Translations under genes and position numbers: made by a program | Notes under the pieces: model-generated | The model's database searches: none | What the model saw: only the letters and a program-made list of their open reading frames with translations | Told to the model about the DNA's origin: nothing | Source: a virus | Reading direction: 5' to 3' (one strand) | Length of the DNA stretch: 64,000 nt | IMG/VR virus record: IMGVR_UViG_3300030002_000007 | Location: 1 to 64,000 of that record | In this document: positions 1 to 64,000 of the stretch, piece after piece | Layout: the number at the start of each line of letters is the position of its first letter | Position numbering within the stretch: the stretch's first letter is position 1

Positions 1-124
1 GATCGTGATGGTGGAACTCGCGGGAACCTAAGCCGGGGGAGCGAGAGTACCCTGCACCCAACGAGGCCGTCGTCAGGTGATGCACTTGTGCATTGACTTC
101 AGCGTCGAAATCGGAGTCTTCTTC
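1..124. other. Unassigned left edge downstream of portal gene
   Basis: No complete gene can be assigned here. On the minus strand the reading frame of the portal gene stays open after its TGA for about 41 codons to the window edge, beginning Glu-Glu-Asp-Ser-Asp-Phe-Asp. No ATG with a ribosome binding site is visible in that frame. It could be an untranslated gap, the start of another gene, or a C-terminal extension reached by readthrough. Confidence 0.3.
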
Positions 125-1621
125 TCACTCTTCGCCGTCGGGCCTCTGTTGCTCGGTCTCGCCCTTCAGCTTGTTCAATGCAAGAGTCAAATCTTTGTCC
201 GTACTGAGATCACGGAGCAACGTGTCCTTGTCGATGTTAGCAGCGGCCATCCACATCTTCATAGGGATCGGCACACCCTTGTCTGATGCCTTGTCCAACA
301 TGTCGAACATCGTGTCCTCTTGCTTGGCTTCCAACCCCTTGTGCCAGATCAGCTGAGGCATCTTCAGGTTGCCAGAGTTGTTGGCATTGAACAGGAAGTC
401 CAGTGGATTCTGCGTAGCCTTGGCTTTGGCTTTGTCTTTGAACAGGCCGTTGGTCACAGCGATCAGAGGGAACACGCGACGGTAGAACACCTGCGAAGTC
501 AGGTGCGACCGATAGCCGTTGCAAGTCTCGAGGAACGTTGAGTAGGCAGACTCGGCAGATGCGAACGATGCGTCACCAGACAGCAATGCCTCAGAGATGC
601 CCAAGGCTCGCAGCTTGTAGGCCACCATAATGTCGGCCATGTCTGTCCATTTGAAGAAGTCGCCAGCAGCACGAATGTCTTGCACTTGGACGGCGTTACG
701 AGTAGCAACCCAACCACCTAGAGGGTCGGCCTCTGATGCTTGGAACATCTGCACCAAGGACGTAAGCTCTTCCGAAGTCGGTGTCCATGTCTCGTCACCA
801 GCTTGCAAGTGGGTGGTCGCTCTTTGGCGTTTCGTGGCTTCAACCAACGTACCCCGGAACATCGTCTTCTCGATCAGATACATCGGGAGGACGCGATGGA
901 GGTACGAAGTGTACGCTCTGTCTGTCAGGCCGCGACGAGCAATGAACATCGTCGTGACTGGGTCGAGTGTGAAGCTTCCTTCCTTCAGAGTGCGAACGAA
1001 GTCTTGAGGCATCGACCTCATGTACTTCTTCGCGTAAGTAGAATGCGAAGCCATGAAGGCCTGCACCGTAGCAGCCACGTTGACCGTGATTGCCGGATCG
1101 ATGTTGTAGAACGGCGACGGAACAACTGAGCATTGCAGGGCGTCATGGATCAGTGTGTCAATGAATGCGCGAGCCTTGGCATCGTAGATCAGACTGCCGC
1201 AGAAGAAGCCGTCGACCAAGTAGGCGATGGAGAGCTCAGGCATCATCTGCCGAAGGTTCAGGCGCTCCAATGTAGAATTGAAGGGAATGAGTTCAGTCTC
1301 TTCCAAGCCCCGTAGTTCCCAGTCGGAGAACGGAAACACTGACTGGATATCAACCGAAGAGCCCGCTGTCGAATCAAGGAGGTAGCAATCCCGATAGAAC
1401 AGTGCGAGTGAGGAGCTGTCCGTGTTGCGCGGATCGGCCGGAAGGATCCCGGTCATGGTGTAGTTGTATTGCGACTGCATGGTCAGGTTCGTGCTGGTGG
1501 AGTGCATCCCACCCACGTCGGCAAACAGGCCATTGCGTTTGCCTGTGACCTGTGATTTTGGTGGAGGCGCTGTGCGCACTCCAGAAGAACTGACGCCGAG
1601 GATCTTGTTGCTCGTGAACAT
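125..1621 (-). CDS. Putative portal protein
   Basis: 498 aa. Portal proteins form the dodecameric ring at the unique capsid vertex through which DNA is packaged and to which the tail attaches. The central to C-terminal part (about residues 290-400) has the layout common in large-phage portals: an acidic 'SEADPLGGW' segment, a stretch that reads like the portal stem and clip (FKWTDMADIMVAYKLRALGI), then helices rich in aromatic residues. The length suits a myovirus portal. It lies downstream of the large terminase in the same leftward cluster, separated by a dozen small genes, which supports a head role. The C-terminus is acidic and Gln-rich. A different virion protein cannot be excluded without a structure or profile search. 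Confidence 0.6.
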   Translation of the reverse strand: MFTSNKILGVSSSGVRTAPPPKSQVTGKRNGLFADVGGMHSTSTNLTMQSQYNYTMTGILPADPRNTDSSSLALFYRDCYLLDSTAGSSVDIQSVFPFSDWELRGLEETELIPFNSTLERLNLRQMMPELSIAYLVDGFFCGSLIYDAKARAFIDTLIHDALQCSVVPSPFYNIDPAITVNVAATVQAFMASHSTYAKKYMRSMPQDFVRTLKEGSFTLDPVTTMFIARRGLTDRAYTSYLHRVLPMYLIEKTMFRGTLVEATKRQRATTHLQAGDETWTPTSEELTSLVQMFQASEADPLGGWVATRNAVQVQDIRAAGDFFKWTDMADIMVAYKLRALGISEALLSGDASFASAESAYSTFLETCNGYRSHLTSQVFYRRVFPLIAVTNGLFKDKAKAKATQNPLDFLFNANNSGNLKMPQLIWHKGLEAKQEDTMFDMLDKASDKGVPIPMKMWMAAANIDKDTLLRDLSTDKDLTLALNKLKGETEQQRPDGEE

Positions 1622-1634
1622 ACCTACACCTCAA

Positions 1635-2042
1635 TCAAAAAGGGGCTACACATAAACTGAACAGGCAACGCAGTACGTGAGTACCAGTGTGGGCCCTAGA
1701 AGCAAACTTGGATGGAACCCTACTCGACAACCGCCAGCATGAAAGGTGTCCATACCGATCAGGGTACTTTAGACACAGACGCTCTAGGTTCGACAACTCT
1801 TTGGAAAGTTCCATGTCGGCTTCAATACGGAAGCGTACTTCGGCCTCACGCAAAGTATTACCTTCAACCATGACTGAAAACTCCGGAGGATACACCACTT
1901 TTGAATCTTGGCGATAGGAGGGTATCGTATCACCCACCCAAGAACTTATCTGTACATGTGGATGCTTAGTCTTGAAATCACCGAGCACCTTCATGACTAC
2001 GGTCTCTTCGTCCTCAACAACCTCTGCGATAGCTAACGACAC
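1635..2042 (-). CDS. Hypothetical protein, 135 aa
   Basis: Not recognised. The N-terminal two thirds are acidic, with short beta-prone stretches (VVMKVLGDF, EFSVMVEG). The C-terminal 35 residues are basic and Cys-containing and unlike the rest, so the last part may be poorly conserved or translated past a degraded end. It starts 11 bp after the MmcB-like gene and ends 13 bp before the portal gene, so it is probably cotranscribed. A CGTAAATA sequence 20 nt upstream resembles the phage promoter-like 8-mer. Confidence 0.55.
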   Translation of the reverse strand: MSLAIAEVVEDEETVVMKVLGDFKTKHPHVQISSWVGDTIPSYRQDSKVVYPPEFSVMVEGNTLREAEVRFRIEADMELSKELSNLERLCLKYPDRYGHLSCWRLSSRVPSKFASRAHTGTHVLRCLFSLCVAPF

Positions 2043-2053
2043 TTTACTACTCC

Positions 2054-2515
2054 CTAACCTTTATTTACGTGAGAATACCGATTGTGATCTGCGCTGCGAA
2101 AGGCCATGCGGATGATCAAGTTCGAAGCTACGTCCTCGTCAAGATCGAACCGACGCGACGCCTGCACTGAATGTACTTTGCCCGTCAATAGGGCTCCTGA
2201 CTTTGAGAAGTTTTCGGTGACTAGAAGAACACCAATGCCTTTCGGAATCTGGTCTTGCACTTTCGCATACGTCACCTTCGACATAACGAAAGACATGCGA
2301 TGGCAGTAGTCCAGATAGTCTGCCCACTTAACGTCACTGAAAAAATCACGGGCAGAACTTTTGATTTCAAGGAGGTGAAGATCACCACGCATGGACAGAC
2401 ACAAGCAATCAGCTCGAAGCCTCCCTCTGCGATTCAACCCCACCTCACTATGTACGCACATTCTCTTCTTGACGAAGAACCGAACGGCTGCAGCTTTTAG
2501 GTATTGAGCATCCAT
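2054..2515 (-). CDS. MmcB-like PD-(D/E)XK nuclease family protein
   Basis: 153 aa. The core RADCLCL...LLEIKSS...DVKWADYLDYCHR (about residues 34-73) matches the MmcB family of putative DNA-repair nucleases, with the PD-(D/E)XK-type residues Asp36, Glu50 and Lys52 in place. MmcB is a Caulobacter damage-response protein of the restriction-endonuclease fold. The full family length is present. The gene sits among packaging and recombination genes (RuvC-like resolvase, recombinase), so a role in processing phage DNA before packaging or in degrading foreign DNA is plausible but inferred. The start is the ATG at 2515. Confidence 0.75.
   Translation of the reverse strand: MDAQYLKAAAVRFFVKKRMCVHSEVGLNRRGRLRADCLCLSMRGDLHLLEIKSSARDFFSDVKWADYLDYCHRMSFVMSKVTYAKVQDQIPKGIGVLLVTENFSKSGALLTGKVHSVQASRRFDLDEDVASNLIIRMAFRSADHNRYSHVNKG
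2062..2069 (-). promoter_or_regulatory. Promoter-like 8-mer, variant CGTAAATA
   Basis: Minus-strand sequence CGTAAATA, one base from the recurrent TGTAAATA motif, about 20 nt before the ATG at 2042. It overlaps the 3' end of the upstream gene. Weak candidate because of the mismatch and the short leader. Confidence 0.25.
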
Positions 2516-2521
2516 GCAGTG

Positions 2522-2529
2522 TATTTACA
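2522..2529 (-). promoter_or_regulatory. TGTAAATA motif overlapping a stop codon
   Basis: Minus-strand CTGTAAATACA, identical over 11 bases to the copy before the gene at 42428. It overlaps the TAA of the upstream gene and lies only 7 nt before the MmcB-like ATG, so a transcript from it would be nearly leaderless. Possibly coincidental. Confidence 0.3.
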
Positions 2530-2911
2530 GGGAGCGTCGAATCTTCAGGAAATCCCTGCGCGGCATCAGGATCAACAGCGTGTCCATGTCCACGGGCTTG
2601 AGCACGCAGGTCATGAGTTCGAAGACGCGGCTGTGCGGGGAATCGAGAGATTGTCCTTCGCCGGACACGATCGAGTATTCACCGATGTGCTCTTCGTGAC
2701 CCTTGTGGAGCAACTGGAGAAGTCGCTCAGTGAGGTCGGCGGCGTTGATGTTCAAGAGGCAACCGGGGAACGACGAGCCATGGAACGGAATGTCTTTGAC
2801 AGGACCCGTCTCGTGCAGCTTGGTCATCAGCTCCTTGACGACTTCCATAGGAGGCTTCGTCAGGTCCATGTAGTACGCGGCCCTAAGCCGATCAGCAGCT
2901 TCGATCTTCAT
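2525..2911 (-). CDS. Hypothetical protein with shared N-terminal tag
   Basis: 128 aa from the ATG at 2911, which has an AAGGA box 6 nt upstream. The N-terminus KIEAADRLRAA belongs to a motif also present at the start of the proteins at 3805, 4034 and 5859. The remainder is a mixed alpha/beta sequence of unknown function (segments DIPFHGSSFPGCLLNI and DTLLILMPRRDFLKI). The fact that only the first dozen residues are shared suggests a targeting or processing signal on an unrelated body. Confidence 0.6.
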   Translation of the reverse strand: MKIEAADRLRAAYYMDLTKPPMEVVKELMTKLHETGPVKDIPFHGSSFPGCLLNINAADLTERLLQLLHKGHEEHIGEYSIVSGEGQSLDSPHSRVFELMTCVLKPVDMDTLLILMPRRDFLKIRRSL

Positions 2912-2925
2912 AATCAATCCTTAAA

Positions 2926-3504
2926 TCAACGACCCAAGAAGGCTCTCGAGTCTTCCTTAACCTTACCGTATTCGCGTTGAATGAATTCCGAGATCGAACC
3001 TCGGCTCTTCGCCAACACTTGCTTGTACGCTTTCCAATCATCGGGTGCCATGAAGTTCTTCGCATCCGCAGCGACAGACGCATACTCCTGAACGATGTGC
3101 ATACCAACGTCCAAGAAGGATGGGCGAATAATCTTCTCCACTAGGGAGTCGCCGATGGCTCCGCGATCCTGCATGTTCTGCAGATCGATCATCACTTCAC
3201 GCATGGATGAGATGAGTGAATTGAGCTGATACACACCCCGGGCGCCCTTGGTACGACGGATGGTCGCTTCAGCGTAGGGAATAGAATCGATGATCGTCTG
3301 CAAGCTCTTCTTGTAGATCAGTGCTGTCGCCGAATCATTGTCGCCCACTTCGAGCAACTGTTGAATGGCTTCGGCGCTGTCACCAAGGATAGAACGCATC
3401 TTGCCGACGTTCTTCAGCTTGGAAATCTTGTCCCGCACCTCACGCTTGGCGGGAAGCGAAGAGGCAATAGTAGCGGGCAAGTGGCGAGGGAGATCTTTTT
3501 TCAT
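2926..3504 (-). CDS. Hypothetical helical protein, 192 aa
   Basis: Not recognised. The sequence is predicted by eye to be almost entirely helical, starting with a basic segment (MKKDLPRHLPATIASSLPAK) followed by heptad-like stretches. It lies between the terminase and portal genes, so a small head, scaffold or packaging accessory role is possible. It starts 6 bp after the zinc-ribbon gene with a weak ribosome binding site, suggesting translational coupling. Confidence 0.6.
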   Translation of the reverse strand: MKKDLPRHLPATIASSLPAKREVRDKISKLKNVGKMRSILGDSAEAIQQLLEVGDNDSATALIYKKSLQTIIDSIPYAEATIRRTKGARGVYQLNSLISSMREVMIDLQNMQDRGAIGDSLVEKIIRPSFLDVGMHIVQEYASVAADAKNFMAPDDWKAYKQVLAKSRGSISEFIQREYGKVKEDSRAFLGR

Positions 3505-3509
3505 TTTGA

Positions 3510-3794
3510 TTATATCGTGAGGCTCAGCGGAGGAAGCTTGGAGGCATCGCCGTCCGTTGCTTCGTCGACGGTCTCAGCGTCCTTGATCGGAAGGACGATA
3601 CGGCAAGGGATGCAGGAGATGACAGGATCTTCGTCGAGGAACACTTCTTCCATCGGCGACTGACAGTCAGGGCACAGGCCTTGACCTGCAACCTCTGCGC
3701 TCATGTCGATCTTTGCGGTCACTGTCTTCGATGTATCGCTTGATGCCTGTAGCTTGGACGGTGCGGCAAATGCTTGGGGGATTCGTACAGCCAT
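3510..3794 (-). CDS. Small zinc-ribbon protein
   Basis: 94 aa. Two Cys pairs, CPDCQSP and CIPC, about 20 residues apart form a probable zinc ribbon in the middle of the protein (residues about 41-64). The flanks are low in structure: an Ala/Ser/Thr-rich N-terminus and an acidic C-terminus. The ATG at 3794 has a good AGGAG box. Function unknown. Small zinc ribbons in phages often bind nucleic acid or RNA polymerase, which is only a general possibility here. Confidence 0.65.
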   Translation of the reverse strand: MAVRIPQAFAAPSKLQASSDTSKTVTAKIDMSAEVAGQGLCPDCQSPMEEVFLDEDPVISCIPCRIVLPIKDAETVDEATDGDASKLPPLSLTI

Positions 3795-3804
3795 TTCATT
3801 ACTC

Positions 3805-4041
3805 CTAAAGCATGTTGAGGTTGACGTTGTTGCCCTTCAATGCATCCCGGACAGCAACCAAAGCCTCGAGGGTTCCTTTGGCCGCCCAGTAGGAAGGAGC
3901 GACCGTGGGGTTGTGCTTTTCCTTCTCTAGCGAATGGAGAAGTCTTTCTTTGTCAGTGATCAGAGCATTGATCTTTGCGAGTACTGCCTTCGGAGAGCCT
4001 GCGGTCAATCGAGTAGCAGCGTTGATGCGCGTCTCAGTCAT
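3805..4041 (-). CDS. Small tagged protein, 78 aa
   Basis: The N-terminus TRINAATRLTA carries the shared tag. The rest is a helical hairpin-like sequence (KAVLAKINALITDKERLLHSLEK, split by prolines, then a second helix). The ATG at 4041 overlaps the stop of the upstream tagged gene by 8 bp, so translation is probably coupled. Function unknown. Confidence 0.6.
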   Translation of the reverse strand: MTETRINAATRLTAGSPKAVLAKINALITDKERLLHSLEKEKHNPTVAPSYWAAKGTLEALVAVRDALKGNNVNLNML

Positions 4042-5203
4042 GATCGAACTCGGTGTAGTAGACAGGCTTGCCCACCTTCTGCGTCAACTCTTTGGAAGCT
4101 GGCTTGTCGTAGGAGAAGCGACGAGTACTGAATCGATACCCGGTACCGAAACCTGACGGCGTGAGATCGAAGCTCCTACCCTGCTGGAGAATGCCTACAT
4201 ACTTCTCCATCTCTTGCGGGAGGACATTCCGAGCAGTAGGTCCGAAGTTGAATGTTGCACCATTGGCTTTGCGATGCGCCGTAGCTTCACGCGTCTTCTG
4301 TACTCGAGTGATGCAACCCTTGATCGTCGAACCGATGTGACCGTACGTCAAGCCAGATGAGCCGTCGTCGATACCGCTACGTTCGTAGGTGTACCACTGG
4401 GGATCAGAAGCGTCGAGCTTGAAGTACGGCTTGATGGATCCCCCAACTGAGATGAATCCCCCACCCGGATTGTAAACCAGTACGAGGTCGGGGCTTGCAG
4501 CCATCCAGCCTTTGTTCTTGTTCAGGTAGTAAGGATCAACGCCGAGGGGATCGCCTGACACTTCACTGAGTTTGAAGCCCTTGCTCTCCAGCTTCTTCAT
4601 CTCTGTCAGGACTGCGGCCTGCCCCGCTTTAGGGTCAGTCTCCCAGTCAACATTGAGATGGTGCCGGTCACTCATCTCGTCGTAGTCCTCTTTGAGCTTC
4701 TTGCAAATGTACGCCCACGAAGAGTTCAGCAGTGGCATGACTTTGAGCAGACCTTCCACGAAGACGTAGGTCCCGGGCACTGTGTGCTTGCCCGAGGGCT
4801 TCGACTTGAGTAGGATCGTGTAGGCCTTTATCAGAGTATCGAGGTTCTTTAGTCCCACTCCTCTACGCGCTCTTGGCCCGAAGAACTCCAAGAGGGTTGA
4901 AGCATATTCGTCTTCATCGTCTTTGCCTGAGTCAACGATGGCTTTGCAGATATAACGCAAGGTGTGACTCTGTCCGGAGACTACGTTATAAAGCTCGACA
5001 TTGCCGATCTTCTGATTCCAGAACGCGTGGGTCTTGCGATCCTGCTGATTGTCCCTGAAGTTGAAGATGAAGTTGTACGTGTCGAACTTCAGGTGCGACC
5101 ACAGCGCGAGAATCTTCTCAGCCTCTGCTACTTGAGGCGGTGTGAATTTCGCTACTAGCTGCGTAGCTTTAAGGCGTGAGGCTGCATTGATCTCGATCTT
5201 CAC
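4034..5203 (-). CDS. Tagged hypothetical protein, 389 aa
   Basis: The start chosen is the GTG at 5203, which overlaps the TGA of the RuvC-like gene (GTGA) and has AGGAGA upstream. The frame stays open further upstream but that part lies over the resolvase gene and looks non-coding. From this GTG the protein begins VKIEINAASRLKATQ, the shared N-terminal tag. The body contains helical segments and a Gly-rich beta-type region (VYNPGGGFISVGGSIKP). No family is recognised. Its position between terminase and portal suggests a virion or packaging role. Confidence 0.65.
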   Translation of the reverse strand: MKIEINAASRLKATQLVAKFTPPQVAEAEKILALWSHLKFDTYNFIFNFRDNQQDRKTHAFWNQKIGNVELYNVVSGQSHTLRYICKAIVDSGKDDEDEYASTLLEFFGPRARRGVGLKNLDTLIKAYTILLKSKPSGKHTVPGTYVFVEGLLKVMPLLNSSWAYICKKLKEDYDEMSDRHHLNVDWETDPKAGQAAVLTEMKKLESKGFKLSEVSGDPLGVDPYYLNKNKGWMAASPDLVLVYNPGGGFISVGGSIKPYFKLDASDPQWYTYERSGIDDGSSGLTYGHIGSTIKGCITRVQKTREATAHRKANGATFNFGPTARNVLPQEMEKYVGILQQGRSFDLTPSGFGTGYRFSTRRFSYDKPASKELTQKVGKPVYYTEFDHD

Positions 5204-5853
5204 TTTCTCTTCTCCTTGATGATGCGCAGAGGCAAGCATGATGTGTTCTCCACTTGCTTGATGATTTGTTTGGGAGTGTAGTGCAGCTGACGCTTCAGTC
5301 CAAACTCGAGGCCATACACCCCGATCAGCGAAGCATCGAACGGGTGTGGGGCGGTCTTGACGCAAGGATACACGAGCTTCAGGTCAAGCTTCTCTGCCTC
5401 GGGGTACATGTCGCCCAGCTCTTCTTGGAAGCGGCGATTGAACGCATTCTTCCAAGTCGATGCAGTGATAGCACGGATGGGCAAGTGAGAGTACATACCG
5501 CCTAGAAGGCCGATCATGGAGGACACTAGCTCGATCAACGGACCACCGTTGCCTCTTGTCTGGAACCTTTCAATCACGATAGCGTGAGGCTCGAAGTGAT
5601 TGATCCACCGCGAGATCTCTGCCAAGAACACATGCCTCAGACTGTTGAACTCAACCATGCTGTTCAAGGGAGCCGTGAGCACCGAGTTGGCAAGGACTAC
5701 AGGCTTGTTGTCCTTCATGCCGACGCACGCGATACCGAAATGCTTCGAGCCCGGATCGAGAGAAAGCACACGCAGTTTGGGCAGGGCTCCGAGCTTAGGG
5801 AGTGTGTACTCTGCGTTGGGTTTTGCTGCCTTCTTCTTTTTCCGGGCGACCAT
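5200..5853 (-). CDS. RuvC-like Holliday junction resolvase
   Basis: 217 aa. RNase H-fold resolvase: motif 1 SLDPGSKHFGIA with Asp33, motif 2 IVIERF with Glu95, and C-terminal motif HPFDASLIG with His170 and Asp173. These match the acidic catalytic residues of RuvC. A Lys-rich N-terminus (MVARKKKKAAK) may contact DNA. In phages such enzymes trim branched recombination and replication intermediates so that the packaging motor is not blocked, in line with its place between terminase and portal. It is coupled by GTGA overlap to the tagged gene downstream. Confidence 0.85.
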   Translation of the reverse strand: MVARKKKKAAKPNAEYTLPKLGALPKLRVLSLDPGSKHFGIACVGMKDNKPVVLANSVLTAPLNSMVEFNSLRHVFLAEISRWINHFEPHAIVIERFQTRGNGGPLIELVSSMIGLLGGMYSHLPIRAITASTWKNAFNRRFQEELGDMYPEAEKLDLKLVYPCVKTAPHPFDASLIGVYGLEFGLKRQLHYTPKQIIKQVENTSCLPLRIIKEKRK

Positions 5854-5858
5854 GAGGA

Positions 5859-6488
5859 TTACAGATCCGAGACGTTGTCGACAGTTGCGAGTTGCAGGAT
5901 GTTGGTGTCCGGCATGGAGAAGCTCGTTGAGGTGGAGATCATCAAAGGCCAGCTGCCGTCCTCACGCGCAAAGACAGTAGCCTTGCCGTTTTTCCCATGC
6001 TTGCGCCAACCGAGCTTCTTCAGGACACCGGGCATTGCAGCAGTATGACTGGAGCTCATTGCTATCGCGATGATCTTTCCCTTGCGCACCAAGCGAACAT
6101 CTTCTTTCGCCGGATCGCCGGTGCCGTCCTTAGTGAAGACGCGCTTGATCTCTTTGTATAGAGACCGCGTGCACTTCTCGTGGGTCTTGAAGTCGATGCC
6201 GGATTGCAACTGCTTGGAGGCTGACGCGTCGGAGATAGGATGCAGGTCCTTAGCTTCGTACCCACTCTTGGTGGTACCCTCTTCATCCTTAAAGCGGGCA
6301 GGTATTCCTGAGTGCTTCGGATTTGCATCCCACTTGACCGGATACACAGTAACCGGCTTTCCGCCTAGGGTGATAGAGATCCCACCGGAAGCTACAGTAC
6401 CTTTGAAGTCAGTGCCTTTGAAAGAGACACGGTCGCCCTTGTTAATGGATGCAGCACGCAACCGTGTCGCGGCATTGATTTGAACCAT
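5859..6488 (-). CDS. Tagged hypothetical protein, 209 aa
   Basis: N-terminus VQINAATRLRAA is the clearest copy of the shared tag. It is followed by a small beta-barrel-like segment (GDRVSFKGTDFKGTVASGG) resembling KOW/SH3-type 'functional context' loops, then a Lys/Asp-rich linker and a C-terminal alpha/beta part with HGKNGKATVFAREDGSW. AGGAGG lies 8 nt before the ATG at 6488. No family is recognised. A Gly-rich barrel after the tag hints at DNA or RNA binding, an inference only. Confidence 0.65.
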   Translation of the reverse strand: MVQINAATRLRAASINKGDRVSFKGTDFKGTVASGGISITLGGKPVTVYPVKWDANPKHSGIPARFKDEEGTTKSGYEAKDLHPISDASASKQLQSGIDFKTHEKCTRSLYKEIKRVFTKDGTGDPAKEDVRLVRKGKIIAIAMSSSHTAAMPGVLKKLGWRKHGKNGKATVFAREDGSWPLMISTSTSFSMPDTNILQLATVDNVSDL

Positions 6489-6532
6489 GACTCGTACCTC
6501 CTGTGTTTGTGTAGAATGAAATTAGCACTACA

Positions 6533-6796
6533 CTAGGTGCAACAGTTGCCACCCCGACTATGGAAACCAGATGGAGGCTTCACCTCATAGACGTCAAACT
6601 TACCACAGCGAGCGCATTCTCCGATAGCCTCAGTGGGCCAGTACTTCACACATCGCGGTGCATGCCTTACGTCGAAGCCTTCAGCGTAGCGAACGAAGCG
6701 GAAGAGGTGACCCTTCTTACGGCAAGCCTCGCGAATATGGATGTCCGCACCTTGCACGTTGAGCAGCCGACGTAATGGCGCCTTACTTCTTCCCAT
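6533..6796 (-). CDS. Cys-rich small protein, 87 aa
   Basis: Contains CARCGK and a C-terminal CC plus upstream single Cys residues, consistent with a partial zinc-binding knuckle. Basic N-terminus (MGRSKAPLRRLL). It overlaps the end of the GNAT gene by 14 bp. Function unknown. Confidence 0.5.
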   Translation of the reverse strand: MGRSKAPLRRLLNVQGADIHIREACRKKGHLFRFVRYAEGFDVRHAPRCVKYWPTEAIGECARCGKFDVYEVKPPSGFHSRGGNCCT

Positions 6797-7229
6797 GACT
6801 TTCCCCTTTCCCTTTCTTGGGCACAGCGTATTCGTAAAGAACCATCGTCTTCACTCGACCTTGCTTGGCCATGACCTTTTGCATAGCCTTGTTGGTGTGG
6901 TGCGTGCCGCCCTGTATCTTACCGAGTCCCGCAGCTTTGGCGATAGCAACAGCACGCTTCCACAGCTCAGAGTAGATGCCCTGCTTCCTGTAGCCTTTGG
7001 ACACGTACCCGAGTACGACCAAGAGGCTGTTACCCCACTCCTGAATATCGTACAAGAGCACACCAACAATGCGCCCCTTGTGTTCCGCGACTATGGCCTG
7101 CTGGTCGTAGCTGAAAGACACAGATTGATGATTGTGGCCTTTGTCAGTCAGCTCGATCATGGCTCGAAAGTAGTAGTCGACTACGGGCGTGTTGTTGCAG
7201 CGTGCAACCTTAGTGTATTGAATCTTCAT
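6783..7229 (-). CDS. GNAT-family N-acetyltransferase
   Basis: 148 aa, the usual single-domain GNAT length. The acetyl-CoA pyrophosphate-binding loop is seen as VSKGYRKQGIYSELWKRA (R/Q-x-x-G-x-G/A motif, here with a less usual final position), preceded by the beta-strand pair AIVAEHKGRIVGVLLY. GNATs transfer acetyl to amines. In phages they may modify host proteins, toxins or tRNA-linked substrates, so the substrate here is unknown. It overlaps the terminase stop by 4 bp and has a Lys-rich C-terminal tail. Confidence 0.75.
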   Translation of the reverse strand: MKIQYTKVARCNNTPVVDYYFRAMIELTDKGHNHQSVSFSYDQQAIVAEHKGRIVGVLLYDIQEWGNSLLVVLGYVSKGYRKQGIYSELWKRAVAIAKAAGLGKIQGGTHHTNKAMQKVMAKQGRVKTMVLYEYAVPKKGKGESHGKK

Positions 7230-9316
7230 CGCATACTCCTTCCGGCAAAAGCGGGCATCGGCATTTTTGGTCTTAGGGTGTCATCTACGAGCACAGCATT
7301 TTTGAGTCTCTCCATTATTTTTGGCTCGTGCACAAGGACCTGAAGAACCAGAGCCCTAAAGATATCATCGGTAAAGCCCTCGCCCTTGCCCGGACATTGA
7401 GTGGGCCCAAGCTCTCGCACCGTCAGCATCTGCAAGACCAAATGTTGGATAGGCTTGCCATTCAACAACCTGAAGTCAATGACTGAGCCATCAAGCACTG
7501 CCTCGAACTGTTCCTTGCTGATACGAGGGAAGTGCATGTTCATGCTTTCCATCATAGCGACAAGAACGTCGAAGTGTTTGCGTCTCGGAGAGAACTGCTT
7601 GGTCAGACATCTAGGCTTGCCATCTACTAGCTTGCCCATATCTTCCATAGCACGGTGCAGAATATCCAATGACTGCCATTGGTCTGCAAGAAGACATACT
7701 GCGTGGAGATCCTTGCAAACAGGGAGGATCACCTGCTGGTACATCTTGTTGAAGTCGATCTTCCGGCCTTCGTGAGGCATGCACTCCAGTACCGTTGACA
7801 CTTCGGTCTGGTGAGTATCGAAGTTGTAGTGCGCAGCTGTGAGGCAGAACGAGTTGTTCACCGAGCCTGCGTCTATCGTTACTACTGAGGGGAACGGACA
7901 GGCACGAAGCTTCTGCACCTTAGCGTAGAGCATGCCCGGTTGGTCGTAGCAGTACGTCATCTCGTGCGTAGGTATCTGATCGAACAACTCGAACTTGACC
8001 GTTGATCGTCCGATGAACGCAGAGTGCACCCTAGGTGGATTGGCCCCGAAGTCGCGCTCTGCCTTTTCCGGATTGGTCGCGTAGGCTAGAGCGATCAAAG
8101 GTGTATCTCTGTGAAGCGTTGGGTTGACCTTCCATGTCGGCAACTGAATACCGAGGATGTACTTCTCGCCTTCAGGCGTCTTGGCATCGCCCAATCGACG
8201 CATGACCTTATCGCGGATGCTGATCGGAGAGGACACACCTAGCATCAAGGCGGGAGGCGCATTGATCCCTTCCTTCAGCAGATCGATGTTAATCGACTGC
8301 ACCGTAGCAAGGCTGTTGGTCAAGGACTTGTGCGCTTCATCCGCATTGGCTCGTGACGACTGCTCGTCTTCCTCTTCGTTACCCTTCGGTAAGGGAAACA
8401 AACCCAACTCGTCGATCACCGCAAAGATTCGTGAGTCGCCGCGAAGGATCGGGCCATTCGGATGTGTCGGGTAGAACTTCAAGTTCTTGTGAAAGTACTT
8501 GATGAACAGATCCTTCTTCCGGAAAAGTTCTACGCCATACTTCTCACCGTAGTGCGTCAGGAGTTCATGGTAGTTCTTGAACCAGTCGCTCTCGTCGATG
8601 ATGTTCATGTAAGGCGTCCACAGCAACGCCTCTGCCTTACTGAACGTCAGGGACACGAACGTGCCAGTGAGCTCCGTGGACTTCTGCATCGAATTCGGAG
8701 CCAAGCTTGCAAGCTTTGGGAACTTCAAGTAGCGATGGGTGAGGTAGGAGCAGTACGAGGCAGCACTTGAGGACTTTCCGGAACGCTGACCTAGGCAATT
8801 CACCAGCTCCTGATAGTTGTGCAGGTAGTGATTCGTAATCAGGTCATGCTTGGTGCGTTTGCACTTCGGGCACTTGCCGTTCTCGAGAACTTGCATGTGC
8901 TCAGTGATGCCTATCGAGGGCATTGCCTTATCGACGTTCTCGACAATGTAGCCTAGGTCGAACCACCGCTTGTCTGAGCAGCACGGACAGACTTCACCCA
9001 TGAGCATCAGGCCCGTCCACATCTGAATGACCCACGGAGGGTTGGCATCTTTGCCGATGATGTTGTACGCGTAGTCGTAGTAGTTCTTCGCCGATGCAAG
9101 GTCGCGGTCGTCGATCTTGAGGTCGCGGATCATCCCAGTGTCAGGGTCTTCCGCGTCATCCATCAAAGCGACAATGTCGAAGTCATCGACATACTTCGGA
9201 GCGTCTTCGTACTCTACCTCAACCTCGGAGCCAAAGGCAGCTAGCTCGGGGAAGAAATGCGCTTCCATCTCCGCCCTTGAAGGCTTTGCCTTCTTCTTAC
9301 CCTTCAACTGGGCCAT
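7226..9316 (-). CDS. terL: Terminase large subunit
   Basis: 696 aa. Motor ATPase and headful or site-cutting nuclease of DNA packaging. The Walker A motif is GQRSGKSS (residues about 176-183), Walker B is FAVIDELGLF near residue 300, and the nuclease domain begins with VVTIDAGSVNNSF near residue 490. A zinc-finger-like insertion precedes the ATPase (Cys110, 112 and 113, then Cys149 and Cys152), a feature of some large-phage terminases. GGAGG lies 8 nt before the ATG. It overlaps the upstream gene of unknown function, which occupies the position where a small terminase subunit would be expected. Confidence 0.9.
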   Translation of the reverse strand: MAQLKGKKKAKPSRAEMEAHFFPELAAFGSEVEVEYEDAPKYVDDFDIVALMDDAEDPDTGMIRDLKIDDRDLASAKNYYDYAYNIIGKDANPPWVIQMWTGLMLMGEVCPCCSDKRWFDLGYIVENVDKAMPSIGITEHMQVLENGKCPKCKRTKHDLITNHYLHNYQELVNCLGQRSGKSSSAASYCSYLTHRYLKFPKLASLAPNSMQKSTELTGTFVSLTFSKAEALLWTPYMNIIDESDWFKNYHELLTHYGEKYGVELFRKKDLFIKYFHKNLKFYPTHPNGPILRGDSRIFAVIDELGLFPLPKGNEEEDEQSSRANADEAHKSLTNSLATVQSINIDLLKEGINAPPALMLGVSSPISIRDKVMRRLGDAKTPEGEKYILGIQLPTWKVNPTLHRDTPLIALAYATNPEKAERDFGANPPRVHSAFIGRSTVKFELFDQIPTHEMTYCYDQPGMLYAKVQKLRACPFPSVVTIDAGSVNNSFCLTAAHYNFDTHQTEVSTVLECMPHEGRKIDFNKMYQQVILPVCKDLHAVCLLADQWQSLDILHRAMEDMGKLVDGKPRCLTKQFSPRRKHFDVLVAMMESMNMHFPRISKEQFEAVLDGSVIDFRLLNGKPIQHLVLQMLTVRELGPTQCPGKGEGFTDDIFRALVLQVLVHEPKIMERLKNAVLVDDTLRPKMPMPAFAGRSMR

Positions 9317-9992
9317 TGTTCATGCCTCCATTCTGATCCAGCACCTGCTGCAGCTTACGCTTCAAGGCTCGCGTCTCTCTGCGATTGCCTGATTCACTCT
9401 CCGGCTCTTGCGGCACGTAAGGATCAGGGAACCTCTTCGGCTGTGAGGGGTTGGCCGCGGAAATGAGTTCACCAGTTGAATTCGCAGGGAGCTTGAGGAA
9501 CCGCTCGATGAAATGCGACATCTTGATGACTACAGCGTGGTGGGCCATCTTCTCAAACTTGACGAGGGTGGAAAGCTCCACCTCTGATCCAGTCACTGCC
9601 TTGATGGCCTCAGAGGCCTGAGACGCCCCAGCGCCAAGCGCCAACGTGAGTGGCGCGATTTCCTTGATAAAGAAATCGCGAACCGTTACTATGTTTTCCT
9701 TCAAGACAGGAGGCAAGGTTTTACCCAATGCCTCCGCGTACTGAATTGCTTCCTTGTTCTCAGGCTCCGGCTTGGTCGGGACTGCCTCCCGTTTCAAGCT
9801 GGCTATCTCGTCCTCAAACATGGAGAAGAAGAACCGCGAACGGTGCCGCTTCTTCAGGGTCGGGGCTACAGCCTTGACTGGAGCTATAGGAGTGGCAACG
9901 CGGCTCAACATATCGTCGATGCTCGCCTGCATTTCAGAAGGCTTCACGTCTTGAACTGCGACGCTCCTTCTCTTCATTGAACCGGTTGCCAT
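9297..9992 (-). CDS. Hypothetical protein upstream of terL
   Basis: 231 aa. Basic, low-complexity N-terminal third, a helical middle (residues about 85-180) and a charged C-terminal segment with an Arg/Lys-rich helix (TRALKRKLQQVLDQ). It overlaps the terL start by 20 bp and has GGAG before the ATG at 9992. Location suggests a possible small terminase subunit, but no recognisable DNA-binding motif supports that, so it remains hypothetical. Confidence 0.6.
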   Translation of the reverse strand: MATGSMKRRSVAVQDVKPSEMQASIDDMLSRVATPIAPVKAVAPTLKKRHRSRFFFSMFEDEIASLKREAVPTKPEPENKEAIQYAEALGKTLPPVLKENIVTVRDFFIKEIAPLTLALGAGASQASEAIKAVTGSEVELSTLVKFEKMAHHAVVIKMSHFIERFLKLPANSTGELISAANPSQPKRFPDPYVPQEPESESGNRRETRALKRKLQQVLDQNGGMNNGPVEG

Positions 9993-10004
9993 GTCGTCTC
10001 CTAA

Positions 10005-11489
10005 TTACTCGTCGTCACCGTCATCATCGTCCGACGGCACATCATCAGTCTCGCCCTTGCCAGCTTTCGCCTTCTGAGTAGACACATACAGAAGTTCACC
10101 GATGCCCTTCGCCATCTGCGAGAAGCAGAACTTGCGAATGCTCATGGGCTTGTACCCCAGCACTGTTGAGATCTTCGTCATTGCATCCTTGTCACCAAGC
10201 ACCCACTTCTTGAAGTAGCCCCAAGGGATCGGCTTCTTTGAGGCACCGAGACCGTCGAGGTTGAGCTTGAAGCCCGCACGCGTACCGGAGAGCTGCCCCG
10301 TCTGCTTGAGGTAGTAGATCGTATCGAACACTGGATCGATACCTCGCGCTTGACCGTCAGCATCTTCCGTCCACAGCCGGATTAAGCACTCACGTTGCGG
10401 CGTCCACAGCTTGTTCTTGTTGGCCTTCAAGTGGACATAGCGGTACGTGTCCAAGCCATCGAATTCAACTGAAGGCTCCTGCTCGTCAAAGGTCTTCTTA
10501 CCCTTCTTCGGACTGAACGGTGCAGCACTCAACGAACGGGACACCTGACGCATACGAACGTCGGAGAACTGCTGCAAGGCCTTGCCGCCCTTTTCAGAAT
10601 CCTTCGGCCCGAACATAGCCATCGGATTGGAACGCAGGTGATTGAGGCCATAGACGGTGACCATCTTCTGCACCATACGACCTTTGACCCGCTCGAGCTG
10701 TTTGGAGAACGCAGAAGCCTTCACCGACAACTGGTTACTGATTTCCTCCTTGTCCTTGGCTTCCGGATTCATCGCCGTGTAAGAATCAACGAAGATGATG
10801 CCCTGCAGCTTGTCGTCAGGAGCCGGCACCCACCAACCATTGCCGTACTTGCGAGTCATGACTGGATCGATGAACTCTTCGATCTCGGCCTTCTTCTTTT
10901 TGTCCTCGGCATCGAAGATCAACCACCACTTGCCCTCAACGTAACGTTTGTCCGGAAGGTCGCGCAAGACTTCGGCCAGCCAGTCGTAGAAGCGTTCAAG
11001 GATAACCTCGGAGCGATAACGGACGCGAGGTGGGATTATGTACTGGCCTGTCTTCGGATCCTGCTTACCGAACACTTGATCCATCGTCATCTTGATGCCC
11101 ATCCCCTTGAGGATGTTATGCACATACGGCTTGGAGTTCTTTGTCGAACCCTCGAAGTCAACAAAGGCAATGATCGGAATGTCAGCCACGATAGCGGCAC
11201 CCATTACGTTCAAGGCAACCGTCGTCTTCGCGCATTGCTCTTCACCAGCCCCGGTCATCATGCAGGGCCGTATGCCCCCACCCAAGACTAAGTCGAGGGC
11301 TAACAGCGCGGTACTCATTGGAGGACACACATCCAACGACGAGCACTCGAAGCCTTGCCGTTTCGCAATGACATTGAGCGTAGTGTTATACATGGCGCGC
11401 ACATCGAGCTTCGGGCGTCTATCGACCTTATCTTCAACAGGTGCCTTCGTTTTCGCCTTTGTTGCTGGCGGTGCTGCTTTTTTAACCAT
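10005..11489 (-). CDS. RecA/UvsX-like recombinase
   Basis: 494 aa. ATP-dependent strand-exchange protein of phage recombination and recombination-dependent replication. Walker A is GAGEEQCAKTT (residues 80-90), followed by an acidic FVDFEGS element like that of RecA, and a Walker B strand GIIFVDSYTAMNP. The DNA-binding loop region includes VYGLNHLRSNPMAMFG. It is longer than RecA or UvsX because of a Lys/Glu-rich insertion near residues 180-215 and an acidic C-terminal tail (DDVPSDDDDGDDE). Acidic tails of RecA and UvsX-type proteins modulate DNA binding. A TGTAAATA promoter candidate lies 58 nt upstream, giving it a transcription start separate from the SSB gene. Confidence 0.85.
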   Translation of the reverse strand: MVKKAAPPATKAKTKAPVEDKVDRRPKLDVRAMYNTTLNVIAKRQGFECSSLDVCPPMSTALLALDLVLGGGIRPCMMTGAGEEQCAKTTVALNVMGAAIVADIPIIAFVDFEGSTKNSKPYVHNILKGMGIKMTMDQVFGKQDPKTGQYIIPPRVRYRSEVILERFYDWLAEVLRDLPDKRYVEGKWWLIFDAEDKKKKAEIEEFIDPVMTRKYGNGWWVPAPDDKLQGIIFVDSYTAMNPEAKDKEEISNQLSVKASAFSKQLERVKGRMVQKMVTVYGLNHLRSNPMAMFGPKDSEKGGKALQQFSDVRMRQVSRSLSAAPFSPKKGKKTFDEQEPSVEFDGLDTYRYVHLKANKNKLWTPQRECLIRLWTEDADGQARGIDPVFDTIYYLKQTGQLSGTRAGFKLNLDGLGASKKPIPWGYFKKWVLGDKDAMTKISTVLGYKPMSIRKFCFSQMAKGIGELLYVSTQKAKAGKGETDDVPSDDDDGDDE

Positions 11490-11546
11490 ACGAAAATGCT
11501 CCCAAGAAATGAAGAGAGGGAGTGGGCTGAATGCACCACCCCCTCA

Positions 11547-11554
11547 TATTTACA
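11547..11554 (-). promoter_or_regulatory. T4-late-like promoter candidate (TGTAAATA)
   Basis: Minus-strand TGTAAATA in the gap between the SSB-like gene and the recombinase gene, 58 nt before the recombinase ATG. It differs from the T4 late -10 element TATAAATA at one base. Confidence 0.55.
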
Positions 11555-11568
11555 CGAGTTCGGAACGA

Positions 11569-12235
11569 TCAGTCGTCGTCATCATCGAAGTCATCATCTT
11601 CATCGACAACCTTTTTCTTCTTGGCCGGAGCCTTCTTCTTCGGAGCAGGTTCATCGTCGTCATCTTCGTCCGCATCGAAGTCATCGTCTTCATCAACGAC
11701 TTTCTTCTTTTTCGCGGGAGCCTTCTTCTTCGGTGCTGGCTCGTCGTCATCCTCGAAGTCGTCATCTTCATCGACGACCTTCTTGGACTTCTTCTTTGCC
11801 GGCGCGGGTTCATCATCCTCGTCGTCATCAAAGTCATCTTCGTCGACTACCTTCTTCTTTTTCGCAGGAGTCTTCTTCTTTGGAGCCGGTTCATCTTCGT
11901 CATCGTCGAAGTCATCCTCGTCAACGACTTTCTTTTTCTTCTTCGGCGCCGGTTCATCTTCTTCGTCGTCGCTGTCGAAGTCGTCTTCGTCTTCGTCGAC
12001 TACCTTCTTCTTTTTGGCCGCAACTTTCTTCTTGGGGGCCGGCTCGTCGTCATCCTCGCCGTCAAAGTCATCTTCGTCTTCATCAACGACCTTTTTCTTC
12101 TTGGCCGTAGCCTTCTTCTTCGGTGCTGGCTCGTCGTCATCCTCGTCTTCGTCGAAGTCCTCGTCAACTACCTTCTTCGACTTCTTCGGTGCGGGCTCGT
12201 CGTCCTCGTCAGCATCTTCGACCTTCTTCTTTTTC
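11569..12235 (-). repeat. Eight imperfect tandem repeats coding the charged tail
   Basis: In-frame tandem repeats of about 75-90 bp, each coding an acidic block, the peptide EPAPKK, a lysine run and VVDED. Units differ in length and in synonymous codons. They could still promote slippage or recombination that changes tail length. Confidence 0.75.
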
Positions 12236-13041
12236 TTGCCGGCGTTGACCTTGAAGCCCATGCTTAAGGCCCAACGCTCGAAGTTTGCACGAGTGCCTTC
12301 TTCGCTGTCTGCTGAGCTGAGGTCGGACAGATCCCACAGTAAGTAGGCCAATTCTTCTTCAGTAAGCGGAGTCTTGGCTTCACGCGGAACGACTTGATAT
12401 TGCTCAGACGGAGCCTTGTCGCTATCGTAGAGCACGCGAATGTCGCAACCATACTTCGGATGGCTAACCGGGAAGCACTTCACTTCACCCGAGCGGCTTT
12501 CGATAGTGTTGAGTTCTTTCAAGCCCTTGATCTTGCCGGCCAAACTTGTCGGAATGCGAACGGCAACGACTGGAGTCAGTGTATCGCTGTCCTTGTCCTT
12601 GAAGCCAGTGGTACGCTCGATCTTGGTGGGCTTGTTGTCTTCCGCATTGAACTTGCGCTGTAATGAACGGCTGATCATGCACACCCAATAGTTCTTGACG
12701 AACTGAATCGGGGAACGCCAGTTCTTCATGTCCTCGCCGTCACTCTCGGCTTTGGCACGCAGCTTGGCTTCGGCATCACGCCACGGATCATAGATCGTGG
12801 AATCGCGCTCTTGCGTTGCCGGGTCGAATGACGGACACTCGACATAGTACTTGATCGGCTTGCCTTCCTTGTTCTTGCCAGCGATCCAGTAGCCGGCATA
12901 AGCAAACACCTTGCCGAGGACTCGCATTTGGATCCACTTCTTTTCGGGGAAGTGATAGACGTCAACCTTATCCTCTGGCCGACTCTTCTTCTCTCTTCCG
13001 CCACCCTTTACGTCGTCAAAATCAGTACCTGCACGGCCCAT
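11569..13041 (-). CDS. Putative ssDNA-binding protein with repeated charged tail
   Basis: 490 aa. Residues 1 to about 265 form a globular domain with aromatic and basic patches (FPEKKWIQMRVLG, FVKNYWVCMISRSLQRKF). Residues about 270-490 are a polyampholyte tail made of eight imperfect units of the type DDEPAPKKK-x-AKKKKVVDEDDDFD. Position next to the recombinase and the acidic end (DDDFDDDDD) are typical of replication ssDNA-binding proteins such as T4 gp32, whose acidic tail binds partners. The fold itself is not certain from sequence. Codons vary between units, so the repeats are maintained at protein level rather than being a recent DNA duplication. Confidence 0.6.
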   Translation of the reverse strand: MGRAGTDFDDVKGGGREKKSRPEDKVDVYHFPEKKWIQMRVLGKVFAYAGYWIAGKNKEGKPIKYYVECPSFDPATQERDSTIYDPWRDAEAKLRAKAESDGEDMKNWRSPIQFVKNYWVCMISRSLQRKFNAEDNKPTKIERTTGFKDKDSDTLTPVVAVRIPTSLAGKIKGLKELNTIESRSGEVKCFPVSHPKYGCDIRVLYDSDKAPSEQYQVVPREAKTPLTEEELAYLLWDLSDLSSADSEEGTRANFERWALSMGFKVNAGKKKKKVEDADEDDEPAPKKSKKVVDEDFDEDEDDDEPAPKKKATAKKKKVVDEDEDDFDGEDDDEPAPKKKVAAKKKKVVDEDEDDFDSDDEEDEPAPKKKKKVVDEDDFDDDEDEPAPKKKTPAKKKKVVDEDDFDDDEDDEPAPAKKKSKKVVDEDDDFEDDDEPAPKKKAPAKKKKVVDEDDDFDADEDDDDEPAPKKKAPAKKKKVVDEDDDFDDDDD

Positions 13042-13044
13042 GGC

Positions 13045-13992
13045 TCATGTCTCCAATGTGAAAAGTTGCAAAACTGCGCGCTGCTTTGATGAAACAAACT
13101 CAGGGATACGCAATGTCGCTCGAACGTACCCCTCCCGATCATATTGCTTTGCTACCGATGCTACGTGCTCTAATGCTTCAAAATCCATGTCAGGCAATAC
13201 GTCACCCAACTGCGTTCCTTCTTCAACTAGTTCCTCATAACTAGTGTGGTAGTTATCTTTTGCCTGCCGGGCTGCCTCTGCCTTGGCGCTCTTCAACCAA
13301 GAGGAGATGAATGTCGTTAGCACGCCCTGTCTCGAATCGCACCTATCAATTGCCTTGGCAACATACGCCAGATAGATCTGAGCAATGTCGTCCAAAGGGA
13401 ATGAACAAGCCAACTCCTTGTACGTCGACTGCGCTTGCAGCAGAGCCATTCGCATGTACTTCTGAACGATCAGCTCTTTGAACCACCGCGCCTTCCCTTC
13501 CCAGTATTGCACTTCGCGGGAAATGGCAAACAGGTTGTACTTGTACTCCATGCCCAATGCGTCCTGAATGGAAGCTTGAACGCGAAGCTCTGTCTGCTTG
13601 GATACTCTGACAGCCCTTGCCTGAATTTTGTCGTATGTATTTACAAGATGGGCAAAGACAGACAGGATGCCAAACAGGATACCTCGGTTCAGGTGCATGT
13701 TCTCGAAATGCGCGAAGTCCTTTGTGATAATGAGGTTGTAGAAATGATGGGGCATCACGCCCTTCGTATTCATGGAGAACTTGGTCGACGGCTTGAGCGT
13801 CTGCGTAGCCACTACCTTAGCTGCGAAGTTTTCGATGAACGCGGGGGCTGTGCCGTACAGCAAATCCAGACCATGCTTGAGGAAGAACTGAAGAGTGCAG
13901 AGGTACTGGTGGGAGGTTAGATTCCCAACAATGCCTTCTGTGACTCCTTTCAGTGATCCGAACGTCGCGGAGTGTTTGTATGCCTGAGCCAT
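13045..13992 (-). CDS. Putative sigma-like transcription factor
   Basis: 315 aa. A segment near residues 195-240 (DDIAQIYLAYVAKAIDRCDS then TTFISSWLKSAKAEAAR) resembles sigma70 region 2: an amphipathic helix binding the polymerase clamp, an R-x-D-x-x-x-G-type turn and an aromatic-containing helix that would contact the -10 element. T4 gp55, which reads TATAAATA, contains only such minimal regions. The long N-terminal part is not recognised. If correct it could recognise the TGTAAATA sites of this genome. The match is by eye and moderate. Alternative: an unrelated helical virion protein. The gene is directly upstream of the SSB gene with a 3-bp gap. Confidence 0.45.
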   Translation of the reverse strand: MAQAYKHSATFGSLKGVTEGIVGNLTSHQYLCTLQFFLKHGLDLLYGTAPAFIENFAAKVVATQTLKPSTKFSMNTKGVMPHHFYNLIITKDFAHFENMHLNRGILFGILSVFAHLVNTYDKIQARAVRVSKQTELRVQASIQDALGMEYKYNLFAISREVQYWEGKARWFKELIVQKYMRMALLQAQSTYKELACSFPLDDIAQIYLAYVAKAIDRCDSRQGVLTTFISSWLKSAKAEAARQAKDNYHTSYEELVEEGTQLGDVLPDMDFEALEHVASVAKQYDREGYVRATLRIPEFVSSKQRAVLQLFTLET

Positions 13993-14001
13993 CGTCTATA
14001 C

Positions 14002-14421
14002 TCACAGCCCAGCGATTTGGTTTCTGAGCTTCAGGTACAGAGCAACGAGATGCTTGCACTGACCGACCACTTGAGTTGGGTTCGTCATGTCAGGTGGCTG
14101 ACCATTGGAGTACTCGAGATCAGCGGCCTTGCGTTTGTGTAATGCGTACTCATACCGGTACATGAAGTCAGGACAGGAGCAAGACACATTCACATGCAGC
14201 TTCTTGTCGATGAATTCGACGACTGTGACGTACCGTGTGCGATCTGGATTTACCCGCACCCGGCCATGCACATCGTAGTGATGCGTGGAGTACGACTTGC
14301 AGGCTGCGTAGCCGGTACCTCGTGGAGTGTAACCTGCCTTGAACTGCACAAGCCGAACAAACTTGGCATTGGATCTACGAACAGGATCAGTGCGGGTGAC
14401 AATAGTGCTGAGCTTTAACAT
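14002..14421 (-). CDS. SWIM zinc-finger-like protein
   Basis: 139 aa. Contains CSCPDF followed about 45 residues later by CKHLVALYL, which fits the SWIM pattern C-x-C-x(n)-C-x-H. SWIM domains bind DNA or proteins and occur in recombination factors and transposases. AGGAGC lies 8 nt before the ATG at 14421. No catalytic domain accompanies it, so it may be an adaptor. Function unknown. Confidence 0.65.
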   Translation of the reverse strand: MLKLSTIVTRTDPVRRSNAKFVRLVQFKAGYTPRGTGYAACKSYSTHHYDVHGRVRVNPDRTRYVTVVEFIDKKLHVNVSCSCPDFMYRYEYALHKRKAADLEYSNGQPPDMTNPTQVVGQCKHLVALYLKLRNQIAGL

Positions 14422-14433
14422 GAAATGTGCTCC

Positions 14434-14892
14434 TTAGAAATCCCCGAATGCCGTCTGGTAGCAAACAACGCCAAGAGACCGCCACATCGAGACAACACGG
14501 TTGCGATCCTCGAATACCAAGAAGACATCTTTCGGTAAAATGCCCTCCAGCTCAAGGAGGTACGGCTTGAGTATGTCGTCGTGCATGTGATCGCCTGTGA
14601 TCGCATCCGGGCGCATGAGCAACTGCGCAGAGATGATCGAAGGTGATACGTACTTCTTCAATTGCTGCAAGGTGAGCGCTCGCGCCATCTCCGGCCGGCC
14701 GGTCACGAAATAGAAGCGGTAATCAGAATCACTCAGGAACTTGCGATAGATCTCGACACCTTGCGGTATCGGCGTGTCCAAGTGATGATTGTCGTTCCAG
14801 CCCTTCAAGTCATTCGACAAGAAGAACGGGAGTCTTTCTTCTGAGCAAATGCAGCAGCCATCAATGTCTGCAACGATAACGTTCTTTGTCAC
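14434..14892 (-). CDS. HAD-superfamily phosphatase
   Basis: 152 aa. HAD motif I is VADIDGC (Asp9 nucleophile, Asp11 acid/base), motif II FVTGRPE, and motif IV FEDRNRVVSMWRSLG. The layout resembles the 3'-phosphatase domain of T4 polynucleotide kinase and related phage enzymes, but no kinase domain is attached. Substrate may be a nucleotide, nucleic-acid end or sugar phosphate. The start is GTG at 14892 overlapping the upstream TGA. It lies just downstream of the 7-deazaguanine genes and may be cotranscribed with them. Confidence 0.8.
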   Translation of the reverse strand: MTKNVIVADIDGCCICSEERLPFFLSNDLKGWNDNHHLDTPIPQGVEIYRKFLSDSDYRFYFVTGRPEMARALTLQQLKKYVSPSIISAQLLMRPDAITGDHMHDDILKPYLLELEGILPKDVFLVFEDRNRVVSMWRSLGVVCYQTAFGDF

Positions 14893-15113
14893 GTGTCCAC
14901 CTCGTCCATTTCAGTTTCCATGCAGTAATCGTCAACGCGACGAATACTCCCATCTGCTTCCACTACACCAACTGCGATCAGCCGAGCCATACCGTACCTA
15001 GGCTCTGTTGGAAGGATGACTTCAAACCCCTTTCCCAGTTGGTCAGGAACCAAAATGGAACCTACATGAACAACACGAACGTCTACGTTTGAGGAAAGGG
15101 ACTTGACCATCAC
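14889..15113 (-). CDS. Hypothetical protein, 73-74 aa
   Basis: Small, mostly beta-type sequence (VRVVHVGSILVP, GFEVILPTEPRYG, IAVGVVEADGSI) with an acidic end. Start may be GTG at 15113 or ATG at 15110. Both overlap the folE stop. Function unknown. Overlapping junctions on both sides place it firmly in the folE transcription unit. Confidence 0.5.
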   Translation of the reverse strand: MMVKSLSSNVDVRVVHVGSILVPDQLGKGFEVILPTEPRYGMARLIAVGVVEADGSIRRVDDYCMETEMDEVDT

Positions 15114-15877
15114 CTTGAAAGCTCCACGAGTTGGAAGAATTCAGCACGAGCCATAGCATTATTGCGCATGGCACCCCGCGTCACAGAATTCACCATCAAG
15201 GAGTCTGGATCTTTGACACCTCGATGGCTGCAACACAAATGCTTGGCACGAATCAGCACAGCCAGGCCTTCAGGCTGAGTACAGTCTTCCAAGAAGTCAG
15301 CTATGCGCATCGCCCATTCTTCCTGTATTTGAGGACGGGAAGAAATGTGATCGATTGACCTATGAAATTTGGACAGTCCGATCAGTGCATCTTTTGCGAT
15401 AACACCAACCCATGCGTGCCCGGTGATAGGAACCATGTGATGCGCACAGACACTGCGTATCGTGATGGGCCCGACTACGTACATCTCGTCGATCTGTGTA
15501 ACGTTGGGGAACTCGGTGATCGCGGGGGGCGGGAAATAACGACCCCGATACAATTCCGTAATCATCATCTTTGCCCAACGATTTGCGGTGTCTTTTGAGT
15601 TGTGGTCGTTCTCAGTGTCGATCAGCAAAGCGGCCAACACCGCTTGGAACTTGTCGGCCACTTCTTTCTGCAGGTCGACCAAAGCTCCTTCAGGTATGGC
15701 CTCATAAACTGTGTCTGTACCAAGGGCTGGTAAGCCAAGCTTCTTAATCTCCAGCCACAGGTACTCGCTGCAAGTAAGTGGCGGAACGTAGGGCCCGCTG
15801 TCTATGGCAACAGTAGCCATTACACTGTCGACGGTATTAGCATTGGCAATCTTTGTCAGGGCTTCAAGAGCATCCAT
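15110..15877 (-). CDS. folE: GTP cyclohydrolase I
   Basis: 255 aa. Converts GTP to 7,8-dihydroneopterin triphosphate, the first step of folate and of 7-deazaguanine synthesis. Zinc ligands are seen in SVCAHHMVP (Cys144, His146 or 147) and HLCCSHRGV (Cys215/216 with His218). The substrate loop GLSKFHRSIDHISSRPQIQE is conserved. Full FolE length. In this context the product feeds QueD, QueE and QueC, encoded upstream in the same leftward cluster. The ATG is at 15877, 13 bp after the queE stop. Confidence 0.93.
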   Translation of the reverse strand: MDALEALTKIANANTVDSVMATVAIDSGPYVPPLTCSEYLWLEIKKLGLPALGTDTVYEAIPEGALVDLQKEVADKFQAVLAALLIDTENDHNSKDTANRWAKMMITELYRGRYFPPPAITEFPNVTQIDEMYVVGPITIRSVCAHHMVPITGHAWVGVIAKDALIGLSKFHRSIDHISSRPQIQEEWAMRIADFLEDCTQPEGLAVLIRAKHLCCSHRGVKDPDSLMVNSVTRGAMRNNAMARAEFFQLVELSR

Positions 15878-15890
15878 TGAGTACTTGTCC

Positions 15891-16721
15891 TTATGCGAGA
15901 TTTACAAAGAGGTGTGTCTGGAGTGACAGCTTCAAGCCATCGTGCTGCAGCACGTACTGCGCTGCGTATTCGTAATTCTTCTTCGTCGCTTCATGATCGA
16001 CGAGCGTCGCATCCCACACGCTGGCCACTTCGCCTTCAGGCGCTCGGAGGTAACGGGCCATCGGCGATACGTAGACCGGGATCATAGAATTCGCCATGAG
16101 GTCGAATGCCCAATCCGGAAGCTCGTGATGTGGGCTGTCCTCGTCGGCGTCGATCACGAACTTCAGGAAGCCATTCATCTCGATCATGTTGAGTACGTCG
16201 AAAGGAATCTTCATGCACTCTTTGGTCTTGTAGTTGGCTTTGGGTGACACGCCGAAGCACACCTTGCCGAATATCTCTTCGGGCAACTGGCGAAGCTGTT
16301 GCGAGAACTGAGGATTGGTACCGTTGCTCTCGAACTGGAAGATCTCGAACGAGGGGCCGACATGCTCTAGGCGCACTAACACATCGAGGATCAGAGGCTG
16401 GAGAGTTGGCTCCCCGCCAGTGATAACGAGGATCACACTCTTGCGATTACCGCGCAAGGTAGTCAACAGGTTTGCAAGCTCTGAGGGTGTGATCTTGGTG
16501 GCGTTCTCCATCTTGAAGTTCGTATCGCAGAACTGACAGAAGTTTGTCTTGTCACCGAAGTTGCACCCAGCCAAACGAACGAACACCGCAGGGTGTCCCG
16601 CGTACGGGCCTTCGCCTTGGATCGTTAACCATGCACCACTAACGTAAAGGTGTGTGGCGTCTTTGAACTCATTTCGAGTCACTGAGCGATCAGTGTTGTG
16701 GGTGACGATAGGTATTACCAT
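15891..16721 (-). CDS. queE: 7-carboxy-7-deazaguanine synthase (radical SAM)
   Basis: 276 aa from the ATG at 16721 (GAGGCAACATT upstream). QueE rearranges 6-carboxytetrahydropterin to 7-carboxy-7-deazaguanine. Seen: TIQGEGPYAGHPAVFVRLAG, the cluster-binding cysteines Cys53, Cys62 and Cys65 in the spacing C-x8-C-x2-C rather than the classic C-x3-C-x2-C, FCDTNF, and the SAM-binding TGGEP. Widened first spacings are known in some QueE subtypes, but this exact spacing is worth noting. A truncated second copy of the gene's 5' end lies directly upstream. Confidence 0.9.
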   Translation of the reverse strand: MVIPIVTHNTDRSVTRNEFKDATHLYVSGAWLTIQGEGPYAGHPAVFVRLAGCNFGDKTNFCQFCDTNFKMENATKITPSELANLLTTLRGNRKSVILVITGGEPTLQPLILDVLVRLEHVGPSFEIFQFESNGTNPQFSQQLRQLPEEIFGKVCFGVSPKANYKTKECMKIPFDVLNMIEMNGFLKFVIDADEDSPHHELPDWAFDLMANSMIPVYVSPMARYLRAPEGEVASVWDATLVDHEATKKNYEYAAQYVLQHDGLKLSLQTHLFVNLA

Positions 16722-16858
16722 AATGTTGCCTCTTTCCCTCGTAAGAAATCGGACTCCCATATTGTCAGGAAGGTCGAAGAAACAAACAAATGCTTCTCGT
16801 CCTTGAAGTCCTGACGCAGAGCCACGTGGTCTGCATTATGAATCTTGATCGGTTGCAT
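16715..16858 (-). pseudogene. Truncated duplicate of the queE 5' end
   Basis: A 47-codon frame whose product parallels the QueE N-terminus: it reads 'PIKIHNADHVALRQDFKDEK' then HLFVSSTFLTIW where QueE reads 'PIVTHNTDRSVTRNEFKDAT' then HLYVSGAWLTIQ. The similarity stops where QueE continues with GEGPYAG, and the frame then runs across the queE ribosome binding site to end at 16715. It begins inside the 3' end of the preceding gene. It lacks all catalytic residues. Best explained as a remnant of a tandem duplication or of allele replacement. Translation as a leader peptide is possible. Confidence 0.7.
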
Positions 16859-17318
16859 AGACTGACGCCTTTCCATTTCCGTACACCCGATCGTGAACCT
16901 CTTGAGGCGTGAGGGCCAAGTACCGAGTGAACCGCTTGTTTTCAATAGTTGACACATCACCAGTTCGATAGAAGGCTTCGAGCTGATCACTGTCAGGGAA
17001 TTTGTACGACGGGCCATACACCTTGATCTTGTTGGGTGCGACCTTGCGAGGGAACGTTGTCTTCACAAGCATGCCCGAGGGCTGAACGGCGTACCCAAGC
17101 ATTGGAATCCCTGCTGACTGGAGGAACGCCAAGTTCGCAATCACCAAAACGTTCTTGTGACCCTTCCTATTTACAGGATTGGATAACGATGTGACCCCGA
17201 AAACAAGGAGTGCATCAATCACTTTTGCGTACGCATCGACGGTGGGATTGAAGAACGGAATACCGTAGATGTTCTCATGCTCTACTGAAAAGTATTTCTT
17301 GACTGGCGTCTTCTTCAC
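16836..17318 (-). CDS. Hypothetical protein in the 7-deazaguanine cluster
   Basis: 160 aa, not recognised. Mixed alpha/beta, with segments VIDALLVFGVTSLSN, NVLVIANLAFLQSAGIPMLG and KVYGPSYKFPDSDQLEAFY. Starts with GTG at 17318 overlapping the dpdA TGA (GTGA), so translation is coupled to dpdA. The coupling suggests a role with DpdA, for example as partner or in a later step on the modified base. This is inference from position only. Confidence 0.6.
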   Translation of the reverse strand: MKKTPVKKYFSVEHENIYGIPFFNPTVDAYAKVIDALLVFGVTSLSNPVNRKGHKNVLVIANLAFLQSAGIPMLGYAVQPSGMLVKTTFPRKVAPNKIKVYGPSYKFPDSDQLEAFYRTGDVSTIENKRFTRYLALTPQEVHDRVYGNGKASVYATDQDS

Positions 17319-18745
17319 TTCGCTCCCTTTGCCTTTCCTGCAATGCCATGAAACTCTTCGTAGCGTTCGATGGCTTTGGTTGTTATTGCGCCTGCCTTCA
17401 AATGGCGATCTGCGACCGTGGCAACTTTGAACAGGCCACTTGGAGCAGACGACTTGCGAAGGAAGCCTTCCAGCACTTCACGATGCTTTGCCCATGCGGG
17501 GTGGAAGCCATTACCCATGTCCATCGTGAAACGATACAGCGCCCGGCACATGTCGGTCAGTCCGGAGGGCGCGGTGATGTTCAAGAGTTCAGACATCTTG
17601 ATCTGACCCTTCAGCATCGCCACCGTAGCTTCGTTTACCACAGCATACATCTGGAACATGGTGTGCATACCGTGCAACGCATTCCCCATCGCCGCCAGCT
17701 TGAAGGCTAACGGGTTCCCGGCTACGTAGCAGATCGGGCAATTGCAAGGCAGCGCAAAGCTGAACGTCTGATTCGGAATTGCAAAGTTCGCGATCTTCGA
17801 TTCCATCGTGTGCCGGATACCCAAGCTGCTGTGCGAGATCGCAGCCTGTGCATACGTTGACGAATCCGAACTGATGAATGGCGCCATACCAAGTGCAGTA
17901 AGGATGATGTAGATCGAGATCATGAATGGGTTGGTGGTTCCCAAGACGTGATACCTTTCGTACTCACCCTTCGTCAAATCTAGGACTGCCGACAAATTCA
18001 CAACTGCCATGAGCTGTGAAGTGAATGCGGTGTCGTAGTTGGCCTGACCGATACCGCCCAACGCTAACCCTACCCCGGCCTTGTGCTTCATGATGTACTC
18101 GGTGAACCTCAACCGATTCGCCAACGTGAGGCCGTGACTCACATCATAGATCGCGGCTTCACTGTTCAGGCTCTTCAGATGACCAGCAATGTACTTGTCG
18201 TTCAAAGCTGTCACTCGGGCCATCCTCATAAACCACTCCGTGTCTTGCAAGTGGCGAGAAAGCGGAATGTCCAAGCCGATGCCGTAGTCAACGTGGCGGT
18301 GATAATGATTGACCAGCTTGTCGGGTTCAATGAACGTCTCAACGCCCTTCGACAACTGGAAGCCACCTGAGTCAGAAAAGATCTTCACCAAGCCGTTACG
18401 CTTGTGGTACGCATCCGGATGCTCGGGCAGCACCATCATGTGGTTGTATCCGATCGACTTCAGCATCTCCGGGTTACTTAACGGAGACAAAGGGAAGCAC
18501 ACATCGAACGCTTCGGACGCAATGCCTGCTGACGAAACGGAACCCATGCCGTAATACACAGTGCGATCGGGTAGGTACATCGTATCCAACCCGAGCTTGC
18601 GCTCTACGGTGTAGGGAGGCTTTTTTGGCTTACCAAACTTCGCCGCGAAGTAACTGTTCCGCGAGATCGAACAGACTGAGGCCGGCATGATCTCGACCTT
18701 AGCTGTACGACGGATTTCAACCGATGGCTTCTTTTGGGTATTCAT
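17315..18745 (-). CDS. dpdA: DpdA-like DNA 7-deazaguanine transglycosylase
   Basis: 476 aa from the ATG at 18745. Related to tRNA-guanine transglycosylase. DpdA proteins exchange guanine in DNA for a 7-deazaguanine base. Seen: SDSGGFQLS (residues about 124-132, with Asp125), a second acidic strand SSDSSTY (Asp294, candidate nucleophile), GLALGG with HVLGT, and the zinc site CNCPIC (Cys334, Cys336, Cys339) with His358 or His361 nearby. The companion queC, queD, queE and folE supply preQ0. Target sequence preference cannot be read from the sequence. Confidence 0.87.
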   Translation of the reverse strand: MNTQKKPSVEIRRTAKVEIMPASVCSISRNSYFAAKFGKPKKPPYTVERKLGLDTMYLPDRTVYYGMGSVSSAGIASEAFDVCFPLSPLSNPEMLKSIGYNHMMVLPEHPDAYHKRNGLVKIFSDSGGFQLSKGVETFIEPDKLVNHYHRHVDYGIGLDIPLSRHLQDTEWFMRMARVTALNDKYIAGHLKSLNSEAAIYDVSHGLTLANRLRFTEYIMKHKAGVGLALGGIGQANYDTAFTSQLMAVVNLSAVLDLTKGEYERYHVLGTTNPFMISIYIILTALGMAPFISSDSSTYAQAAISHSSLGIRHTMESKIANFAIPNQTFSFALPCNCPICYVAGNPLAFKLAAMGNALHGMHTMFQMYAVVNEATVAMLKGQIKMSELLNITAPSGLTDMCRALYRFTMDMGNGFHPAWAKHREVLEGFLRKSSAPSGLFKVATVADRHLKAGAITTKAIERYEEFHGIAGKAKGAK

Positions 18746-19472
18746 AATCAATCATCTCGAGGGCCGGAAGGATTTCCTGTTTTCTGTGATCGTCGTAGTA
18801 CGTGCCATAGAGCATCTCGTAAATGATGCGCTGGTTCTCTTCGACGTTCAAGGGATAGATGTTGTACTTCTCAGTCAGTCCCAACTGCGTGAAAATTCCC
18901 CAACGCCTGAAACAGACGACACACGCCCCACATTTGCCAGCCTCGCCAGAAAGACACGAAGAGGAATCAATGATCTCCTGAGCAGGGAGGCCGGCATCCA
19001 ACGCCCACTTGGTAGCTGTGAACTTGTTGAAGCCCGCATCAGCAAGAGGAAAGCGCACTTGGATCTTCGTCTTGAACGGAGACAGTACATAATTCAAGGT
19101 GCGATTTGCATGCTCGAGGAACTCGTAGTTCTTGTCGGTGCCATGCGCGACTGTCTCACCGAGAAGGGCACCCATCCAGATTTCGTCAGGCAGGTCAGCG
19201 CAAGCAACCAGAGTAGCAAGCACCAAGTTGCGACCGGGGATGTAAATGTTACCCGACGTGCTGCCTTCCTTCGCTGCGGCAGCCTTGCCACCGAGCCAAT
19301 CGAGCTTGCGACGAATCACGTAGTCGGGGAGGGCGGCCATTTCCTTCTCAAGGTACTCTTGGCCTATATCGTAGAACACGCAAACAACTTCGGCTTCAGG
19401 GAAATAGAACTCGGCGTACTTCTTCATAATGAGCGAATCAAGTCCGCCAGAAAACAGGATGACGATTTTCAT
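18717..19472 (-). CDS. queC: 7-cyano-7-deazaguanine synthase
   Basis: 251 aa. ATP-dependent conversion of 7-carboxy-7-deazaguanine plus ammonia to preQ0. PP-loop SGGLDS at residues 8-13 and the zinc motif with Cys173, Cys181, Cys184 and Cys187 (CLSGEAGKCGACVVC) are complete. NIYIPGRN matches the conserved substrate-binding loop. AAGGA lies 6 nt before the ATG. It overlaps the dpdA start by 29 bp, so the two are coupled. Confidence 0.92.
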   Translation of the reverse strand: MKIVILFSGGLDSLIMKKYAEFYFPEAEVVCVFYDIGQEYLEKEMAALPDYVIRRKLDWLGGKAAAAKEGSTSGNIYIPGRNLVLATLVACADLPDEIWMGALLGETVAHGTDKNYEFLEHANRTLNYVLSPFKTKIQVRFPLADAGFNKFTATKWALDAGLPAQEIIDSSSCLSGEAGKCGACVVCFRRWGIFTQLGLTEKYNIYPLNVEENQRIIYEMLYGTYYDDHRKQEILPALEMIDYEYPKEAIG

Positions 19473-19474
19473 GA

Positions 19475-19714
19475 CTAGTCCTTCTTCATGAGATCAACGA
19501 TGGGGAGGTCAACCATAGCACGGACGACTCGGACTTCAGCACCTTCGGACACTTCAACGATCCGGGCAACAACGCCGGAACGAGTCGTGATAACAGCGCC
19601 GTCAGGGCTCGCTACTGCTTCCTGAAACATCGCAGTCAGCCGACTCAGATCCTCTGCCGAGGGGTTCCAGTCAGGCCCACCCGCTTCGATATGCAAAATT
19701 TGACGTAAGCTCAT
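19475..19714 (-). CDS. Hypothetical protein, 79 aa
   Basis: Start chosen at the ATG at 19714 because AAGGAG precedes it by 7 nt. Short protein with a helical N-terminal half (SAEDLSRLTAMFQEAVA) and a small beta part (AVITTRSGVVARIVEV, EVRVVRAMV). Lies 2 bp upstream of queC in the same operon. Function unknown. Confidence 0.55.
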   Translation of the reverse strand: MSLRQILHIEAGGPDWNPSAEDLSRLTAMFQEAVASPDGAVITTRSGVVARIVEVSEGAEVRVVRAMVDLPIVDLMKKD

Positions 19715-19718
19715 TGCT

Positions 19719-20225
19719 CTACTCCTTCTGTGAATTGGTTGAAGTACCGTCGCGGAACAATCCGTGGTCACCTTCGACCACTCGATCCATTTCTTCGTAA
19801 GGGAACACTACCCAGTTGGGAGTGATCAACGCAGTCGACTGTGCAATGTGCGCGAAGTCTCCACCGTCGTACCGAGAGTCGATCACCGCTGGATAGATTT
19901 CGTAATTGAGAGTATCCGGTGCCCACTTCATGTGCGCGTGAATGCACTGAACGGTTCTGCCTGTAGCTATCACGTCTTCGAGATAGACGTAAGTAGCATC
20001 GCGCTCCACAGGCTCCGCGTAGTTCCGCGAGGGATGTAACGACTGACCCGACGCCGGGTAGTAAGTGCCAACAGGCATTGCCAACTTGTAGCCAACCAGC
20101 TGGGCCAAGGTCATGCCGCCGCGTACCACAGCAAACAAGTAGGGGTTGGTGATCCGCGCCTTGATGTCTTCTGCAATGGCATAGGCAATCTTCTGCAGCT
20201 CAGCATACGTCATCTGGTGTTTCAT
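19719..20225 (-). CDS. Phosphoribosyltransferase-family protein
   Basis: 168 aa. The PRPP-binding signature VYLEDVIATGRT (residues 80-91) and the upstream loop AVVRGGMTLAQLVG mark a type I phosphoribosyltransferase of the hypoxanthine/xanthine type. Such enzymes join a nucleobase to PRPP or run the reverse reaction. Start at 20225 with AGGAG before it. In a 7-deazaguanine cluster it could salvage the displaced guanine or act on a deazapurine base. That is inference, and an ordinary purine-salvage role is the simpler alternative. Confidence 0.78.
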   Translation of the reverse strand: MKHQMTYAELQKIAYAIAEDIKARITNPYLFAVVRGGMTLAQLVGYKLAMPVGTYYPASGQSLHPSRNYAEPVERDATYVYLEDVIATGRTVQCIHAHMKWAPDTLNYEIYPAVIDSRYDGGDFAHIAQSTALITPNWVVFPYEEMDRVVEGDHGLFRDGTSTNSQKE

Positions 20226-20227
20226 GT

Positions 20228-21394
20228 TTACTCCTTTACTGGTGAGGGCCAAGGTTTACGATTTCTGAATTTCTGATCTTCGAGTGCCCAATCGATACCA
20301 ATGTGATCTTGGGCGAATGGGTGCCACGCTCTCCGACCTGTCCACGAGGTATCTGGATCACTCCAGAACTCATTCAACGGACTCAAGCCAAGAGGGAGTA
20401 GGAAGAACGCTGTGGCATACAAGCTGCCGGTGCTGATGTAAGAATCTGCGAGGGCTTCATCCACGGACACTAGTCCCGGTGTCAAGAAGCCTTCTGAGAA
20501 CATGTGAGGCAGCATCAACTTCAGCGAGGCAGTCAGCGCACATCGAACTGCTGCGGGCCTTATGCCTGTATTTACAATGTCACCATGGAGGGCGCCGTAG
20601 GCAAGTGCGTAGAAGGCACCGAGCCGATAAACGATTGAACGTCCGATTGCCGGGAAGCTTCCCGTCTCTGAGAACTGGCGCTCTTGGATTTCGAGGAAGC
20701 GCAAATAGCGAGCAACAAACACATCCCCCGTAGCTAAGGCGAAGGCACCCGGTATGGCTTTCATCAAATCTTGGATCGCCGGATGTACCACGATACTGTT
20801 GTAGTAGTTGGAGCTGTACAGTGGGCCATCACCATAGATACCATCTCCAACATAGAAGCCATTGAAGGTGTGGATGGCTCGACGCACTGCACTCGAATAT
20901 TGACTGGCGTACGTAATGTCCGTCTCTTGCACGTACAGGAATGCGGTGACCAATGCCTTCTGCAGAATCCAGTTGTTGTCGTAGACGGGCATCATGTTGA
21001 CAGACTGCAGCCAATGAACGAACGAGTGCCGTCCGTAAGAGTCCATCGCCTTCCAAAGCTTGGGACTCCGAGTGAACGCCTGACACAAGTATCCAGCCTC
21101 AATCACGCTCTGCTGCTCCAGCGCAGGTCCTCCGCTGTTGAACAGCGCGCGGAGGCATTCAACAGCCGAGTCATAGAGCTGATGACGCCTACGCAATTCG
21201 GTCTCAGTACACACTGGCATCGACAAGTCCGCTTGGAACCAAGGAGCAAGACCGCAGGTGGTTCTCGCAATAGCCTCGAGCTCAGAGCTTACAGGATTGC
21301 CAGTATGCAGCTCCGGCATCTTCGCACCAGAGTAGACTGGGGTTGCCAGCTGGACAGCAAAATTCACCCACAGCTTACGTGCTTCATTTCGCAT
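20228..21394 (-). CDS. DUF2264-family protein
   Basis: 388 aa from the ATG at 21394. Family signatures recognised by eye: YGDGPLYSSNYYNSIVVHP, then FPAIGRSIVYRLGAFYALA, RCALTASLKLMLP and SYISTGSLYATAFFLLPLG, followed by FWSDPDTSWTGRRAW. DUF2264 proteins of bacteria are uncharacterised, with an alpha/alpha-toroid look shared with glycoside hydrolases and lyases. No signal peptide is present, so it should act in the cytoplasm. It overlaps the glycosyltransferase gene by 11 bp, which implies a linked function, perhaps in handling a sugar on the modified base or on a host polymer. The link is inferred. Confidence 0.8.
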   Translation of the reverse strand: MRNEARKLWVNFAVQLATPVYSGAKMPELHTGNPVSSELEAIARTTCGLAPWFQADLSMPVCTETELRRRHQLYDSAVECLRALFNSGGPALEQQSVIEAGYLCQAFTRSPKLWKAMDSYGRHSFVHWLQSVNMMPVYDNNWILQKALVTAFLYVQETDITYASQYSSAVRRAIHTFNGFYVGDGIYGDGPLYSSNYYNSIVVHPAIQDLMKAIPGAFALATGDVFVARYLRFLEIQERQFSETGSFPAIGRSIVYRLGAFYALAYGALHGDIVNTGIRPAAVRCALTASLKLMLPHMFSEGFLTPGLVSVDEALADSYISTGSLYATAFFLLPLGLSPLNEFWSDPDTSWTGRRAWHPFAQDHIGIDWALEDQKFRNRKPWPSPVKE

Positions 21395-22175
21395 AGTGAT
21401 CACCTGTCCATGAACCGCCAATGAACGCATGCTCCATACCCATGTGGATTGCTTCACATCCAGTCACTAGCGTGATCTCGATCTTGTTCTCGTTGAGCAG
21501 CTCTTCAAGGCGAACATCGTAACCGCGAACACCCTTCACTTTGAACTTCTCGAGTATGTCGTCCCATAGCTCTGGAGCCTTCCACAACGCCTTGGGCAAA
21601 CAATAGAGCTGTGTGATCGCCGGGTACTTGTGGTGGTAGGCCACTTGCTCGAAGCGATGGTGCTTTGCCTTGTCCATTTCCATGCCGGGCGTGCGAAGGT
21701 ATGCGAACATCGAAGGAAAGATCTCGGTCGTGTAGTCAGCGTAACCCCGACTATCGTTTGCATCTACCACGCCCAAAGTCGCAACGCGATGAGTCTTAGC
21801 ACGATGGACGCATTGCTTCAGGCGATACCACGCATGTCTAGGAACAAGAAGGTCGTCATCAAGGTTGATGAAGAAGTCAAACTCAATCAGCGGATCGACG
21901 TTGCGCTTAGTGTGGGCAACCGACATATCAGCTGGAACGGCCTTGACGATCAGTGCGTTACCTGTGAACTCAGCGAGCAGCTTAAGGTACGGGAACGGAG
22001 AGCATTCAGGCACTTCCCCGTAATGCTGGATGTTGAAGATAGCACCACTGACTGAAGTCATGACGGCTGCGAGTGTCATCGGCAGCAGGTGGTAACGCGA
22101 CGGGCTTGTTGTTGTGAGGAACAGAAAACCATCTAGTGATGTTTGACTAGAGGTCGTTGCTCTGGGGTGTGACAT
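21384..22175 (-). CDS. Glycosyltransferase-like protein (GT-A type)
   Basis: 263 aa. The N-terminus reads like a GT-A fold (FLFLTTTSPSRYHLLPMTLA), and FFINLDDDLLVP (Asp106-108) provides the metal- and nucleotide-sugar-binding D-x-D. Downstream segments AYLRTPGMEMDK and a final DVRLEELLNENKIEITLV fit the acceptor half. Known GTs in phages glucosylate hydroxymethylcytosine or modify capsid or host surface. Here the neighbours are 7-deazaguanine genes, so transfer to a 7-deazaguanine derivative is an attractive, untested reading. Start at 22175 with GGGAG, overlapping the kinase gene. Confidence 0.75.
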   Translation of the reverse strand: MSHPRATTSSQTSLDGFLFLTTTSPSRYHLLPMTLAAVMTSVSGAIFNIQHYGEVPECSPFPYLKLLAEFTGNALIVKAVPADMSVAHTKRNVDPLIEFDFFINLDDDLLVPRHAWYRLKQCVHRAKTHRVATLGVVDANDSRGYADYTTEIFPSMFAYLRTPGMEMDKAKHHRFEQVAYHHKYPAITQLYCLPKALWKAPELWDDILEKFKVKGVRGYDVRLEELLNENKIEITLVTGCEAIHMGMEHAFIGGSWTGDHYAK

Positions 22176-22630
22176 GAATACTCCCTGACAAATGAAAGGA
22201 CTGACTTGCGTAGTACGATAACAGCACTAGGAATATCCTCTACAGACGAGACCTCTAGGAAGGTCGTTGCTTCGACTGGAGAGGGAGGAACAAACAAGAC
22301 TGCAGTGTCAGGATAAGGGCACGGCTGACCGGTGTTCATGTAGACGAGAATGTCCGGCTGCACTATGTGGCGATACTCGACGCACAGGCAGGCGAAGTCC
22401 AAGATGGCCACCGCATTCAGTGAGCCACAGTTGAGCCTCGCCAGTCTTGCCATGCGTACAGCTTGATGCCAACGACCTGTATCGGAGAAGTCCCAGTCGT
22501 CGTACATCGCGTGGATGTCATCTTCATTCAGCCAAGTGGCATTCACGGTGTCGATCAACGCCGCGTGCAGGGCCTTAGCTAGTAGGGACTTGCCCGAATT
22601 AGGCAGTCCCATAACAAGGACCTTAATCAC
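22133..22630 (-). CDS. P-loop kinase, adenylylsulfate-kinase-like
   Basis: 165 aa from the GTG at 22630, 3 bp after the queD stop with AGGAA upstream. Walker A is GLPNSGKS (residues 8-15), then TWLNEDDIHAMYDDWDFS and RWHQAVRMARLARLN, which parallel the acceptor-binding and helical lid parts of APS kinases (D-G-D-x-x-R region). APS kinase relatives in phages phosphorylate diverse small molecules or modified bases. The substrate is unknown. The C-terminal 20 residues lie over the glycosyltransferase start. Confidence 0.72.
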   Translation of the reverse strand: MIKVLVMGLPNSGKSLLAKALHAALIDTVNATWLNEDDIHAMYDDWDFSDTGRWHQAVRMARLARLNCGSLNAVAILDFACLCVEYRHIVQPDILVYMNTGQPCPYPDTAVLFVPPSPVEATTFLEVSSVEDIPSAVIVLRKSVLSFVREYSCHTPEQRPLVKHH

Positions 22631-22632
22631 GA

Positions 22633-23235
22633 CTATTCCTGAACGTAAAGCGAATGGCTCTTCGGAGTCTCCCACCAGTCTACAGACGCCACGCGACACA
22701 GGCGCTGCATCTTCCACGCGACAATATCGAACATCCACTTACTGAGGTTCTCACTCGTCGGCACGAAGTCGACGATGAAGAAGCTTTCCAGATACTCGCG
22801 CATATGGATCGGAAGCTCCGGAGGAAGCATGATGCGACGACCCACGACCATCTGCGAATACATGCCGCCGCTATTCGGAGAGTTGGCAACGTCCGTGCGT
22901 TCGATCTTCCACGGATACAGAATTGCGTCCGGGTGGCCGGGCATATTGAGCAACGACTGCATGAGAGGATCATTAACGTCGATGATGAAGTGGTGATCGA
23001 TGATCTGGTTCAGGAACGTCTTGAGCCATTCGAGGTGACGGAAATCCGTGACCATGCCATTGCGGAGTTCGATGCCACCGAGCAGCGAAGTGAGCGTAAC
23101 GTCTACCTTGCCTTCGTGGCCGTGCAGATGTCGGCAAGCACACAGAAGATCGCTGGCGAACTCAGAGTCAAGAGTCTGACTCCACACGCGGTGACCATAA
23201 CAGAATTCGACGGCCTTCGTTATAAAGTGGGGCAT
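22633..23235 (-). CDS. queD: 6-carboxytetrahydropterin synthase
   Basis: 200 aa from the ATG at 23235 (AAAGGAA upstream). QueD makes 6-carboxy-5,6,7,8-tetrahydropterin from the FolE product. Zinc and catalytic residues: His15 in FCYGHRV, and CRHLHGHEGK with Cys34, His38 and His40, plus VTDFRHLEWLK and the substrate-related NDHH-type segment IIDHHF. Longer than typical QueD (about 120-150 aa) because of a C-terminal extension containing ESFFIVDFVPTSENLS, which holds the conserved P-T-x-E-N element. Confidence 0.9.
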   Translation of the reverse strand: MPHFITKAVEFCYGHRVWSQTLDSEFASDLLCACRHLHGHEGKVDVTLTSLLGGIELRNGMVTDFRHLEWLKTFLNQIIDHHFIIDVNDPLMQSLLNMPGHPDAILYPWKIERTDVANSPNSGGMYSQMVVGRRIMLPPELPIHMREYLESFFIVDFVPTSENLSKWMFDIVAWKMQRLCRVASVDWWETPKSHSLYVQE

Positions 23236-23237
23236 TG

Positions 23238-23546
23238 CTATTCCTTTCGGGGTGTGATGATTGAAATATCGACCTTGCGGGTATCGGATAGCTTGAAGCT
23301 CATTACTTTGGCACAAGCTACGTTGGAGATCTCGGTAACATCGCCACCGAGCAGTTTGGGGAGGACGGTGATTATGAGCTTCATGTGGTTGCTGTCTTCA
23401 GTCCTAGGCACAGCAACCAGATCAAGATCGTTGTCGCTATAGCCGTTGTTCAACACCCCACCAGCCAAGGCTAGGTAGTAGCCTGCCGCCATGACCTCAG
23501 GTTGCATAACGCGAATTAACCGAAGGGCTTCATCAGTCGTCCACAT
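23238..23546 (-). CDS. Nucleotidyltransferase-fold protein
   Basis: 102 aa from the ATG at 23546, which overlaps the upstream stop (TGATG). AGGVLNN followed by YSDNDLDLVAVP gives the G-G/S...D-x-D pattern of minimal nucleotidyltransferases (Gly29-Gly30, Asp40, Asp42), with a later strand KVDISII that could supply the third carboxylate. Such enzymes transfer NMP to proteins, RNA or small molecules. It lies 2 bp upstream of queD, so it is in the same transcription unit. Substrate unknown. Confidence 0.68.
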   Translation of the reverse strand: MWTTDEALRLIRVMQPEVMAAGYYLALAGGVLNNGYSDNDLDLVAVPRTEDSNHMKLIITVLPKLLGGDVTEISNVACAKVMSFKLSDTRKVDISIITPRKE

Positions 23547-23752
23547 CACAGACCCATCCATTTTGTTACGGCAGAGAATCCCGGAGCCTTTTCCCACAAC
23601 CAGTGTTCAATAGGAAAGCCCAATGTAGTGCCTATCCAGAACGAGGAGTCCATCAACACTGATTTACAGGAATGGTAACAGGAAACCAGAAGCCCAGTGC
23701 GGTCATAGTGATAGTGGCGCTTGCCGGCCTCAGTCTTTGGAAACTTTATCAT
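23546..23752 (-). CDS. Hypothetical protein, 68 aa
   Basis: Small aromatic-rich protein (HYHYDRTG, SSFWIGTTLGF, IEHWLWEK). GAGG precedes the ATG at 23752. Overlaps the metalloprotease gene by 23 bp and the nucleotidyltransferase gene by one base. Function unknown. Confidence 0.5.
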   Translation of the reverse strand: MIKFPKTEAGKRHYHYDRTGLLVSCYHSCKSVLMDSSFWIGTTLGFPIEHWLWEKAPGFSAVTKWMGL

Positions 23753-24746
23753 GCGTCATCCTCGCGTATGAAAGCGTTTTGTCGACGAGATCCTGAACGC
23801 GCTTCGGGAGCTTCTTGCCCATAAGGAAGAAGGCAACTGACTCGGCGATCAGCTCATACACCGATTTTGTCGCGTATTCGGAAACGATAGGAGCCAAATC
23901 CTTCTTGTGCAAAGTACGGATAGGCCACAGTGCTTTGATCTCGTCAAGGTCGCCAGACTCGAACAGCATGTCGAGCTCTTTGATCCCTACTGCGTGATCG
24001 GCCTTGATAAGGCGAATGATCTGCCGGTAGGCCAACGCATCTTCTTCCTCGAGATCAGACACGAAGCCTGATGGGAAAGTCTGCCCACCGACCAAGTTGT
24101 CGAGAAGCTTCTGGCTCAATGCTTTCGGCACAGTAGCCAGCTTGATGGACGTATTGAACTCGATCACCCACCTGGCCATCAGCTTGGGATGGTTGGCATA
24201 CAGGCGATTGAGTTGGTGCGCCAGCTCGTGATAGATGACGTAGGGGAATTCGGTCGGCACCATCTTCTCAGGGCGAATGAGGAAGCGATGCGGGTTCTTT
24301 TCTGGCTTGGTGGAATGTTTGTACATCCCTGCATACTTGCCGCCACCCTTGGCACTACGGATTTCCCACACGCCGTCGCCCATGAGAAAATCAAGGCGAT
24401 TCTTCTTCAGGGTCTTCGCTGCAATGTTGAAGGCTGACATGACTGAAGTGCCGACGTCCTTCTTGACGCGATACAGGAACGAGATCTGACCGAAGTCGTC
24501 ATGCTGCTTCGTGACTACGTGATAGGTAATGTCCACGCCGTAGATAGAACCATGCCGAGGCTCTTGCCCAAGGTTGAGCACTATGTCGGCAGGTACAACT
24601 TCGATGGGTGTGCGGCGAACCGTAACGTGATAGTCTTTGGCGAGAAACCCGTGAATGGTTCCTTTCGACAAAGACATGACCTGCATCAGGAACGTCTGCT
24701 TCTGCTGCTCACACAGCAGGTAGTCTTTTACTTGAACTGTACTCAT
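23730..24746 (-). CDS. Zincin metalloprotease-like protein
   Basis: 338 aa. HELAH at residues 173-177 is the zinc-binding helix (Glu174 catalytic), preceded by FPYVIYHE as in many gluzincins. A downstream YELIAESVAFFLMG could supply the third ligand (Glu), as in the anthrax-lethal-factor-like and other phage-associated zincins. An N-terminal 140-residue domain with a Gly-rich loop (SAKGGGKYAG) precedes the protease. No signal peptide, so it would act inside the cell or be packaged. Target unknown. Confidence 0.68.
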   Translation of the reverse strand: MSTVQVKDYLLCEQQKQTFLMQVMSLSKGTIHGFLAKDYHVTVRRTPIEVVPADIVLNLGQEPRHGSIYGVDITYHVVTKQHDDFGQISFLYRVKKDVGTSVMSAFNIAAKTLKKNRLDFLMGDGVWEIRSAKGGGKYAGMYKHSTKPEKNPHRFLIRPEKMVPTEFPYVIYHELAHQLNRLYANHPKLMARWVIEFNTSIKLATVPKALSQKLLDNLVGGQTFPSGFVSDLEEEDALAYRQIIRLIKADHAVGIKELDMLFESGDLDEIKALWPIRTLHKKDLAPIVSEYATKSVYELIAESVAFFLMGKKLPKRVQDLVDKTLSYARMTHDKVSKD

Positions 24747-24767
24747 GATTAGTGCCCAAAGTAGAGT

Positions 24768-24798
24768 AGGGGTGCCCTCTAGTTACAAGAGCACCCCT
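24768..24798. terminator. Intergenic hairpin, possible terminator
   Basis: AGGGGTGC and GCACCCCT form an 8-bp stem around a 15-nt loop in the gap between the acidic protein gene and the metalloprotease gene. No clear T-tract follows in the leftward direction, so intrinsic termination is uncertain. It could instead slow exonucleases at an mRNA end. Confidence 0.45.
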
Positions 24799-24818
24799 GA
24801 CTTGTGGAGGAAGCGGAA

Positions 24819-25703
24819 TTACGAAACTGCGACGACGGGGGCTGCGGGCGCCACAGCTGCATCCGGACCTGCGACAACTGCAGCGGGGGCGACTGCCGCT
24901 TCAACTGCCACCGGGACGGTACCGAGTTCTTGTTGCAGCTTTTGATCGACAGCTTCAGGCGAATCGGAACCCAAGTGCAGACAGACGACGCTGTGCTTCT
25001 TCGACATCTTCGGGAAGACACCGAGATACGTCGACCAGTTCACCGTGAATGAATCTGTGACGACAAATGACGGGATCACGCCGGACACGCTGTCTGGATC
25101 GAACAGTGACTCGAGGCCTTCGATTGTGACGCCGGCTTGCTCAAGGACTTTGCGGTCGAATTCGATGATGTGGTCGGTAAGGCCTTCGTTGAGCAACGGG
25201 TTCTGTGAATACGCGACGACTGCGGAGTTGAGGGTCAGCGCTGCGAGATGATGAACTGGCAAGGCTTCTTGCGTGAATGACACCAAGGAAGGCTCCAGTA
25301 CTGCTGTCAAGTCAACGCCTTCACGGCCGTCATCGACGACTTCATCATCGGCGTCAGGGGCTTCGTCGGTGATCTCGAGTTCGAGGCCATCGTCTTCAGG
25401 AACTTCTTCTGCATCCGTCTCGCCAGCTTCTTCCATATCGCTGAGATCGCGGTAGGCGAGAAGCTGATCGACCATGCTTTCGACCTCAGGGGCAACATTG
25501 AAGAACGTGCGCTCTTCCATGAACAGATCGAGGGGCTTCGTGAGGACTTGCCCGTCTTCGCTCAGGAACACAGCTTGCGGAGGGAACCGCTCTTGAACCC
25601 GAGGCTTGAGCTCCAAGTTGCTGATGAACAGGAGCGTTGATTTCTTGCCGGCTTCGTTGATCCAGACTGCACCGGGCGTCATGAACGTAATATCGTTGGA
25701 CAT
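24819..25703 (-). CDS. Hypothetical acidic protein, 294 aa
   Basis: Start taken at the ATG at 25703 with AAAGGAAAG upstream. A TGTAAATA promoter candidate 58 nt upstream agrees with this start. An N-terminal beta-type part (residues 1-95), an acidic low-complexity linker (about 100-140, rich in Asp/Glu) and a globular segment to residue 260 are followed by an Ala/Pro/Val-rich tail. Having its own promoter and a downstream hairpin suggests a strongly expressed single gene, perhaps structural or regulatory. No family is recognised. Confidence 0.62.
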   Translation of the reverse strand: MSNDITFMTPGAVWINEAGKKSTLLFISNLELKPRVQERFPPQAVFLSEDGQVLTKPLDLFMEERTFFNVAPEVESMVDQLLAYRDLSDMEEAGETDAEEVPEDDGLELEITDEAPDADDEVVDDGREGVDLTAVLEPSLVSFTQEALPVHHLAALTLNSAVVAYSQNPLLNEGLTDHIIEFDRKVLEQAGVTIEGLESLFDPDSVSGVIPSFVVTDSFTVNWSTYLGVFPKMSKKHSVVCLHLGSDSPEAVDQKLQQELGTVPVAVEAAVAPAAVVAGPDAAVAPAAPVVAVS

Positions 25704-25761
25704 CTTTTTTCTTTCCTTTGCTTTGTTGTAGTTGAACATCACCATGGTTTGCTACATCGAG

Positions 25762-25769
25762 TATTTACA
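25762..25769 (-). promoter_or_regulatory. T4-late-like promoter candidate (TGTAAATA)
   Basis: Minus-strand ACTGTAAATACT in the gap upstream of the gene starting at 25703. Flanks are A+T-rich, as for other copies. Confidence 0.6.
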
Positions 25770-25780
25770 GTATTGAGTTT

Positions 25781-26086
25781 TCACTTGTCGGCAATCTTCT
25801 TTCCGGCGGCGCCCTTGATCGTGTTGATAAGGACCAGCTTGCCGGAAGCACAGGACTCGTGCGACGTGACCCAAGTGTTAAGGACTTGGATCAACTCGTT
25901 CTCAGTGTAGGGTCGAAGCTCGAGCATTGGCAACGGAGCACAGGGGAGCAACTGCTCAGCGGGGATGTGCACGGACTTCACTGACGCTGCAACGTCCAAG
26001 GTGCCGTCATCCTTGGGAGGATTGGGAGCACATGCCGAAAGGAGAAATGCTAGGCTAAGAACGAGGAACAAAGAAATGCGTTTCAT
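25781..26086 (-). CDS. Putative o-spanin lipoprotein (Rz1-like)
   Basis: 101 aa from the ATG at 26086. MKRISLFLVLSLAFLLSAC is a lipoprotein signal peptide with lipobox LLSAC, so Cys19 would be lipidated in the outer membrane. A Pro-containing segment follows (APNPPKDD). Outer-membrane spanins pair with an inner-membrane i-spanin to fuse membranes at lysis. The gene overlaps the upstream coiled-coil membrane-protein gene by 32 bp in another frame, the usual Rz/Rz1 arrangement. The frame is open upstream, but that part is only the shadow of the partner gene. Confidence 0.72.
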   Translation of the reverse strand: MKRISLFLVLSLAFLLSACAPNPPKDDGTLDVAASVKSVHIPAEQLLPCAPLPMLELRPYTENELIQVLNTWVTSHESCASGKLVLINTIKGAAGKKIADK

Positions 26087-26615
26087 CAGATGCCTCCAGA
26101 AGTTGATTGACAATTTGCGCGTTGATAACTGACAGGCCACAAGCAAGCCCAGTACTTGGATCAGGGGACTGCATAGGTTCTTCACTTGCAGGTGGTGAAC
26201 TTGTACCTGGAACAGTAGAAGGCTTCACAGGAATCTTGACCGGAGGTTTCGACTTTGGATCGCCACCAACAACTTGAGGCTGAGGCTTCAATGCTTCATT
26301 CAGGATCTTGTCGCGGGCCGTTGCCGATGTGTCGCCCTGTACTTTCGTGTTGGACAGTGTATCAGTCATGGCATCCTGCCCACCCTTGGCAGAGGTAACA
26401 TCAGCTACGACCTGAGTGTTGACCTTGAGCTGCAATGCTGTGATCTTTGCATTCAGATCTTTGATCTCTTTCTGATCGGCTGAGGTCTGAAACACCACGC
26501 CGGCTTTGTAGCCACCGGCAGCCCCGATACCCATCAGGACAATGGCGGCTAGAACATAAAACGCGATCTTGACTAACAGGCTGTTACCACCTGTCCCTAC
26601 GTCGAGCAGACTCAT
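26055..26615 (-). CDS. Putative i-spanin (Rz-like)
   Basis: 186 aa. One N-terminal transmembrane helix (about residues 17-38, FYVLAAIVLMGIGAAGGYKAG) is followed by a coiled-coil-prone segment (residues 45-75) and a Pro/Lys/Ser-rich periplasmic tail. This topology and the overlap with the lipoprotein gene fit the inner-membrane partner of a spanin pair. The ATG at 26615 overlaps the dNMP kinase stop by 4 bp. No holin or endolysin gene is recognised next to it. Confidence 0.7.
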   Translation of the reverse strand: MSLLDVGTGGNSLLVKIAFYVLAAIVLMGIGAAGGYKAGVVFQTSADQKEIKDLNAKITALQLKVNTQVVADVTSAKGGQDAMTDTLSNTKVQGDTSATARDKILNEALKPQPQVVGGDPKSKPPVKIPVKPSTVPGTSSPPASEEPMQSPDPSTGLACGLSVINAQIVNQLLEASDETHFFVPRS

Positions 26616-27211
26616 TTCGTTACCCCTTTGTGAAAGAATGTCCTGAGTATTTCGGCTTCGTACGCGGGACTGCTAGAGACTGCCGTGTTTTTGAAATGCG
26701 GGAACTTTTTCTTGAAGTCCATGCAATGCAGCTCAGAGATGTGGGCTTTTCCTGCCTTCGCGTTAGCCTGAAGCTGAAGCTCCGCAGTCAAGCTGTACAC
26801 GTAATAGAACTCAGCACCAACAGCTTCAAGTGCCTGAACCTCGATAGGAAAACGCATGTCGGTCACGATCTGAATGTCGATCCGATCCTGTGGCCTTACG
26901 GCTGCCGCTGCGAGTATCTCCCGGATAATAGGCTTCACCCAAATGGCGGGATCGAACTCCTTCGGCGTCTCCCCGATGAACTCCAAGAAATTTCGAGGGG
27001 TCTTTCCGTCGGGCAAGCCGGGATGGGGAATGTTCTTTAACTCAGGATCGCTGAAGAACTCGATCGGGATTCCGTAGATCAAAGATGCGACCTCACGCAT
27101 CTTGTCGGCAAAGGCCAACCGCTGAGCGTGATAATGCGTGAGGATGTAATTTGCGACTGTGTCCTTGCCTGAGCCCTTAGGGCCACAGAGGGCAATGATA
27201 CGAACGGCCAT
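26612..27211 (-). CDS. Deoxynucleoside monophosphate kinase
   Basis: 199 aa. Resembles T4 gp1-type dNMP kinases, which phosphorylate dNMPs for phage DNA synthesis. P-loop ALCGPKGSGKDTVA (residues about 7-20). RLAFADKMREVAS and PRNFLEFIGET match the substrate region, and IQIVTDMRFPIEVQAL is the conserved D-x-R-F-P/xE element. GGAGG lies close to the ATG at 27211. Such kinases can accept modified nucleotides, but here modification is expected after replication by DpdA. Confidence 0.82.
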   Translation of the reverse strand: MAVRIIALCGPKGSGKDTVANYILTHYHAQRLAFADKMREVASLIYGIPIEFFSDPELKNIPHPGLPDGKTPRNFLEFIGETPKEFDPAIWVKPIIREILAAAAVRPQDRIDIQIVTDMRFPIEVQALEAVGAEFYYVYSLTAELQLQANAKAGKAHISELHCMDFKKKFPHFKNTAVSSSPAYEAEILRTFFHKGVTK

Positions 27212-27223
27212 GATGCCTCCTTC

Positions 27224-28192
27224 TTAACTGATCTTGAGTCGACGTTTCAAATCGTGGATGACTTCCACGGGGCAATTGCCCGGATCCCAATCCTCCTCCC
27301 CTTCCGGCGATTCTGGTATCTTGAATACTTTTGTGTTGAGCATCATGTTGACTGCACCCTTTATCATCTGCGTGGCCTTCTTGCCAGCCGCGTCTGCGTC
27401 AAACACCAGAACTACCGTTTCTACACCTGACAGTTCGAGCATCTTCGTCTTCGTCTCGCTCCACGACTGAGTACCCAAGATGGCAACGGCAGGGATACCG
27501 AACTTCAACAAGCGCAGGGCATCCCGAGGCCCTTCCACTAGCACCATAGTGGTCAAGCCCAACTTCTGCATAAGGGCTATCGCGTAGTCCAAGGGGAACA
27601 GGCCGTACTTGTGTCCCCACTTGCCAGCAGAGTTCAAATACGAGGGTTTGTCTTTCACCTTCTTCATGCGGGCCCGAATGTAACCCCGGAGCCTCTTGCG
27701 AACGACGACGGGCAAGTAGATGAAGTGCTCTGTAGTGTAGTCCGACTCGGAGTAATACACGTTGCACATCTTGCCGCCCAAATCGATAAGCAGACTGGTC
27801 GGAATGTTACGCCACACCTTCTTGGGAGGGATGTCTCCGATAATCTGAAGCTCCCCTTTGCCGTCATCCTCTTCACTGTCCTCGCTCAGGGGTTTGAGGT
27901 TTAGGTCACGAGTGTATTCGTCCTGCGGCTTTGGGGCTTTGAACGGCTGCAGGCCAAGGAGGGGAGCGACTTCATCCCACTTGGCGTGCTTCCCGCAACC
28001 GTAACAACGAAAGTAGCCCGGGGACTTAGATGCGTCGCTGTGCCATATTCGAGCAGAGGGGTCTGTATCAGCGTGATAGGGACATACAACTAGCACGCTG
28101 TCACTGAGCTGCTTCTTTGGACCTGAGTACGCGTTCAACTGACTCCGCACGAACGAGAGTTTAGTCCCGAGCGAAGTAGCATCTATGGCCAT
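27224..28192 (-). CDS. DNA primase (CHC2 zinc finger plus Toprim)
   Basis: 322 aa. The N-terminal CHC2-type zinc finger has Cys37 and His40 in VCPYH and Cys63 and Cys66 in CYGCGK. The Toprim domain shows LVEGPRDALRL and later LVFDADAAGKKA (E and DxD metal sites). No helicase domain is fused, so a separate replicative helicase is expected elsewhere. Compact compared with DnaG (about 580 aa). Sits in the leftward replication block next to polymerase genes. Confidence 0.85.
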   Translation of the reverse strand: MAIDATSLGTKLSFVRSQLNAYSGPKKQLSDSVLVVCPYHADTDPSARIWHSDASKSPGYFRCYGCGKHAKWDEVAPLLGLQPFKAPKPQDEYTRDLNLKPLSEDSEEDDGKGELQIIGDIPPKKVWRNIPTSLLIDLGGKMCNVYYSESDYTTEHFIYLPVVVRKRLRGYIRARMKKVKDKPSYLNSAGKWGHKYGLFPLDYAIALMQKLGLTTMVLVEGPRDALRLLKFGIPAVAILGTQSWSETKTKMLELSGVETVVLVFDADAAGKKATQMIKGAVNMMLNTKVFKIPESPEGEEDWDPGNCPVEVIHDLKRRLKIS

Positions 28193-28194
28193 GG

Positions 28195-28689
28195 CTAGGT
28201 ACCGGAAACAGACCCTGCTGCTTTGGTGGAGCCGTCAGTAGTAAGAACAAACGTACCGTGATCTTCGGCAGCATCGACAGACAGAACGGAGTTAGCAGAC
28301 AACGCCATCTTTATTGTGGCATCGAAGTCACCAGCGTCATGATCGCCGCAATGACAACCTTCGCAACCCGCGCACCCATCAGCTGCTTCGGCTTCACCAC
28401 ACAGATACTGTAGCGCGGCCATAACGCTCTGGATGTCACGACCACGAACCGGCAAGCGAATAGTCTGACCAGCAGCGAAGTTATCCATGGCCCGACGCTT
28501 GCCTTCCTTCTTGTTGTAGCTGTCCCGGATGTTGCACAGGGCCGTCGCCACCAGCACTGTGGAGTCAGGCTTGTTATAGCGATTGAATTCATACAGGTAG
28601 GCGACAGTCAAGCCGCCTTTGGTGTCGACATTGCCGTCTGCCTTGATTCGGCGAATGTGTTGGATACGAATCTTGTTTTGCGCGCTCAT
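28195..28689 (-). CDS. Hypothetical protein with Cys/His cluster
   Basis: 164 aa from the ATG at 28689, with AAGGAG upstream. A central Cys/His/Asp-rich cluster (GCAGCEGCHCGDHD) may bind metal. The N-terminal half has DNA-binding-like basic segments (KIRIQHIRRIKAD) and the segment RLPVRGRDIQSVMAALQYL. Ends 3 bp before the primase gene. Function unknown. Confidence 0.6.
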   Translation of the reverse strand: MSAQNKIRIQHIRRIKADGNVDTKGGLTVAYLYEFNRYNKPDSTVLVATALCNIRDSYNKKEGKRRAMDNFAAGQTIRLPVRGRDIQSVMAALQYLCGEAEAADGCAGCEGCHCGDHDAGDFDATIKMALSANSVLSVDAAEDHGTFVLTTDGSTKAAGSVSGT

Positions 28690-29114
28690 GCGGGTACTCC
28701 TTCTTCGATGGTTACTGGGGTTGTATAAACGACTAAATCGGGTTCTGTGCCGTTCTTGAAAAAGCATTTCGCTAGGGCTGCGTGCTTCGTGTCAAAGTCG
28801 TCTGACGAAAGCCTTCCAGCCTGTTGCAGTTTGGTACATGAGTCAAATGCCATCTCGTTGGCCTTAACGAAACCAAGGTCGACGAAATACCGCTGCCCGT
28901 CCTTCATCCGTATGTGCTTGAGTCTTCGATCCTGATGCCAATTAACATGACTCATGACTCCGGTGCATTGGTAGCCATTTTTCTTCTTGCAACAAGGAAT
29001 GCTGAAGGGTGATACACCATCCCTTGAGTTCCACACTACCTCAATCATCTTGCAGGTCTCACACTGATACTGCATCAGACAAAACGCTTCTTTGTGCTTA
29101 TAGGTTACCACCAC
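28686..29114 (-). CDS. Hypothetical Cys-containing protein, 142 aa
   Basis: Begins with GTG at 29114 (GGAGG 7 nt upstream). CETCKM and IPCCKKK near the N-terminus suggest a zinc knuckle. The C-terminus is mostly beta (EPDLVVYTTPVTIEEG). Overlaps the downstream gene by 4 bp and the upstream gene by 10 bp, so it is part of the polymerase-primase transcription unit. Function unknown. Confidence 0.55.
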   Translation of the reverse strand: MVVTYKHKEAFCLMQYQCETCKMIEVVWNSRDGVSPFSIPCCKKKNGYQCTGVMSHVNWHQDRRLKHIRMKDGQRYFVDLGFVKANEMAFDSCTKLQQAGRLSSDDFDTKHAALAKCFFKNGTEPDLVVYTTPVTIEEGVPA

Positions 29115-29761
29115 GCTGTCACCTCCCTGAAAATTTTCAACTCGAGTGCATTGAATGCAAACAGTGTATTGTTATTTTTACAGTATTGGTACATGTTCGC
29201 ACAAGCAATCTGCACGGGGATGAACACCGCACGATCTTGCACCACGGGGAAGCGATAGAAGTACAGCTGCAGAGGGAAAGCGGCACGCAGCTTGTGGATT
29301 AAGTCAGCGTCGGTACTCCACACCAGATGGAGGCTATCCAACTGTGGATCAACTACACCCCACACATAGATGGGATCACCGTGAGAGATCAAGGAAAAGC
29401 TGCCGTGCTTAGAAGTAGAGGCCACCAGCAGAGCATGGGGTACTCCCTCGCGTCTACGAATACGTTCCAGCTTAGACAACCATGACTCGCCCACGTACTC
29501 TGAGTCCAACGTGGCCAGCCTGTTAGGGTAGTGAGCTTCAAGAGACTTGATCGAGTCGTCTGCTGAGCTGCTGAGGTACAGATCTAGGTGCTTGTCTCTG
29601 GAAGGAATCGAGACCTCTTGATGGTTGAGACCTTCCACATCAAGTTCATAGCCGCCGATGTATCGACCGATGTAGTGGTCACCACGAACAAGGTTAGGAC
29701 AAACAGGGGCTAACGAAAATGACGGAGCTTGTTGGGCACACAAGACTAATGAGCCATACAT
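29105..29761 (-). CDS. Hypothetical protein, 218 aa
   Basis: Not recognised. Mixed alpha/beta with many aromatic residues (HYIGRYIGGYELDVEG, FPLQLYFYRFP, MYQYCKNNNTLF). GAGGG precedes the ATG at 29761. It is transcribed between the polymerase and primase genes, so a replication or nucleotide-related role is possible but not supported by motifs. Confidence 0.58.
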   Translation of the reverse strand: MYGSLVLCAQQAPSFSLAPVCPNLVRGDHYIGRYIGGYELDVEGLNHQEVSIPSRDKHLDLYLSSSADDSIKSLEAHYPNRLATLDSEYVGESWLSKLERIRRREGVPHALLVASTSKHGSFSLISHGDPIYVWGVVDPQLDSLHLVWSTDADLIHKLRAAFPLQLYFYRFPVVQDRAVFIPVQIACANMYQYCKNNNTLFAFNALELKIFREVTAWW

Positions 29762-29770
29762 GGGATACCC

Positions 29771-30142
29771 TCAATGTAGGTTTGGTTTTGGAATTGGAGA
29801 GAAGGCAGTTGACGAATCAGTAGCAAGCTTGCCACCATAGTGAGAGAGCATGTGACGAGGGTTTGAGATGTCGCCCGCAGTCAAGTGCTCTAGTAGATCA
29901 AGTGCGAACGAGGGAACCTGAGCGTCCGTCAGGTACGCGTCAGTGCTGTACAGCTCAGTGCTAAATACGGGGAAGGGAAACTCGACGAGCTCTCCATGCA
30001 CGGCAACGACCAACTTCGCATACGTTATATGGTAGAAGTTTTGGCGCCAGCTGTGCATGAATAGCATATACGAATCGTCTCGGCCATCGATGATCCATGT
30101 CAAGAGCGACACGGCCTCTAGCGAGAAGTAAGGAGGGCTCAC
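29771..30142 (-). CDS. Hypothetical protein, 123 aa
   Basis: Starts with GTG at 30142 overlapping the polymerase stop (GTGA), with GGAGG 4 nt upstream, so translation is coupled to the polymerase. Aromatic-rich, no motif recognised. Segments LLTWIIDGRDDSYMLF and YAKLVVAVHGELVEF suggest a small alpha/beta protein. Confidence 0.52.
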   Translation of the reverse strand: MSPPYFSLEAVSLLTWIIDGRDDSYMLFMHSWRQNFYHITYAKLVVAVHGELVEFPFPVFSTELYSTDAYLTDAQVPSFALDLLEHLTAGDISNPRHMLSHYGGKLATDSSTAFSPIPKPNLH

Positions 30143-33100
30143 GCCGCCTCCATCTCAGGTTCAGGTTTACGGACATACACCGGTTTCACAGCGGTGAGGA
30201 TCTGTTCGTCTAGGTCTGTGACATTCAACAACGGGAAATGCTCTTGCAGGTATGCCCGGACTTGCGCGCTACGCCACGGCTTGAAGATGCGCTTCATCAC
30301 CTCAGCTTTCGGCATGTCCAGCTTCTTCATGTCTTCCATATCGGTGAGAGCCTTTTCGATATTGACGACTAGGTTGGGTATGGACCAATCCCACTTGTAG
30401 CTCTTGTCATCACGCGAGGACACTTCGATTTCGATTTCAGGTTCGATAGTGAAATGCACACCGAACTCATCTGCGTAGGCCTTAGTGATTCCATAGGTCG
30501 CCTCCCACTGCAAGATATGAATGAACGGGATCACCATCTCGTAAGGCACACAGAAGTACGAAGCGTCATGCACAATACGATTGAAGAAGATGCGGAACCT
30601 CGACGGCTTCCAGTCATCAAGCTTCATCATCTTTCGGAGAGTGGCACATTGATCGTAGTACGTCTCCATGATCCGACGAGATGCCTTCGTGCCGATCTCC
30701 GACGCGAAGCCTTGGATAGGTGCATTTGCACCACGTCGGGTCTGCTTGGCAGTAATGCCTTGATCGCCCATCAACCCAGCTAGCATCAAACGCCGACGGC
30801 CAATCGGGGAGTAGACATAGAACTCTTCCTCCGCCATCTTCACCATCTTGTCGATCCAAGCCTTGCCCTTACTGAATTCGGCAAACAGCTTGTCCATGAT
30901 GTCTTGAGCGTACGGGCTACGATCTTCTTCAAGCAAGGCTAGGAGTTGCTCTTCGACCACATCTATCTCTCCCTGCACTTTCCGATCACCATCGCGTAGC
31001 CGCTTGTACATCCCATTAAGCTTTGCTCGTAGCTCTTTGATCTCTGCCTCTTTCGTGTCATGCCCCAACGTCCGAGCACCCTTCAAGTAGATGACTCCGA
31101 AAATAACCTTCTTCACAGCGTCACGCAATGGGCTGCTCTTGTCCACGATCTTGTTGAAGAATCGCTTGACGTTCAGAAGGTGGAAGTCTCCATCTCGTTT
31201 GATCTCTGCTGCCATCTCGGGCGTCGGAGATTTGATCCAACGCTGCCGCAGCTTCTGACCAATCGCAAACACCGCAGCTAGAAGCTTGTCACCCGACACG
31301 ATCGACCACACTCGAACTTCGTGGGCTGAATAATCGAACCGAATGAGCAAGTGACCGATAGGTGCTCGGAACATCGCCTTGATGATCTTCGACAGTTTAC
31401 CTCGCGCCGGAATGTTTTGCAGGTTCGGATTCTTCGAGGCTAGGCGTCCCGTGTCCACATCGAAGAACGAATAGTCCGGGCGCAAATACGAATCAAGGGA
31501 GGAGTCAAGGTCTGATCTGATTCTTCGATACCAACCCTTGACGTAGGTGCTCAACAGCTTGGCGGCTTCTTGGTAGTCGCCGAACATTGAAACGATCAGG
31601 CTCTTGTCTTTGTAGTATGCGATGTAGTTCTTATCGATTGCATCGGCACCGGCCTTCGTCTTGGAGATTGCTGGCAGATTCAATATGTCGAAGAAGAGCT
31701 TACGCTTATGCTCCGTCTTGCCGAGGGACAGTATCCAACGTGCTGCCGCACCTGCCTTAGCAAACAAGCCCTTCGACTTGAAGCCCGATTCTCCGAGCAA
31801 CTCAGTATTAGCTTTCTGCACGTCAGGATGCAAATACAGCTCGTCGAGCAAGCGCTTGATTTCAATATCTAGCACTGACCCTTCAGCCATCAACGACCGG
31901 AGGTATGTACGACTCACCAAGGAGCCATCTTGCTTCAAGTGCGAGAGCTGGTGGGCTGTGTCCGACATCTGGTAGCGCATGTGGTTGTCGAAGTACGGCA
32001 ACCAATCTTTGCCAGCGATCTTGATCCTTGACGCCCGCTCCCTCTGCATCTTCCGCATGTGCAATAAGCACACCGCATCCATCGATGCATACTCAAGGAA
32101 GTCTGGATTGTTCGGCTCGACGTTCCCGCATGTGGCGCGTTCGCCCTTGGAGAACTTGGCTGTGTAGTAGTGATCGTTGCCGTAGCGACACAGGGCGGCA
32201 GCTAGGCCACCTGCTCGGAAGCCATAGGAAGGCAGGCTCGATATGTTCTCATCTAGCAAGTGCTCACCGGCAGTTATCTCCCACACCGGTGCTTTGATGA
32301 TAAGCATGTTCAAGCACGTGCGAAGGACTCGCAGGTCGAACATGCCATTGTAGGTGAGGAAGATGTTGGTCTTCAGGCGTAGACGCGCTCGCAAGGTCGC
32401 CTTGATCTCTTTCCGTTCTTCCTGAGTGAATGGAGACTTGGGGTGGTCGACTGGAATGACAAAGCCCAGCTCGGGATTAGAGTCGAAGCACAGCTGCACG
32501 GTGTAGATCTTGTTGTGATAGACCGACAGATTCTTCGTCTCCGTGTCCAAGCCGATGTACTCAGACTTGTCGAACAGCTTGGTCATCTTCCTGAACAACT
32601 CGATCGTACCGACGTACTTGGGCTTGTTGATCAACTCCTTCAAAGAGCAGGGGTCTTTGCCGAGCAGCAAGTGTGAGAGATCCCGGCAGAAGAAGCCGAG
32701 CAGGTTGGCTAGGGCACCATTCTTCTCAGTGAGCCGTGCAAGATCGAGCGTAGAGGTGACCTTGCGCTTGTCGATAGTATGAACCCAGCCATTCTTCTCG
32801 ACGGGGTGGGTAACAGGATAGATCAGGGATAGATTCCCTGAGAACAAAATGTGCGTGGGGTTGAGCTTCTCGATCAGATCGAGGGTACGCTCTTTGAAGG
32901 AACGCTCAACGTCGAGTCGAGCGGAGTCTCGCATGTGGAAGCTTTTGGCGTCGTTAAAGTTTATAACGGCGTAGGAGAACTCAGGGATGTCGCCCCAAGT
33001 GCGGGCGAACTTGCGCGCGTACTTGATGCAGTTGGAGAGAGTGGGGGTGCTGGCTAATCTCCCACTCTTCAGATCTGCAGTGTCGACGGTCTGCAGGATG

Positions 33101-33195
33101 ACCAGTAAGCGATGCTTGGACTGTTCCCATGACTGGTCACGGCCAAGGGTCAGGTTGTAATCTACGGTGTCAGCTTTGAATCCACGATCAAACAT
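30139..33195 (-). CDS. DNA polymerase, family A, with extra N-terminal domain
   Basis: 1018 aa, longer than Pol I (about 930). An N-terminal domain (residues 1 to about 180) with HRLLVILQTVDTAD and PTHILFSGNLSLIYPVTHP resembles the uracil-DNA-glycosylase-fold domain found on some phage family A polymerases such as that of SPO1. Then a 3'-5' exonuclease (GLDTET at 215-220), and the polymerase core with NPNLQNIPARG, RFDYSAHEVRVWS, KKVIFGVIYLKGA, GANAPIQGFASEIGT and FNRIVHDASYF. It is the likely replicative polymerase. Transcription probably starts at TGTAAATA just upstream, and the ribosome binding site lies in a hairpin. Confidence 0.92.
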   Translation of the reverse strand: MFDRGFKADTVDYNLTLGRDQSWEQSKHRLLVILQTVDTADLKSGRLASTPTLSNCIKYARKFARTWGDIPEFSYAVINFNDAKSFHMRDSARLDVERSFKERTLDLIEKLNPTHILFSGNLSLIYPVTHPVEKNGWVHTIDKRKVTSTLDLARLTEKNGALANLLGFFCRDLSHLLLGKDPCSLKELINKPKYVGTIELFRKMTKLFDKSEYIGLDTETKNLSVYHNKIYTVQLCFDSNPELGFVIPVDHPKSPFTQEERKEIKATLRARLRLKTNIFLTYNGMFDLRVLRTCLNMLIIKAPVWEITAGEHLLDENISSLPSYGFRAGGLAAALCRYGNDHYYTAKFSKGERATCGNVEPNNPDFLEYASMDAVCLLHMRKMQRERASRIKIAGKDWLPYFDNHMRYQMSDTAHQLSHLKQDGSLVSRTYLRSLMAEGSVLDIEIKRLLDELYLHPDVQKANTELLGESGFKSKGLFAKAGAAARWILSLGKTEHKRKLFFDILNLPAISKTKAGADAIDKNYIAYYKDKSLIVSMFGDYQEAAKLLSTYVKGWYRRIRSDLDSSLDSYLRPDYSFFDVDTGRLASKNPNLQNIPARGKLSKIIKAMFRAPIGHLLIRFDYSAHEVRVWSIVSGDKLLAAVFAIGQKLRQRWIKSPTPEMAAEIKRDGDFHLLNVKRFFNKIVDKSSPLRDAVKKVIFGVIYLKGARTLGHDTKEAEIKELRAKLNGMYKRLRDGDRKVQGEIDVVEEQLLALLEEDRSPYAQDIMDKLFAEFSKGKAWIDKMVKMAEEEFYVYSPIGRRRLMLAGLMGDQGITAKQTRRGANAPIQGFASEIGTKASRRIMETYYDQCATLRKMMKLDDWKPSRFRIFFNRIVHDASYFCVPYEMVIPFIHILQWEATYGITKAYADEFGVHFTIEPEIEIEVSSRDDKSYKWDWSIPNLVVNIEKALTDMEDMKKLDMPKAEVMKRIFKPWRSAQVRAYLQEHFPLLNVTDLDEQILTAVKPVYVRKPEPEMEAA

Positions 33196-33197
33196 TT

Positions 33198-33224
33198 AGG
33201 GAACCTCGATGGGTTGTGTTCCCT
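33198..33224 (-). promoter_or_regulatory. Hairpin overlapping polymerase ribosome binding site
   Basis: Minus-strand AGGGAAC and GTTCCCT form a perfect 7-bp stem enclosing a 13-nt loop, ending 2 nt before the polymerase ATG. The GAGG ribosome binding site spans the loop-stem border. The geometry resembles the translational operators of T4 and RB69 polymerase mRNAs, where the polymerase represses its own synthesis. Confidence 0.55.
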
Positions 33225-33226
33225 AG

Positions 33227-33234
33227 TATTTACA
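33227..33234 (-). promoter_or_regulatory. T4-late-like promoter candidate (TGTAAATA)
   Basis: Minus-strand AATGTAAATACTAG, 31 nt before the polymerase ATG. Transcription would start within or at the edge of the leader hairpin. Confidence 0.58.
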
Positions 33235-33238
33235 TTTT

Positions 33239-33469
33239 TCAATCCTGCGTCTTCTTCAGAGCATCCAGGATGGTGTTGCGGATCTCTTGCACCTCCGTAC
33301 TGTGGGGAGTGTTAAGTCCAACGCGCCTACAGAAGTCGTCGATGTTAAGTTCGTCAGGGGTGTAGACACACACGCCTGTCGCCCGGTGCTTCCACAAGCA
33401 CACGCCCCGGCTGAGAGGGCAAGAAGTCACAGCCAATTGTTTGTTGATGATTCCACAGTACGCACCCAC
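33239..33469 (-). CDS. Small Cys-rich protein, 76 aa
   Basis: Start chosen at the GTG at 33469, because CGGAG lies 7 nt upstream. An ATG at 33499 in the same frame lies over the upstream gene. Five cysteines in residues 4-48 (AYCG, SCPLSRGVCLW, GVCVY, FCRR) could bind zinc or an iron-sulfur cluster. The C-terminus is helical. Function unknown. Confidence 0.5.
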   Translation of the reverse strand: MGAYCGIINKQLAVTSCPLSRGVCLWKHRATGVCVYTPDELNIDDFCRRVGLNTPHSTEVQEIRNTILDALKKTQD

Positions 33470-33473
33470 TTTG

Positions 33474-33725
33474 TCACTCCGTCGTTGTTGATGTTGCAAC
33501 TGATACCGAATCTGTTGGCTCCACAGTTTCTAGAGCCTTCTGTGCCAGCGCCTGATCGGTAAAGTCTTGCAGCTTGGCGATAACAAACACGCCCAACTGA
33601 AAGCCCAACCACAACGTCTCCGTCTTAGTGCTGACGTAACCGTTGGGTCCTCGTGATACACTGTACTTCAAGCCATGTGCTTGCACTTCAAACAGTCGGC
33701 GCAGCTGCGCCTCACTCATAGCCAT
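33474..33725 (-). CDS. Hypothetical protein, 83 aa
   Basis: AGGAA precedes the ATG at 33725. Central segment TLWLGFQLGVFVIAKLQDF is hydrophobic and could be buried or membrane-associated. Thr/Ser-rich C-terminus. Function unknown. Confidence 0.5.
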   Translation of the reverse strand: MAMSEAQLRRLFEVQAHGLKYSVSRGPNGYVSTKTETLWLGFQLGVFVIAKLQDFTDQALAQKALETVEPTDSVSVATSTTTE

Positions 33726-33729
33726 ATTT

Positions 33730-34230
33730 TCAGTTCCTCATTTGATTGTAAGTCACCAGCGCTTTGGTCAGATATTGCTTGGCCAGAGCGATGTGGTGAT
33801 CGTTCTGCATGTTCTCCGGACACGCTTCAAGATTGGCGACACCCAACTGCGCGGAGTCTTTCATCACAGTAAGCAGCTGACTGTTCTTGCTGATCGCTGC
33901 TACGATCCCTTCTGTCTGTTGGAGAACTTTGCGTAGGGACGCATCCAGTACCTGAACTTTATTGTCCAGCTTGTGCAATGTATCCTTTACAGCAAGTACA
34001 TCGACGGCAAAATCCTGCATTGTTGAGGAAGGAGCAGTAAGGGTTTCCACTTGTCGCTCGAGCAACGCGATCCGCTCAATGGCAGAGAGGCGTCCGCGCT
34101 CTTCTGCCTCTGCGAACAGTGCGTTAAAGTCCTCGCCACTCAAGACTACATCTGCCACCGCAGGAGGAGTCTTCGCAGGTTCTTCACTTGGTATGGATGT
34201 ATCACCGGTGTTGTCAATGTTAGAGGTCAT
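33730..34230 (-). CDS. Hypothetical coiled-coil protein, 166 aa
   Basis: AAGGAA precedes the ATG at 34230. The first 30 residues are disordered (Ser/Thr/Pro/Glu). Residues about 40-125 have heptad hydrophobic spacing (ERIALLERQVETL, VLAVKDTLHKLDNKVQVLDASLRKVL) indicating a coiled coil. Probably a structural or scaffolding partner. Function unknown. Confidence 0.55.
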   Translation of the reverse strand: MTSNIDNTGDTSIPSEEPAKTPPAVADVVLSGEDFNALFAEAEERGRLSAIERIALLERQVETLTAPSSTMQDFAVDVLAVKDTLHKLDNKVQVLDASLRKVLQQTEGIVAAISKNSQLLTVMKDSAQLGVANLEACPENMQNDHHIALAKQYLTKALVTYNQMRN

Positions 34231-34255
34231 GATGATTCCTTACTTCTTATTGATG

Positions 34256-35272
34256 TTACCTGAGGGAGGATAAAATACGCTTACGCGTAGCTTGGACAGA
34301 AGCCTTCAACTTGTCGGGGACATCCAAACCAGAGACCCACGAATTGAAAAACTCCTTGGTGGAAATTCTGTGATCGATACCGTCTGATGGTAAGTCCTCA
34401 GTAAGGACGGAGGCTAGCTGAGCTTTAGACTGGAAGTTGCGAACGACACAAACATTCAGATGCTTGTAGTCATCTGCAGTGACCTGTGCCCCGTCTTGCA
34501 GAACCAGCTTGACCAGATCGGTGCTCTTCAGATCGTGCGGGATGTCAGAAGCAGTTTGCACCGTGATCGTATGCAGCCGGTACTTCGGCTTGAACGGAAC
34601 ACTGGTGATCTCGAAATCCTGAGGGCCATTGAATTCGATGGAATGGAAAAACTTCTTGGGCTTCTCACCGAAGCACGTCTGGTACAGAGTACCTGAGTAG
34701 TAAGTGTTCCGTACAACTTGGTTCGTATGGATGTGACCCGCGACGGCAACACAGTCACTCTGGTCTCGCTCTTCATTCAATATCTGCCGACCGTTGTCTG
34801 TAGTGGCACCGTAGACGTCGAGGTGACAGACGTTCAAAGCTTTCGGATGGAACTTGTCCCGAGGGAACGGAAGGAAGCGCACAAGAGCGCCGTCGATCTT
34901 AACGTCAGCTCCAGCGAGGTAGATGTGAATGTTCGATCGCTTGGCAACTTCAAACTCACTCACGACTTCCAGCGAGTGTCCGACCTCGGGCGTACGCCCG
35001 ATCGTGTCGTGATTACCGGGGATGATGAAAAATTCAAACTCTTTGTTGCTCAACACCTTTGAAAGCTCGAGCATGCCTGAGTAAGACATGCGTGGGTTCT
35101 CACAGATGTCACCGTAGAAGATAATGTTGCGTACGTTCTGTTGCTCAGCGTATCTGAGAACTCTCTGAACTTCACCACACACCATAGCGTCGTGGTTATC
35201 AATGTACTTGGAGAGGCCACCCAATCCTAGGTGGTCGGTCAAATGAAGGTCGCCAATTCCGAGTGCGCGCAT
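34256..35272 (-). CDS. SbcD/Mre11-like metallophosphoesterase (T4 gp47-like)
   Basis: 338 aa. Nuclease subunit of SbcCD/gp46-gp47 complexes that resects DNA ends for recombination-dependent replication. Metal-binding motifs are GDLHLTD (Asp8, His10), FYGDICEN (Asp55), PGNHDT (Asn87, His88) and a later AGHIHTNQ. Length matches gp47. The expected ATPase partner (SbcC/gp46) is not in this window. It is the first leftward gene after the divergent region, with a TGTAAATT motif 52 nt upstream and TAGGAG before the ATG. Confidence 0.87.
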   Translation of the reverse strand: MRALGIGDLHLTDHLGLGGLSKYIDNHDAMVCGEVQRVLRYAEQQNVRNIIFYGDICENPRMSYSGMLELSKVLSNKEFEFFIIPGNHDTIGRTPEVGHSLEVVSEFEVAKRSNIHIYLAGADVKIDGALVRFLPFPRDKFHPKALNVCHLDVYGATTDNGRQILNEERDQSDCVAVAGHIHTNQVVRNTYYSGTLYQTCFGEKPKKFFHSIEFNGPQDFEITSVPFKPKYRLHTITVQTASDIPHDLKSTDLVKLVLQDGAQVTADDYKHLNVCVVRNFQSKAQLASVLTEDLPSDGIDHRISTKEFFNSWVSGLDVPDKLKASVQATRKRILSSLR

Positions 35273-35323
35273 ATACTGAACTCCTAAATCTTTCTTTGTA
35301 TGAAATTAGAACTGCTCCCTCAG

Positions 35324-35331
35324 AATTTACA
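35324..35331 (-). promoter_or_regulatory. Promoter candidate TGTAAATT
   Basis: Minus-strand TACTGTAAATTCTG, 52 nt before the SbcD-like ATG. One base from TGTAAATA. Its mirror partner at 35816 points rightward. Confidence 0.45.
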
Positions 35332-35520
35332 GTATGAAAGGTTGCGAGAATTCAGTGAGTCTCTGTAATGATGAAGTCCTCTCTTCTATAAAACAAGCCA
35401 GACTGAAAGTGGGTCCGCGCTTGTCCTGACTTGCAGTTGATCCATCGTGTCCGTAGGACATGGACGGATCCGTTCCTCAAACGTAAGGTAGGCTCCATGA
35501 CTCAACTGTTCTTGAACCTA

Positions 35521-35769
35521 GGAAGGGTTTGAGGCTTTAGCCTTCGCTCACCCACACGCTACCTCGAAGGGCGGAGCCCGAAGAGGGTGGGGGAATATCC
35601 GGTGCATTGCTGACTAGAAGGATCCGAACCTAAGAGAGATCCGATCCCTACCGCATCCTCAACCTTTACTGAGAAGCAAGAGCGATCCCTTCCTTACTGA
35701 ACCGACAATTCCCCCCGAGGGCTCCGCCCTCTGTCGGGGTGATCAAAGGCTAAAGCCTCAAACCCTTCC
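35521..35769. repeat. Long inverted-repeat element
   Basis: The outer arms are 35521-35544 and 35746-35769, 24 bp and perfectly complementary, each containing the near-palindrome GGCTTTAGCC. Nested arms are GGGCGGAGCCC (35569-35579) and GGGCTCCGCCC (35719-35729), each also able to form its own hairpin. The right inner arm is extended by CCCCGA and TCGGGG. No target-site duplication flanks the element, so a transposon remnant is less likely than an origin or structured RNA. Confidence 0.85.
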
Positions 35770-35815
35770 ATTATTCTTTTGCGATAGCACTGTGAATGTC
35801 CTAGGATTCAAATAC

Positions 35816-35823
35816 TGTAAATT
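35816..35823 (+). promoter_or_regulatory. Promoter candidate TGTAAATT
   Basis: ACTGTAAATTAG upstream of the rightward helicase genes, a variant of the recurrent 8-mer. Confidence 0.4.
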
Positions 35824-35854
35824 AGGGGAAATGAATTGTTATCCATCCACGTTC

Positions 35855-35860
35855 TATAAT
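35855..35860 (+). promoter_or_regulatory. Perfect sigma70 -10 box TATAAT
   Basis: TATAAT with no convincing -35 box at the right distance (TGAATT 17 bp upstream is poor). About 83 nt before the helicase ATG at 35943. Likely contributes to early rightward transcription. Confidence 0.4.
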
Positions 35861-35942
35861 AAGCAATGACAATTCATTTCATTCATTGATCTCAGTACGA
35901 TTTTGGGGCACAGAACAACACATTTCACAGAGGCGAATAAGC

Positions 35943-38033
35943 ATGAAAAGCACGACTCGTAAACCCCTAGAGAGTAAGGCCAATCCTATCTACTTCGCAG
36001 ACGTGCTTCCAGGTGCAGGGAAGACTCTCTGGGCTATAGAGAAGATGCGAGACTGCATAGACAAGAAGAAGGGCATCATCCTCTACGTGGCACCGACTCA
36101 TGATCTCTTGGACGAAGTCGAGCGGAAGCTAGTCATCAACACTCGTGCTAGTTGTGTCCACCACATTCGCGCTACCAACGATGGCGAGTCAACCTCTGTT
36201 GCTCTCCGCCTGAAGATCGACGGTGGTGTCTCGCGCTACGGTGCTACTATAAAGCCGTGCAGTCCCGGCACTGTATTACTCTGCACTCACGAGACCTTTC
36301 TGTATCTCACCACCGATGTGAACTCTTCCATGTATATCAAACGTAGAGCGGAAGTGAATGTCATCTTCGACGAAGCGCGCAAGTGCGTGCTGTCCGAAAC
36401 GAAATTCTCCTTACCGAGAGATGCCACTTCAGCCTTTCTGGAAACGTTCATCCACAGAGAGGACGCACCTGCGGGTCATGAGTTTGGTCGCGTCCATCTG
36501 AAGAAGGACGTGCTAGACACTGAGGCCTTCGACGCCATCTTCTCTAGGAGCAGCAAGCTCCGGCGTTTCCGTAGTCGCGTGCTTCAGCAGCTAACTGCAA
36601 TCCGTGGAGACTCTAACATTGAGATGTACGCTAGCATCAAGCGCATGGAGGACGCAGAGGACACCGAGTTCCTATTCCAGACTATGCTCGTGCCTCGCCA
36701 CGCCTTCCATGGTTGGAAGAAGGCTGTCCTGCTTGCTGCCTTCTTCAAGAACTCTCAGATGTACCACCTGCTGGCGCAGTACGACGTGTCCTCTTTGCTA
36801 GGGACGACAGACAAGAGTAGTGCTGCTAAGTACGACCAATTGATCCTGTCTGCTGGTGGTGAAGATAAGCTGTGCAAGCTGATCGACATATCCACTAAGG
36901 TGGTTAGGGCTGCAAGGGTCAACGCCATCCTCAAACGCTATAAAGCACTGACCGTCACTTACATCAGCCCCAACACTTCGTTCACTATGTTTCATCTGCG
37001 GAACAGTGTGTTGGTTGGAAATATTGAGCCAGATACTCTAGCCGAGTTCACCTTGGCATACAGAGCGTGGAGTAGGAAGAGAGGGCACGCTCACATCCCT
37101 CTGGCTGCGTCGCTACCTGAGGTCTTCTCAGCCAGCCCTGATCCTGAACTAGTACGCATGTTCAAGCTGCTCAAGATCCACACGGAGTACTCTAGGCTGA
37201 CACCTCTTCGTTACTATGTACGTGCAGCCTTTGGGTTATGTCGACGCTGGTTGTCCCAGCATCGGATGAAAAAAGAAACTATCCCTATGCTGGTGAACAT
37301 CGGCACTACGGAAGGATCTAGCTCCCGCAATCGCCACTGGGTGCAGGACGTGATGAAAGTTGTACCTGATCCTGCAGACAATTTGTTGGAGGTGCCGTTT
37401 GTCAATCATGGCTTGAATAGGTTCAAAGAGTTGAACACTCTTGCCTTCCTCGCTACCCTGAATCCTACACCGACCACGGCTCGATTGTTTCGTCAGCTAT
37501 GCCCGAGTTACAATCCCAAGCTAGACCACACTGTCGATCAGGCGATCCAGACGGCGATGCGCATTTCGATACGCGACACATCCTCACGCACCAAGCCCCT
37601 AGTAGTGGTAACGGACCGTCCGTTGGCCGAAGCAATCGTCGAGCACCTACAGGGTGTGCCGTCCTTAGTTGAACCGCAGTCGATTTTTTCTGAGTTCCCA
37701 AACTTAGATCCATTTTTCTTACCTAGGGAGACGCACGCAGAGAAGAAAGTGAGACTCAAAGCCAATCCCGAGCTCGCAACTAAGATGCGTGCCAAACAAG
37801 CCAATGCTATGGCCCGGTCCCGTGAGCGCAACGCAGAGCAGATAAAGTACATAAAAGAAAACAGTAAATATGTTAGTGCAGTAAACACGTTATCAATAAA
37901 GGTGACTCGCCTGAAGAAAGACGGAAAGCCGTTTGAGAAGCAGAAACTGGAGCTAACTGCCTTGCGTGAGAAAGCTAAAATGGAGAGGAAAGAGTTGATA
38001 GCGGAATTCAAGAAGGGACAGAGCAATGGTTGA
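35943..38033 (+). CDS. Superfamily 2 helicase-like ATPase
   Basis: 696 aa from the ATG at 35943 (GAGG upstream). Walker A PGAGKT (residues 23-28), motif Ia VAPTHDLLDEVE, Walker B FDEA and, much later, motif-V/VI-like segments are less clear. The C-terminal 100 residues are Lys/Glu/Arg-rich and helical. It is the first rightward gene beside the candidate origin, so an origin-binding or unwinding role is conceivable. That role is inferred from position only. A different nucleic-acid ATPase is possible. Confidence 0.6.
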   Translation: MKSTTRKPLESKANPIYFADVLPGAGKTLWAIEKMRDCIDKKKGIILYVAPTHDLLDEVERKLVINTRASCVHHIRATNDGESTSVALRLKIDGGVSRYGATIKPCSPGTVLLCTHETFLYLTTDVNSSMYIKRRAEVNVIFDEARKCVLSETKFSLPRDATSAFLETFIHREDAPAGHEFGRVHLKKDVLDTEAFDAIFSRSSKLRRFRSRVLQQLTAIRGDSNIEMYASIKRMEDAEDTEFLFQTMLVPRHAFHGWKKAVLLAAFFKNSQMYHLLAQYDVSSLLGTTDKSSAAKYDQLILSAGGEDKLCKLIDISTKVVRAARVNAILKRYKALTVTYISPNTSFTMFHLRNSVLVGNIEPDTLAEFTLAYRAWSRKRGHAHIPLAASLPEVFSASPDPELVRMFKLLKIHTEYSRLTPLRYYVRAAFGLCRRWLSQHRMKKETIPMLVNIGTTEGSSSRNRHWVQDVMKVVPDPADNLLEVPFVNHGLNRFKELNTLAFLATLNPTPTTARLFRQLCPSYNPKLDHTVDQAIQTAMRISIRDTSSRTKPLVVVTDRPLAEAIVEHLQGVPSLVEPQSIFSEFPNLDPFFLPRETHAEKKVRLKANPELATKMRAKQANAMARSRERNAEQIKYIKENSKYVSAVNTLSIKVTRLKKDGKPFEKQKLELTALREKAKMERKELIAEFKKGQSNG

Positions 38034-39549
38034 GAAAAAGAAGAGACCCAAGGAAGACCTAGACTTCTGGATCGACTACGAAGCCGCGGTCTCTGCGCTT
38101 AACGAGGCGGGCGTTCCAGACACCGTTGGATTCGTGCGTCTGTCTCTGTGGGACAGGATTGCATACTACGGCGCCTTGCAAGTGGCCAAAGCTCAAGGGA
38201 GGATTCCTTCTCCTCCCTCTCCAATACTCCACGCGAAGCCGATGGATCTTCAAGTCCTTCCCGCCGACGTGCCTGAAGAGAAGAAAGCATTTGAGCTGAC
38301 TGACGGGCAAGCCACAGCGTGGAAGAAGCTGAAGCGTTTCGTTGCCTCGAAAGAAGACAAGGATGACTTCTTTGTTCTCCGTGGGTTCGCTGGTACAGGC
38401 AAGACGTTCCTCCTCCAGATGCTGAAGGACCTCAACCTCTACAACATTCTCTACACCGCACCGACGAACAAGGCAGCGAAGGTGCTGTCGTCTATGCTCG
38501 AAGTGCAAGCGAAGACGATCTACTCCGCGTTGGGCATTCGCATGGAGTCTGAGGATGATACGGTCGTCCTGAAGTATCCTGATCGACTGCCAGCGAATCT
38601 TCGCAACTGTGTCTTGGTCATTGACGAAGCCTCGATGGTCGGCCAGCAGCTATTGGACTTCATCAAGCGTGCCCAGTACGAACTCAACCTGAAGGTGATC
38701 TTCGTCGGTGATCCAGCACAGCTAAGGCCAGTAGGCGAAGATCGTTCATACGCTTGGGCTGTGACGGACAGGAAAGAGAATCGTGCCTTGCTCACGGAGG
38801 TCAAGCGAAACGACGCACAGCTCTTGGTTCTAGCAACCGCTCTGCGTCAGTGCTTGCGTACTCGACAGTACGACTTCGACGTTGCCGACTACGTGGATGG
38901 CGAGCAGGTGAAGCAAGTGTCACAGAAGGAACTCGAACGGATGATGGACGGTGATCCGGACACTCGAGTCTTGGCATGGCGCAACAAGACAGTCACTCGG
39001 TACAATCGAATCATCCGTAAGCGGTTAGGGTTCACCGAAGAGTTCTGCATCGGCGACCTACTGTTGCTCGCGGGTCCGATGAATGAGTACGATGCTCAGG
39101 GAGAGCCTGTATTGATTGGCAACACAGACGACGAGCTGACAGTGACGCAAGCCATACTCGACTACGTCACAGTGCAGGAAGTGCAGATCGAGATATGGAA
39201 GCTGACATGCAACCTAGACGGATTGACCAAGACGTTGAGGATTGCAACCGACAAGGGGCACGCAGCTCTAGCACCTCTGCTCTCTCGCATGGCAGCGAAG
39301 GCCCGGAAATTCGACAAGACCAAATCATCTATCGGTCAAGTTACGTGGAAGGACTTCTGGCGAGTGAAGAACACCTTCCATCGTGTTCGGTATGGCTGGG
39401 CATTGACCGCACACCGTGCCCAAGGTTCAACGATGAAGCGCGTGCTAGTTGATCAGGCAGACATCCTCGCTAACAGGGAGACAGCAGAAGCCTTCCAGTG
39501 CCTCTATGTCACCAGTACTCGACCCTCTCACGAAATCGTTTTCAACTAA
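38026..39549 (+). CDS. Dda/RecD2-like superfamily 1 helicase
   Basis: 507 aa. 5'-3' DNA helicase of the SF1B type. Walker A GFAGTGKT (residues 120-127), motif Ia TAPTNKAAKVL, Walker B LVIDEASMV, motif III VGDPAQLRPV, and the C-terminal GWALTAHRAQGSTMKRVLV (motifs V/VI region). T4 Dda helps origin initiation and branch migration. The N-terminal 110 residues are an unrecognised extension. Overlaps the preceding helicase by 8 bp and is clearly cotranscribed with it. Confidence 0.87.
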   Translation: MVEKKKRPKEDLDFWIDYEAAVSALNEAGVPDTVGFVRLSLWDRIAYYGALQVAKAQGRIPSPPSPILHAKPMDLQVLPADVPEEKKAFELTDGQATAWKKLKRFVASKEDKDDFFVLRGFAGTGKTFLLQMLKDLNLYNILYTAPTNKAAKVLSSMLEVQAKTIYSALGIRMESEDDTVVLKYPDRLPANLRNCVLVIDEASMVGQQLLDFIKRAQYELNLKVIFVGDPAQLRPVGEDRSYAWAVTDRKENRALLTEVKRNDAQLLVLATALRQCLRTRQYDFDVADYVDGEQVKQVSQKELERMMDGDPDTRVLAWRNKTVTRYNRIIRKRLGFTEEFCIGDLLLLAGPMNEYDAQGEPVLIGNTDDELTVTQAILDYVTVQEVQIEIWKLTCNLDGLTKTLRIATDKGHAALAPLLSRMAAKARKFDKTKSSIGQVTWKDFWRVKNTFHRVRYGWALTAHRAQGSTMKRVLVDQADILANRETAEAFQCLYVTSTRPSHEIVFN

Positions 39550-39562
39550 AGAAGGGATGCAT

Positions 39563-39964
39563 ATGTTTTCAGCAATATGGAATGGGATACTCGATCATGT
39601 CTATCGTAACAGATTCACAGCTGCAGTGCAGGCAGCAGAGCACGAACTCATGGAGCTTCAGGCTGAACTGAGAGAGGTCAAGGAAAGACACAAGCTGCTG
39701 TCTGCTGCGATCCAAAGTCTAGAGCAGGCTGATGCGAATTTCGCCATTGCCTTCTCTGCGATGAATGCCTTCTCTATTGAACGCATCCCTCGCTGTACTA
39801 TAGAGGGGGCGACTGCCGAAAGCTACGGAGTCCCCTGCAAGTCTGTCGTCGGTTATTTCTTCAAAGACGAAGTGCGCGAGTGGATGTTCACTTGCAGCCT
39901 CGCCACCCATCAACGACTCGTTCTCGAATTCAAGGAGTATCAAGCAGCTAAAACCAAGAACTAA
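39563..39964 (+). CDS. Hypothetical coiled-coil protein, 133 aa
   Basis: Start taken at the ATG at 39563, 6 nt after GAAGGG. An ATG at 39557 is too close to it. Residues about 15-55 form a coiled coil (AAEHELMELQAELREVKERH). The C-terminal half is alpha/beta with two Cys residues. Function unknown. Confidence 0.55.
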   Translation: MFSAIWNGILDHVYRNRFTAAVQAAEHELMELQAELREVKERHKLLSAAIQSLEQADANFAIAFSAMNAFSIERIPRCTIEGATAESYGVPCKSVVGYFFKDEVREWMFTCSLATHQRLVLEFKEYQAAKTKN

Positions 39965-39969
39965 CCTGT

Positions 39970-39977
39970 TGTAAATA
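39970..39977 (+). promoter_or_regulatory. T4-late-like promoter candidate (TGTAAATA)
   Basis: GTTGTAAATATC in a 74-bp intergenic gap, about 62 nt before the ATG at 40039. Confidence 0.58.
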
Positions 39978-40038
39978 TCGCATGGAATGGTTAGCGCGAC
40001 CATTCATCACTTACAAACCTCATGAGGAGCACAAAAGC

Positions 40039-40722
40039 ATGGCAATAAAATACCTTGGCATTGAAGAGCTAGAAACCGGAGCGGCCACCGATCCGATTTG
40101 GGCAATCAACACAGCCTCCAGTTCGGAGATCGGAGTGTCCGGTGAAGTGCATATCGGCATCCCGAAGATCAACGGCTCGAAGATCGATCCCCTGCACATT
40201 CCGCAAACCTGGTTGGCAATCGAACTGACGCGCACCATTCCGCGTAGCCAACTTCTGCATGCGTCCGAATTCCGGACGGCCATCGACAACCAGCTCATTC
40301 AGTGCGTGAGCGCGAAGAGCGCAGCGTCGATCAATTCGCAAGAAGGTGCAGACGAAGAGCGTAGTCGATTGGCCGAGTTCCGTCGGCATGTTCGCGCAGC
40401 GGGTGCCGCTCGTACGCTGGGCAAAGGCATTGGCGAGATCAAGATGGTGACGGTCGGCAATGGGGCAGATGACGATGCAGACGGCGAGACGCAAGTCATC
40501 GGCGGTGGCGAGGATGACGAAGAGGACAGCCCGAAGAAAGGTTTGACGGCCGGCTTCCTCACGTTCGCGGAACGCCTCCCGTCCAAGAGCGACATCGTGG
40601 TGTTGAACGAGATCAAGAGCCGTCGCACCTTCTCACGTAAGGAGATGGTCTACCTGCAGACGCTTCTGAAGGACAAGCCGAAAACGCACGCGGCGATCTC
40701 GAAGCAGCTCAAGAGCAAGTAA
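40039..40722 (+). CDS. Hypothetical protein with acidic insert, 227 aa
   Basis: ATG at 40039 with GAGGAG upstream. An open frame upstream of this ATG overlaps the promoter-like motif and is not expected to be translated. The N-terminal 100 residues are mostly beta with a conserved-looking TWLAIELTRTIPRS. An acidic Gly/Asp linker (GADDDADGETQVIGGGEDDE) precedes a helical basic C-terminus. Its own promoter and a strong terminator make it a single-gene, probably abundant, product. Function unknown. Confidence 0.62.
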   Translation: MAIKYLGIEELETGAATDPIWAINTASSSEIGVSGEVHIGIPKINGSKIDPLHIPQTWLAIELTRTIPRSQLLHASEFRTAIDNQLIQCVSAKSAASINSQEGADEERSRLAEFRRHVRAAGAARTLGKGIGEIKMVTVGNGADDDADGETQVIGGGEDDEEDSPKKGLTAGFLTFAERLPSKSDIVVLNEIKSRRTFSRKEMVYLQTLLKDKPKTHAAISKQLKSK

Positions 40723-40743
40723 AGTTTACTGGCACGCGTAGTC

Positions 40744-40783
40744 ATGGGGAGTCTTCCTTTTCATCGGGAGATTCCCCATTTTT
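40744..40783 (+). terminator. Rho-independent terminator
   Basis: ATGGGGAGTCT pairs with AGATTCCCCAT (11 positions, one G-T wobble) around a 14-nt loop, followed by TTTTT. It ends the transcript of the gene at 40039. Confidence 0.85.
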
Positions 40784-41064
40784 CGTTTGTGCTCTCGTTT
40801 GTAGCACGGCCCAGTTGCGTATAGTTCAGCACTGCAAAAACGACCCGCAACCCCTGCATTTCCAAGGGTTACGTCACTTTGCCTGTTAGTCGCCTTTTCC
40901 CTCGAAAACAGCCCAAAAAGAGGCGAAAAAGAGCAGTAAACCCCTGTAACTCATTGATTTTGTAGGGAAAAACAGGCTAAAAACCCTTGATTTTGGGGCA
41001 TTTTTCCTGTAAAATGGAGTTGTAGCAAATCCGTTCATCAATCCATAAGGAAGGAAAAATCAAA
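40784..41064. other. Intergenic leader region with promoter, no gene seen
   Basis: 281 bp after the terminator. A+T-rich runs and the sequence AAACCCTTGATTTTGGG, which recurs at 46215. It carries the sigma70-like promoter at 40987 and the leader of the next gene. I see no coding frame with a ribosome binding site here. Confidence 0.6.
40987..41015 (+). promoter_or_regulatory. Sigma70-like promoter, conserved family member 1
   Basis: TTGATT, 17 bp, TAAAAT, embedded in TTTTTCCTGTAAAATGGAGTT. The block from TTTTTCC onward is nearly identical in the copies at 46303 and 61076. Confidence 0.75.
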
Positions 41065-41316
41065 ATGAGTAACTCGAAAAAGAACAAAGTCACCAAAGGC
41101 CAAATGCTTGACCTGTTGGCATTCATAGTTGTTACCAAGCCAACTACGCTCAAGATGGTGCCGAAGTGCATTAGCAAGCTGGCACTCAAAGACGACTTGA
41201 TCGTCAAGCACACCGTCGGCAAGCGTAGCTACGCGATCCGTCCAAACGGGCGTCGCCTTCTGACCGAGCAGTTTGCCCGCTGCACCCAAGTCATGGCATT
41301 GCTCGCAAATTGGTAA
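41065..41316 (+). CDS. Small winged-helix-like protein, 83 aa
   Basis: Pattern of a winged helix: helices LDLLAFIVV and MVPKCISKLALKDDLIV followed by a wing-like hairpin VGKRSYAIRPNGRRLL. Such small proteins often bind DNA as phage regulators. Preceded by AAGGAAGG and transcribed from a strong sigma70-like promoter with a terminator after it, so it is likely an abundant early product. Function inferred. Confidence 0.6.
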   Translation: MSNSKKNKVTKGQMLDLLAFIVVTKPTTLKMVPKCISKLALKDDLIVKHTVGKRSYAIRPNGRRLLTEQFARCTQVMALLANW

Positions 41317-41333
41317 TCGTTTTTTGTCACACC

Positions 41334-41365
41334 GGGAACTCGGAAGGGTTCCCTCTCCTGTTTTT
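41334..41365 (+). terminator. Probable terminator
   Basis: GGGAAC and GTTCCC form a 6-bp stem with an 8-nt loop. A TTTTT run lies 8 nt after the stem, at 41361-41365. Weaker than the hairpin at 40744. Confidence 0.5.
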
Positions 41366-41397
41366 CCAACCCGTAGTTCATTTCTGGAGTTTCAACA

Positions 41398-41940
41398 ATG
41401 TCTTCTGCAAAATCCACCAAAGCCATCATCCCCTCCGTCAATCGTCATGGTGTTGCGCTGATCGCGTTGCAGCCGGGTACGCTTGTCAACGTTCGCAAGG
41501 TTGAAGTTTCTGATTGCGTCGAAGGTAATCCCAATGTCGTTCCTGCTCTAATCATGAGCAGCATGATCGGCGTCGGCGATGTTCGCGGCACTACGATGAC
41601 TTCGAGCAAGCAAATGAAAGAGCTGAATCGGCGTCGGCTCGTGGTGATGGTGCGTACTCTGCCCGAGGTGTATGAGCTGTTCACGGTTAGCGTCAAGCAT
41701 ATCTGCTGGAGCTTCGGTCCGTTGGATTTGGAACAGAGCGCATCACTTACCACGAAGATGACACCTGCAGTCAGTGACGCTCCGAAAATTGACACGCCTG
41801 CAGTCACAGTGGCGGCAGTTAAGGAAGTCAAGCCTAACACGATCACGCAACCGAAAGTGACAAAGCCGCGCAGTCGTAGCAAGACAGCAACAGGCGTGGT
41901 GCAGACGCCGGGCCTTCGTGACAAGCCCGCATTTGCGTAA
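41398..41940 (+). CDS. Hypothetical protein with basic tail, 180 aa
   Basis: GGAG precedes the ATG at 41398. Residues 1-110 are a mixed alpha/beta domain. Residues 125-180 are a disordered Lys/Pro/Thr/Val tail (KPNTITQPKVTKPRSRSK). Followed by a strong hairpin, so probably a distinct unit. Function unknown. Basic Pro-rich tails occur on several proteins of this region. Confidence 0.58.
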   Translation: MSSAKSTKAIIPSVNRHGVALIALQPGTLVNVRKVEVSDCVEGNPNVVPALIMSSMIGVGDVRGTTMTSSKQMKELNRRRLVVMVRTLPEVYELFTVSVKHICWSFGPLDLEQSASLTTKMTPAVSDAPKIDTPAVTVAAVKEVKPNTITQPKVTKPRSRSKTATGVVQTPGLRDKPAFA

Positions 41941-41957
41941 TTGATCCACTGAAGCAC

Positions 41958-41983
41958 GGGGTTGGGTGCGTTCTCCCAACCCC
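41958..41983 (+). terminator. Strong GC-rich hairpin, possible terminator
   Basis: GGGGTTGGG and CCCAACCCC form a perfect 9-bp stem with an 8-nt loop after the preceding stop. The T-tract is weak, so it may serve as an mRNA-stabilising end. Confidence 0.6.
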
Positions 41984-42012
41984 CATTGAGTTTATGAATG
42001 GGAGATTTCATC

Positions 42013-42351
42013 ATGGCATCACGCGACTTGTGGTTCACGGAAAAAGCACCGACGATCAAATGTATTCATTGTGGTCAGCCGAAGATGAGCCACTTGGCCG
42101 TCACGCATCATTGCCCCTTGGGTGCCAAGAATCGCACCCTTGGATATACCCAGTACAGCAACACGAAGCGCTTCGCACCCAAGCCCCTGACCTTGCGTAA
42201 GGTGTGGCTGGACAATCGTGCAGCCCTTGAAGTGTATTTGCAGTCGCACGGTTTCGTTGGCGTGTATCCAAAGAGCCTGCGCCTCCTTCAAGCCTTGGTG
42301 CAGGATACCAACGACACCTACCTGTCTCGCCCGAAGTCCTGCAAGCCCTGA
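42013..42351 (+). CDS. Hypothetical Cys-motif protein, 112 aa
   Basis: ATG at 42013 with GGGAGA upstream. An N-terminal CIHCG followed by HHCPLG suggests a zinc knuckle (Cys/His). The rest is basic and Arg/Lys-rich. A TGTAAATA motif follows the gene and begins the next unit. Function unknown. Confidence 0.52.
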   Translation: MASRDLWFTEKAPTIKCIHCGQPKMSHLAVTHHCPLGAKNRTLGYTQYSNTKRFAPKPLTLRKVWLDNRAALEVYLQSHGFVGVYPKSLRLLQALVQDTNDTYLSRPKSCKP

Positions 42352-42364
42352 TTTTTCAAGTCGC

Positions 42365-42372
42365 TGTAAATA
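42365..42372 (+). promoter_or_regulatory. T4-late-like promoter candidate (TGTAAATA)
   Basis: GCTGTAAATACACAGTGAC, 56 nt before the GTG at 42428. The 11-mer CTGTAAATACA also occurs on the minus strand before the MmcB-like gene. Confidence 0.58.
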
Positions 42373-42427
42373 CACAGTGACGGTATTTCGTTTTAATCAT
42401 CCGCCGTTTCATCATTAGGAGATTCCA

Positions 42428-42850
42428 GTGAAAGCAGTTATCTATCAGTTGTTCGCTACCTCAGACATGTTCAGTATCCCCGAAGCTGAAGCCTACCACG
42501 CATTGCAGCACGGGCACTATGTCGTCAAGGCGTTGTACGACGACGAAGCACGCCAAGGCGCCGCCGTGCAGGTGTTCAATCGGAAATTCCCGAACCTGCA
42601 TTACAACGCTGTGGCCTCCATGCAGTTCGATCCGGAGAACAAGATGACGTTTCTCCAAGCCCTCAATCTGGTCTTCGACAAGACGAACAACATCGACGAG
42701 CCGTGGACGGGTAATGCGGAGATTACTCACAAGCTGAGTTCATCATTGCCGTCTCTGCGCGTCGGTGATCTGATCAAGTTCAACAAACAGGGCTACTTCT
42801 TGGTCGACCCCGTCGGCTTTTCCAAACTCAAAATCGAAAGCGCAAAATGA
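42428..42850 (+). CDS. YodL-like hypothetical protein, 140 aa
   Basis: Begins with GTG at 42428, 4 nt after an AGGAGATTCC leader. Features resemble the small YodL-type domain of phage proteins: an N-terminal VIYQLFATSD strand and a C-terminal VGDLIKFNKQGYFLVDPVGF. YodL-domain function is not established. Overlaps the ligase ATG by 4 bp, so the two are translationally coupled. Confidence 0.5.
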   Translation: MKAVIYQLFATSDMFSIPEAEAYHALQHGHYVVKALYDDEARQGAAVQVFNRKFPNLHYNAVASMQFDPENKMTFLQALNLVFDKTNNIDEPWTGNAEITHKLSSSLPSLRVGDLIKFNKQGYFLVDPVGFSKLKIESAK

Positions 42851-44724
42851 AAACGGCTATGACACTCAAAGAAATGCAAGCCCAGTACCTTGCGGCCAAA
42901 GAGGCTTACTACAACGAAGAACCGATCATGACCGACAAGGCTTTCGACAAGTTGGAAAACGACATTCGTGCCTTAGCTCCCAAGTGGAAAGAGCTGGCGA
43001 AGACGGGCGTTGAAGCCGACAAGAAGATGAAGGCTGAGCTGCCGAATTACATGCCGTCGTTGAACAAGTGCTACCCTGAGCAGTTCCCAAAATGGCTCAC
43101 CAAGCGGAACGCTGATTCCCACCTGCTCATGGACAAGCTGGACGGGTCGGCGTTGCATGTGTCGTACTTGAACGGCAAGCCCTTCACTGTCATGACTCGC
43201 GGCGACGGCACCATCGGCGGTGACATTAGCTTCATGGCGAAGAAGCTCAACCTTCCGACGATTAAGGACAAGGCCCCACGTAGCATGCGTTGCGAAGCGG
43301 TCATCTCGAAGAAGAACTTCAAGAAGTGGGCGAAGGATTTTGACAATCCCCGCAACATGGTCAATGGGCTGCTGAATAGAAAGGCCACCGAGCGGGCCCA
43401 CCCTGCATTGAAGGATGTGGACATAGTGGTGTTGGGTGTGTATGGTTCGATCATGACTTCGTCACCAGCAGACGACGTACCGCGAGGTCTTGAGTGGGCC
43501 AAAGCCCAGGGCTTCAAGACTGTGGCTCACATCATCACAGACAACGTGCTCGATAACGTCAGCGTCGCTCTAGCCCATCGCAAAGAGAAATCGCCCTACG
43601 AGATTGACGGCTTGGTCGTCACATCACCGGGTACTCTGTTCCAGTACTCGAATGCCGAGAAGCCCGGTTGGGTCACAGCGTACAAAGAGAATCTTGATTC
43701 GACAGCGGCAGAGGCCGTAGTCGAGCAGATCATCTATCAGGTATCGAATCGTCGTCGGATCATTCCGAAGATCCAAATCGAGCCGGTGAAGCTTGACGGA
43801 GCGATGGTGCGTTTTGCCACTTGCCATAACGCGAAGTGGATGCGTGATCGTAAGATCGGACCGGGAGCTGTCATTCGTATTCTGCGGTCGGGTGGTGTGA
43901 TCCCGAAGATCATTGCGGTCACGAAGCCGGGTGTGTTTCAAGAGCCTGATATTAAGTACCGTTTGCTTGGAGTGCATTTCGTTGTCGATGGTAACGATGA
44001 TGAAAAAGCAAATCGCACTATCGGCATTCAGTCGGCCAACAAGTTCTTGGGTACGTTGGGTGTCGAGTTCATTGCCGTCAAGACGATCGAAACTCTGTAC
44101 GATGCAGGCTGCACAACGCCTTTCCATTACATGAGCTTGGCAAGCAAGGGCAACGTTGCTCCTATGCTCAAGGCCGGCATCGGTGATGCTAATGCCAAGA
44201 AGATCATGGGCGAATTGAAGCGTGCGTTCTCCCCGTGCAGTCTGTTGAAGTTGATGGTTGCCTCAAACCTGTTTGGCGTTGGCGTTGGTGAACGGCGTTT
44301 GACGGCAATCCAAGCAGCGGGAATATCAATGACGAAATTGATGGCCATGGATGAAGACACCGCCCTCAACGCAATCGTCAAGATCCCCGGCTTCCAAAGC
44401 ACTACGGCAGGGTTGGTCGTTGCAGGGTTGCCACGGTTCAAGAAGTTCTTGGCGACGGCTAAGAAGTACATCACGGTGAAAGACCTGAAGCCTGTAGCGA
44501 AGAAAGTGGTGCAGGGTAAGCTGACAGGTCAGAAGGTGTCGTGGACGGGCTATCGTGACAGCACCGAAGAAGCGGCAGTTGAAGCGGCAGGTGGCGAGGT
44601 CGTGAGTTTCGGATCGAAGACGACGGTGCTTCTGTATAAGCCCACAGGTAAGCCGTCGGCAAAAGTTGCGAAGGCAAAAGCCTCAGGCATCAAGGTTGTT
44701 CAATTCAAGGACCTCAAGGTCTAA
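42847..44724 (+). CDS. ligA: NAD-dependent DNA ligase (LigA-like)
   Basis: 625 aa. Seals nicks using NAD+. An N-terminal Ia-type segment (AAKEAYYNEEPIMTDKAFDK) is followed by the active-site KLDG with Lys97, the nucleotidyl motifs and OB-fold region with PGAVIRILRSGGVIPKI, helix-hairpin-helix segments (KAGIGDANAKKIMGELK), and a C-terminal BRCT domain (KLTGQKVSWTGYRDSTEEAA). The Cys4 zinc finger of bacterial LigA appears absent: no CxxC pair was found in the expected place. Size matches LigA (about 670 aa). Confidence 0.85.
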   Translation: MKTAMTLKEMQAQYLAAKEAYYNEEPIMTDKAFDKLENDIRALAPKWKELAKTGVEADKKMKAELPNYMPSLNKCYPEQFPKWLTKRNADSHLLMDKLDGSALHVSYLNGKPFTVMTRGDGTIGGDISFMAKKLNLPTIKDKAPRSMRCEAVISKKNFKKWAKDFDNPRNMVNGLLNRKATERAHPALKDVDIVVLGVYGSIMTSSPADDVPRGLEWAKAQGFKTVAHIITDNVLDNVSVALAHRKEKSPYEIDGLVVTSPGTLFQYSNAEKPGWVTAYKENLDSTAAEAVVEQIIYQVSNRRRIIPKIQIEPVKLDGAMVRFATCHNAKWMRDRKIGPGAVIRILRSGGVIPKIIAVTKPGVFQEPDIKYRLLGVHFVVDGNDDEKANRTIGIQSANKFLGTLGVEFIAVKTIETLYDAGCTTPFHYMSLASKGNVAPMLKAGIGDANAKKIMGELKRAFSPCSLLKLMVASNLFGVGVGERRLTAIQAAGISMTKLMAMDEDTALNAIVKIPGFQSTTAGLVVAGLPRFKKFLATAKKYITVKDLKPVAKKVVQGKLTGQKVSWTGYRDSTEEAAVEAAGGEVVSFGSKTTVLLYKPTGKPSAKVAKAKASGIKVVQFKDLKV

Positions 44725-44737
44725 GGAAGGAATCGTC

Positions 44738-44953
44738 ATGGGAATTTTCGGTACTATACTTAAAGTTGGGGTAAACATCGCAGTCGGTTTTGCGGATAGC
44801 GCCTTGCTCGGAGCTGCGGCTAATCGGTTGCCTAAGTCAGGGCGTCAAGGACTTATTGGCTACGGCCTGCAGAAGAAAGACGGCAGTCACGATCACCGCT
44901 ACAACAAGGGATCGGATCGCACCCCCGCGCAGCAAGCTGGCGACAAGAAGTAA
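44738..44953 (+). CDS. Small hypothetical protein, 71 aa
   Basis: ATG at 44738 with AAGGAAGG upstream. An N-terminal amphipathic or membrane-seeking segment (GIFGTILKVGVNIAVGFADS) is followed by a basic, disordered tail with His-Asp-His. Could be membrane-associated. Function unknown. Confidence 0.5.
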   Translation: MGIFGTILKVGVNIAVGFADSALLGAAANRLPKSGRQGLIGYGLQKKDGSHDHRYNKGSDRTPAQQAGDKK

Positions 44954-44973
44954 TCAACTAGAGGGAGATTGTG

Positions 44974-45528
44974 ATGTGTTCTATTCTTGAACGAGTAAGT
45001 GTCATGTCTGCACCTGACGAGACTCCTAGGCACTCGCCGTATGGTTACGTGATCCAGCCAGACGGCACGGCGTACGCACTTTTGCAAGAGTTCTGTCATG
45101 GCTTCGTGTTGGCCTGTTTGTACCCTGAAGCCTTGGCAGAGTACAGAGAGGAAGATCCGCGGTACGAGACAGTCGGCGATGAATCGGTCGAGGTTTACAC
45201 TTTGTCGATTCCCGAGAGCGTCGATGACATAAACGTGTTTGCTTTCCAGCGCTTTGAGGGTGCCCAAGAAGGAAAGCTTCCGGCAATTCGTATCTGCACA
45301 TCTCGCATGTTCGGAGATACCACCGTGGATCTTCCGAAGGAGCCCTGCCCTGATAGGCAAATCCTGACGCTTGAGCGCACCCTCTACAAGAGCCTTGAGC
45401 ATTCTCCTGAGGACGATGTGCAGATGGACTTCGCACAGACCACGATGAAAAAGTGCTTGATGCTCGCCGTCAAGGATAGCGATGAGCGCTTCAAGCTGAT
45501 CTACGACAAGCGAGGCCAAGAATGGTAA
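44974..45528 (+). CDS. Hypothetical protein, 184 aa
   Basis: ATG at 44974 (a GTG at 44971 is in frame), GGGAG upstream. Mixed sequence with several acidic stretches and an alpha/beta layout, no recognised motif. The end overlaps the next gene by 7 bp. Function unknown. Confidence 0.52.
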   Translation: MCSILERVSVMSAPDETPRHSPYGYVIQPDGTAYALLQEFCHGFVLACLYPEALAEYREEDPRYETVGDESVEVYTLSIPESVDDINVFAFQRFEGAQEGKLPAIRICTSRMFGDTTVDLPKEPCPDRQILTLERTLYKSLEHSPEDDVQMDFAQTTMKKCLMLAVKDSDERFKLIYDKRGQEW

Positions 45529-46019
45529 CGCTTCCCTCGCACGTGTTCTTCACACCCAAGCGTTATTTTTGGGCATTGATGCAAGAGCTATACAGCTGTG
45601 CAGTGACAGTTACTGATTGCGGCTGCGGCATGGGGATTCTTTTGGGCATGGCTGATTACTTCAAGCTCCCAATGCGCGGGGTCGACATTTGCCATCGCGA
45701 GGCTTTATCGAACAAGATCGAGTTCATTGATGCTACTACACTGAGCTGGAGTTCGTCAGAGTGGCCTATGCTGTGTAGGCCCTCGCATGGTCAGTGGATC
45801 GGGACAATGATCGATCGAGTTCGAGCTGACGGGTCGTGCATGATCTACATTGGCTTACCCCGCAACGTGAAGCGTGATCTTGCAGGTGCTCGTTTCGTCA
45901 AGATCACCACCAAGCCCGTTGGTATTGATGGAGAACATTTCTACGTAGTCCCATCCAACGGATTTCCTTACTGGCCCACCATACGCGATGCTTTGAAGCG
46001 CGTGCCTTATTTGGAGTAG
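45522..46019 (+). CDS. Possible methyltransferase-like protein, 165 aa
   Basis: An early segment VTVTDCGCGMGILLGMADYF reads like SAM-methyltransferase motif I (D/E-x-G-x-G-x-G), with a following strand and a second acidic residue in RGVDIC (motif II). The catalytic (D/N)PPY-type motif of DNA methyltransferases was not found, so the acceptor is unknown and the fold call is tentative. Overlaps the preceding gene by 7 bp. Confidence 0.45.
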   Translation: MVTLPSHVFFTPKRYFWALMQELYSCAVTVTDCGCGMGILLGMADYFKLPMRGVDICHREALSNKIEFIDATTLSWSSSEWPMLCRPSHGQWIGTMIDRVRADGSCMIYIGLPRNVKRDLAGARFVKITTKPVGIDGEHFYVVPSNGFPYWPTIRDALKRVPYLE

Positions 46020-46022
46020 CGC

Positions 46023-46214
46023 ATGACTTTGAAAACTCAATTCACTTTGGGTGACGTAACTCCCGACTCTATCGGAGAGAATCCCCAGTGGCGTTACATC
46101 CACATGGTAACCCCTCGACCCAACCGAGATCCTGCACGGCAGACGATCGTGCTTCCTGAGAAGGATGCGTACTTGCTGTTCGGTGCGGCTGAATTGGTCG
46201 ATAAAGTCGGTTAA
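46023..46214 (+). CDS. Small hypothetical protein, 63 aa
   Basis: Follows the previous stop by 3 bp without a strong ribosome binding site, implying coupling. Contains Trp and many prolines and a helical end (KDAYLLFGAAELVDKV). Function unknown. A strong hairpin follows. Confidence 0.45.
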   Translation: MTLKTQFTLGDVTPDSIGENPQWRYIHMVTPRPNRDPARQTIVLPEKDAYLLFGAAELVDKVG

Positions 46215-46222
46215 ACCCTTGA

Positions 46223-46267
46223 TTTTGGGCAGTTTCGGCAGTTTTTTCATGCTGATTCTGCCCAAAA
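46223..46267 (+). terminator. Hairpin, possible terminator
   Basis: TTTTGGGCAG and CTGCCCAAAA form a perfect 10-bp stem around a 25-nt loop containing a T-run. It sits just after a gene and before a new sigma70-like promoter. Includes part of the repeated AAACCCTTGATTTTGGG. Confidence 0.55.
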
Positions 46268-46302
46268 GTGCGTCCTAACCCCGGTTTTCATGCTGATATT
46301 GC

Positions 46303-46331
46303 TTGTTTTAACGTACTTTTTCCTGTAAAAT
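46303..46331 (+). promoter_or_regulatory. Sigma70-like promoter, conserved family member 2
   Basis: TTGTTT, 17 bp, TAAAAT within CTTTTTCCTGTAAAATGGGG. The best-conserved copy. Leads the block of small genes from 46374. Confidence 0.78.
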
Positions 46332-46373
46332 GGGGTTGTAGGCAATCCGTTTATCACTTATCAGGAGATCACC

Positions 46374-46931
46374 ATGAGCACATTGAATATCGTCAAACAA
46401 TTGTTGAAGTCCCGCTCCCCAGTAATGAACAAGCTCGAGTCGTTGGCTGACCGTTGGTCGGAAGAGAAGCAGTACGAAGACATCAACGAGTACGCAGCTG
46501 CGATCAAAGCCGTGTTGCCGAAGAACATTAAGTTCATCAGCATCTCGAGTTCCCCGTTCGGGTTTACGTTTGCCGTCGAAGGTGACGTGTGGCGCGTGAA
46601 GTTCAATGCGTCGTCAGTCAGCGTCAAGTGCCTCAAGCAGGCAACTAGTGCCCAGCGTCGTACATCAGCATCGACCGCTACCAAGCCGGTGCGCTCGTCG
46701 CATAAGCAATTCACGCAGAAACAGTTGCACGAAGCGTTCGAGATGGTTCAGAACAAAAAGAACTGGAAAGGCGTCGTGCGTTGCACATTGCCAAACCCGG
46801 GTGAGTTGAACATTGAATGTGCTCGGCAGGCAATCGTTCACTTCACCGGCTCACTTCCAGAAGTTATCCTGCTCGGTGGTGACCGAGTTCGTTTTCGCGC
46901 AGCAGGCTACTACGCAACAATCGGTAGCTGA
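46374..46931 (+). CDS. Hypothetical early protein, 185 aa
   Basis: First gene after a strong sigma70-like promoter, with AGGAGA before the ATG at 46374. Residues 1-80 are alpha/beta. A Ser/Thr/Arg linker joins a second helical part with FEMVQNKKNWKG. No recognised family. Promoter class suggests early expression and possible host take-over activity. Confidence 0.58.
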   Translation: MSTLNIVKQLLKSRSPVMNKLESLADRWSEEKQYEDINEYAAAIKAVLPKNIKFISISSSPFGFTFAVEGDVWRVKFNASSVSVKCLKQATSAQRRTSASTATKPVRSSHKQFTQKQLHEAFEMVQNKKNWKGVVRCTLPNPGELNIECARQAIVHFTGSLPEVILLGGDRVRFRAAGYYATIGS

Positions 46932-46999
46932 GTTTTTCTTGTAGTTCATTTTCGTTTCAATCGTTCATTTTCCGTTCATCACTTTATCAGGAGTTCCAA

Positions 47000-47293
47000 A
47001 TGAAAACCATCTCTATCAAATTCGCTCAAGCCAACCAACTCGTGACTGAGTCCTCCATCCTCAAGGCTTTCCAAGCCCAGCGTCGTGCCTACATGCAAGC
47101 CCTTGGTACGAAAGAGTTGCCGGTTGAAGACAAGCCGCTCACCAAGTACGCCATCCAGTGCTTCAAGGCGTTCAAAGCGAACCACAAGCTCTGTCAGTCG
47201 GCGCACGATCACAAGCGCCTTGCCAAGTTCTTCGCCGTGAAGACTGCCACCAAGGGCATCGAGTTCCTAAAGGCGCGCAAACTCGCAAAGTAA
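47000..47293 (+). CDS. Lys-rich hypothetical protein, 97 aa
   Basis: AGGAG precedes the ATG at 47000. Largely helical and basic, with aromatic residues (YAIQCFKAFKANHKL). Its start (IKFAQANQL) only faintly resembles the shared tag and is not counted as a copy. Function unknown. A GC hairpin follows. Confidence 0.52.
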   Translation: MKTISIKFAQANQLVTESSILKAFQAQRRAYMQALGTKELPVEDKPLTKYAIQCFKAFKANHKLCQSAHDHKRLAKFFAVKTATKGIEFLKARKLAK

Positions 47294-47310
47294 AACTGCC
47301 GTAACAAGGA

Positions 47311-47328
47311 AGGGGGCGAAAGCCCCCT
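47311..47328 (+). terminator. Short GC hairpin
   Basis: AGGGGGC and GCCCCCT with a GAAA tetraloop, after the stop of the preceding gene. No T-tract, so more likely an mRNA end-protecting or weak terminator. Confidence 0.5.
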
Positions 47329-47356
47329 GATCCCACGTTCTGAATTGGAGTTCGTC

Positions 47357-47650
47357 ATGTCTGAAAAAGTCGGCAAAGGTAATCCCGTCTCTATTCCCGT
47401 CGGCAGCATAGTTGAGGTTTTGCGCACCCCTCACACTGAGAAGGTCGTACCGAAGAGCATCTTTTCTTCTGTGTATGTCGTCAAGGCTGAAGCCATCAAC
47501 AATCTTCACGATCCCGAGCATCACATCGCATACACCATTCACACTGATCTCACCGTGCGGTTGTTCTCCGGCGACCTGAAAGTGATGGAGCTGTGCACTA
47601 GTGCCGACCAGTTGTTGGCAGCCGCTGAAACAGACGGCTTCTCTTTTTAG
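47357..47650 (+). CDS. Hypothetical protein, 97 aa
   Basis: ATG at 47357 with GGAG upstream. Mostly beta (SIPVGSIVEVLRTP, VYVVKAEAINN). Function unknown. Part of the run of small genes 46-53 kb. Confidence 0.48.
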   Translation: MSEKVGKGNPVSIPVGSIVEVLRTPHTEKVVPKSIFSSVYVVKAEAINNLHDPEHHIAYTIHTDLTVRLFSGDLKVMELCTSADQLLAAAETDGFSF

Positions 47651-47663
47651 GGAGTTGTTCATC

Positions 47664-47891
47664 ATGGCACTCACACTCAAAGCAGTCAACGCAGAGATCA
47701 CGAAGCGTGGCCTCAACCTTGAACTCTTCAAGGGGCAGGGTTACTTCTACTTCAGTGGCGATGCGTGTAACTTGCGGCAGAGTACGAGCGTCATGGTCAA
47801 TAGCCTGAACCAGTTGACGCTTGAGCAGTGGGTTGAAGAAGCCGTCGAGATGGCCAAGCCCTCCAGCAGTTACATCCCAGTTAATGATTGA
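47664..47891 (+). CDS. Hypothetical protein, 75 aa
   Basis: ATG at 47664 with GGGAG upstream. Alternating beta/alpha (LKAVNAEITKRGLNLELF, YFYFSGDACNL), which is reminiscent of a small two-layer fold. Function unknown. Confidence 0.48.
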   Translation: MALTLKAVNAEITKRGLNLELFKGQGYFYFSGDACNLRQSTSVMVNSLNQLTLEQWVEEAVEMAKPSSSYIPVND

Positions 47892-47901
47892 GGAGTTTCT
47901 C

Positions 47902-48135
47902 ATGGAAGATACAACGCAAAGACCGCTTATCACCGCGAGTCAAGTCGAAGAAGTTGAAGCTCACAGGTTCATAGCTGATGCGTCAGATCTGCAGTGGCCA
48001 CCGGGGTACTTCCCCGAAGTATTGGACACCAGCCTCGGAAACAAGCTGCCGTTTTATCGTGTGTCGTTGACTGCGCAGGCTGCCAAGTACGAGCAGCACT
48101 CTGGTTGCATTTCGCTCACTGTATTGAACGACTAG
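47902..48135 (+). CDS. Hypothetical protein, 77 aa
   Basis: GGAG lies 8 nt before the ATG at 47902. Acidic N-terminal half, aromatic middle (WPPGYFPEVLD). Function unknown. Confidence 0.45.
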   Translation: MEDTTQRPLITASQVEEVEAHRFIADASDLQWPPGYFPEVLDTSLGNKLPFYRVSLTAQAAKYEQHSGCISLTVLND

Positions 48136-48144
48136 GAGTCGATC

Positions 48145-48465
48145 ATGTCAAAAACCAAACCCAAGTACTTGCAGGCTCTTCAAGAGCGGCAGCAAGCGAT
48201 GATGTTGCACGTAGCCGACATTGTTGATCTGAAAAAGAAGAACCATCCCCAGCTGCGAGACGGTATCAAGAACAAGCCCGTCGAGTATTGGATGGGGTTG
48301 GCTGACGGAGTGAACGCCCTCTTTGAAGATGCTCTGCATAAGGCGAAGTGCTACAAGGGCTTCTCGTATGTCTACTTCGAGCATGGCGAGATGCATCGCG
48401 TGGCCACCGAAGATGTTCAACAGAACAAAGGGCGGTACCAAGAGTGGTGCCGTGAATATCACTGA
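48145..48465 (+). CDS. Hypothetical protein, 106 aa
   Basis: AGGAG precedes the ATG at 48145. Basic helical N-terminus, then a segment GFSYVYFEHGEMHRVA. Function unknown. Frequent spacing of 8-12 bp between genes here suggests one polycistronic unit. Confidence 0.5.
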   Translation: MSKTKPKYLQALQERQQAMMLHVADIVDLKKKNHPQLRDGIKNKPVEYWMGLADGVNALFEDALHKAKCYKGFSYVYFEHGEMHRVATEDVQQNKGRYQEWCREYH

Positions 48466-48479
48466 CAAGGAGTTTGACA

Positions 48480-48788
48480 ATGAGCAAAGAATACCTTTTG
48501 GCACTGTGGCAGCGTGCTGATCGTTCCACTTGGTGGGCAGTTGCTTGCGGCATCGTGATGTGCTTCTACGGCATCTACAACGAAAGCTTGGGTCTCATCT
48601 TCGTTCATGCCTTCGGGCTCTTCGGTTGGTTCTGTGTGCTCAACAGGGAAGCCCAAGTGTCCTTTCAGGAAGAGACCATTGCTTTCCACCTGAAGTACAT
48701 AGAGACCATACTCCCGCTGCTTCCGGAGTCAGTCAAAACCCAAACAGAAGAATTCTTCTTCGGAGAAGATCATGACGCATCAAACTAA
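48480..48788 (+). CDS. Small membrane protein, 102 aa
   Basis: ATG at 48480 with AGGAG upstream. Two hydrophobic stretches (WWAVACGIVMCFYGIY and LIFVHAFGLFGWFCVL) make a probable transmembrane hairpin, followed by an acidic cytoplasmic tail. No holin-specific features (no charge-rich C-terminus of the usual kind). Function unknown. Confidence 0.55.
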   Translation: MSKEYLLALWQRADRSTWWAVACGIVMCFYGIYNESLGLIFVHAFGLFGWFCVLNREAQVSFQEETIAFHLKYIETILPLLPESVKTQTEEFFFGEDHDASN

Positions 48789-49251
48789 AGAGGACAGGGT
48801 CCGGGCCGTCTGCCTGACGTTCATCAATCGCGTGAAGTTCACGTGGAATGAAGTCGAAGCTGCTGTGCGTGCAGCCCATCTAGGTGACGCTGGTGTCGAT
48901 ATTGCTAGCCGGGTCATTTTGTCATTTGCAGACGACCATGTGATCCTGCGTATTGGCGACGTGGTGCCGGGTGCCTATGGTCCTCATCCCGCAGCGGTTT
49001 CCCCGTTGTTCATTGCATTGTGTTTTCGTCGTCAGCTCAAAGCGTACAACGAGCGCAAGAAGCTGCTCGAGTACATCGACATTCCGCAAGCACGACTCGA
49101 GCTGTTTGCCCAGCGCAGATACGAGTCGTATCGGGCACACCTTGCTAAATGCACTACGCCCAGAGACGTCCACAAGCTGGTAGCCGCGCTTGCTGATCGG
49201 CTGGACCCGAATGGAGAAGACTTCCTTTCCATTCTCCACGACGCAGTTTAA
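48772..49251 (+). CDS. Hypothetical protein, 159 aa
   Basis: Overlaps the membrane-protein gene by 17 bp. A largely helical sequence with an Arg-rich helix (CFRRQLKAYNERKKLLEY). Function unknown. Confidence 0.5.
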   Translation: MTHQTKEDRVRAVCLTFINRVKFTWNEVEAAVRAAHLGDAGVDIASRVILSFADDHVILRIGDVVPGAYGPHPAAVSPLFIALCFRRQLKAYNERKKLLEYIDIPQARLELFAQRRYESYRAHLAKCTTPRDVHKLVAALADRLDPNGEDFLSILHDAV

Positions 49252-49263
49252 CTGGAGATCATC

Positions 49264-49692
49264 ATGTTACGTACTTTGTATCAGTTGTACAATCGGCTTC
49301 CCTTGATCACTCGGTTCGCCTTGCTCTTCCATGTAGTGCTGCCTATGGTTCTGGTTTGGCGTTACTTAGCGAGTGGCAGTACCGGTTTCTCATACTTCGA
49401 CTTCGAGTTCTTTTGGGCAATCAGTTTTACGGGGTGGCTTGCACATGCGCGCAGTTACATCAAGCTGCAAGTTGAGCGTGCTGGCTTTGACCCACTGGTC
49501 AAGTGTATTGAGTCGAGGATCTCTATCAATGGCGAAGCGGCTATCGTCGTGTGCTATGCTGATCCTGAGAACCCGTCAATCAAGAACTTGAGGTTTGGAT
49601 ACCTCAACACTATCGACGAGGCCGAGGCGAAGGTAGTGCCAGAGGGCAGTGTCTCGAAAAAAGAGTTCCTGCGTTCTGTATATACCGACTAA
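49264..49692 (+). CDS. Membrane-associated hypothetical protein, 142 aa
   Basis: An N-terminal hydrophobic stretch (FALLFHVVLPMVLVWRYL) and a second (FEFFWAISFTGWL) suggest two transmembrane helices, followed by a soluble C-terminal part. The GGAG box precedes the ATG at 49264. Function unknown. Confidence 0.52.
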   Translation: MLRTLYQLYNRLPLITRFALLFHVVLPMVLVWRYLASGSTGFSYFDFEFFWAISFTGWLAHARSYIKLQVERAGFDPLVKCIESRISINGEAAIVVCYADPENPSIKNLRFGYLNTIDEAEAKVVPEGSVSKKEFLRSVYTD

Positions 49693-49710
49693 GAGAAGGA
49701 AGAGAACATC

Positions 49711-50139
49711 ATGTCGATCCGACTTTCTGATTTGCGTGCCGTCGCCGATAACAACAACACCAATTGCATGACCTTTAATCCTGCGAAGTTTGAAAAGGCA
49801 TTCCGTCAACCCGATGAAGGCACCAAGGGTTTTGAGCGTCGGGTCGCCACTGAGCTCGAGCCTTACAACCTGTGCGTGTGTTTCGGCAATAATGCAACCC
49901 TCGTCGTTGCCGATTCTGATTTCCACCCCGTGAGCTTGGAACGCAGGCTTGAAGTGCCTTTGGTCTTCGAAGACGAGCTGATTCGTATCGTGGAACAAGA
50001 TGGCGTCAGGTTCAAAGAAGACGATGCCGGTTGGTTCTGGTTGTATAAGGGCCGCACCTACAGTAGTGAACCTGCCAATACGAAAGCTGCTGCAGCTCGA
50101 GCAGCCCACGATTACTTGATCGCTAATCACTACCTATGA
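49711..50139 (+). CDS. Hypothetical protein, 142 aa
   Basis: AAGGAAGAG precedes the ATG at 49711. Alpha/beta sequence with a Trp-containing strand (DDAGWFWLYKG) and an Ala-rich helix at the end. Function unknown. A tiny hydrophobic reading frame starts in the overlap at its stop. Confidence 0.5.
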   Translation: MSIRLSDLRAVADNNNTNCMTFNPAKFEKAFRQPDEGTKGFERRVATELEPYNLCVCFGNNATLVVADSDFHPVSLERRLEVPLVFEDELIRIVEQDGVRFKEDDAGWFWLYKGRTYSSEPANTKAAAARAAHDYLIANHYL

Positions 50140-50189
50140 CCTACCATATCGTGCTAGTCGCAATGGCATTGATAGTGCTGTGGGTCTGA
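50136..50189 (+). CDS. Possible 17-residue hydrophobic peptide
   Basis: An ATG overlapping the preceding stop by 4 bp (ATGA) opens a 17-codon frame of nearly all hydrophobic residues (MTYHIVLVAMALIVLWV). It could be a single-pass membrane micropeptide. No independent ribosome binding site, and frames this short occur by chance. Confidence 0.3.
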   Translation: MTYHIVLVAMALIVLWV

Positions 50190-50191
50190 AA

Positions 50192-50362
50192 ATGATCTCG
50201 CAATATCTGCCTGAAGACCTGCTCGAGTTGGAGCGTCAGTTCAGCCCTTCGTTTTATCAAGCCGCCCTTGAAGAGCTCAAGCCGTTTTACGCTCAGCAGG
50301 ATTGTGAATACGTGGCGTGGATAGATTTCCTCGACGCCTTCCCTATGTACCTGAACCTATAG
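50192..50362 (+). CDS. Small acidic protein, 56 aa
   Basis: ATG at 50192 (GTG at 50180 also in frame), 2 nt after the micropeptide stop. Helical, acidic, aromatic (LPEDLLELERQF, YVAWIDFLDAFPMYL). Anti-host inhibitors of this size and charge are common in phages, but nothing specific is seen. Confidence 0.42.
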   Translation: MISQYLPEDLLELERQFSPSFYQAALEELKPFYAQQDCEYVAWIDFLDAFPMYLNL

Positions 50363-50371
50363 GAGTGAGTC

Positions 50372-50623
50372 ATGTTAGATCAGAAGACGGCACGAACATT
50401 CGTGTTTTGGGCAATCGTAATCTTCAGCACGCTCAGTTGGTTGCATTACGTAGCGACGCGCAGGTTCCTTCCTGCCGGTCATCCATGGAAGGATCGCCGG
50501 CGTACTCTGGTGGAATGGGCTACGCATTCAACACCCCTAATGCACCAAATCAATTTGTGTTTCTGGCTATGTACCAGCATCGCGGTTGAGTTGATTGTAG
50601 TTGTGGTGAGGCACGTACCGTGA
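50372..50623 (+). CDS. Small membrane protein, 83 aa
   Basis: AGGAGTGAGTC precedes the ATG at 50372. Two hydrophobic segments (TFVFWAIVIFSTLSWL and LCFWLCTSIAVELIVVVV) with a basic, polar loop between. Function unknown. Confidence 0.52.
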   Translation: MLDQKTARTFVFWAIVIFSTLSWLHYVATRRFLPAGHPWKDRRRTLVEWATHSTPLMHQINLCFWLCTSIAVELIVVVVRHVP

Positions 50624-50958
50624 ACGCCGGCAAGCCAAAGGGCGACGTAAGAGTCACCGGAATTATCGCCACTGGGGATCCCAACAAGATCAGTGTGACC
50701 GCAACGATAGAGTGTATGGATTCTGAAGGCACGAAGTTCTCTTTCAGCGCGTGTTACTTCGTCAATGAACTCAGTCCGTACAATCCCAAGCAGGTGATGC
50801 CGTTTGGCGATTGGCGGACGGCACGAGAGGAGTTCATCAAAAACCATCCCAAGCGTTGGTACGTAAAGGACGATGCGTATAGACGAGAGTTTCTCATTCA
50901 CGCGTACATGAAGGGCACCCCGTTCGATCAGGTGCCCGGATTGGAGAAAGGAAAATAG
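50620..50958 (+). CDS. Hypothetical protein, 112 aa
   Basis: Starts with GTG at 50620 overlapping the preceding TGA (GTGA). Beta-type N-terminal half (RVTGIIATGDPNKISVTAT) and a helical basic C-terminal half. Function unknown. Confidence 0.48.
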   Translation: MNAGKPKGDVRVTGIIATGDPNKISVTATIECMDSEGTKFSFSACYFVNELSPYNPKQVMPFGDWRTAREEFIKNHPKRWYVKDDAYRREFLIHAYMKGTPFDQVPGLEKGK

Positions 50959-50959
50959 C

Positions 50960-51220
50960 ATGGCTCGCACTAAGACCAAAGATCAACTGATCCTAGCCCT
51001 GATCCGTAAGCTCAACGCGGACTCAAGGTATGACAAGTACGCAGATGGTAAGCACTGCTATCGAAATCTTACTCGAGCTTCTGTTCAAAAGGATTTCGGT
51101 GTTGACCTTAACGAACTGTGGAAGATGCCTTCTGCTGATCGCGCTTGGATTGACAAGTCTGTATCGTCCTCTCCCGCTCACTATCAGATCGGCTACCGTT
51201 TCGGCCGAGTCATACACTAA
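50960..51220 (+). CDS. Hypothetical protein, 86 aa
   Basis: GGAAAAT precedes the ATG at 50960. Basic N-terminus (ARTKTKDQLILALIRKL) with a short helix and several Tyr residues. Function unknown. Confidence 0.46.
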   Translation: MARTKTKDQLILALIRKLNADSRYDKYADGKHCYRNLTRASVQKDFGVDLNELWKMPSADRAWIDKSVSSSPAHYQIGYRFGRVIH

Positions 51221-51230
51221 GGAGAATAGC

Positions 51231-51482
51231 ATGGCAACAGTAACGTATCACATCAAGACTGTTTATTACGCCCACAACAAATCAGTTGTGAAGATTAACC
51301 ATGCGGGGCATGCAAATAGTGCCGTCCCTCGTTGCGTGTACCACATGCAGTTGAACAGGTATGAGGCAACAGTGGCGGAAGTGTTTGATGACGCCTCTGG
51401 CGTTCTTCATGCGGTCATCACCCGCTCGGTAAACGGTGACATAAAGATCATATTCAAACGTACTGTCGAAGAAGGGATGTGA
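51231..51482 (+). CDS. Hypothetical protein, 83 aa
   Basis: ATG at 51231 with GGAG upstream. Beta-rich (TVTYHIKTVYYAHNK, NGDIKIIFKRTV). Function unknown. Confidence 0.46.
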   Translation: MATVTYHIKTVYYAHNKSVVKINHAGHANSAVPRCVYHMQLNRYEATVAEVFDDASGVLHAVITRSVNGDIKIIFKRTVEEGM

Positions 51483-51483
51483 C

Positions 51484-51930
51484 ATGAGAACCACAGCAAG
51501 CAGAGAAGAACAATTAGTTCGTGCGTCTAAGTTGCGCGCGTTGATTATTGGCTACCTCAATACCAATGCACAGACCATGGCGGTGACTCGTAGTGACATG
51601 GTTGCTGATTTATCAGATCAACTGAAAGAGCTCGGTTACAAAGAGTCGGCCGTAGACAATTTCTTGTACGTCATGTCCAAGGACCTGCTTATCGGCAAGG
51701 CTGCCAAGCAGGGGACTAAGGTTACCTACTGTTCAAAAGACAGTAGCCTAGCCACAAACATCCCATATCGCAAGAAGGCAAAAGACCGAGACGCCAGCAC
51801 TGCAGTCGTAGTAACAAAGAAGTCCAAGTCTTCAAGGGTTCCGGAAATCTCTCTTGACTACGTGAAAAGTTCCAATCGTGTCCGCTTGACGATCAACGGT
51901 CTTGTTATCGAGATCGGCGTTGTTGATTAG
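51484..51930 (+). CDS. Helix-turn-helix-like protein, 148 aa
   Basis: The N-terminal half (LRALIIGYLNTNAQTMAVTR, then MVADLSDQLKEL and a wing-like KQGTKVTYCSKD) resembles a winged-helix domain. A Lys-rich linker leads to a small beta C-terminal part. Could be a regulator or DNA-interacting protein. Function inferred only. Confidence 0.5.
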   Translation: MRTTASREEQLVRASKLRALIIGYLNTNAQTMAVTRSDMVADLSDQLKELGYKESAVDNFLYVMSKDLLIGKAAKQGTKVTYCSKDSSLATNIPYRKKAKDRDASTAVVVTKKSKSSRVPEISLDYVKSSNRVRLTINGLVIEIGVVD

Positions 51931-51952
51931 TTGTGACTATAAGGAGATTAGC

Positions 51953-52324
51953 ATGGCCTACGTTACTGGACCGATAAGCACTTTGCCCGGTCACCACTCG
52001 AAGTCCCCAGACGGTGAAGTTTGCGATCACCATCCTGATCGACCTGCCATCCATAGGGTGCAGGGAGAGACCGACTCGTTCGGCTGCGAGGGTGCTGATT
52101 ACTGCCAAGAGTGCTACGACAAACAAGAGGCGGAAGTTGCCAAGCACAAAGCTGAGGCTGCCACTGGTATGTGCGAGTGGTGCAAGAACCACGCGACCGA
52201 CCTGAAGAAGCACCGGGACTTTGAAGAAGGTGCATCCGGCCGAGTTTACGATGTGTGCTTAGCTTGCCGCAGACGCGAGTCCGAGGCGCTTGCAGCCGAG
52301 CACGACGATAACGATTACTACTGA
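51953..52324 (+). CDS. Cys-rich phage protein of a recognised phage-type family
   Basis: ATG at 51953 with AGGAGA upstream. 123 aa with Cys pairs CDHHPDRP, FGCEGADYCQECYDK and CEWCKNH...CLACRRRE. The pattern G-x-x-C-D-x-H-P-x-R-P-A followed by QGETDSFGCE is one I recall from small uncharacterised proteins of other phages. Zinc binding is likely. No known function. Confidence 0.55.
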   Translation: MAYVTGPISTLPGHHSKSPDGEVCDHHPDRPAIHRVQGETDSFGCEGADYCQECYDKQEAEVAKHKAEAATGMCEWCKNHATDLKKHRDFEEGASGRVYDVCLACRRRESEALAAEHDDNDYY

Positions 52325-52335
52325 AAGGAAGTGAA

Positions 52336-52785
52336 ATGAGAAAGACGATCATCCTGAATATCAAAAACGACCAAGCCATACTCAAGCCTGTGTGCTATGG
52401 CTGCGGTTACTTGGTTGCCGGATCAACGGCCTTCTACAAGTGCCATGTCGCAGGTAGCTGTCCTGCAGTTGCTGCACCCAAAGCCAAAGCACCACTAGGG
52501 AAGGTTTCCTTGGTCGACGCCAAAAGCAAAAGCAAACCTGCAATCTCGTACCCGATCGGTGCTGTAGTCATCATCACCAAGAAGGGTCGGGATGCAAACG
52601 ACGGGAAGCCTGAAGTGATAACGGGTGTGACGTTCAACACCAACGGAAACTATTTGATGTATTCCGTTGGATGTTGCTCATGGTTCACCCATAAAGATTT
52701 TGAGTACCAATGTGGGCCCACCAAGAAGAGCCTGAAGCGCGTCGCCCAACTCCTGCACGAAGAAGAGGACACTGACGAAGAATAG
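52336..52785 (+). CDS. Hypothetical Cys-containing protein, 149 aa
   Basis: AGGAAGTGAA precedes the ATG at 52336. A zinc-knuckle-like CYGCGY...KCHV...CPA precedes a linker and a globular part with VGCCSWFTHKDFEYQCG. Acidic C-terminus. Function unknown. Confidence 0.5.
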   Translation: MRKTIILNIKNDQAILKPVCYGCGYLVAGSTAFYKCHVAGSCPAVAAPKAKAPLGKVSLVDAKSKSKPAISYPIGAVVIITKKGRDANDGKPEVITGVTFNTNGNYLMYSVGCCSWFTHKDFEYQCGPTKKSLKRVAQLLHEEEDTDEE

Positions 52786-52848
52786 TAGCAAGTCGCTAAT
52801 CAACAAACCCTACCATTCACCATTCACCACTCAAACAAAGGAATAGCC

Positions 52849-53472
52849 ATGAACGCCAAGAAGTTTCGTAAAGCCGTACTGAGTATCCTCACCTCCGACT
52901 CTGATCGTTGTGCTTTGTTCAACGGGAATGATACCAAGTTCAAAAACACAACGGACAAGCAGATACTCGAGATGATGGATAACGGACTATCAACACTGTT
53001 CTCTTTCACGCCGGCTCGGTTACCTATCCCGAAGAATGAAGGCTTCCGCACCGGGATGGTTTCTCCCAAAGCAGACAAAGACCCGGTCATCAACTGCGCC
53101 GGCCCTGATCGCACGTTGCTGTTTCAGGCATTACCTAATGCCGTGATCCACCAGCACGCAGACTTCTTCATCCGGTGCCTTCCTCCTCGCGAACTTAAAG
53201 AACTTGAGCTTGAAGGCATCGCGGTCTTCAGCAAGAATAAGCCGGAGCAGCGTGCGAAGATGGTCGGTCGCGTCGTAGTCATGCCGCTTCAGGTCGGCTA
53301 TGTGCAACCTCTTCTATCCTCCCTCTCGCCTAAAGGAATCCTGCTCGGCAAGTACCTTGAAGAGTGCTCTCGTAACCGCCCAGCCTTGCAGGCTATGTGG
53401 CAGGCTGCATACACCGAGATCCTCAATGCATACTACGCTAGCCTTAGTGGGCGTCACGATGACGAAGAATGA
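52849..53472 (+). CDS. Hypothetical protein, 207 aa
   Basis: AAGGAATAGCC precedes the ATG at 52849. Mixed alpha/beta with FFIRCLPPRELKELELEG and a basic stretch after. The 63-bp gap before it has repeated CACCATTCACCA-like text but no hairpin. Overlaps the ParB-like gene by 14 bp. Function unknown. Confidence 0.55.
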   Translation: MNAKKFRKAVLSILTSDSDRCALFNGNDTKFKNTTDKQILEMMDNGLSTLFSFTPARLPIPKNEGFRTGMVSPKADKDPVINCAGPDRTLLFQALPNAVIHQHADFFIRCLPPRELKELELEGIAVFSKNKPEQRAKMVGRVVVMPLQVGYVQPLLSSLSPKGILLGKYLEECSRNRPALQAMWQAAYTEILNAYYASLSGRHDDEE

Positions 53473-53914
53473 AGTGTTCTTCAACTTGGTATCAAACGGG
53501 TTGGCGCGTGAGACATTCACATCCATCGATTTTGAATTCGTGATCGACATCTCCTCTATTCGGGAGATCGTGGTTGCCAATCCTAAGCGCTGGCCCGTAA
53601 CTCGCGTGCTTCTCAATCCGCAGGTGGTTGACTTCGTCAGCTCGAAGCGCGAGATCGATGCAGACAGGATGAAGACCCTGACTCGGGCGCAGCTGGAAGA
53701 CTTTGGATTCGTCGCTACGTTTCCAGACGGCAAGGACGGCGTGTGCCCGATTGATGGTCACCACCGAATGATGCGCAGGTACGAGATAGGGCTTCCGTTC
53801 ATGGATGTGTATTTGATTCCGTGGATGGATCTGCCACAAGCCGATCCAAATCGCCCCACTGTCTCATGGGGCAACAAGCAGGTAAATCGCGAAACTGGTG
53901 ACTGGGACGACTAG
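53459..53914 (+). CDS. ParB/sulfiredoxin-fold-like protein, 151 aa
   Basis: ATG at 53459. A C-terminal segment CPIDGHHRMMRRYEIGL matches the G-x-H-R-x-x-A core of ParB N-terminal and sulfiredoxin-like domains (nucleotide-binding). Upstream LLNPQVVDFVSSKREIDADR fits the preceding helix. ParB-fold proteins in phages range from partition proteins to nucleases and modifiers. No DNA-binding domain follows, so the role is open. Confidence 0.55.
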   Translation: MTKNEVFFNLVSNGLARETFTSIDFEFVIDISSIREIVVANPKRWPVTRVLLNPQVVDFVSSKREIDADRMKTLTRAQLEDFGFVATFPDGKDGVCPIDGHHRMMRRYEIGLPFMDVYLIPWMDLPQADPNRPTVSWGNKQVNRETGDWDD

Positions 53915-53924
53915 AACACGAAAC

Positions 53925-53953
53925 TAGACAGAAACGGCCAGTTGTGATATACT
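53925..53953 (+). promoter_or_regulatory. Sigma70-like promoter with extended -10
   Basis: TAGACA, 17 bp, TATACT preceded by TGa (TGaTATACT, an extended -10). About 32 nt before the ATG at 53985. Not part of the TAAAAT family. Confidence 0.6.
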
Positions 53954-53984
53954 GTAGTTGTGAAACAATCAAATGGAGGCAAAA

Positions 53985-54323
53985 ATGAAGCGATTAACCC
54001 CCAAAATACAGACATCTACAACTGAGCTGTTTTCGGTTCAGAGAAACCTTGCAAGACTTCGCGCACAGGTTCGAGTATTGGAAGGGATTGAAACGGAGTT
54101 GGTTGAAAAGCTTACTCCAGTGTATGCCGCCACGAAAGCCCCACAAGGCATGGCTGAGATCGACGTTCTGATTGCCGGTATGAACTATACTGTAAAATAC
54201 AGACATGCAGAACGACGAATCGCAGACATGGTTAAAGTCGGTAAAGTGTTCGCATCCCTAGGTAAACGAGTGCCGACGAAAAACATCAGTATCGACACTC
54301 TGAAAGTCGTCAAGAGCGCGTAG
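53985..54323 (+). CDS. Hypothetical protein, 112 aa
   Basis: GGAGG precedes the ATG at 53985. An N-terminal coiled-coil helix (FSVQRNLARLRAQVRVLEGI) is followed by a beta segment MAEIDVLIAGMNYTVKY and a basic end. Function unknown. Confidence 0.52.
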   Translation: MKRLTPKIQTSTTELFSVQRNLARLRAQVRVLEGIETELVEKLTPVYAATKAPQGMAEIDVLIAGMNYTVKYRHAERRIADMVKVGKVFASLGKRVPTKNISIDTLKVVKSA

Positions 54324-54397
54324 TCGTACAAATCACAATTTGACCGCAGTTAGGTCGTTCCTGTTTTTAACGTAGTTCACTCTCAAGGAGTTTCACC

Positions 54398-55138
54398 ATG
54401 GTAGTCAAAAAGCCCCTCGCAAAGAAGCCGCTGATCGATCAGGCCAAGAAGGCCGTCGCGAAGATCGGCACGAAGACAGCAGCAGCCCCAGTCAAGAAAG
54501 GTGCGTTCGGTCGTCCGGTAGTTGCAGGTGCTGCAAAGAAGGCTCCAGTGCGGAAGGCCGCTCCCGCAAAGCGCAAGCCAGTTCTGTTTGCAGCGCCGGC
54601 TGACTTCAAGCCCCACTTCCTGTTGATCGAAGTCCATTCGGAAAAAGACGGACTGATCGGCGGCAACGTTGGTGCCGTTCGCTACATGGGTCGTTTCGAC
54701 CCTGCTGCAGACGACAAGAAAAAGTCGAACATGGCCGAATACGACCAAGACACGTTGCGCGGCATTGCAGCACGGCTCGCAGCTATCACGTTCAAGACCA
54801 ACGCTGATCGCGTCTTCTCAGCAGATCCGTCCGAACGTGAAGGTGTGCGCGGTGCACATCGCCTTCCGCGTTCGACAGTGTTTCACGTCCTGGTTCGTGT
54901 TGGCAGTCGCAAGGCCGACGGCAGCATCATGTGTCCCGTTCGTGCAATCTATCAACGCGTGCAGAAGAAATCGACCAAGACCGGCAAGGTCGTCAGCAAG
55001 TCCGTGGCTTTGACGAAGACCGATCCAGTTTCACGTATGTTGCGTCGCGTCGGCCGTATTCTTCCGGCGGCGTTCAAGAATGTCCTCATGCCTCCGAAGA
55101 AGACCCGTGGCAGTCGTAAGGAAGAAGCCGAAGAATGA
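54398..55138 (+). CDS. Basic protein with histone-H1-like N-terminus, 246 aa
   Basis: AGGAG precedes the ATG at 54398. Residues 1-68 are Lys/Ala/Pro-rich (KKPLIDQAKKAVAKIG, KKAPVRKAAPAKRKP), like the tail of histone H1 and of bacterial H1-like proteins. A globular domain follows (residues 70-245) with PHFLLIEVHSEKDG, ending Lys-rich with Glu. It could coat or compact DNA, or bind RNA. The globular domain is not recognised. Confidence 0.55.
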   Translation: MVVKKPLAKKPLIDQAKKAVAKIGTKTAAAPVKKGAFGRPVVAGAAKKAPVRKAAPAKRKPVLFAAPADFKPHFLLIEVHSEKDGLIGGNVGAVRYMGRFDPAADDKKKSNMAEYDQDTLRGIAARLAAITFKTNADRVFSADPSEREGVRGAHRLPRSTVFHVLVRVGSRKADGSIMCPVRAIYQRVQKKSTKTGKVVSKSVALTKTDPVSRMLRRVGRILPAAFKNVLMPPKKTRGSRKEEAEE

Positions 55139-55162
55139 GTTTTCGGTAGTTCGTAGTACAGC

Positions 55163-55219
55163 AGCGACCCAACTTGTAAATAGCCCGTAGTTGTGAGCTA
55201 TTCTGCTAGACGGGTCGCT
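55163..55219 (+). terminator. Nested inverted repeat containing a TGTAAATA site
   Basis: Outer 8-bp arms AGCGACCC (55163-55170) and GGGTCGCT (55212-55219) enclose inner 6-bp arms AATAGC and GCTATT. The sequence after it (TATCTTTT) is T-rich, fitting a rightward terminator. The promoter-like 8-mer lies in the left half, so the element may combine termination and initiation. Confidence 0.5.
55175..55182 (+). promoter_or_regulatory. T4-late-like promoter candidate (TGTAAATA)
   Basis: ACTTGTAAATAGC, 76 nt before the ATG at 55259, inside the hairpin element. Confidence 0.52.
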
Positions 55220-55258
55220 TATCTTTTAGTGTCCCAATCACAGAAGATGGAGTAGAAC

Positions 55259-55564
55259 ATGGCCGTGAAGAAAGCAACTGTTGTAAATACGAAGCGTAAC
55301 AACAAGGCAGTAGAAGAGCAGCTGGAGATTCCCTCGGTCGTAGCACGACTCGAAGCCGCTGTTTTGCAGTTGAAGAGAACGTTAGCTGAACTGTCTTCTC
55401 GCTTGACTCCAGTCACAGCAAGTGATTTCGAGTTCGGAAGTGAGGAAGTCCCTGAGGGGGATAGCTGCGAGACACCACTCGGCCAGCAGTTGGAAGATGT
55501 TGTTGCAGACATAACCGCACAGGAGGAATTCATCAGGGCGCAGATCGAAGCATTGCGCATCTGA
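55259..55564 (+). CDS. Hypothetical helical protein, 101 aa
   Basis: Start at ATG 55259. Coiled-coil-like N-terminal helix (VVARLEAAVLQLKRTLAEL) and acidic middle. Its early codons contain a further TGTAAATA in sense. Function unknown. Confidence 0.52.
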   Translation: MAVKKATVVNTKRNNKAVEEQLEIPSVVARLEAAVLQLKRTLAELSSRLTPVTASDFEFGSEEVPEGDSCETPLGQQLEDVVADITAQEEFIRAQIEALRI

Positions 55565-55575
55565 AGAAACAAAAC

Positions 55576-55583
55576 TGTAAATA
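55576..55583 (+). promoter_or_regulatory. T4-late-like promoter candidate (TGTAAATA)
   Basis: AACTGTAAATATTTG, about 108 nt before the ATG at 55692, a longer leader than for the other copies. Confidence 0.52.
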
Positions 55584-55691
55584 TTTGTTGTAGCAGCAAA
55601 ATGTTTCACCACGTAGTACTGCAGTAGTACGAGTTAATGATTGCGCTCGCCATAAAGACAATCTGTTATCTATCACAAGGAATCAAGCAAA

Positions 55692-56363
55692 ATGATCGCA
55701 AAGAAAAAAGCCCCAGCCAACAAGCCCGCCGCCAAGAAGCCTGTTGCTCGCGTTGTTGCCAAAGCGCCGGGCAAGACCAAGCGTCGCGTGGTTGAAGTTG
55801 AAGAGGACGAGGATGAAGTCGAAGCCGAAGAGTCCTCCAGCCAATGCGTCCTTCTGAACTACGTTGCTCAAATCACCGGCAAGAAGATCATCCCCTCCGA
55901 CGTCGGCTACACGGTTGACGGCGAACTGATCCTCAAGGCCCAAGTCGTTGCAGTCGTCGGCAAGACGATCTTCTATCGCACTTCCGTCAACCTTGGCGAG
56001 ATGGGCGAAGTCCAGTTGATCAAGGGCATGACCTGCATCGATACGGAAGAAGGCAAGCTGGTGGTGTTTGATCCGTCGGCCATCACGATCGTGACCCTCA
56101 ATGCCGGCGCCGGTGCCGAAGAAGAAGCCGAGGACGAAGATGAAGTCCCCGACGAGGACGAAGATGAAGATGAAGCTCCTGCTCCGAAGAAGAAAAAGGG
56201 CAAGAAGGTAGTCGAGGAAGAAGATGACGACGAAGTCCCGGAAGATGACGACGAAGTCCCGGATGACGACGAGGACGACGAAGTCGAAGTCCCGAAGAAG
56301 AAAAAGGGCAAGAAGGTTGTTGAAGAAGATGACGACGAAGGTGACGACGACTTCTCCTTCTGA
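55692..56363 (+). CDS. Charged-tail protein with SSB-like acidic tip, 223 aa
   Basis: Lys/Ala/Pro-rich N-terminus (residues 1-35), a central globular part (residues about 50-135, CVLLNYVAQITGKKIIP, IFYRTSVNLGEMGEV), and a polyampholyte tail with PAPKKKKGKKVVEEEDD repeated in part, ending GDDDFSF. That tail resembles the repeats of the SSB-like protein at 11569, and the acidic hydrophobic tip resembles the partner-binding tip of bacterial SSBs. No SSB OB-fold match was confirmed. A promoter candidate lies upstream and a strong hairpin downstream. Confidence 0.55.
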   Translation: MIAKKKAPANKPAAKKPVARVVAKAPGKTKRRVVEVEEDEDEVEAEESSSQCVLLNYVAQITGKKIIPSDVGYTVDGELILKAQVVAVVGKTIFYRTSVNLGEMGEVQLIKGMTCIDTEEGKLVVFDPSAITIVTLNAGAGAEEEAEDEDEVPDEDEDEDEAPAPKKKKGKKVVEEEDDDEVPEDDDEVPDDDEDDEVEVPKKKKGKKVVEEDDDEGDDDFSF

Positions 56364-56395
56364 GCGTCAAGGTTGACAGGTAATTGATACTGAAC

Positions 56396-56418
56396 GGGAG
56401 GGGCATTTTGCCCTTCCC
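56396..56418 (+). terminator. Terminator-like hairpin
   Basis: GGGAGGGGC and GCCCTTCCC form a 9-position stem (one G-T wobble) with an ATTTT loop, just after the charged-tail gene. Confidence 0.65.
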
Positions 56419-56448
56419 ATTCTAGCATCAGAAATAGGAGAATGTGTT

Positions 56449-56757
56449 ATGCCGGCGATAGAGTATCTTGCCCTGTATTCAACGAACTGCAAGCGTTGCC
56501 ACTACCTTGATCCACAGGAGCCGAAGAAGTTCACCCGGTGCCATTTCTCCAAAGGCAATACCGACTGCCCCGCAACTGAAATACGAATCGTGATTGCAGG
56601 GAAAGCGACGCGCATGGCTCACAAAGTAGTGGAAGCACGAAAGAACAGAGACAGCGTTGCCGAGGCTGCGATCTTTGCAGCACTAGTGAGTGAGAGTGCC
56701 GCATTTCAATCTCGTTTTTACGACGATCTGGAGAGCATATGCCCCAAAAAGTCATAA
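56449..56757 (+). CDS. Small Cys-rich protein, 102 aa
   Basis: CKRCHY near residue 14, then CHFSKGNTDCP, and a final CPKK suggest a zinc-binding N-terminal part. The C-terminal 50 residues are helical (SVAEAAIFAALVSESAAF). Function unknown. Overlaps the next gene by 19 bp. Confidence 0.52.
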   Translation: MPAIEYLALYSTNCKRCHYLDPQEPKKFTRCHFSKGNTDCPATEIRIVIAGKATRMAHKVVEARKNRDSVAEAAIFAALVSESAAFQSRFYDDLESICPKKS

Positions 56758-57203
56758 CGTTAGTCAAGCTGAAACAGTGGCTCATCCCCGCTGACATTGA
56801 TAGTTACCGAATTCTGCACCAACTCAAAGTCCCGAACGTTCGCTTCCATGAAGAGTTCCTTCCGACCTTGATGTTGCTCCTGAAGAAAAAGAAAGTTGAA
56901 GTTCAAGGCCTACCGTTTGCCGACGTCTTGAACGAGTTCATGGATCGCTTCGTTTCGGAATGGGAAAAGAACCCGAAGCGCACCATCTACATGTCGAAGG
57001 GAGTACTCAAGCTCGAATCGAAAGACCTGCGGAATGTGAAGCGTACTTTCCCCGAGGCTGAGACCTGCCTTCGCCGATTCTTCCGTCGTTGGGGTTTCGA
57101 CAACACGGCGACCTTCTCCGAATCACCAACTCGAGCAAAGCTTGTAGTGACGTTCGAGATCTCAAAGACCAAACAACCGATCATCGAGTTCCTGAAGGAC
57201 TGA
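56739..57203 (+). CDS. Hypothetical protein, 154 aa
   Basis: Helical with a Lys run (LLLKKKKVEVQ) and an Arg-rich segment (CLRRFFRRWGFDN), which could bind nucleic acid. Function unknown. Overlaps the previous gene and is followed after 2 bp by the winged-helix-like gene. Confidence 0.52.
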   Translation: MPQKVITLVKLKQWLIPADIDSYRILHQLKVPNVRFHEEFLPTLMLLLKKKKVEVQGLPFADVLNEFMDRFVSEWEKNPKRTIYMSKGVLKLESKDLRNVKRTFPEAETCLRRFFRRWGFDNTATFSESPTRAKLVVTFEISKTKQPIIEFLKD

Positions 57204-57205
57204 GC

Positions 57206-57532
57206 ATGGAAGCGCGAAAGCGAAAACCAGCCGAGCCGTACATCTCGCAATTTGAATGCAAGGCGATCGACCTTCTGTTGAAGTTGGGTCCGTGCATTGG
57301 TCGAGTGTTCGCTGTAAAGTATTGGGGTGTAGTCAAGCACAGTAGCAGTAAGTACTCGGACTATGCGCTGAAAGGTGCTGTAGGTCTGAACCGGATGCGT
57401 CGGCATGGCCTAGTATATAGCACTGTTCCGAGCAGCGGGTTTAAGTCCCCAGCGTATCACCTGTGGCACGTAACTGAATTGGGTATCCTCTTGCAACACA
57501 ACTACCTCGCACGATATGGCGAACCAAAATGA
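57206..57532 (+). CDS. Winged-helix-like protein, 108 aa
   Basis: ATG at 57206. A helix-turn-helix-like arrangement (IDLLLKLGPCIG, then KGAVGLNRMRRHGLVYS and the wing YHLWHVTELGILLQ) suggests a small DNA-binding protein. The ATGA overlap couples it to the topoisomerase gene. A regulator role is inferred. Confidence 0.52.
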   Translation: MEARKRKPAEPYISQFECKAIDLLLKLGPCIGRVFAVKYWGVVKHSSSKYSDYALKGAVGLNRMRRHGLVYSTVPSSGFKSPAYHLWHVTELGILLQHNYLARYGEPK

Positions 57533-59448
57533 CGACAACGACAACAAAGAGTGCAGTACCTCGTAAATATGATTCGGATAGTATTGAAACACTTCAGTTC
57601 CCTCTCAACGTTAGAGCTAATGCGTCGCAGTACATCGGCGGTGTGGACGAGCAAGGTCTGTTCAACGTGTGGCGGGAGTTGGGAGACAATGCAGTTGATG
57701 AAGCATTAGCTGGACGCAACACCGGAGTCCTGTTCTACTTCGACAAGGACGGCAGCTACTGGGTGCAGGATAAGGGTCATGGCATCCCGCAAGGCATGAA
57801 GACGCAGATCATCAATGTGTCCGGCAAGCCGGTCAAGAGCCAGATGCCAACGATGCAAGCTGTGTTCGGCGCTCTGCATACCTCCGGCAAGTATCGCGAC
57901 GACGCGTACAAAGTGTCGATCGGGTCACACGGCATTGGCGCAAAGGGTACGAATGCGACGGCTGAGTTCTTCGAAGTGTGGACGAAGTACGAAAATCAGT
58001 GGTACAACATCGCATTCAAGAAAGGCCACTTGATCACCGGCGTGCGCAAATGCAACAGACCCAAAGCGCCAGTCGGCACGATCACTGAAGGCACGCTGAT
58101 CCACTACAAGCCGGACAGCACGATCTTCTCAGCCAAGCGCTTCCCAGTATCAATGGCCGTCGAGTGGGCACAGATCATGGCCTACATGAACCCCGGCTTC
58201 AAGATCATCCTTGCTGCTCATACCGGCAAGACGAAGAGCTTCTACTCCAAGCTGGGTGCAAAGGACTATATCACTGAGCGTTTGACGGTCATGAAGTGTG
58301 ATGCAGAGCCCTCCGTGTTCGAGCATCATTCGTCGTTGGCAGACGTCGTAATTGCCTTTTCATCCTACGATGGATCAGACCTCCGGGGTTTCACAAACGG
58401 CCTCTTCAACATACAGGGCGGGTATCATGTCGACGCTGTGTCGAAAGCCCTGTACCGAGCCATCGAGCCGTACAAGAACAAGAAGCACACGTTCACTCGC
58501 CGTGAGTTCGATGATGGGCTTCTCGGTATCGTGAATGCGAAGTTGCATAAGGCATCTTTCAGTTCGCAGGACAAGGCAAAGCTCACGGACACTCGCATGG
58601 GTGCCGAGTTCGAGGAAACGTTGTTCGCTGATGCTACTGCGTTCTTCAAGGGCAACAAAGCCTTGGCCCTTCGGCTGTGCGACAAGGCCAACAAGATCGC
58701 TGAATTGCGCACGAAGTTCAAGGCGTCCAAAGCTGTGGTGTCTGCGATCAACGGCATGAGGCGTGGTGGGTTGCCGTCGAATTACGCACCAGCAGGCCGA
58801 GACGTGAAGATCAAGGATCGCGAGTTGTTCATTGTCGAAGGGGAGTCAGCAGCAGGGGGCTTCCGCAAAGTACGCGCAAGGCACCAAGCATTGCTCCCCA
58901 TGCGTGGCAAGGTGTTGAACCTCCTGAAGAAGGGGCAGCAAGCCCTAGTGTCAAAGGCGATCATTGCCATCTTGGTGGCAGTCGGTTATGATGCAAAGGC
59001 TGAAGATCCTATCGGCAAGTTCCAGTTCGGACGGATCGTACTCCTTGCAGATGCTGATGCAGACGGCGGTCACATCAACAGCCTGTTGCTCACTCTGTTC
59101 TACAAGCTGATGCCTGAAGTGTTTGATCGAGGTTTGGTCTATGTGGCAGACATGCCGGAGTTCATGGCTCAGCCGAAGGGGTTGCTAGTCACAGGCAACT
59201 CGAACAGTGAAGTGCAAGCGAAGCTCAAGACGTTGGGATTGAAAGCGCCAGTGAAGCACTTCAAGGGATGGGGTGAAGTTGATCCACCTGTGCTGAAAAT
59301 CCTTGCTGTAAATGATTCACGTAAGCTGATCAAGATCCAACCGATCTCCAAAGAGTCGGGGGTTAGGTTTGAGGCCATCATGGCGAAGGACGTTGAGGCG
59401 AGGCGCGAGGCGCTTGGCATTACCGAGGAAAAGCACCATGCAGAGTAG
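57529..59448 (+). CDS. Type IIA topoisomerase, ATPase/Toprim subunit
   Basis: 639 aa. GyrB/ParE/T4 gp39-like. GHKL ATPase motifs: ELGDNAVDEALAG (residues about 51-63, Asn54), VQDKGHGIPQGM, and GSHGIGAKGTNA. The Toprim domain shows FIVEGESAAGGF and LLADADADGGHI. Relaxes or manages supercoils during phage replication. Length matches ParE/GyrB rather than the split T4 form. It forms the A2B2 enzyme with the next gene product, and the downstream start lies within its 3' end. Confidence 0.92.
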   Translation: MTTTTTKSAVPRKYDSDSIETLQFPLNVRANASQYIGGVDEQGLFNVWRELGDNAVDEALAGRNTGVLFYFDKDGSYWVQDKGHGIPQGMKTQIINVSGKPVKSQMPTMQAVFGALHTSGKYRDDAYKVSIGSHGIGAKGTNATAEFFEVWTKYENQWYNIAFKKGHLITGVRKCNRPKAPVGTITEGTLIHYKPDSTIFSAKRFPVSMAVEWAQIMAYMNPGFKIILAAHTGKTKSFYSKLGAKDYITERLTVMKCDAEPSVFEHHSSLADVVIAFSSYDGSDLRGFTNGLFNIQGGYHVDAVSKALYRAIEPYKNKKHTFTRREFDDGLLGIVNAKLHKASFSSQDKAKLTDTRMGAEFEETLFADATAFFKGNKALALRLCDKANKIAELRTKFKASKAVVSAINGMRRGGLPSNYAPAGRDVKIKDRELFIVEGESAAGGFRKVRARHQALLPMRGKVLNLLKKGQQALVSKAIIAILVAVGYDAKAEDPIGKFQFGRIVLLADADADGGHINSLLLTLFYKLMPEVFDRGLVYVADMPEFMAQPKGLLVTGNSNSEVQAKLKTLGLKAPVKHFKGWGEVDPPVLKILAVNDSRKLIKIQPISKESGVRFEAIMAKDVEARREALGITEEKHHAE

Positions 59449-61012
59449 GCCAGCAACACCTACGGTTAAGAAAGCAGTAACGAAGCGTGCATCACCCAAA
59501 GCAAAGGGCTTGGCAACACTGGGTGGTGGCATCGTGCGTGAAGGTTCGATTGACGACTACGCGCAGGAGACAATGAGTGAGTACGCTGAAGAAGTGAACC
59601 TAGCGCGCTCAGTGCCTGATTTGATGGATGGGCTGAAGCCTGTGCAACGACGCATCATGTGGTCAGCGCACAAGATGCCCGGTTCCGGTTTCCGCAAGAC
59701 AGCCCGCATAGTTGGTGATTGCATCGGTAAGTATCACCCACACGGTGACGGGTCAGTGGATGGGGCGATCGAGACGTTGGTGCAGCATCCAACGCCAACG
59801 ATGCTGGGTAGCGGCAATTGGGGCGGCTTGTTGGATAGCGCGGCAGCAATGCGATACACCAACTGCAAACTGTCCAGTTACGGCGAGTCCTTCTTCCTTC
59901 CTGACTACATCAACAGTTCGGTGACGTCGTTTGTTCCCAACTACGACGGCGAAGACGACGAGCCTGTGAGCTTGCCTTCAATGCTTCCGAACGTGCTGCT
60001 CAATGGTGGTGAAGGTATCGGCGTTGGCGTCACGACGTTGATCCCGACATTCAGCCCCGAGTCGATCATTATCATGCTGAAGCGCGTGCTTGCTGGCGAG
60101 ACACTGACTCCAGTCGACTACGCGAAGACCTTGAAGTTCCAGTCGAAGTGGGGTGGGCATGTATTGAACACCAAAGAGAATAGGGCGGCGTGGTTGCAAC
60201 TGTTCAAGACCGGATCGGCATCAGTGCAGTTCAAGGCTGCGTTGCACATTGATCGGAACGGCAAGGCGATCGAGATTGACGATTGGCCACCCGGCCTCAA
60301 TCCTGTGGCTTTGGTCGACAAGATCAGACCCAAGGAAATGAAGAACGGCAAGGTACGTGCAGGGCTTGCCGAGGTCGATCAGGTGTTCAATCACAACGGG
60401 GACACCGGCTTCCGCATCGAAATGAAGAAGGACCGGAACTACACGCAATTCGATGAACTGGTCAAGAAGATCGAACGCCTGACTACGTCGCGCAAGAGCT
60501 TCAAGATCAACGTTACTTATCGGAAAGCGACAGTGGAAGATGGCAAGGTGATCTTCAACACGCGGTTCCTGTCAGTGTCCATTCCGAAGTTGCTGTCCCT
60601 GTGGCTCAAGGAAAGGCTGCAGATCGAAAAGCGCAGTCTCGAGTATCGGCTGAAGAACCAAGCGGCTATGATCGCCTACTCGAAGCTCCTGATTTACGCA
60701 TCGACGAAACTCGAGGTCGTGTTTGCTGCATTGAAGTCTCAGGACTCCAAGGCTTACTTGGTGACGAACCTCAAGCTAACACCTGAGCAAGCCGACACGA
60801 TCCTTGAGTTGCGCGTTCGTCAGTTGTCGAAACTTGACAAGGCTGCAATGGAGTCGAAGCTCAAGGAACAGGTTGCCTTCGAGGCCCAGCTGCAGAAGTG
60901 GTACAAAGCCCCACGGGCCAAGGTGTCTGCTGATATGGACACTTGCCTACTGGCGATCCAGAAGGATCGGACCTATGAAAACGTGAAGGAAGAAGAGCTC
61001 ACGATTGCCTAA
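59438..61012 (+). CDS. Type IIA topoisomerase, DNA-cleavage subunit
   Basis: 524 aa from the ATG at 59438, overlapping the ATPase-subunit gene by 11 bp. ParC/GyrA/T4 gp52-like. The winged-helix active site has Tyr140 preceded by Arg139 (AMRYTNCKLSSYGES), and PDLMDGLKPVQRRIMWSA, GKYHPHGDGSVDGAI and LNGGEGIGVGVTT are conserved. The C-terminal beta-pinwheel of GyrA seems absent, as in gp52, so it should decatenate or relax without wrapping. A coiled-coil region follows near residues 390-490. Confidence 0.92.
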   Translation: MQSRPATPTVKKAVTKRASPKAKGLATLGGGIVREGSIDDYAQETMSEYAEEVNLARSVPDLMDGLKPVQRRIMWSAHKMPGSGFRKTARIVGDCIGKYHPHGDGSVDGAIETLVQHPTPTMLGSGNWGGLLDSAAAMRYTNCKLSSYGESFFLPDYINSSVTSFVPNYDGEDDEPVSLPSMLPNVLLNGGEGIGVGVTTLIPTFSPESIIIMLKRVLAGETLTPVDYAKTLKFQSKWGGHVLNTKENRAAWLQLFKTGSASVQFKAALHIDRNGKAIEIDDWPPGLNPVALVDKIRPKEMKNGKVRAGLAEVDQVFNHNGDTGFRIEMKKDRNYTQFDELVKKIERLTTSRKSFKINVTYRKATVEDGKVIFNTRFLSVSIPKLLSLWLKERLQIEKRSLEYRLKNQAAMIAYSKLLIYASTKLEVVFAALKSQDSKAYLVTNLKLTPEQADTILELRVRQLSKLDKAAMESKLKEQVAFEAQLQKWYKAPRAKVSADMDTCLLAIQKDRTYENVKEEELTIA

Positions 61013-61075
61013 TTTTTAAGCACGGATTTGCGAGGAGAACCAGCAGATATCTTGGTTTTCTTTGCGATGTAGTAC

Positions 61076-61104
61076 TTGTTTTCTCCTGCTTTTTCCTGTA
61101 AAAT
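61076..61104 (+). promoter_or_regulatory. Sigma70-like promoter, conserved family member 3
   Basis: TTGTTT, 17 bp, TAAAAT within CTTTTTCCTGTAAAATGAGGTT. It follows the topoisomerase genes and precedes the H1-like gene. Confidence 0.75.
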
Positions 61105-61190
61105 GAGGTTGTAGGGGCAACAAGGATGTTGTAAATCAAATGCAGGGATCCTCCCTGTATCATTTTCTAACTCGATAGAAGGAAAAAATC

Positions 61191-61514
61191 ATGTTGAAAG
61201 AACTCGCTCAAATCACCAAAGGCGTTCGTGTCCTGACCCGTGAAAATGGTTCACTGCAACGCAAGCTGACCGCCGCCGAAAACAAGATCGCGCGTTTGAC
61301 GGGCAAAGCCGTTCCGGTCAAGGCCGCGAAAGCCGCCAAAGCGCCGGTCGCCAAAACCGTCAAGGGTAAAGTCGCCAAGGCAGCGCCGGCGAAGGCAGTC
61401 AAGGCAGCGCCGGCAAAAGCCGCCAAGGTCGTCAAGGGTGCCGCCAAGAAGGCAGCTCCGGCGAAAGCAGTCAAGGGCGGTGGCAAGAAGGCAGCCTCCG
61501 AGTTCCTGCTGTAA
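61191..61514 (+). CDS. Histone-H1-like Lys/Ala-rich protein, 107 aa
   Basis: AGAAGG precedes the ATG at 61191. An N-terminal coiled-coil (residues about 1-38, with VLTRENGSLQRKLTAAENK) is followed by a tail of repeated KAAPAK/KAVKAAPAK units and ends with SEFLL. H1-like tails bind DNA non-specifically. The coiled coil could multimerise it. Strong promoter and terminator suggest high expression, perhaps to compact or shield DNA or to interfere with host chromatin. Confidence 0.7.
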   Translation: MLKELAQITKGVRVLTRENGSLQRKLTAAENKIARLTGKAVPVKAAKAAKAPVAKTVKGKVAKAAPAKAVKAAPAKAAKVVKGAAKKAAPAKAVKGGGKKAASEFLL

Positions 61515-61547
61515 TCGAAGCTGACGAGCAAGGCTGAAGTTGGAAGG

Positions 61548-61580
61548 AAGGGGAGAAAGCGTAAAGGCTATCTCCCCTTT
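61548..61580 (+). terminator. Rho-independent-like terminator
   Basis: AAGGGGAGA and TCTCCCCTT form a perfect 9-bp stem (14-nt loop) followed by T-C-T-rich sequence, after the H1-like gene. Confidence 0.7.
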
Positions 61581-61629
61581 CTCGCATTGTGCATCTGAAG
61601 TTCAACATCACTGATCGGGAGTAGCAACC

Positions 61630-62061
61630 ATGAGCAAATCGACGAAATCACCAACCAAGACGAAAAGCACGAAAGCCCCTGAGGCCAAGCCTGCATCCAT
61701 CCAAGACAAAGTCAAGGAAGCACGCACTGCAAACCCCTCACTGCATCTTCTATACACTGGCTGGGCAGTCAAGCACATCCTGTTACTCAACGACTGCATG
61801 GCTAAGCTGGCAGAGACTTCCAATAGCAACCTGCTTGCCGCACAATCTGCACTCGCTAACGCACGCGAGGATCTGATCCAGACCGATCCTGCATTCTTTG
61901 AAGCAGACGCCATCCTCGCTGGCATACAAGAGTATCTGCCGAAGCGATTGCGCTATGATCGTGAGCGGGGCACTGGTCGCCTAGTCGACACAGAGGGCAG
62001 CAAGATCGATCTTGCGACTCTGCAACCCATAGCGAGTAGTGACGCCGGGTTCGACGAGTAA
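61630..62061 (+). CDS. Hypothetical protein, 143 aa
   Basis: Basic disordered N-terminus (KSTKSPTKTKSTKAPEAK) followed by a helical bundle-like domain (AVKHILLLNDCMAKLAE, SALANAREDLIQTD). Function unknown. A GGGAG box lies upstream. Confidence 0.55.
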   Translation: MSKSTKSPTKTKSTKAPEAKPASIQDKVKEARTANPSLHLLYTGWAVKHILLLNDCMAKLAETSNSNLLAAQSALANAREDLIQTDPAFFEADAILAGIQEYLPKRLRYDRERGTGRLVDTEGSKIDLATLQPIASSDAGFDE

Positions 62062-62138
62062 CTGATTGCAACACGGCTGGTCAGTACGCCGGTATCTGAC
62101 CCACCGAACTTATCCGGCACTATAGGAGTAACAGTATC

Positions 62139-62468
62139 ATGAATGCATCTGATGAAAAATCCGTCGTTGCTTTTTTCCGCGAACTGCTCGAAGAGGGGCA
62201 TAGCAATACCCCAGTCGTAGCCTTCGACTCTTCCCACATTACCGGGAAGGTTCGGAACACTCGACGCAATCGCGCGATGGAAGACATCAATGACATCTTG
62301 TCAGGTTCAGACACTTGCGTCGAGCTAGGCGGCATTTACACCGTCTGCGAATACGAAAGCAACGTCTGGTTCTTGATTAAGGCGGAGTTGGCCACGTCTG
62401 CGACGAGTCTGTTCGATCCCGCGAAAAAGACGATAGCCGCAGCTCTCTGCGAAGAAGACGACGAGTAA
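62139..62468 (+). CDS. Hypothetical protein, 109 aa
   Basis: TAGGAG precedes the ATG at 62139. Alpha/beta with a short basic stretch (KVRNTRRNRAMEDIN). Acidic C-terminal end. Function unknown. Confidence 0.52.
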   Translation: MNASDEKSVVAFFRELLEEGHSNTPVVAFDSSHITGKVRNTRRNRAMEDINDILSGSDTCVELGGIYTVCEYESNVWFLIKAELATSATSLFDPAKKTIAAALCEEDDE

Positions 62469-62557
62469 CTGATGTAGTGTAGCAAAGAGAGGGAGCTCCG
62501 ACAGTGACGTCTCCCTCTCGTCGAATTTCATACATTCACCAACCGAGACGTGTTAGT

Positions 62558-62707
62558 GGAGGTGCAGCCATAGGTGTGACCACAACGGAGGCGTAGCCGC
62601 GAGTCTACGTAAGGCAGGACGGATTGGGAAAGCAGCGTTCACGTTGCGCACCCCCTAGCGGAGCCGTTGCATCTTGCCGAGTGCTGGTTCGAATCCAGCC
62701 ACCTCCA
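62558..62707 (+). ncRNA. tRNA-like element, about 150 nt
   Basis: The 5' GGAGGTG (62558-62564) pairs perfectly with CACCTCC (62700-62706), next to a T-arm of exact form GCTGG-TTCGAAT-CCAGC (62683-62699). The ends therefore look like a tRNA acceptor and T domain with discriminator A62707. The span is about twice the normal length, and I could not place an ordinary D arm or a 7-nt anticodon loop (CGTAG and CTACG flank an 8-nt loop without U33). No CCA is encoded. Possible readings: a tRNA with a short intron, a tRNA-like RNA such as a tmRNA-type fragment, or a decayed tRNA. Confidence 0.45.
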
Positions 62708-62736
62708 CTAACATTTTTCCAGAAGGAGAGCACAGC

Positions 62737-63699
62737 ATGTCTGATACAAAATCTGCAGTCGAACAACGCATTGTCAAACTCGATCGACTCGTCGCACGGA
62801 CCAAGGCGATCGCACTGGGGTTGGCTGATCTGTACGTGTGTAACAAGCCCAACCGTCTCAAATCGCTAACGGCGGCGATGAAGACTGTCGACGCCCTGCG
62901 TGCTGAAAAGGTAGTCGGGACCCGCCTCGTGATCGATACGTGCATGAATGAGCTGACCAGTTTGCGCGAAGGCATCTTCACAGGTGCTGCCCTCGACAAA
63001 TCTGACCTCCAGATTCAAACGTGTGCTGCAGCCGTTGGGAAGTTCCAAGAGCTTATGGCATCTGCCCGTCGCCGGCTGGACAGCATGAAGCGCGACAATG
63101 CCGAAGAGCAAGGCATCGAAGTCGAGGCTGACGTTGATTACTCGGAACTGGCAATCATCAAGAACCTGAAAGAGAAAGCGAAGCTGCCAGAGATCAAGGG
63201 CAAGGCCTTCGTCGTCGGTCGGGCGCCTGTGGTCATCGTCACTACGCCGGGTGGTGGTTCGTCCTCTGGTGTTCCGGGTGCGAAGAAGGTCACCTTCCAG
63301 CAAAAGGACAACCCATCGAACTTCGTCAACCGCACCGTTCTGGAGAAGGGTGGCTTCAGCGTCGACAACATCGACGGCTATGCGATCATTCACGACCAGT
63401 TAGTGATTGGCGTCAACAAGTCGATGATCGAACTCGACAAGCGTGGCCGTCCGGCGGAGACGATTCAGGAAGTGGCGCAGCGGGTCATGACTTCATTGTC
63501 CAAGGCCTCCAAGAAGCAAATGACGCTGGTCACTGACGGCGTGTATGGCTACGGCGGCGGCTCGTGGTTCTGGATCATGCCTGAGAAAGAGATGAGCCTC
63601 TTCTCAAAAGCGTTCCCCGGTGGTCACCCCAAGTTGAAGGTTTGGGGGTTGGCCTTTGCGAATCACTCACAGACCATGGTTCGTCGCACCAAGGTCTAA
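62737..63699 (+). CDS. Hypothetical protein, 320 aa
   Basis: AAGGAG precedes the ATG at 62737. The first 130 residues are helical (DRLVARTKAIALGLADLY, VGKFQELMASARRRLDSM). Residues about 185-205 contain a Gly/Ser loop (TTPGGGSSSGVPG), and the C-terminal part has WFWIMPEKEMSLFSK. No recognised family. The size and location next to the tagged gene at the right edge suggest a structural or DNA-associated role, unproven. Confidence 0.58.
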   Translation: MSDTKSAVEQRIVKLDRLVARTKAIALGLADLYVCNKPNRLKSLTAAMKTVDALRAEKVVGTRLVIDTCMNELTSLREGIFTGAALDKSDLQIQTCAAAVGKFQELMASARRRLDSMKRDNAEEQGIEVEADVDYSELAIIKNLKEKAKLPEIKGKAFVVGRAPVVIVTTPGGGSSSGVPGAKKVTFQQKDNPSNFVNRTVLEKGGFSVDNIDGYAIIHDQLVIGVNKSMIELDKRGRPAETIQEVAQRVMTSLSKASKKQMTLVTDGVYGYGGGSWFWIMPEKEMSLFSKAFPGGHPKLKVWGLAFANHSQTMVRRTKV

Positions 63700-63709
63700 G
63701 GAGACATCT

Positions 63710-64000
63710 ATGAAGCTCAAGGCCGTGGAAAGGTTGACAGCTGTACCTCAGCTAATCTCGTTGAACGACGTCGAGGTCAAGGACGCCATACTTGACTGCA
63801 AGAAGAACTTCGATGCGGCTAAAGATGTAGAATCGATCGGCTCAGGTGCAAAGCTGTTTCAGTTGGACACACCTAGTGGTGGATACTTCTTCGTTATGGA
63901 AACTTCCTCCCGTGAGATTCACTACTTGGTGCGCTACAAGCAAGTGGAGCTTAGTTCCAAGCTTAATCTTCCATCTGGAAGTTCCGCCTGCCGTCAAGTC
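63710..64000 (+). CDS. Partial gene at window edge with tag-like N-terminus
   Basis: ATG at 63710 with AAGGAGACATCT upstream. 97 codons are visible with no stop before the edge. The start KLKAVERLTAV resembles the shared tag (A-x-x-R-L-x-A), though less exactly. The remaining sequence is an alpha/beta mixture (FQLDTPSGGYFFVMETSS). Function unknown. Confidence 0.6.
   Translation, partial: MKLKAVERLTAVPQLISLNDVEVKDAILDCKKNFDAAKDVESIGSGAKLFQLDTPSGGYFFVMETSSREIHYLVRYKQVELSSKLNLPSGSSACRQV

What the first reader, a model, noticed from the sequence alone, without database searches (positions are those of the whole stretch)
2525..6488. Shared N-terminal peptide (I-[NE]-A-A-x-R-L-x-A) on unrelated proteins
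The proteins at 2525, 3805, 4034 and 5859 begin with KIEAADRLRAA, TRINAATRLTA, KIEINAASRLKAT and VQINAATRLRAA, then diverge completely. The gene at 63710 starts KLKAVERLTAV. A short common start with unrelated bodies is typical of a sorting or processing signal, such as the capsid-targeting sequences of T4 internal proteins cleaved by the prohead protease. The genes cluster between terminase and portal.
Basis: partly seen in the sequence, partly recalled or inferred. Interest (0 to 1): 0.8.

Follow-up and report, generated by a model that had tools for sequence, protein, structure and literature searches.

The report
Shared address tag on phage proteins
A family of very large bacterial viruses puts the same roughly 11-residue tag, usually at the very start, on more than 100 otherwise unrelated proteins; it most likely marks cargo to be loaded into the virus head and injected with the DNA, so it gives a ready list of candidate injected proteins to test.

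Summary
The window is part of an 81-kb contig of a jumbo phage related to BcepSauron and Motura. Five genes begin with [I/L]-x-A-[A/V]-x-R-L-x-A; four lie between terminase and portal.

The same peptide starts genes in Motura (15), BcepSauron (7), three further contigs (9, 21 and 10 genes) and dozens of IMG/VR contigs found through the capsid protein. There were 131 hits against 1 in reversed DNA. In all, 158 non-redundant proteins carry it, and their bodies fall into 102 unrelated groups.

Bodies include Nudix, protein kinase, ribosome modulation factor, SprT-like, DUF3175 and a DarA_C domain. DarA is a phage P1 internal head protein released into the host. In one family modelled confidently, the peptide is a flexible tail outside the fold. 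All synonymous codons are used, the variants agree within a genome, and 13 second copies occur (0.4 expected). Tagged genes recur between prohead protease and scaffold genes (25 of 57 loci).

Best reading: a capsid-targeting (virion-packaging) peptide on injected effectors, working like the T4 and P1 CTS but with its own sequence. Packaging is inferred, not shown. No T4-like or phiKZ-like cleavage site is seen.

The parts
2525..2911 (-). Motif protein 1 (128 aa), peptide MKIEAADRLRA at 2879-2911; body unknown
3805..4041 (-). Motif protein 2 (78 aa), peptide MTETRINAATRLTA at 4000-4041; body unknown
4034..5203 (-). Motif protein 3 (389 aa), GTG start, peptide (M)KIEINAASRLKA at 5165-5203; RBS AAGGAGA; overlaps end of RuvC gene; body unknown
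5859..6488 (-). Motif protein 4 (209 aa), peptide MVQINAATRLRA at 6453-6488; body unknown, no relative found
63710..64000 (+). Motif protein 5 (196 aa, ends at 64300 of the contig), peptide MKLKAVERLTA at 63710-63742; body matches phrog_1349 (unknown function, E 1e-15); not beside virion genes, least certain copy
125..1621 (-). Portal protein, downstream border of the cluster (58% identical to BcepSauron portal)
7226..9316 (-). Terminase large subunit, upstream border of the cluster (about 51% identical to BcepSauron)
5200..5853 (-). RuvC-like resolvase between the motif genes, without the peptide

Best explanation
The peptide M-x-[I/L]-[N/Q]-A-A-x-R-L-x-A is a virion-packaging (capsid-targeting) signal. 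It is a short linear motif, usually at the N-terminus and sometimes repeated inside or at the C-terminus, that recruits unrelated cargo proteins to a common component of the assembling head, most likely the scaffold/core or the inside of the prohead. The cargo is then packaged and injected with the DNA as early effectors and anti-defence proteins. Shown here: the motif, its spread, its detachability, its genomic position and the kinds of cargo. Inferred: packaging, the partner in the prohead, and injection. Open: whether the prohead protease later removes it, for example after L-x-A.
For: (1) 158 non-redundant proteins, 102 unrelated body groups; 131 hits against 1 in reversed DNA. (2) Information is confined to residues -1 to +9 of the motif and then falls to background; all synonymous codons of A, R and L are used, so selection is on the peptide. 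(3) In a family modelled at mean pLDDT 84 with 8 sequences, residues 1-11 are below 50 while the body is folded. (4) Tagged genes sit in virion blocks: between prohead protease and scaffold in 25 of 57 loci, between sheath and tube in 20 of 52, between scaffold and capsid gene in 0 of 72, and between terminase and portal in the window. (5) Cargo: T7-0.7-like kinase, Nudix, ribosome modulation factor, SprT-like, DUF3175. (6) A tagged protein carries DarA_C, E 6e-14 and matches DarA of phages D6 and P1, annotated in P1 as an internal head protein processed in head maturation and released on infection. (7) A homologue of that protein in phage NCTB, aligned from residue 13, lacks the tag. (8) Tags of unrelated proteins are more alike within a genome than between genomes: 0.36 against 0.28, 0 of 2000 permutations. 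(9) Second copies inside tagged proteins: 13 against 0.39 expected. (10) T4 and P1 use such signals (PMC3012670, PMC5694885, PMC9024508).
Against: No virion proteomics of a tagged protein was available. No receptor was identified. Many tagged genes lie among tail genes, so a tail destination is not excluded. BcepSauron and some relatives have no tagged gene between protease and scaffold. The P1 Dar-region proteins checked (DarA, DdrA, DdrB, Hdf) do not carry this peptide. The DarA_C domain covers only about 60-90 residues of a 449-residue protein. The NCTB match is weak (22.8% identity, E 1e-4).
Confidence: 0.75

Rival explanations
1. The peptide is mainly a protease site: the prohead protease cuts after L-x-A (next residue A, S or T) and the motif is conserved as its recognition sequence, as with T4 LxE or phiKZ S/AxE.
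For: Position 8 is A in 110 of 158 and the next residue is A, S or T in 63% against about 20% further on. A protease gene sits beside the scaffold gene in these phages. Virion proteins of the relative PaBG are processed (PMC7412058).
Against: Residues far from the cut (I0, A2, A3, R5) are conserved more strongly than a protease site needs. Copies 11-12 residues from the C-terminus would release only a few residues. No acidic P1 residue as in known relatives. The capsid protein pro-region shows no clear copy of the motif.
Confidence: 0.3
2. The peptide targets another destination: tail tube or baseplate, a chaperone, or an intracellular phage compartment, rather than the head.
For: A second favourite gene slot is between tail sheath and tail tube (20 of 52 loci). 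Some tagged genes lie near tail fibres (BcepSauron gp276).
Against: The protease-scaffold slot, which is specific to the prohead, is the commoner one (25 of 57). Known precedents for unrelated cargo with a common leader are head signals (T4, P1). Cargo of kinase, Nudix and DarA type suits injected head proteins.
Confidence: 0.15
3. The shared start is not a protein signal: it is either a relic of common ancestry (duplicated genes that diverged) or a conserved nucleic-acid element at the start codon.
For: Some tagged proteins are true paralogues, e.g. 5 in G002. Tags within a genome resemble each other.
Against: Bodies belong to different known families. All synonymous codons are used. Copies occur inside and at the ends of proteins. 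A tag-less homologue exists in NCTB.
Confidence: 0.04
4. The peptide is a membrane-binding amphipathic helix or a degradation tag.
For: Proline is almost absent (1 of 158) and a short helix is predicted in one model.
Against: The helical hydrophobic moment is not above that of the same residues shuffled (0.31 against 0.34). A fixed R-L pair and A positions are not explained by membrane binding.
Confidence: 0.04

Closest known systems
Phage T4 capsid-targeting sequence (CTS) of internal proteins and Alt
   Same: Short N-terminal peptide shared by otherwise unrelated proteins packed into the prohead core and injected; internal proteins I-III share only this leader (PMC3012670, PMC5694885, PMC12373910).
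   Different: The T4 leader is cut off by gp21 after LxE; here there is no acidic site. Here some 5 to 21 tagged genes were found per phage examined, and the tag also occurs internally and C-terminally.
Phage P1 DarB capsid-targeting sequence and Dar proteins
   Same: The first 30 residues of DarB package a reporter (PMC9024508). A tagged protein here shares the DarA_C domain.
   Different: P1 Dar proteins show no shared N-terminal consensus (PMC9024508), and DarA, DdrA, DdrB and Hdf lack this motif.
SPN3US/phiKZ long propeptides of inner-head ejection proteins
   Same: N-terminal extensions thought to load proteins into giant-phage heads; identical first 15 residues on two paralogues (PMC5694885).
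   Different: Mostly over 100 residues with A/S-x-E cleavage sites; no E enrichment here.
Encapsulin cargo-loading peptides (from general knowledge, not tested)
   Same: Short terminal linear motif that recruits unrelated cargo into an HK97-fold shell.
   Different: Usually C-terminal and recognised by the shell protein; here mostly N-terminal, receptor unknown, phage context.

Membership tests
T4-type capsid-targeting sequence | Peptide of about 10-20 residues at the N-terminus shared by proteins with unrelated bodies | tested here: met
   158 proteins, 102 body groups, conservation only over about 11 residues
T4-type capsid-targeting sequence | Genes belong to the head/late gene blocks | tested here: met
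   Between protease and scaffold in 25 of 57 loci; terminase-portal in the window. Expression time not tested
T4-type capsid-targeting sequence | Cleavage by the prohead protease at a conserved LxE-type site | tested here: not met
   No enrichment of E over 25 residues after the motif; a cut after LxA remains possible
T4-type capsid-targeting sequence | Peptide suffices to package a foreign protein | not testable with these tools
   Needs a reporter experiment
T4-type capsid-targeting sequence | Sequence similarity to the T4 leader | not tested
   No T4 leader was fetched for comparison
P1 Dar packaged proteins | Cargo domain shared with a known packaged, injected protein | tested here: met
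   DarA_C E 5.8e-14 in L102:6384-7730; 35.6% over 90 aa to the D6 homologue, E 1e-9
P1 Dar packaged proteins | Same N-terminal peptide in P1 Dar proteins | tested here: not met
   DarA, DdrA, DdrB and Hdf lack it; DarB was not fetched
phiKZ/SPN3US inner-head propeptides | A/S-x-E cleavage site and propeptide usually over 100 aa | tested here: not met
   leaders are about 11 aa

The most novel reading that the evidence does not exclude
A clade of jumbo phages has a general cargo-loading code: one short linear motif, usable at either end of a protein or in tandem and not requiring cleavage, read by a head component that co-evolves with it, loading on the order of 10-20 unrelated effectors per phage. 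The motif would then be a genome-readable list of injected anti-defence and host-takeover proteins.
Probability: 0.45. Interest if true: 0.85.

Novelty: new variant of a known kind. Interest (0 to 1): 0.72.

Why it matters
Which proteins a jumbo phage injects with its DNA is hard to learn. If this peptide is the address label, a simple sequence search lists them: dozens of unknown proteins in one stroke, including a kinase, a ribosome modulation factor, Nudix enzymes and a DarA-like anti-restriction protein, in phages of Burkholderia, Achromobacter and probably Ralstonia. It would also give a short tag for loading chosen proteins into a very large capsid, and a handle for finding the receptor in the prohead. 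No description of this motif was found in the papers searched.

Tried and rejected
The first pattern scan in IMG/VR, requiring M-K-I-N-A-A-T-R-L, found nothing; the looser pattern succeeded. L007/G004 matched by chance: a lone hit in an unrelated phage.

A similarity of the capsid protein N-terminus (K-I/V-x-V-x-A-[A/S/T]-[R/K]-T-P) to the motif was considered and not accepted, because it lacks R-L, and part of that N-terminus (the P and the GE[I/L/F/M]NA region) also occurs in phages without tagged genes near the capsid gene.

A cleavage consensus downstream was looked for and not found. An amphipathic membrane helix was tested and not supported. A general excess of C-terminal copies in all genes was not significant (7 against 5 in reversed DNA); only second copies within tagged proteins are enriched.

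A looser motif allowing one to three residues before RL gave as many hits in reversed DNA and was dropped. A model of window protein 5859 alone was poor (mean pLDDT 45). Fold search of the good model gave only weak matches, mostly uncharacterised viral proteins. Whole-genome laying and the RSL1 GenBank records were not available.

Full report
What was checked. The window is bases 1-64000 of an 81,478-base virus contig. Its terminase is about 51% identical to that of Burkholderia phage BcepSauron and 46% to Achromobacter phage Motura. The gene at 4034 starts with GTG at 5203 behind AAGGAGA. Four of the five lie between terminase (7226-9316) and portal (125-1621). In shuffled proteins the start motif occurs 0.12 times on average, against 4 observed with ATG starts.

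How far it extends. A degenerate DNA pattern for I-N-A-A-T-R-L-x-A in IMG/VR returned eight stretches. In most of them several different ORFs start with the motif, and one was chance. BcepSauron was at first negative around its terminase, but a homologue led to its head and tail block, where gp075, 077, 091, 093, 099, and also gp253 and gp276, carry it. Motura has a run of tagged hypothetical genes (gp158-177, and gp197). Seventy hand-checked proteins from seven genomes fall into 55 body clusters. A capsid-protein-guided scan gave 80 loci. There, 131 tagged starts were found against 1 in the same DNA reversed. In all 158 non-redundant proteins remain, in 102 body groups with 82 singletons. A few of the 158 are probably chance (for example the L054 and L115 hits).

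What the motif is. Consensus M-[K/Q/E]-[I/L/V]-[N/Q]-A-A-x-R-L-x-A-[A/S/T]; it usually starts at residue 3 to 5. R and L, and A at position 2 in the wider scan, were fixed by the search pattern, so their invariance is by construction. A at position 3 (99 of 158) and N/Q at position 1 (101 of 158) were not fixed, and A at position 8 (110 of 158) was one of nine allowed residues. Beyond position 10 the information falls to background and E is not enriched. All codons for A, R and L are used. Proline is nearly absent, and the helical moment is not raised. Tags of unrelated bodies in one genome resemble each other more than tags of other genomes. Loci that seemed negative carry their own variant: MNFA[ST]R[LVI]L in L107 and L083, [VI]NSTARLKA in L097, AA[VL]xRLx[AS]TEV in the 231,255-base record G007. 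That length equals the published length of Ralstonia phage RSL1 (PMC5348500), so the identity of G007 is an inference. Second copies inside tagged proteins number 13, against 0.39 in shuffled bodies.

It is not part of the fold. In a family of eight sequences (G002_q and relatives) the AlphaFold model has mean pLDDT 84; only residues 1-11, the motif, form a segment below 50. A protein with the same body in phage NCTB, aligned from residue 13, has no tag; that match is weak.

Where the genes are. With protease, scaffold, capsid, sheath and tube genes located by tblastn, tagged genes lie between protease and scaffold in 25 of 57 loci, between sheath and tube in 20 of 52, between scaffold and capsid gene in 0 of 72, and between capsid gene and sheath in 1 of 69. 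In BcepSauron all seven lie in virion blocks that make up about a quarter of the genome (the blocks were chosen after the fact). In G002, 18 of 19 or so lie in the first 38 kb of virion genes and one beside the portal. No tagged gene was seen within about 20 kb of the capsid gene in PhiXhv-15, Afa-NA1, GR7B, Aura, RHph_I42 or HRDY3, nor in PaBG 50-100 kb.

What the cargo is. Nudix (3), DUF3175 (4), SprT-like (1), ribosome modulation factor (Motura gp163), a T7 0.7-like kinase (G002, L023:9575-10177), and DarA_C (2; one identified as L102:6384-7730). The DarA_C match is confirmed by tblastn to D6 and P1 DarA. The P1 record describes DarA as an internal head protein processed during head maturation and released on infection. 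Motura gp162 has a YHGT stretch that by eye suggests an ADP-ribosyltransferase; no library confirms it. A single weak match of a G001 protein to a metalloprotease model named after a toxin (E 6e-4, below cut-off) is not interpreted.

Most likely mechanism. By analogy with T4, where all internal head proteins join the core through a CTS (PMC5694885) and the internal proteins are a diverse defence set with only the CTS in common (PMC3012670), and with P1, where 30 N-terminal residues of DarB package a reporter (PMC9024508), the tag most likely recruits cargo to the prohead. Genes for enzymes that would be useful early sit in late virion blocks, which makes sense if the product is packed for the next infection. 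Which head component reads the tag is unknown; the scaffold is the first candidate because of gene order. Whether the protease removes the tag is open: L-x-A followed by a small residue would allow it, but copies 11-12 residues from C-termini suggest that binding rather than cutting is the constant.

Limits. No proteomics, no receptor, and no experiment. Gene starts in unannotated contigs were called by script. Loci from one study may come from the same phage. The fifth window copy (63710) is outside any virion block and may be chance.

Noticed in passing
contig G000 77527-78168(+) (L003:15528-16169), outside the window: A 213-aa protein with a stretch similar to the C-terminal part of the BcepSauron major capsid protein (33% over 72 aa, E 5e-9): perhaps a capsid-protein paralogue.
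   Followed up: partly
window 11569-13041(-): Protein in the place of the single-strand-binding protein with a long tail of about 10 repeats of KKKVVDEDDDFDDDEDEPAPKK type.
   Followed up: no
window 54398-55138, 55692-56363, 61191-61514 (+): Three Lys/Ala/Pro-rich, histone-H1-like proteins.
   Followed up: no
contig G000 71858-72328(+), outside the window: VYHGT start that by eye suggests an ADP-ribosyltransferase; it carries no tag.
   Followed up: no
BcepSauron gp075 and relatives (G001_i, G003_c), NCTB L141:5974-6705: A small repeated domain W..L....Q..Y...HP.SK, often directly after the tag, up to three times in one protein.
   Followed up: partly
PaBG (PMC7412058): PaBG, a relative without tagged genes in the part searched, has several processed virion proteins (gp80, 81, 191, 213, 215), so head proteolysis occurs in the wider family.
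   Followed up: no
L107, L083, L097, G007: Relatives have their own tag variants (MNFA[ST]R[LVI]L; NSTARLKA; AA[VL]xRLx[AS]TEV), suggesting that tag and receptor drift together.
   Followed up: partly
Motura NC_049849 16982-23200: Large deazaguanine/queuosine set (QueC, QueD, QueE, tRNA-guanine transglycosylase, GTP cyclohydrolase), probably DNA modification.
   Followed up: no

What the first reader, a model, noticed from the sequence alone, without database searches (positions are those of the whole stretch)
14889..23546. 7-deazaguanine DNA-modification locus with interleaved sugar, kinase, phosphoribosyl- and nucleotidyl-transferase genes
Seen: complete folE, queD, queE and queC plus a DpdA-like transglycosylase, all on one strand. 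Interleaved are a nucleotidyltransferase-fold protein, an APS-kinase-like P-loop enzyme, a GT-A glycosyltransferase, a DUF2264 protein and a phosphoribosyltransferase. Known: FolE-QueD-QueE-QueC make preQ0 and phage DpdA inserts 7-deazaguanines into DNA. Inference: the extra enzymes may further decorate the inserted base (phosphate, sugar) or recycle the displaced guanine, giving an undescribed hypermodified nucleoside. No QueF, ArcS or Gat-QueC partner was recognised in the window, so simple preQ0 or an unusual derivative is expected.
Basis: partly seen in the sequence, partly recalled or inferred. Interest (0 to 1): 0.9.

Follow-up and report, generated by a model that had tools for sequence, protein, structure and literature searches.

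The report
Phage operon decorating modified DNA guanine
This phage operon probably swaps guanines in its DNA for a modified base made with an unusual QueC-like enzyme and then dresses that base with a processed sugar, a kind of DNA decoration that would help the phage escape bacterial defences.

Summary
One minus-strand operon (about 13.0-23.7 kb) encodes folE, queD, queE, a QueC-family protein and a divergent DpdA-type transglycosylase, with a kinase, a putative glycosyltransferase (GT), DUF2264, a phosphoribosyltransferase (PRT), a PNKP-type HAD phosphatase and small partners. New here: (1) the QueC is not canonical. It belongs to a subfamily seen so far only in viruses (28 IMG/VR contigs; one pattern scan of genome contigs found none) that lost the base-stacking Tyr and the Cys of YPDC but keeps the Asp. 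Plain preQ0 is doubtful. (2) DUF2264 is a relative of beta-D-glucuronate dehydratase with 9 of 10 active-site residues kept. (3) The slot beside QueC/DpdA exchanges tailoring genes: GT+DUF2264 here and in L049; APS-kinase-like plus sulfotransferase-like genes in three relatives; myo-inositol-1-phosphate synthase in 17 of the 28 contigs and in 16 Stenotrophomonas phage records. (4) PRT recurs in many of these loci. Most likely: 7-carboxy-7-deazaguanine is activated by the variant QueC, inserted by DpdA and decorated with a sugar or polyol. The chemistry is inferred; the GT call rests on motifs and context. My searches listed no paper describing it. New variant of a known kind.

The parts
23238..23597 (-). 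small ORF with GGxxNxGYSDxDLDL motif (nucleotidyltransferase-like by eye), before queD
   Evidence: No Pfam or PHROG family; its stop lies next to queD's ATG; no tblastn match in the loci compared, so membership unproven
22633..23235 (-). queD (6-carboxytetrahydropterin synthase family, with an insertion)
   Evidence: PTPS 2e-21, PHROG QueD-like 2.2e-30; candidate start ATG 23235
22133..22630 (-). APS-kinase-like P-loop kinase (shorter than that of relatives)
   Evidence: Pfam APS_kinase 8.2e-5; 4-sequence profile to APS kinase 2yvu 3.8e-13
21384..22175 (-). putative GT-A glycosyltransferase (NxDDD motif)
   Evidence: Homologs near dpdA in L015 (2e-13) and L049; D106-D107-D108 invariant in three sequences; no library hit
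20228..21394 (-). DUF2264: predicted beta-D-uronate 4,5-dehydratase (former GH154)
   Evidence: Pfam 3.8e-58; PDB 9o4u 4.8e-47; 9 of 10 BcGDH active-site residues kept. Start codon uncertain (ORF from 21457)
19719..20225 (-). phosphoribosyltransferase, 6-oxopurine type
   Evidence: Pfam 4.9e-5; 6-sequence profile to purine PRT 1vdm 4.3e-11; LEDVIATGRT PRPP loop
19475..19714 (-). p98, small protein resembling a domain of phage portal proteins
   Evidence: PHROG portal 1.2e-9
18717..19472 (-). divergent QueC-family ATP-dependent enzyme (TDKN variant)
   Evidence: Pfam QueC 3.7e-13; residue comparison; 62-65% to L009-L011
17315..18751 (-). DpdA-like TGT-type transglycosylase
   Evidence: NCBIfam TgtA 3.8e-4, far below its cut-off
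16836..17318 (-). p160, conserved partner gene overlapping dpdA by 4 nt
   Evidence: Homologs directly after dpdA in L009, L010, L011 and Motura; AlphaFold2 pLDDT 75
15891..16760 (-). queE (7-carboxy-7-deazaguanine synthase)
   Evidence: 41-44% to Motura and L009-L011
15110..15877 (-). folE (GTP cyclohydrolase I)
14889..15113 (-). p74, small ORF
   Evidence: 4-nt overlaps with folE and HAD; no family
14434..14892 (-). HAD phosphatase, PNKP phosphatase-domain type
   Evidence: Pfam HAD_PNKP 2e-16; profile to T4-type PNK phosphatase 1.1e-8; in the cassettes of L009, L010, L011, L049
14002..14421 (-). SWIM-type zinc-finger protein
   Evidence: PHROG 18980 4.7e-18; homologs next to dpdA in several phages

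Best explanation
An operon that builds, installs and decorates a 7-deazaguanine in phage DNA. Family-level (well supported): FolE, QueD and QueE make 7-carboxy-7-deazaguanine (CDG), and a DpdA-type transglycosylase exchanges it or a derivative for guanine in DNA. Inferred: the variant QueC adenylates the CDG carboxylate but, having lost the stacking Tyr and the Cys of YPDC, makes something other than canonical preQ0, either an amide or a conjugate with a larger partner. Inferred: the GT adds a sugar, probably a uronate, to the base or its linker, and the DUF2264 enzyme dehydrates that terminal uronate to a 4,5-unsaturated one. PRT either recycles the guanine that DpdA releases or makes a ribosylated deazaguanine intermediate; HAD and kinase adjust phosphates. 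The GT+DUF2264 pair is one of several exchangeable tailoring modules (sulfate-type, inositol-type, other GTs) next to the same QueC/DpdA core.
For: Gene identities; tight operon. The set queD-kinase-X-PRT-queC-dpdA-p160-queE-folE plus HAD recurs in L009, L010 and L011 (HAD before queE in L009); in L010 it sits between p134 and p308 instead of between the peptidase and SWIM genes. GT+DUF2264 recurs with queD, queE, PRT, queC, HAD, dpdA and folE in L049. GT and PRT directly follow dpdA in L015. A family-4-like GT adjoins a TGT-like gene in Paride, ACP17 and X1 and lies by folE/queE in Phosso. QueC variant: 28 viral contigs, folE within the held flanks of 25 of 28, a TGT-like gene by any of three profiles in 19 of 28, inositol-1-phosphate synthase in 17 of 28. 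Residues: Y131 kept in 0 of 28, C134 in 0 of 28, H39 in 0 of 29, D133 in 28 of 28. Y35A, R99A, Y131A and Y189A are inactive in E. coli (PMC13329287 section 6); the Tyr/Asp pair stacks on and reads the base (PMC13279940 passages). DUF2264 active site kept. Cap9, a QueC relative, conjugates CDG to a protein amine.
Against: No chemistry is shown. The GT call rests on motif and neighbourhood only (no hit; an hhalign comparison with a TAGT-like protein of Cr30 failed). 16 of the 22 dpdA loci show no GT of either profile in the flanks held, so decoration is not a general DpdA feature. 11 of the 28 QueC-variant contigs show no inositol synthase and 18 no PRT in the flanks held. The window kinase is shorter and more divergent than its relatives'. 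No UDP-glucose dehydrogenase or epimerase in the record, so a uronate donor would have to come from the host. DUF2264 was seen without que genes in a 15-kb unverified record (L043). The acceptor group for a sugar is unknown. Profiles were built from sequences that they then find, so those hits hold by construction; some contigs are near-duplicates (L055/L056, L058/L060). Phage PhiXhv-12 has dpdA and a weak GT4 hit about 93 kb apart.
Confidence: 0.58

Rival explanations
1. Ordinary preQ0 or amido-deazaguanine modification: the divergent QueC still makes preQ0 or ADG, DpdA inserts it, and the GT, DUF2264, PRT and kinase have unrelated jobs such as altering host surface sugars or nucleotide salvage.
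For: ATP loop, RN motif, K165 and zinc cysteines of QueC are kept; phage preQ0, ADG and G+ are established (PMC6884629 passages); several dpdA loci lack the tailoring genes profiled.
Against: Loss of Y35, Y131 and Y189 equivalents in the window QueC; GT+DUF2264 interleaved with que genes twice; PRT relatives found only with dpdA (4 of 4).
Confidence: 0.22
2. Nucleotide-level route: PRT couples the deazaguanine base to PRPP and HAD/kinase adjust phosphates, as in 7-deazapurine nucleoside antibiotics (toyocamycin PRT and HAD steps, recalled), giving a modified nucleotide or signal in parallel with or instead of base exchange.
For: PRT belongs with 6-oxopurine PRTs (1vdm 4.3e-11); PRT and PNKP-type HAD recur together in L009-L011 and L049; PRTase plus HAD pairs are proposed to make nucleoside signals in Ter systems (PMC7824862 passage).
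Against: DpdA needs a free base, not a nucleotide; HAD is of the PNKP 3'-phosphatase type; many dpdA loci lack PRT.
Confidence: 0.1
3. The pathway modifies tRNA rather than DNA.
For: DpdA is a TGT homolog whose best solved match is the archaeosine tRNA TGT.
Against: Position near UvsX, sigma and primase genes; no tRNA or tmRNA gene in the window; characterised phage DpdA acts on DNA (PMC6884629 passages).
Confidence: 0.06

Closest known systems
Phage dG+/dPreQ0 systems (9g, CAjan, nt-1; Hutinet 2019, PMC6884629)
   Same: FolE, QueD, QueE, QueC family plus a DpdA transglycosylase
   Different: DpdA here not found by Pfam/PHROGs; QueC variant; added PRT, HAD, kinase, putative GT and uronate-dehydratase relative; no QueF above cut-off in the record
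Achromobacter phage Motura deazaguanine locus (noted in PMC7824862)
   Same: queD-queC-dpdA-p160-queE-folE-SWIM order
   Different: Motura has a QueC closer to canonical (Pfam 1.1e-36; keeps Y35 and Y189) and a GATase/asparagine-synthetase-like gene; none of my PRT, GT or DUF2264 profiles hit its 40.7 kb held
QueC-family enzymes Cap9 and QatC
   Same: QueC fold reused with another role; CDG carboxylate activation and conjugation shown for Cap9, proposed for QatC
   Different: They modify a protein N-terminus in bacterial defence; the phage variant keeps the Asp, loses the Tyr and has Lys for Cys
Bacteroides beta-D-glucuronate dehydratase BcGDH (former GH154, PMC12269599)
   Same: Sequence family and 9 of 10 active-site residues
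   Different: There a glycosaminoglycan-degrading enzyme; here inside a DNA-modification operon

Membership tests
Phage 7-deazaguanine DNA-modification (DpdA) systems | preQ0/CDG synthesis genes together with a TGT-like DpdA | tested here: met
Phage 7-deazaguanine DNA-modification (DpdA) systems | 7-deazaguanine present in virion DNA | not testable with these tools
   Needs LC-MS; uncultured virus
DpdA/TGT | Catalytic Asp residues and Cys/His zinc site | tested here: met
   D127, D161, D296, C336, C338, C341, H360 invariant in six sequences; their roles are recalled from TGT
DpdA2 subfamily (nt-1) | Sequence membership with nt-1 DpdA2 | not tested
   nt-1 sequence was not fetched
Canonical QueC (preQ0 synthase) | SGGxDS, (V/I)PxRN, zinc Cys motif | tested here: met
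   (C-x7-CxxCxxC in the window, not x8)
Canonical QueC (preQ0 synthase) | YxQxHxxE, YPDC and Y189 | tested here: not met
   Y35 to I, H39 to Y, YPDC to GTDK, Y189 to L in the window; signature from PMC13329287
beta-D-glucuronate dehydratase (DUF2264, former GH154) | Family match and active-site residues | tested here: met
   9o4u 4.8e-47; 9 of 10 residues, F181 replaced by Q166
beta-D-glucuronate dehydratase (DUF2264, former GH154) | 4,5-dehydratase activity | not testable with these tools
   Needs enzyme assay
APS kinase | Family score over curated cut-off and APS-binding residues | tested here: inconclusive
   Pfam 23.1 vs 21.1 bits; NCBIfam far below its cut-offs
GT-A glycosyltransferase | Recognised by a family or fold library | tested here: inconclusive
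   No hit; only NxDDD and other invariant residues
6-oxopurine phosphoribosyltransferase | PRPP loop and family profile | tested here: met
   the window sequence alone is below the Pfam cut-off

The most novel reading that the evidence does not exclude
A QueC subfamily seen only in viruses is a coupling enzyme that uses the CDG carboxylate as a handle to which phages attach exchangeable polyhydroxylated groups (inositol, uronate- or pentose-type sugars, sulfated groups) before or after DpdA insertion. In this phage the result would be a 4,5-unsaturated uronosyl-7-deazaguanine in DNA.
Probability: 0.3. Interest if true: 0.92.

Novelty: new variant of a known kind. Interest (0 to 1): 0.78.

Why it matters
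Known phage 7-deazaguanines are small (cyano, amido, aminomethyl and archaeosine forms in PMC6884629; a few methyl, formyl and carboxy forms are recalled). Sugar or polyol decoration of a transglycosylase-inserted guanine would be a new class of hypermodified DNA, would assign a DNA role to a uronate dehydratase and to phage inositol synthases, and would give an isolated test system: Stenotrophomonas Moby-type phages carry the inositol version of the same core.

Tried and rejected
A PNK-like reading of the kinase: the profile points to APS kinases; T4 polynucleotide kinase is weaker (0.0054). A close-relative scan with the window DpdA alone found nothing. p160: Foldseek and VIA gave no convincing fold (best Z 4.0), so its role is open. 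X (relatives only): model pLDDT 58; sulfotransferases lead Foldseek but none below E 0.001, and in VIA P-loop kinases tie within 1 Z; not claimed as proven. A profile of the X1/ACP17/Paride TGT-like proteins found no PDB relative. Their DpdA status rests on my 11-sequence profile (E 8.5e-6 Paride, 1.9e-4 X1, 0.005 ACP17; in the larger set ACP17 was no longer listed at 0.01), on a reverse profile from X1, ACP17, Moby and L062 that finds L005, L004 and L018 DpdA at 1e-5 to 6e-5, on PHROG 10773 shared by X1 and ACP17 and weakly by the Voja-6 and PhiXhv-12 DpdA, and on X1's own annotation. Comparison of the GT with a TAGT-like protein failed. BtrL-type O-ribosylation by PRT+HAD (recalled; one search found no held paper) was considered and left as a variant. 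The UDP-xylose-synthase reading of the L015/L018 SDR gene rests on a recalled motif; NCBIfam gives only sub-cut-off hits. The HAD-like and queD-like genes of L015 and L018 are named by eye (no Pfam hit for those tested).
Full report
What is there. The window is part of an 81,478-bp linear virus record. On the minus strand a polycistron runs from about 23.7 kb down to the sigma-like gene at 13.0 kb. Most stop-to-start distances are overlaps or under 15 nt, depending on the start codon chosen, often behind AGGA-like sequences; the longest ORF-to-ORF gap is 75 nt before queE. Order in transcription: p68, NTase-like ORF, queD, kinase, GT, DUF2264, PRT, p98, queC, dpdA, p160, queE, folE, p74, HAD, SWIM, sigma. 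Family support. The DpdA-like protein is invisible to Pfam and PHROGs, but it is TGT-related: tblastn to Motura 31%, profile to archaeosine TGT 1iq8 1.4e-10, invariant Asp and CxCxxC...H residues.

The QueC is unusual. Aligned with E. coli QueC, the window protein and its L009-L011 relatives keep SGGLDS, IPGRN, the K165 equivalent and the zinc cysteines. They change Y35 to I/L, H39 to Y, YPDC to G/ATDK and Y189 to L. The 2026 QueC paper (PMC13329287, outline and sections 6, 7 and 8 seen) reports Y35A, R99A, Y131A and Y189A as inactive. The QatC paper (PMC13279940, passages) says that the equivalent Tyr stacks on the 7-deazaguanine and the Asp reads its Watson-Crick edge. A profile scan found 28 IMG/VR contigs with relatives; one pattern scan of genome contigs found none. 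Over the window plus these 28: Y131 in 0 of 28 with a residue there, C134 in 0 of 28 (K in 27), H39 in 0 of 29, Y35 in 1 of 29, D133 in 28 of 28, Y189 in 6 of 27. So the family still seems to read a 7-deazaguanine but has opened the pocket. Cap9 is a known QueC relative that conjugates CDG to an amine, and QatC is proposed to do likewise.

What sits beside this QueC. In 17 of 28 contigs a myo-inositol-1-phosphate synthase gene lies upstream of it, starts within about 3.4 kb (Pfam Inos-1-P_synth 7.7e-22 and 3.5e-25 for the two tested). Not all 17 are independent: L055/L056 and L058/L060 are near-duplicates. Among 50,697 phage records, that synthase is found in 18: 16 Stenotrophomonas records and two records of Caulobacter phage Cr30. 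The QueC variant is found in 17 records, 16 of them Stenotrophomonas, the other a gut record at 28% identity. In Moby the order is folE, ino1, hypothetical, queC, TGT, queE. In Cr30 the synthase lies near an amino acid:DNA transferase gene (ADDT 1.3e-52) and a gene with a sub-threshold TET-associated GT hit, with no que genes of my profiles within 9 kb. So both contexts seen look like DNA-modification contexts. The records of the window, L009, L010, L011, L015, L018 and L049 have no such synthase (1 of 8 records, Moby, has it); some are fragments.

The window's own tailoring pair. DUF2264 matches PDB 9o4u and 9nwf, a beta-D-glucuronate dehydratase, at 4.8e-47 and 3.5e-46, and 8oi4, deposited as a beta-galactosidase, at 4.5e-42. 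The JBC 2025 paper (PMC12269599, passages) shows that BcGDH forms a 4,5-unsaturated uronate, lists ten residues whose Ala mutants had no detectable activity (on a poor substrate, as it says), and proposes that the whole GH154 family are dehydratases. By the alignment the window keeps E61, R65, N161, N162, W163, Y219, R273, Y277 and Y340; F181 is Q166. The same pair, GT plus DUF2264, recurs in L049 (GT profile; DUF2264 Pfam 6.8e-26) together with queD, queE, PRT, queC, HAD, dpdA and folE. In the L049 alignment the proposed catalytic Tyr/Arg/Tyr and NNW are kept but the R78 equivalent is not. GT as a name rests on NxDDD and other invariant residues and on context; no library recognised it.

Other tailoring modules. 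L009, L010 and L011 (dpdA 44-51% identical) have, between kinase and PRT, gene X instead of GT+DUF2264. X begins with a QRTGSKSL-type loop; Foldseek's best hits are sulfotransferases, none below E 0.001, and VIA Z about 9 is shared with P-loop kinases; model confidence is low. Their kinase scores as APS-kinase-like up to 2e-15. In L010 the cassette sits between p134 and p308 rather than between the peptidase and SWIM genes, so it can move as a unit. L015 has dpdA-GT-PRT-(HAD-like)-...-GT4-SDR-(queD-like); L018 has dpdA-(HAD-like)-PRT-methyltransferase-GT4-SDR-(queD-like); names in brackets are by eye, and GT4 scores below the Pfam cut-off. Neither record has a QueC match; both have FolE elsewhere. 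GT4 relatives in the phage collection: 19 records. I fetched 4 of the 19 loci: all 4 have queE, 3 have folE (ACP17, Phosso, X1), and 3 have a TGT-like gene next to the GT (Paride, ACP17, X1). Six of the 22 dpdA loci show a GT (L015, L017, L018, L020, L023, L026); 16 do not. Some of the 22 are duplicates.

PRT. The profile's best solved matches are purine PRTs. Profile matches at E below 1e-4 occur in the window, L009-L011, L015, L018, Paride, L049, L053, L055 (and near-identical L056), L061, L062 and L063. Among the 28 QueC-variant contigs that is 10 of 28. A scan with PRT returned four loci, all with dpdA; all four contigs had been found before through dpdA. Guanine released by DpdA is the simplest substrate; a deazaguanine is the bolder one.

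Mechanism and confidence. Shown: gene content, order, conservation, the altered QueC pocket, the kept dehydratase site, exchange of modules, co-occurrence. Inferred: CDG activation by the variant QueC, DNA as target, sugar transfer, dehydration on DNA, PRT substrate. No QueF over cut-off (two sub-cut-off matches, in L049 and Moby, fall inside folE), no UDP-glucose dehydrogenase and no epimerase in the window record, so a uronate donor would be the host's.

Literature. Hutinet 2019 (PMC6884629, outline and passages) and Iyer 2021 (PMC7824862, passages) describe phage deazaguanine systems, including Motura and PA5oct, without GT, PRT or inositol partners in the passages seen. Searches combining 7-deazaguanine or queuosine with glycosylation, glycosyltransferase, PRT or inositol terms listed no paper that by its title and abstract start reports such decoration. 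Only held open-access papers were searched, and Cui et al. 2023 (recalled) was not held.

Noticed in passing
14002-14421; L004, L005, L006, L007, L012-L014, L016, L019, L021, L024, L025: A SWIM-type zinc-finger protein follows dpdA closely in these large-phage loci, several with no que gene nearby, and often lies beside a sigma-like gene; it may be a DNA-binding partner of DpdA.
   Followed up: partly
16836-17318: p160 overlaps dpdA by 4 nt and has homologs directly after dpdA in Motura and L009-L011; no known fold was found.
   Followed up: partly
19475-19714: p98 resembles a domain of phage portal proteins, yet lies between PRT and queC; similar stretches occur in Motura and in the PhiXhv-12 portal.
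   Followed up: no
L074 6723-10170 (Caulobacter phage Cr30): Inositol-1-phosphate synthase near an amino acid:DNA transferase (ADDT) gene and a TAGT-like gene, suggesting inositol in another DNA hypermodification.
   Followed up: partly
11569-13041: SSB-like protein with a long acidic/lysine repeat tail (KKKVVDEDDFDDDEDEPAPKKK-like), seen by eye.
   Followed up: no
L003 18037-19317 (Motura): A GATase plus asparagine-synthetase-like protein sits between queC and dpdA, a further possible carboxylate-amidating step.
   Followed up: no
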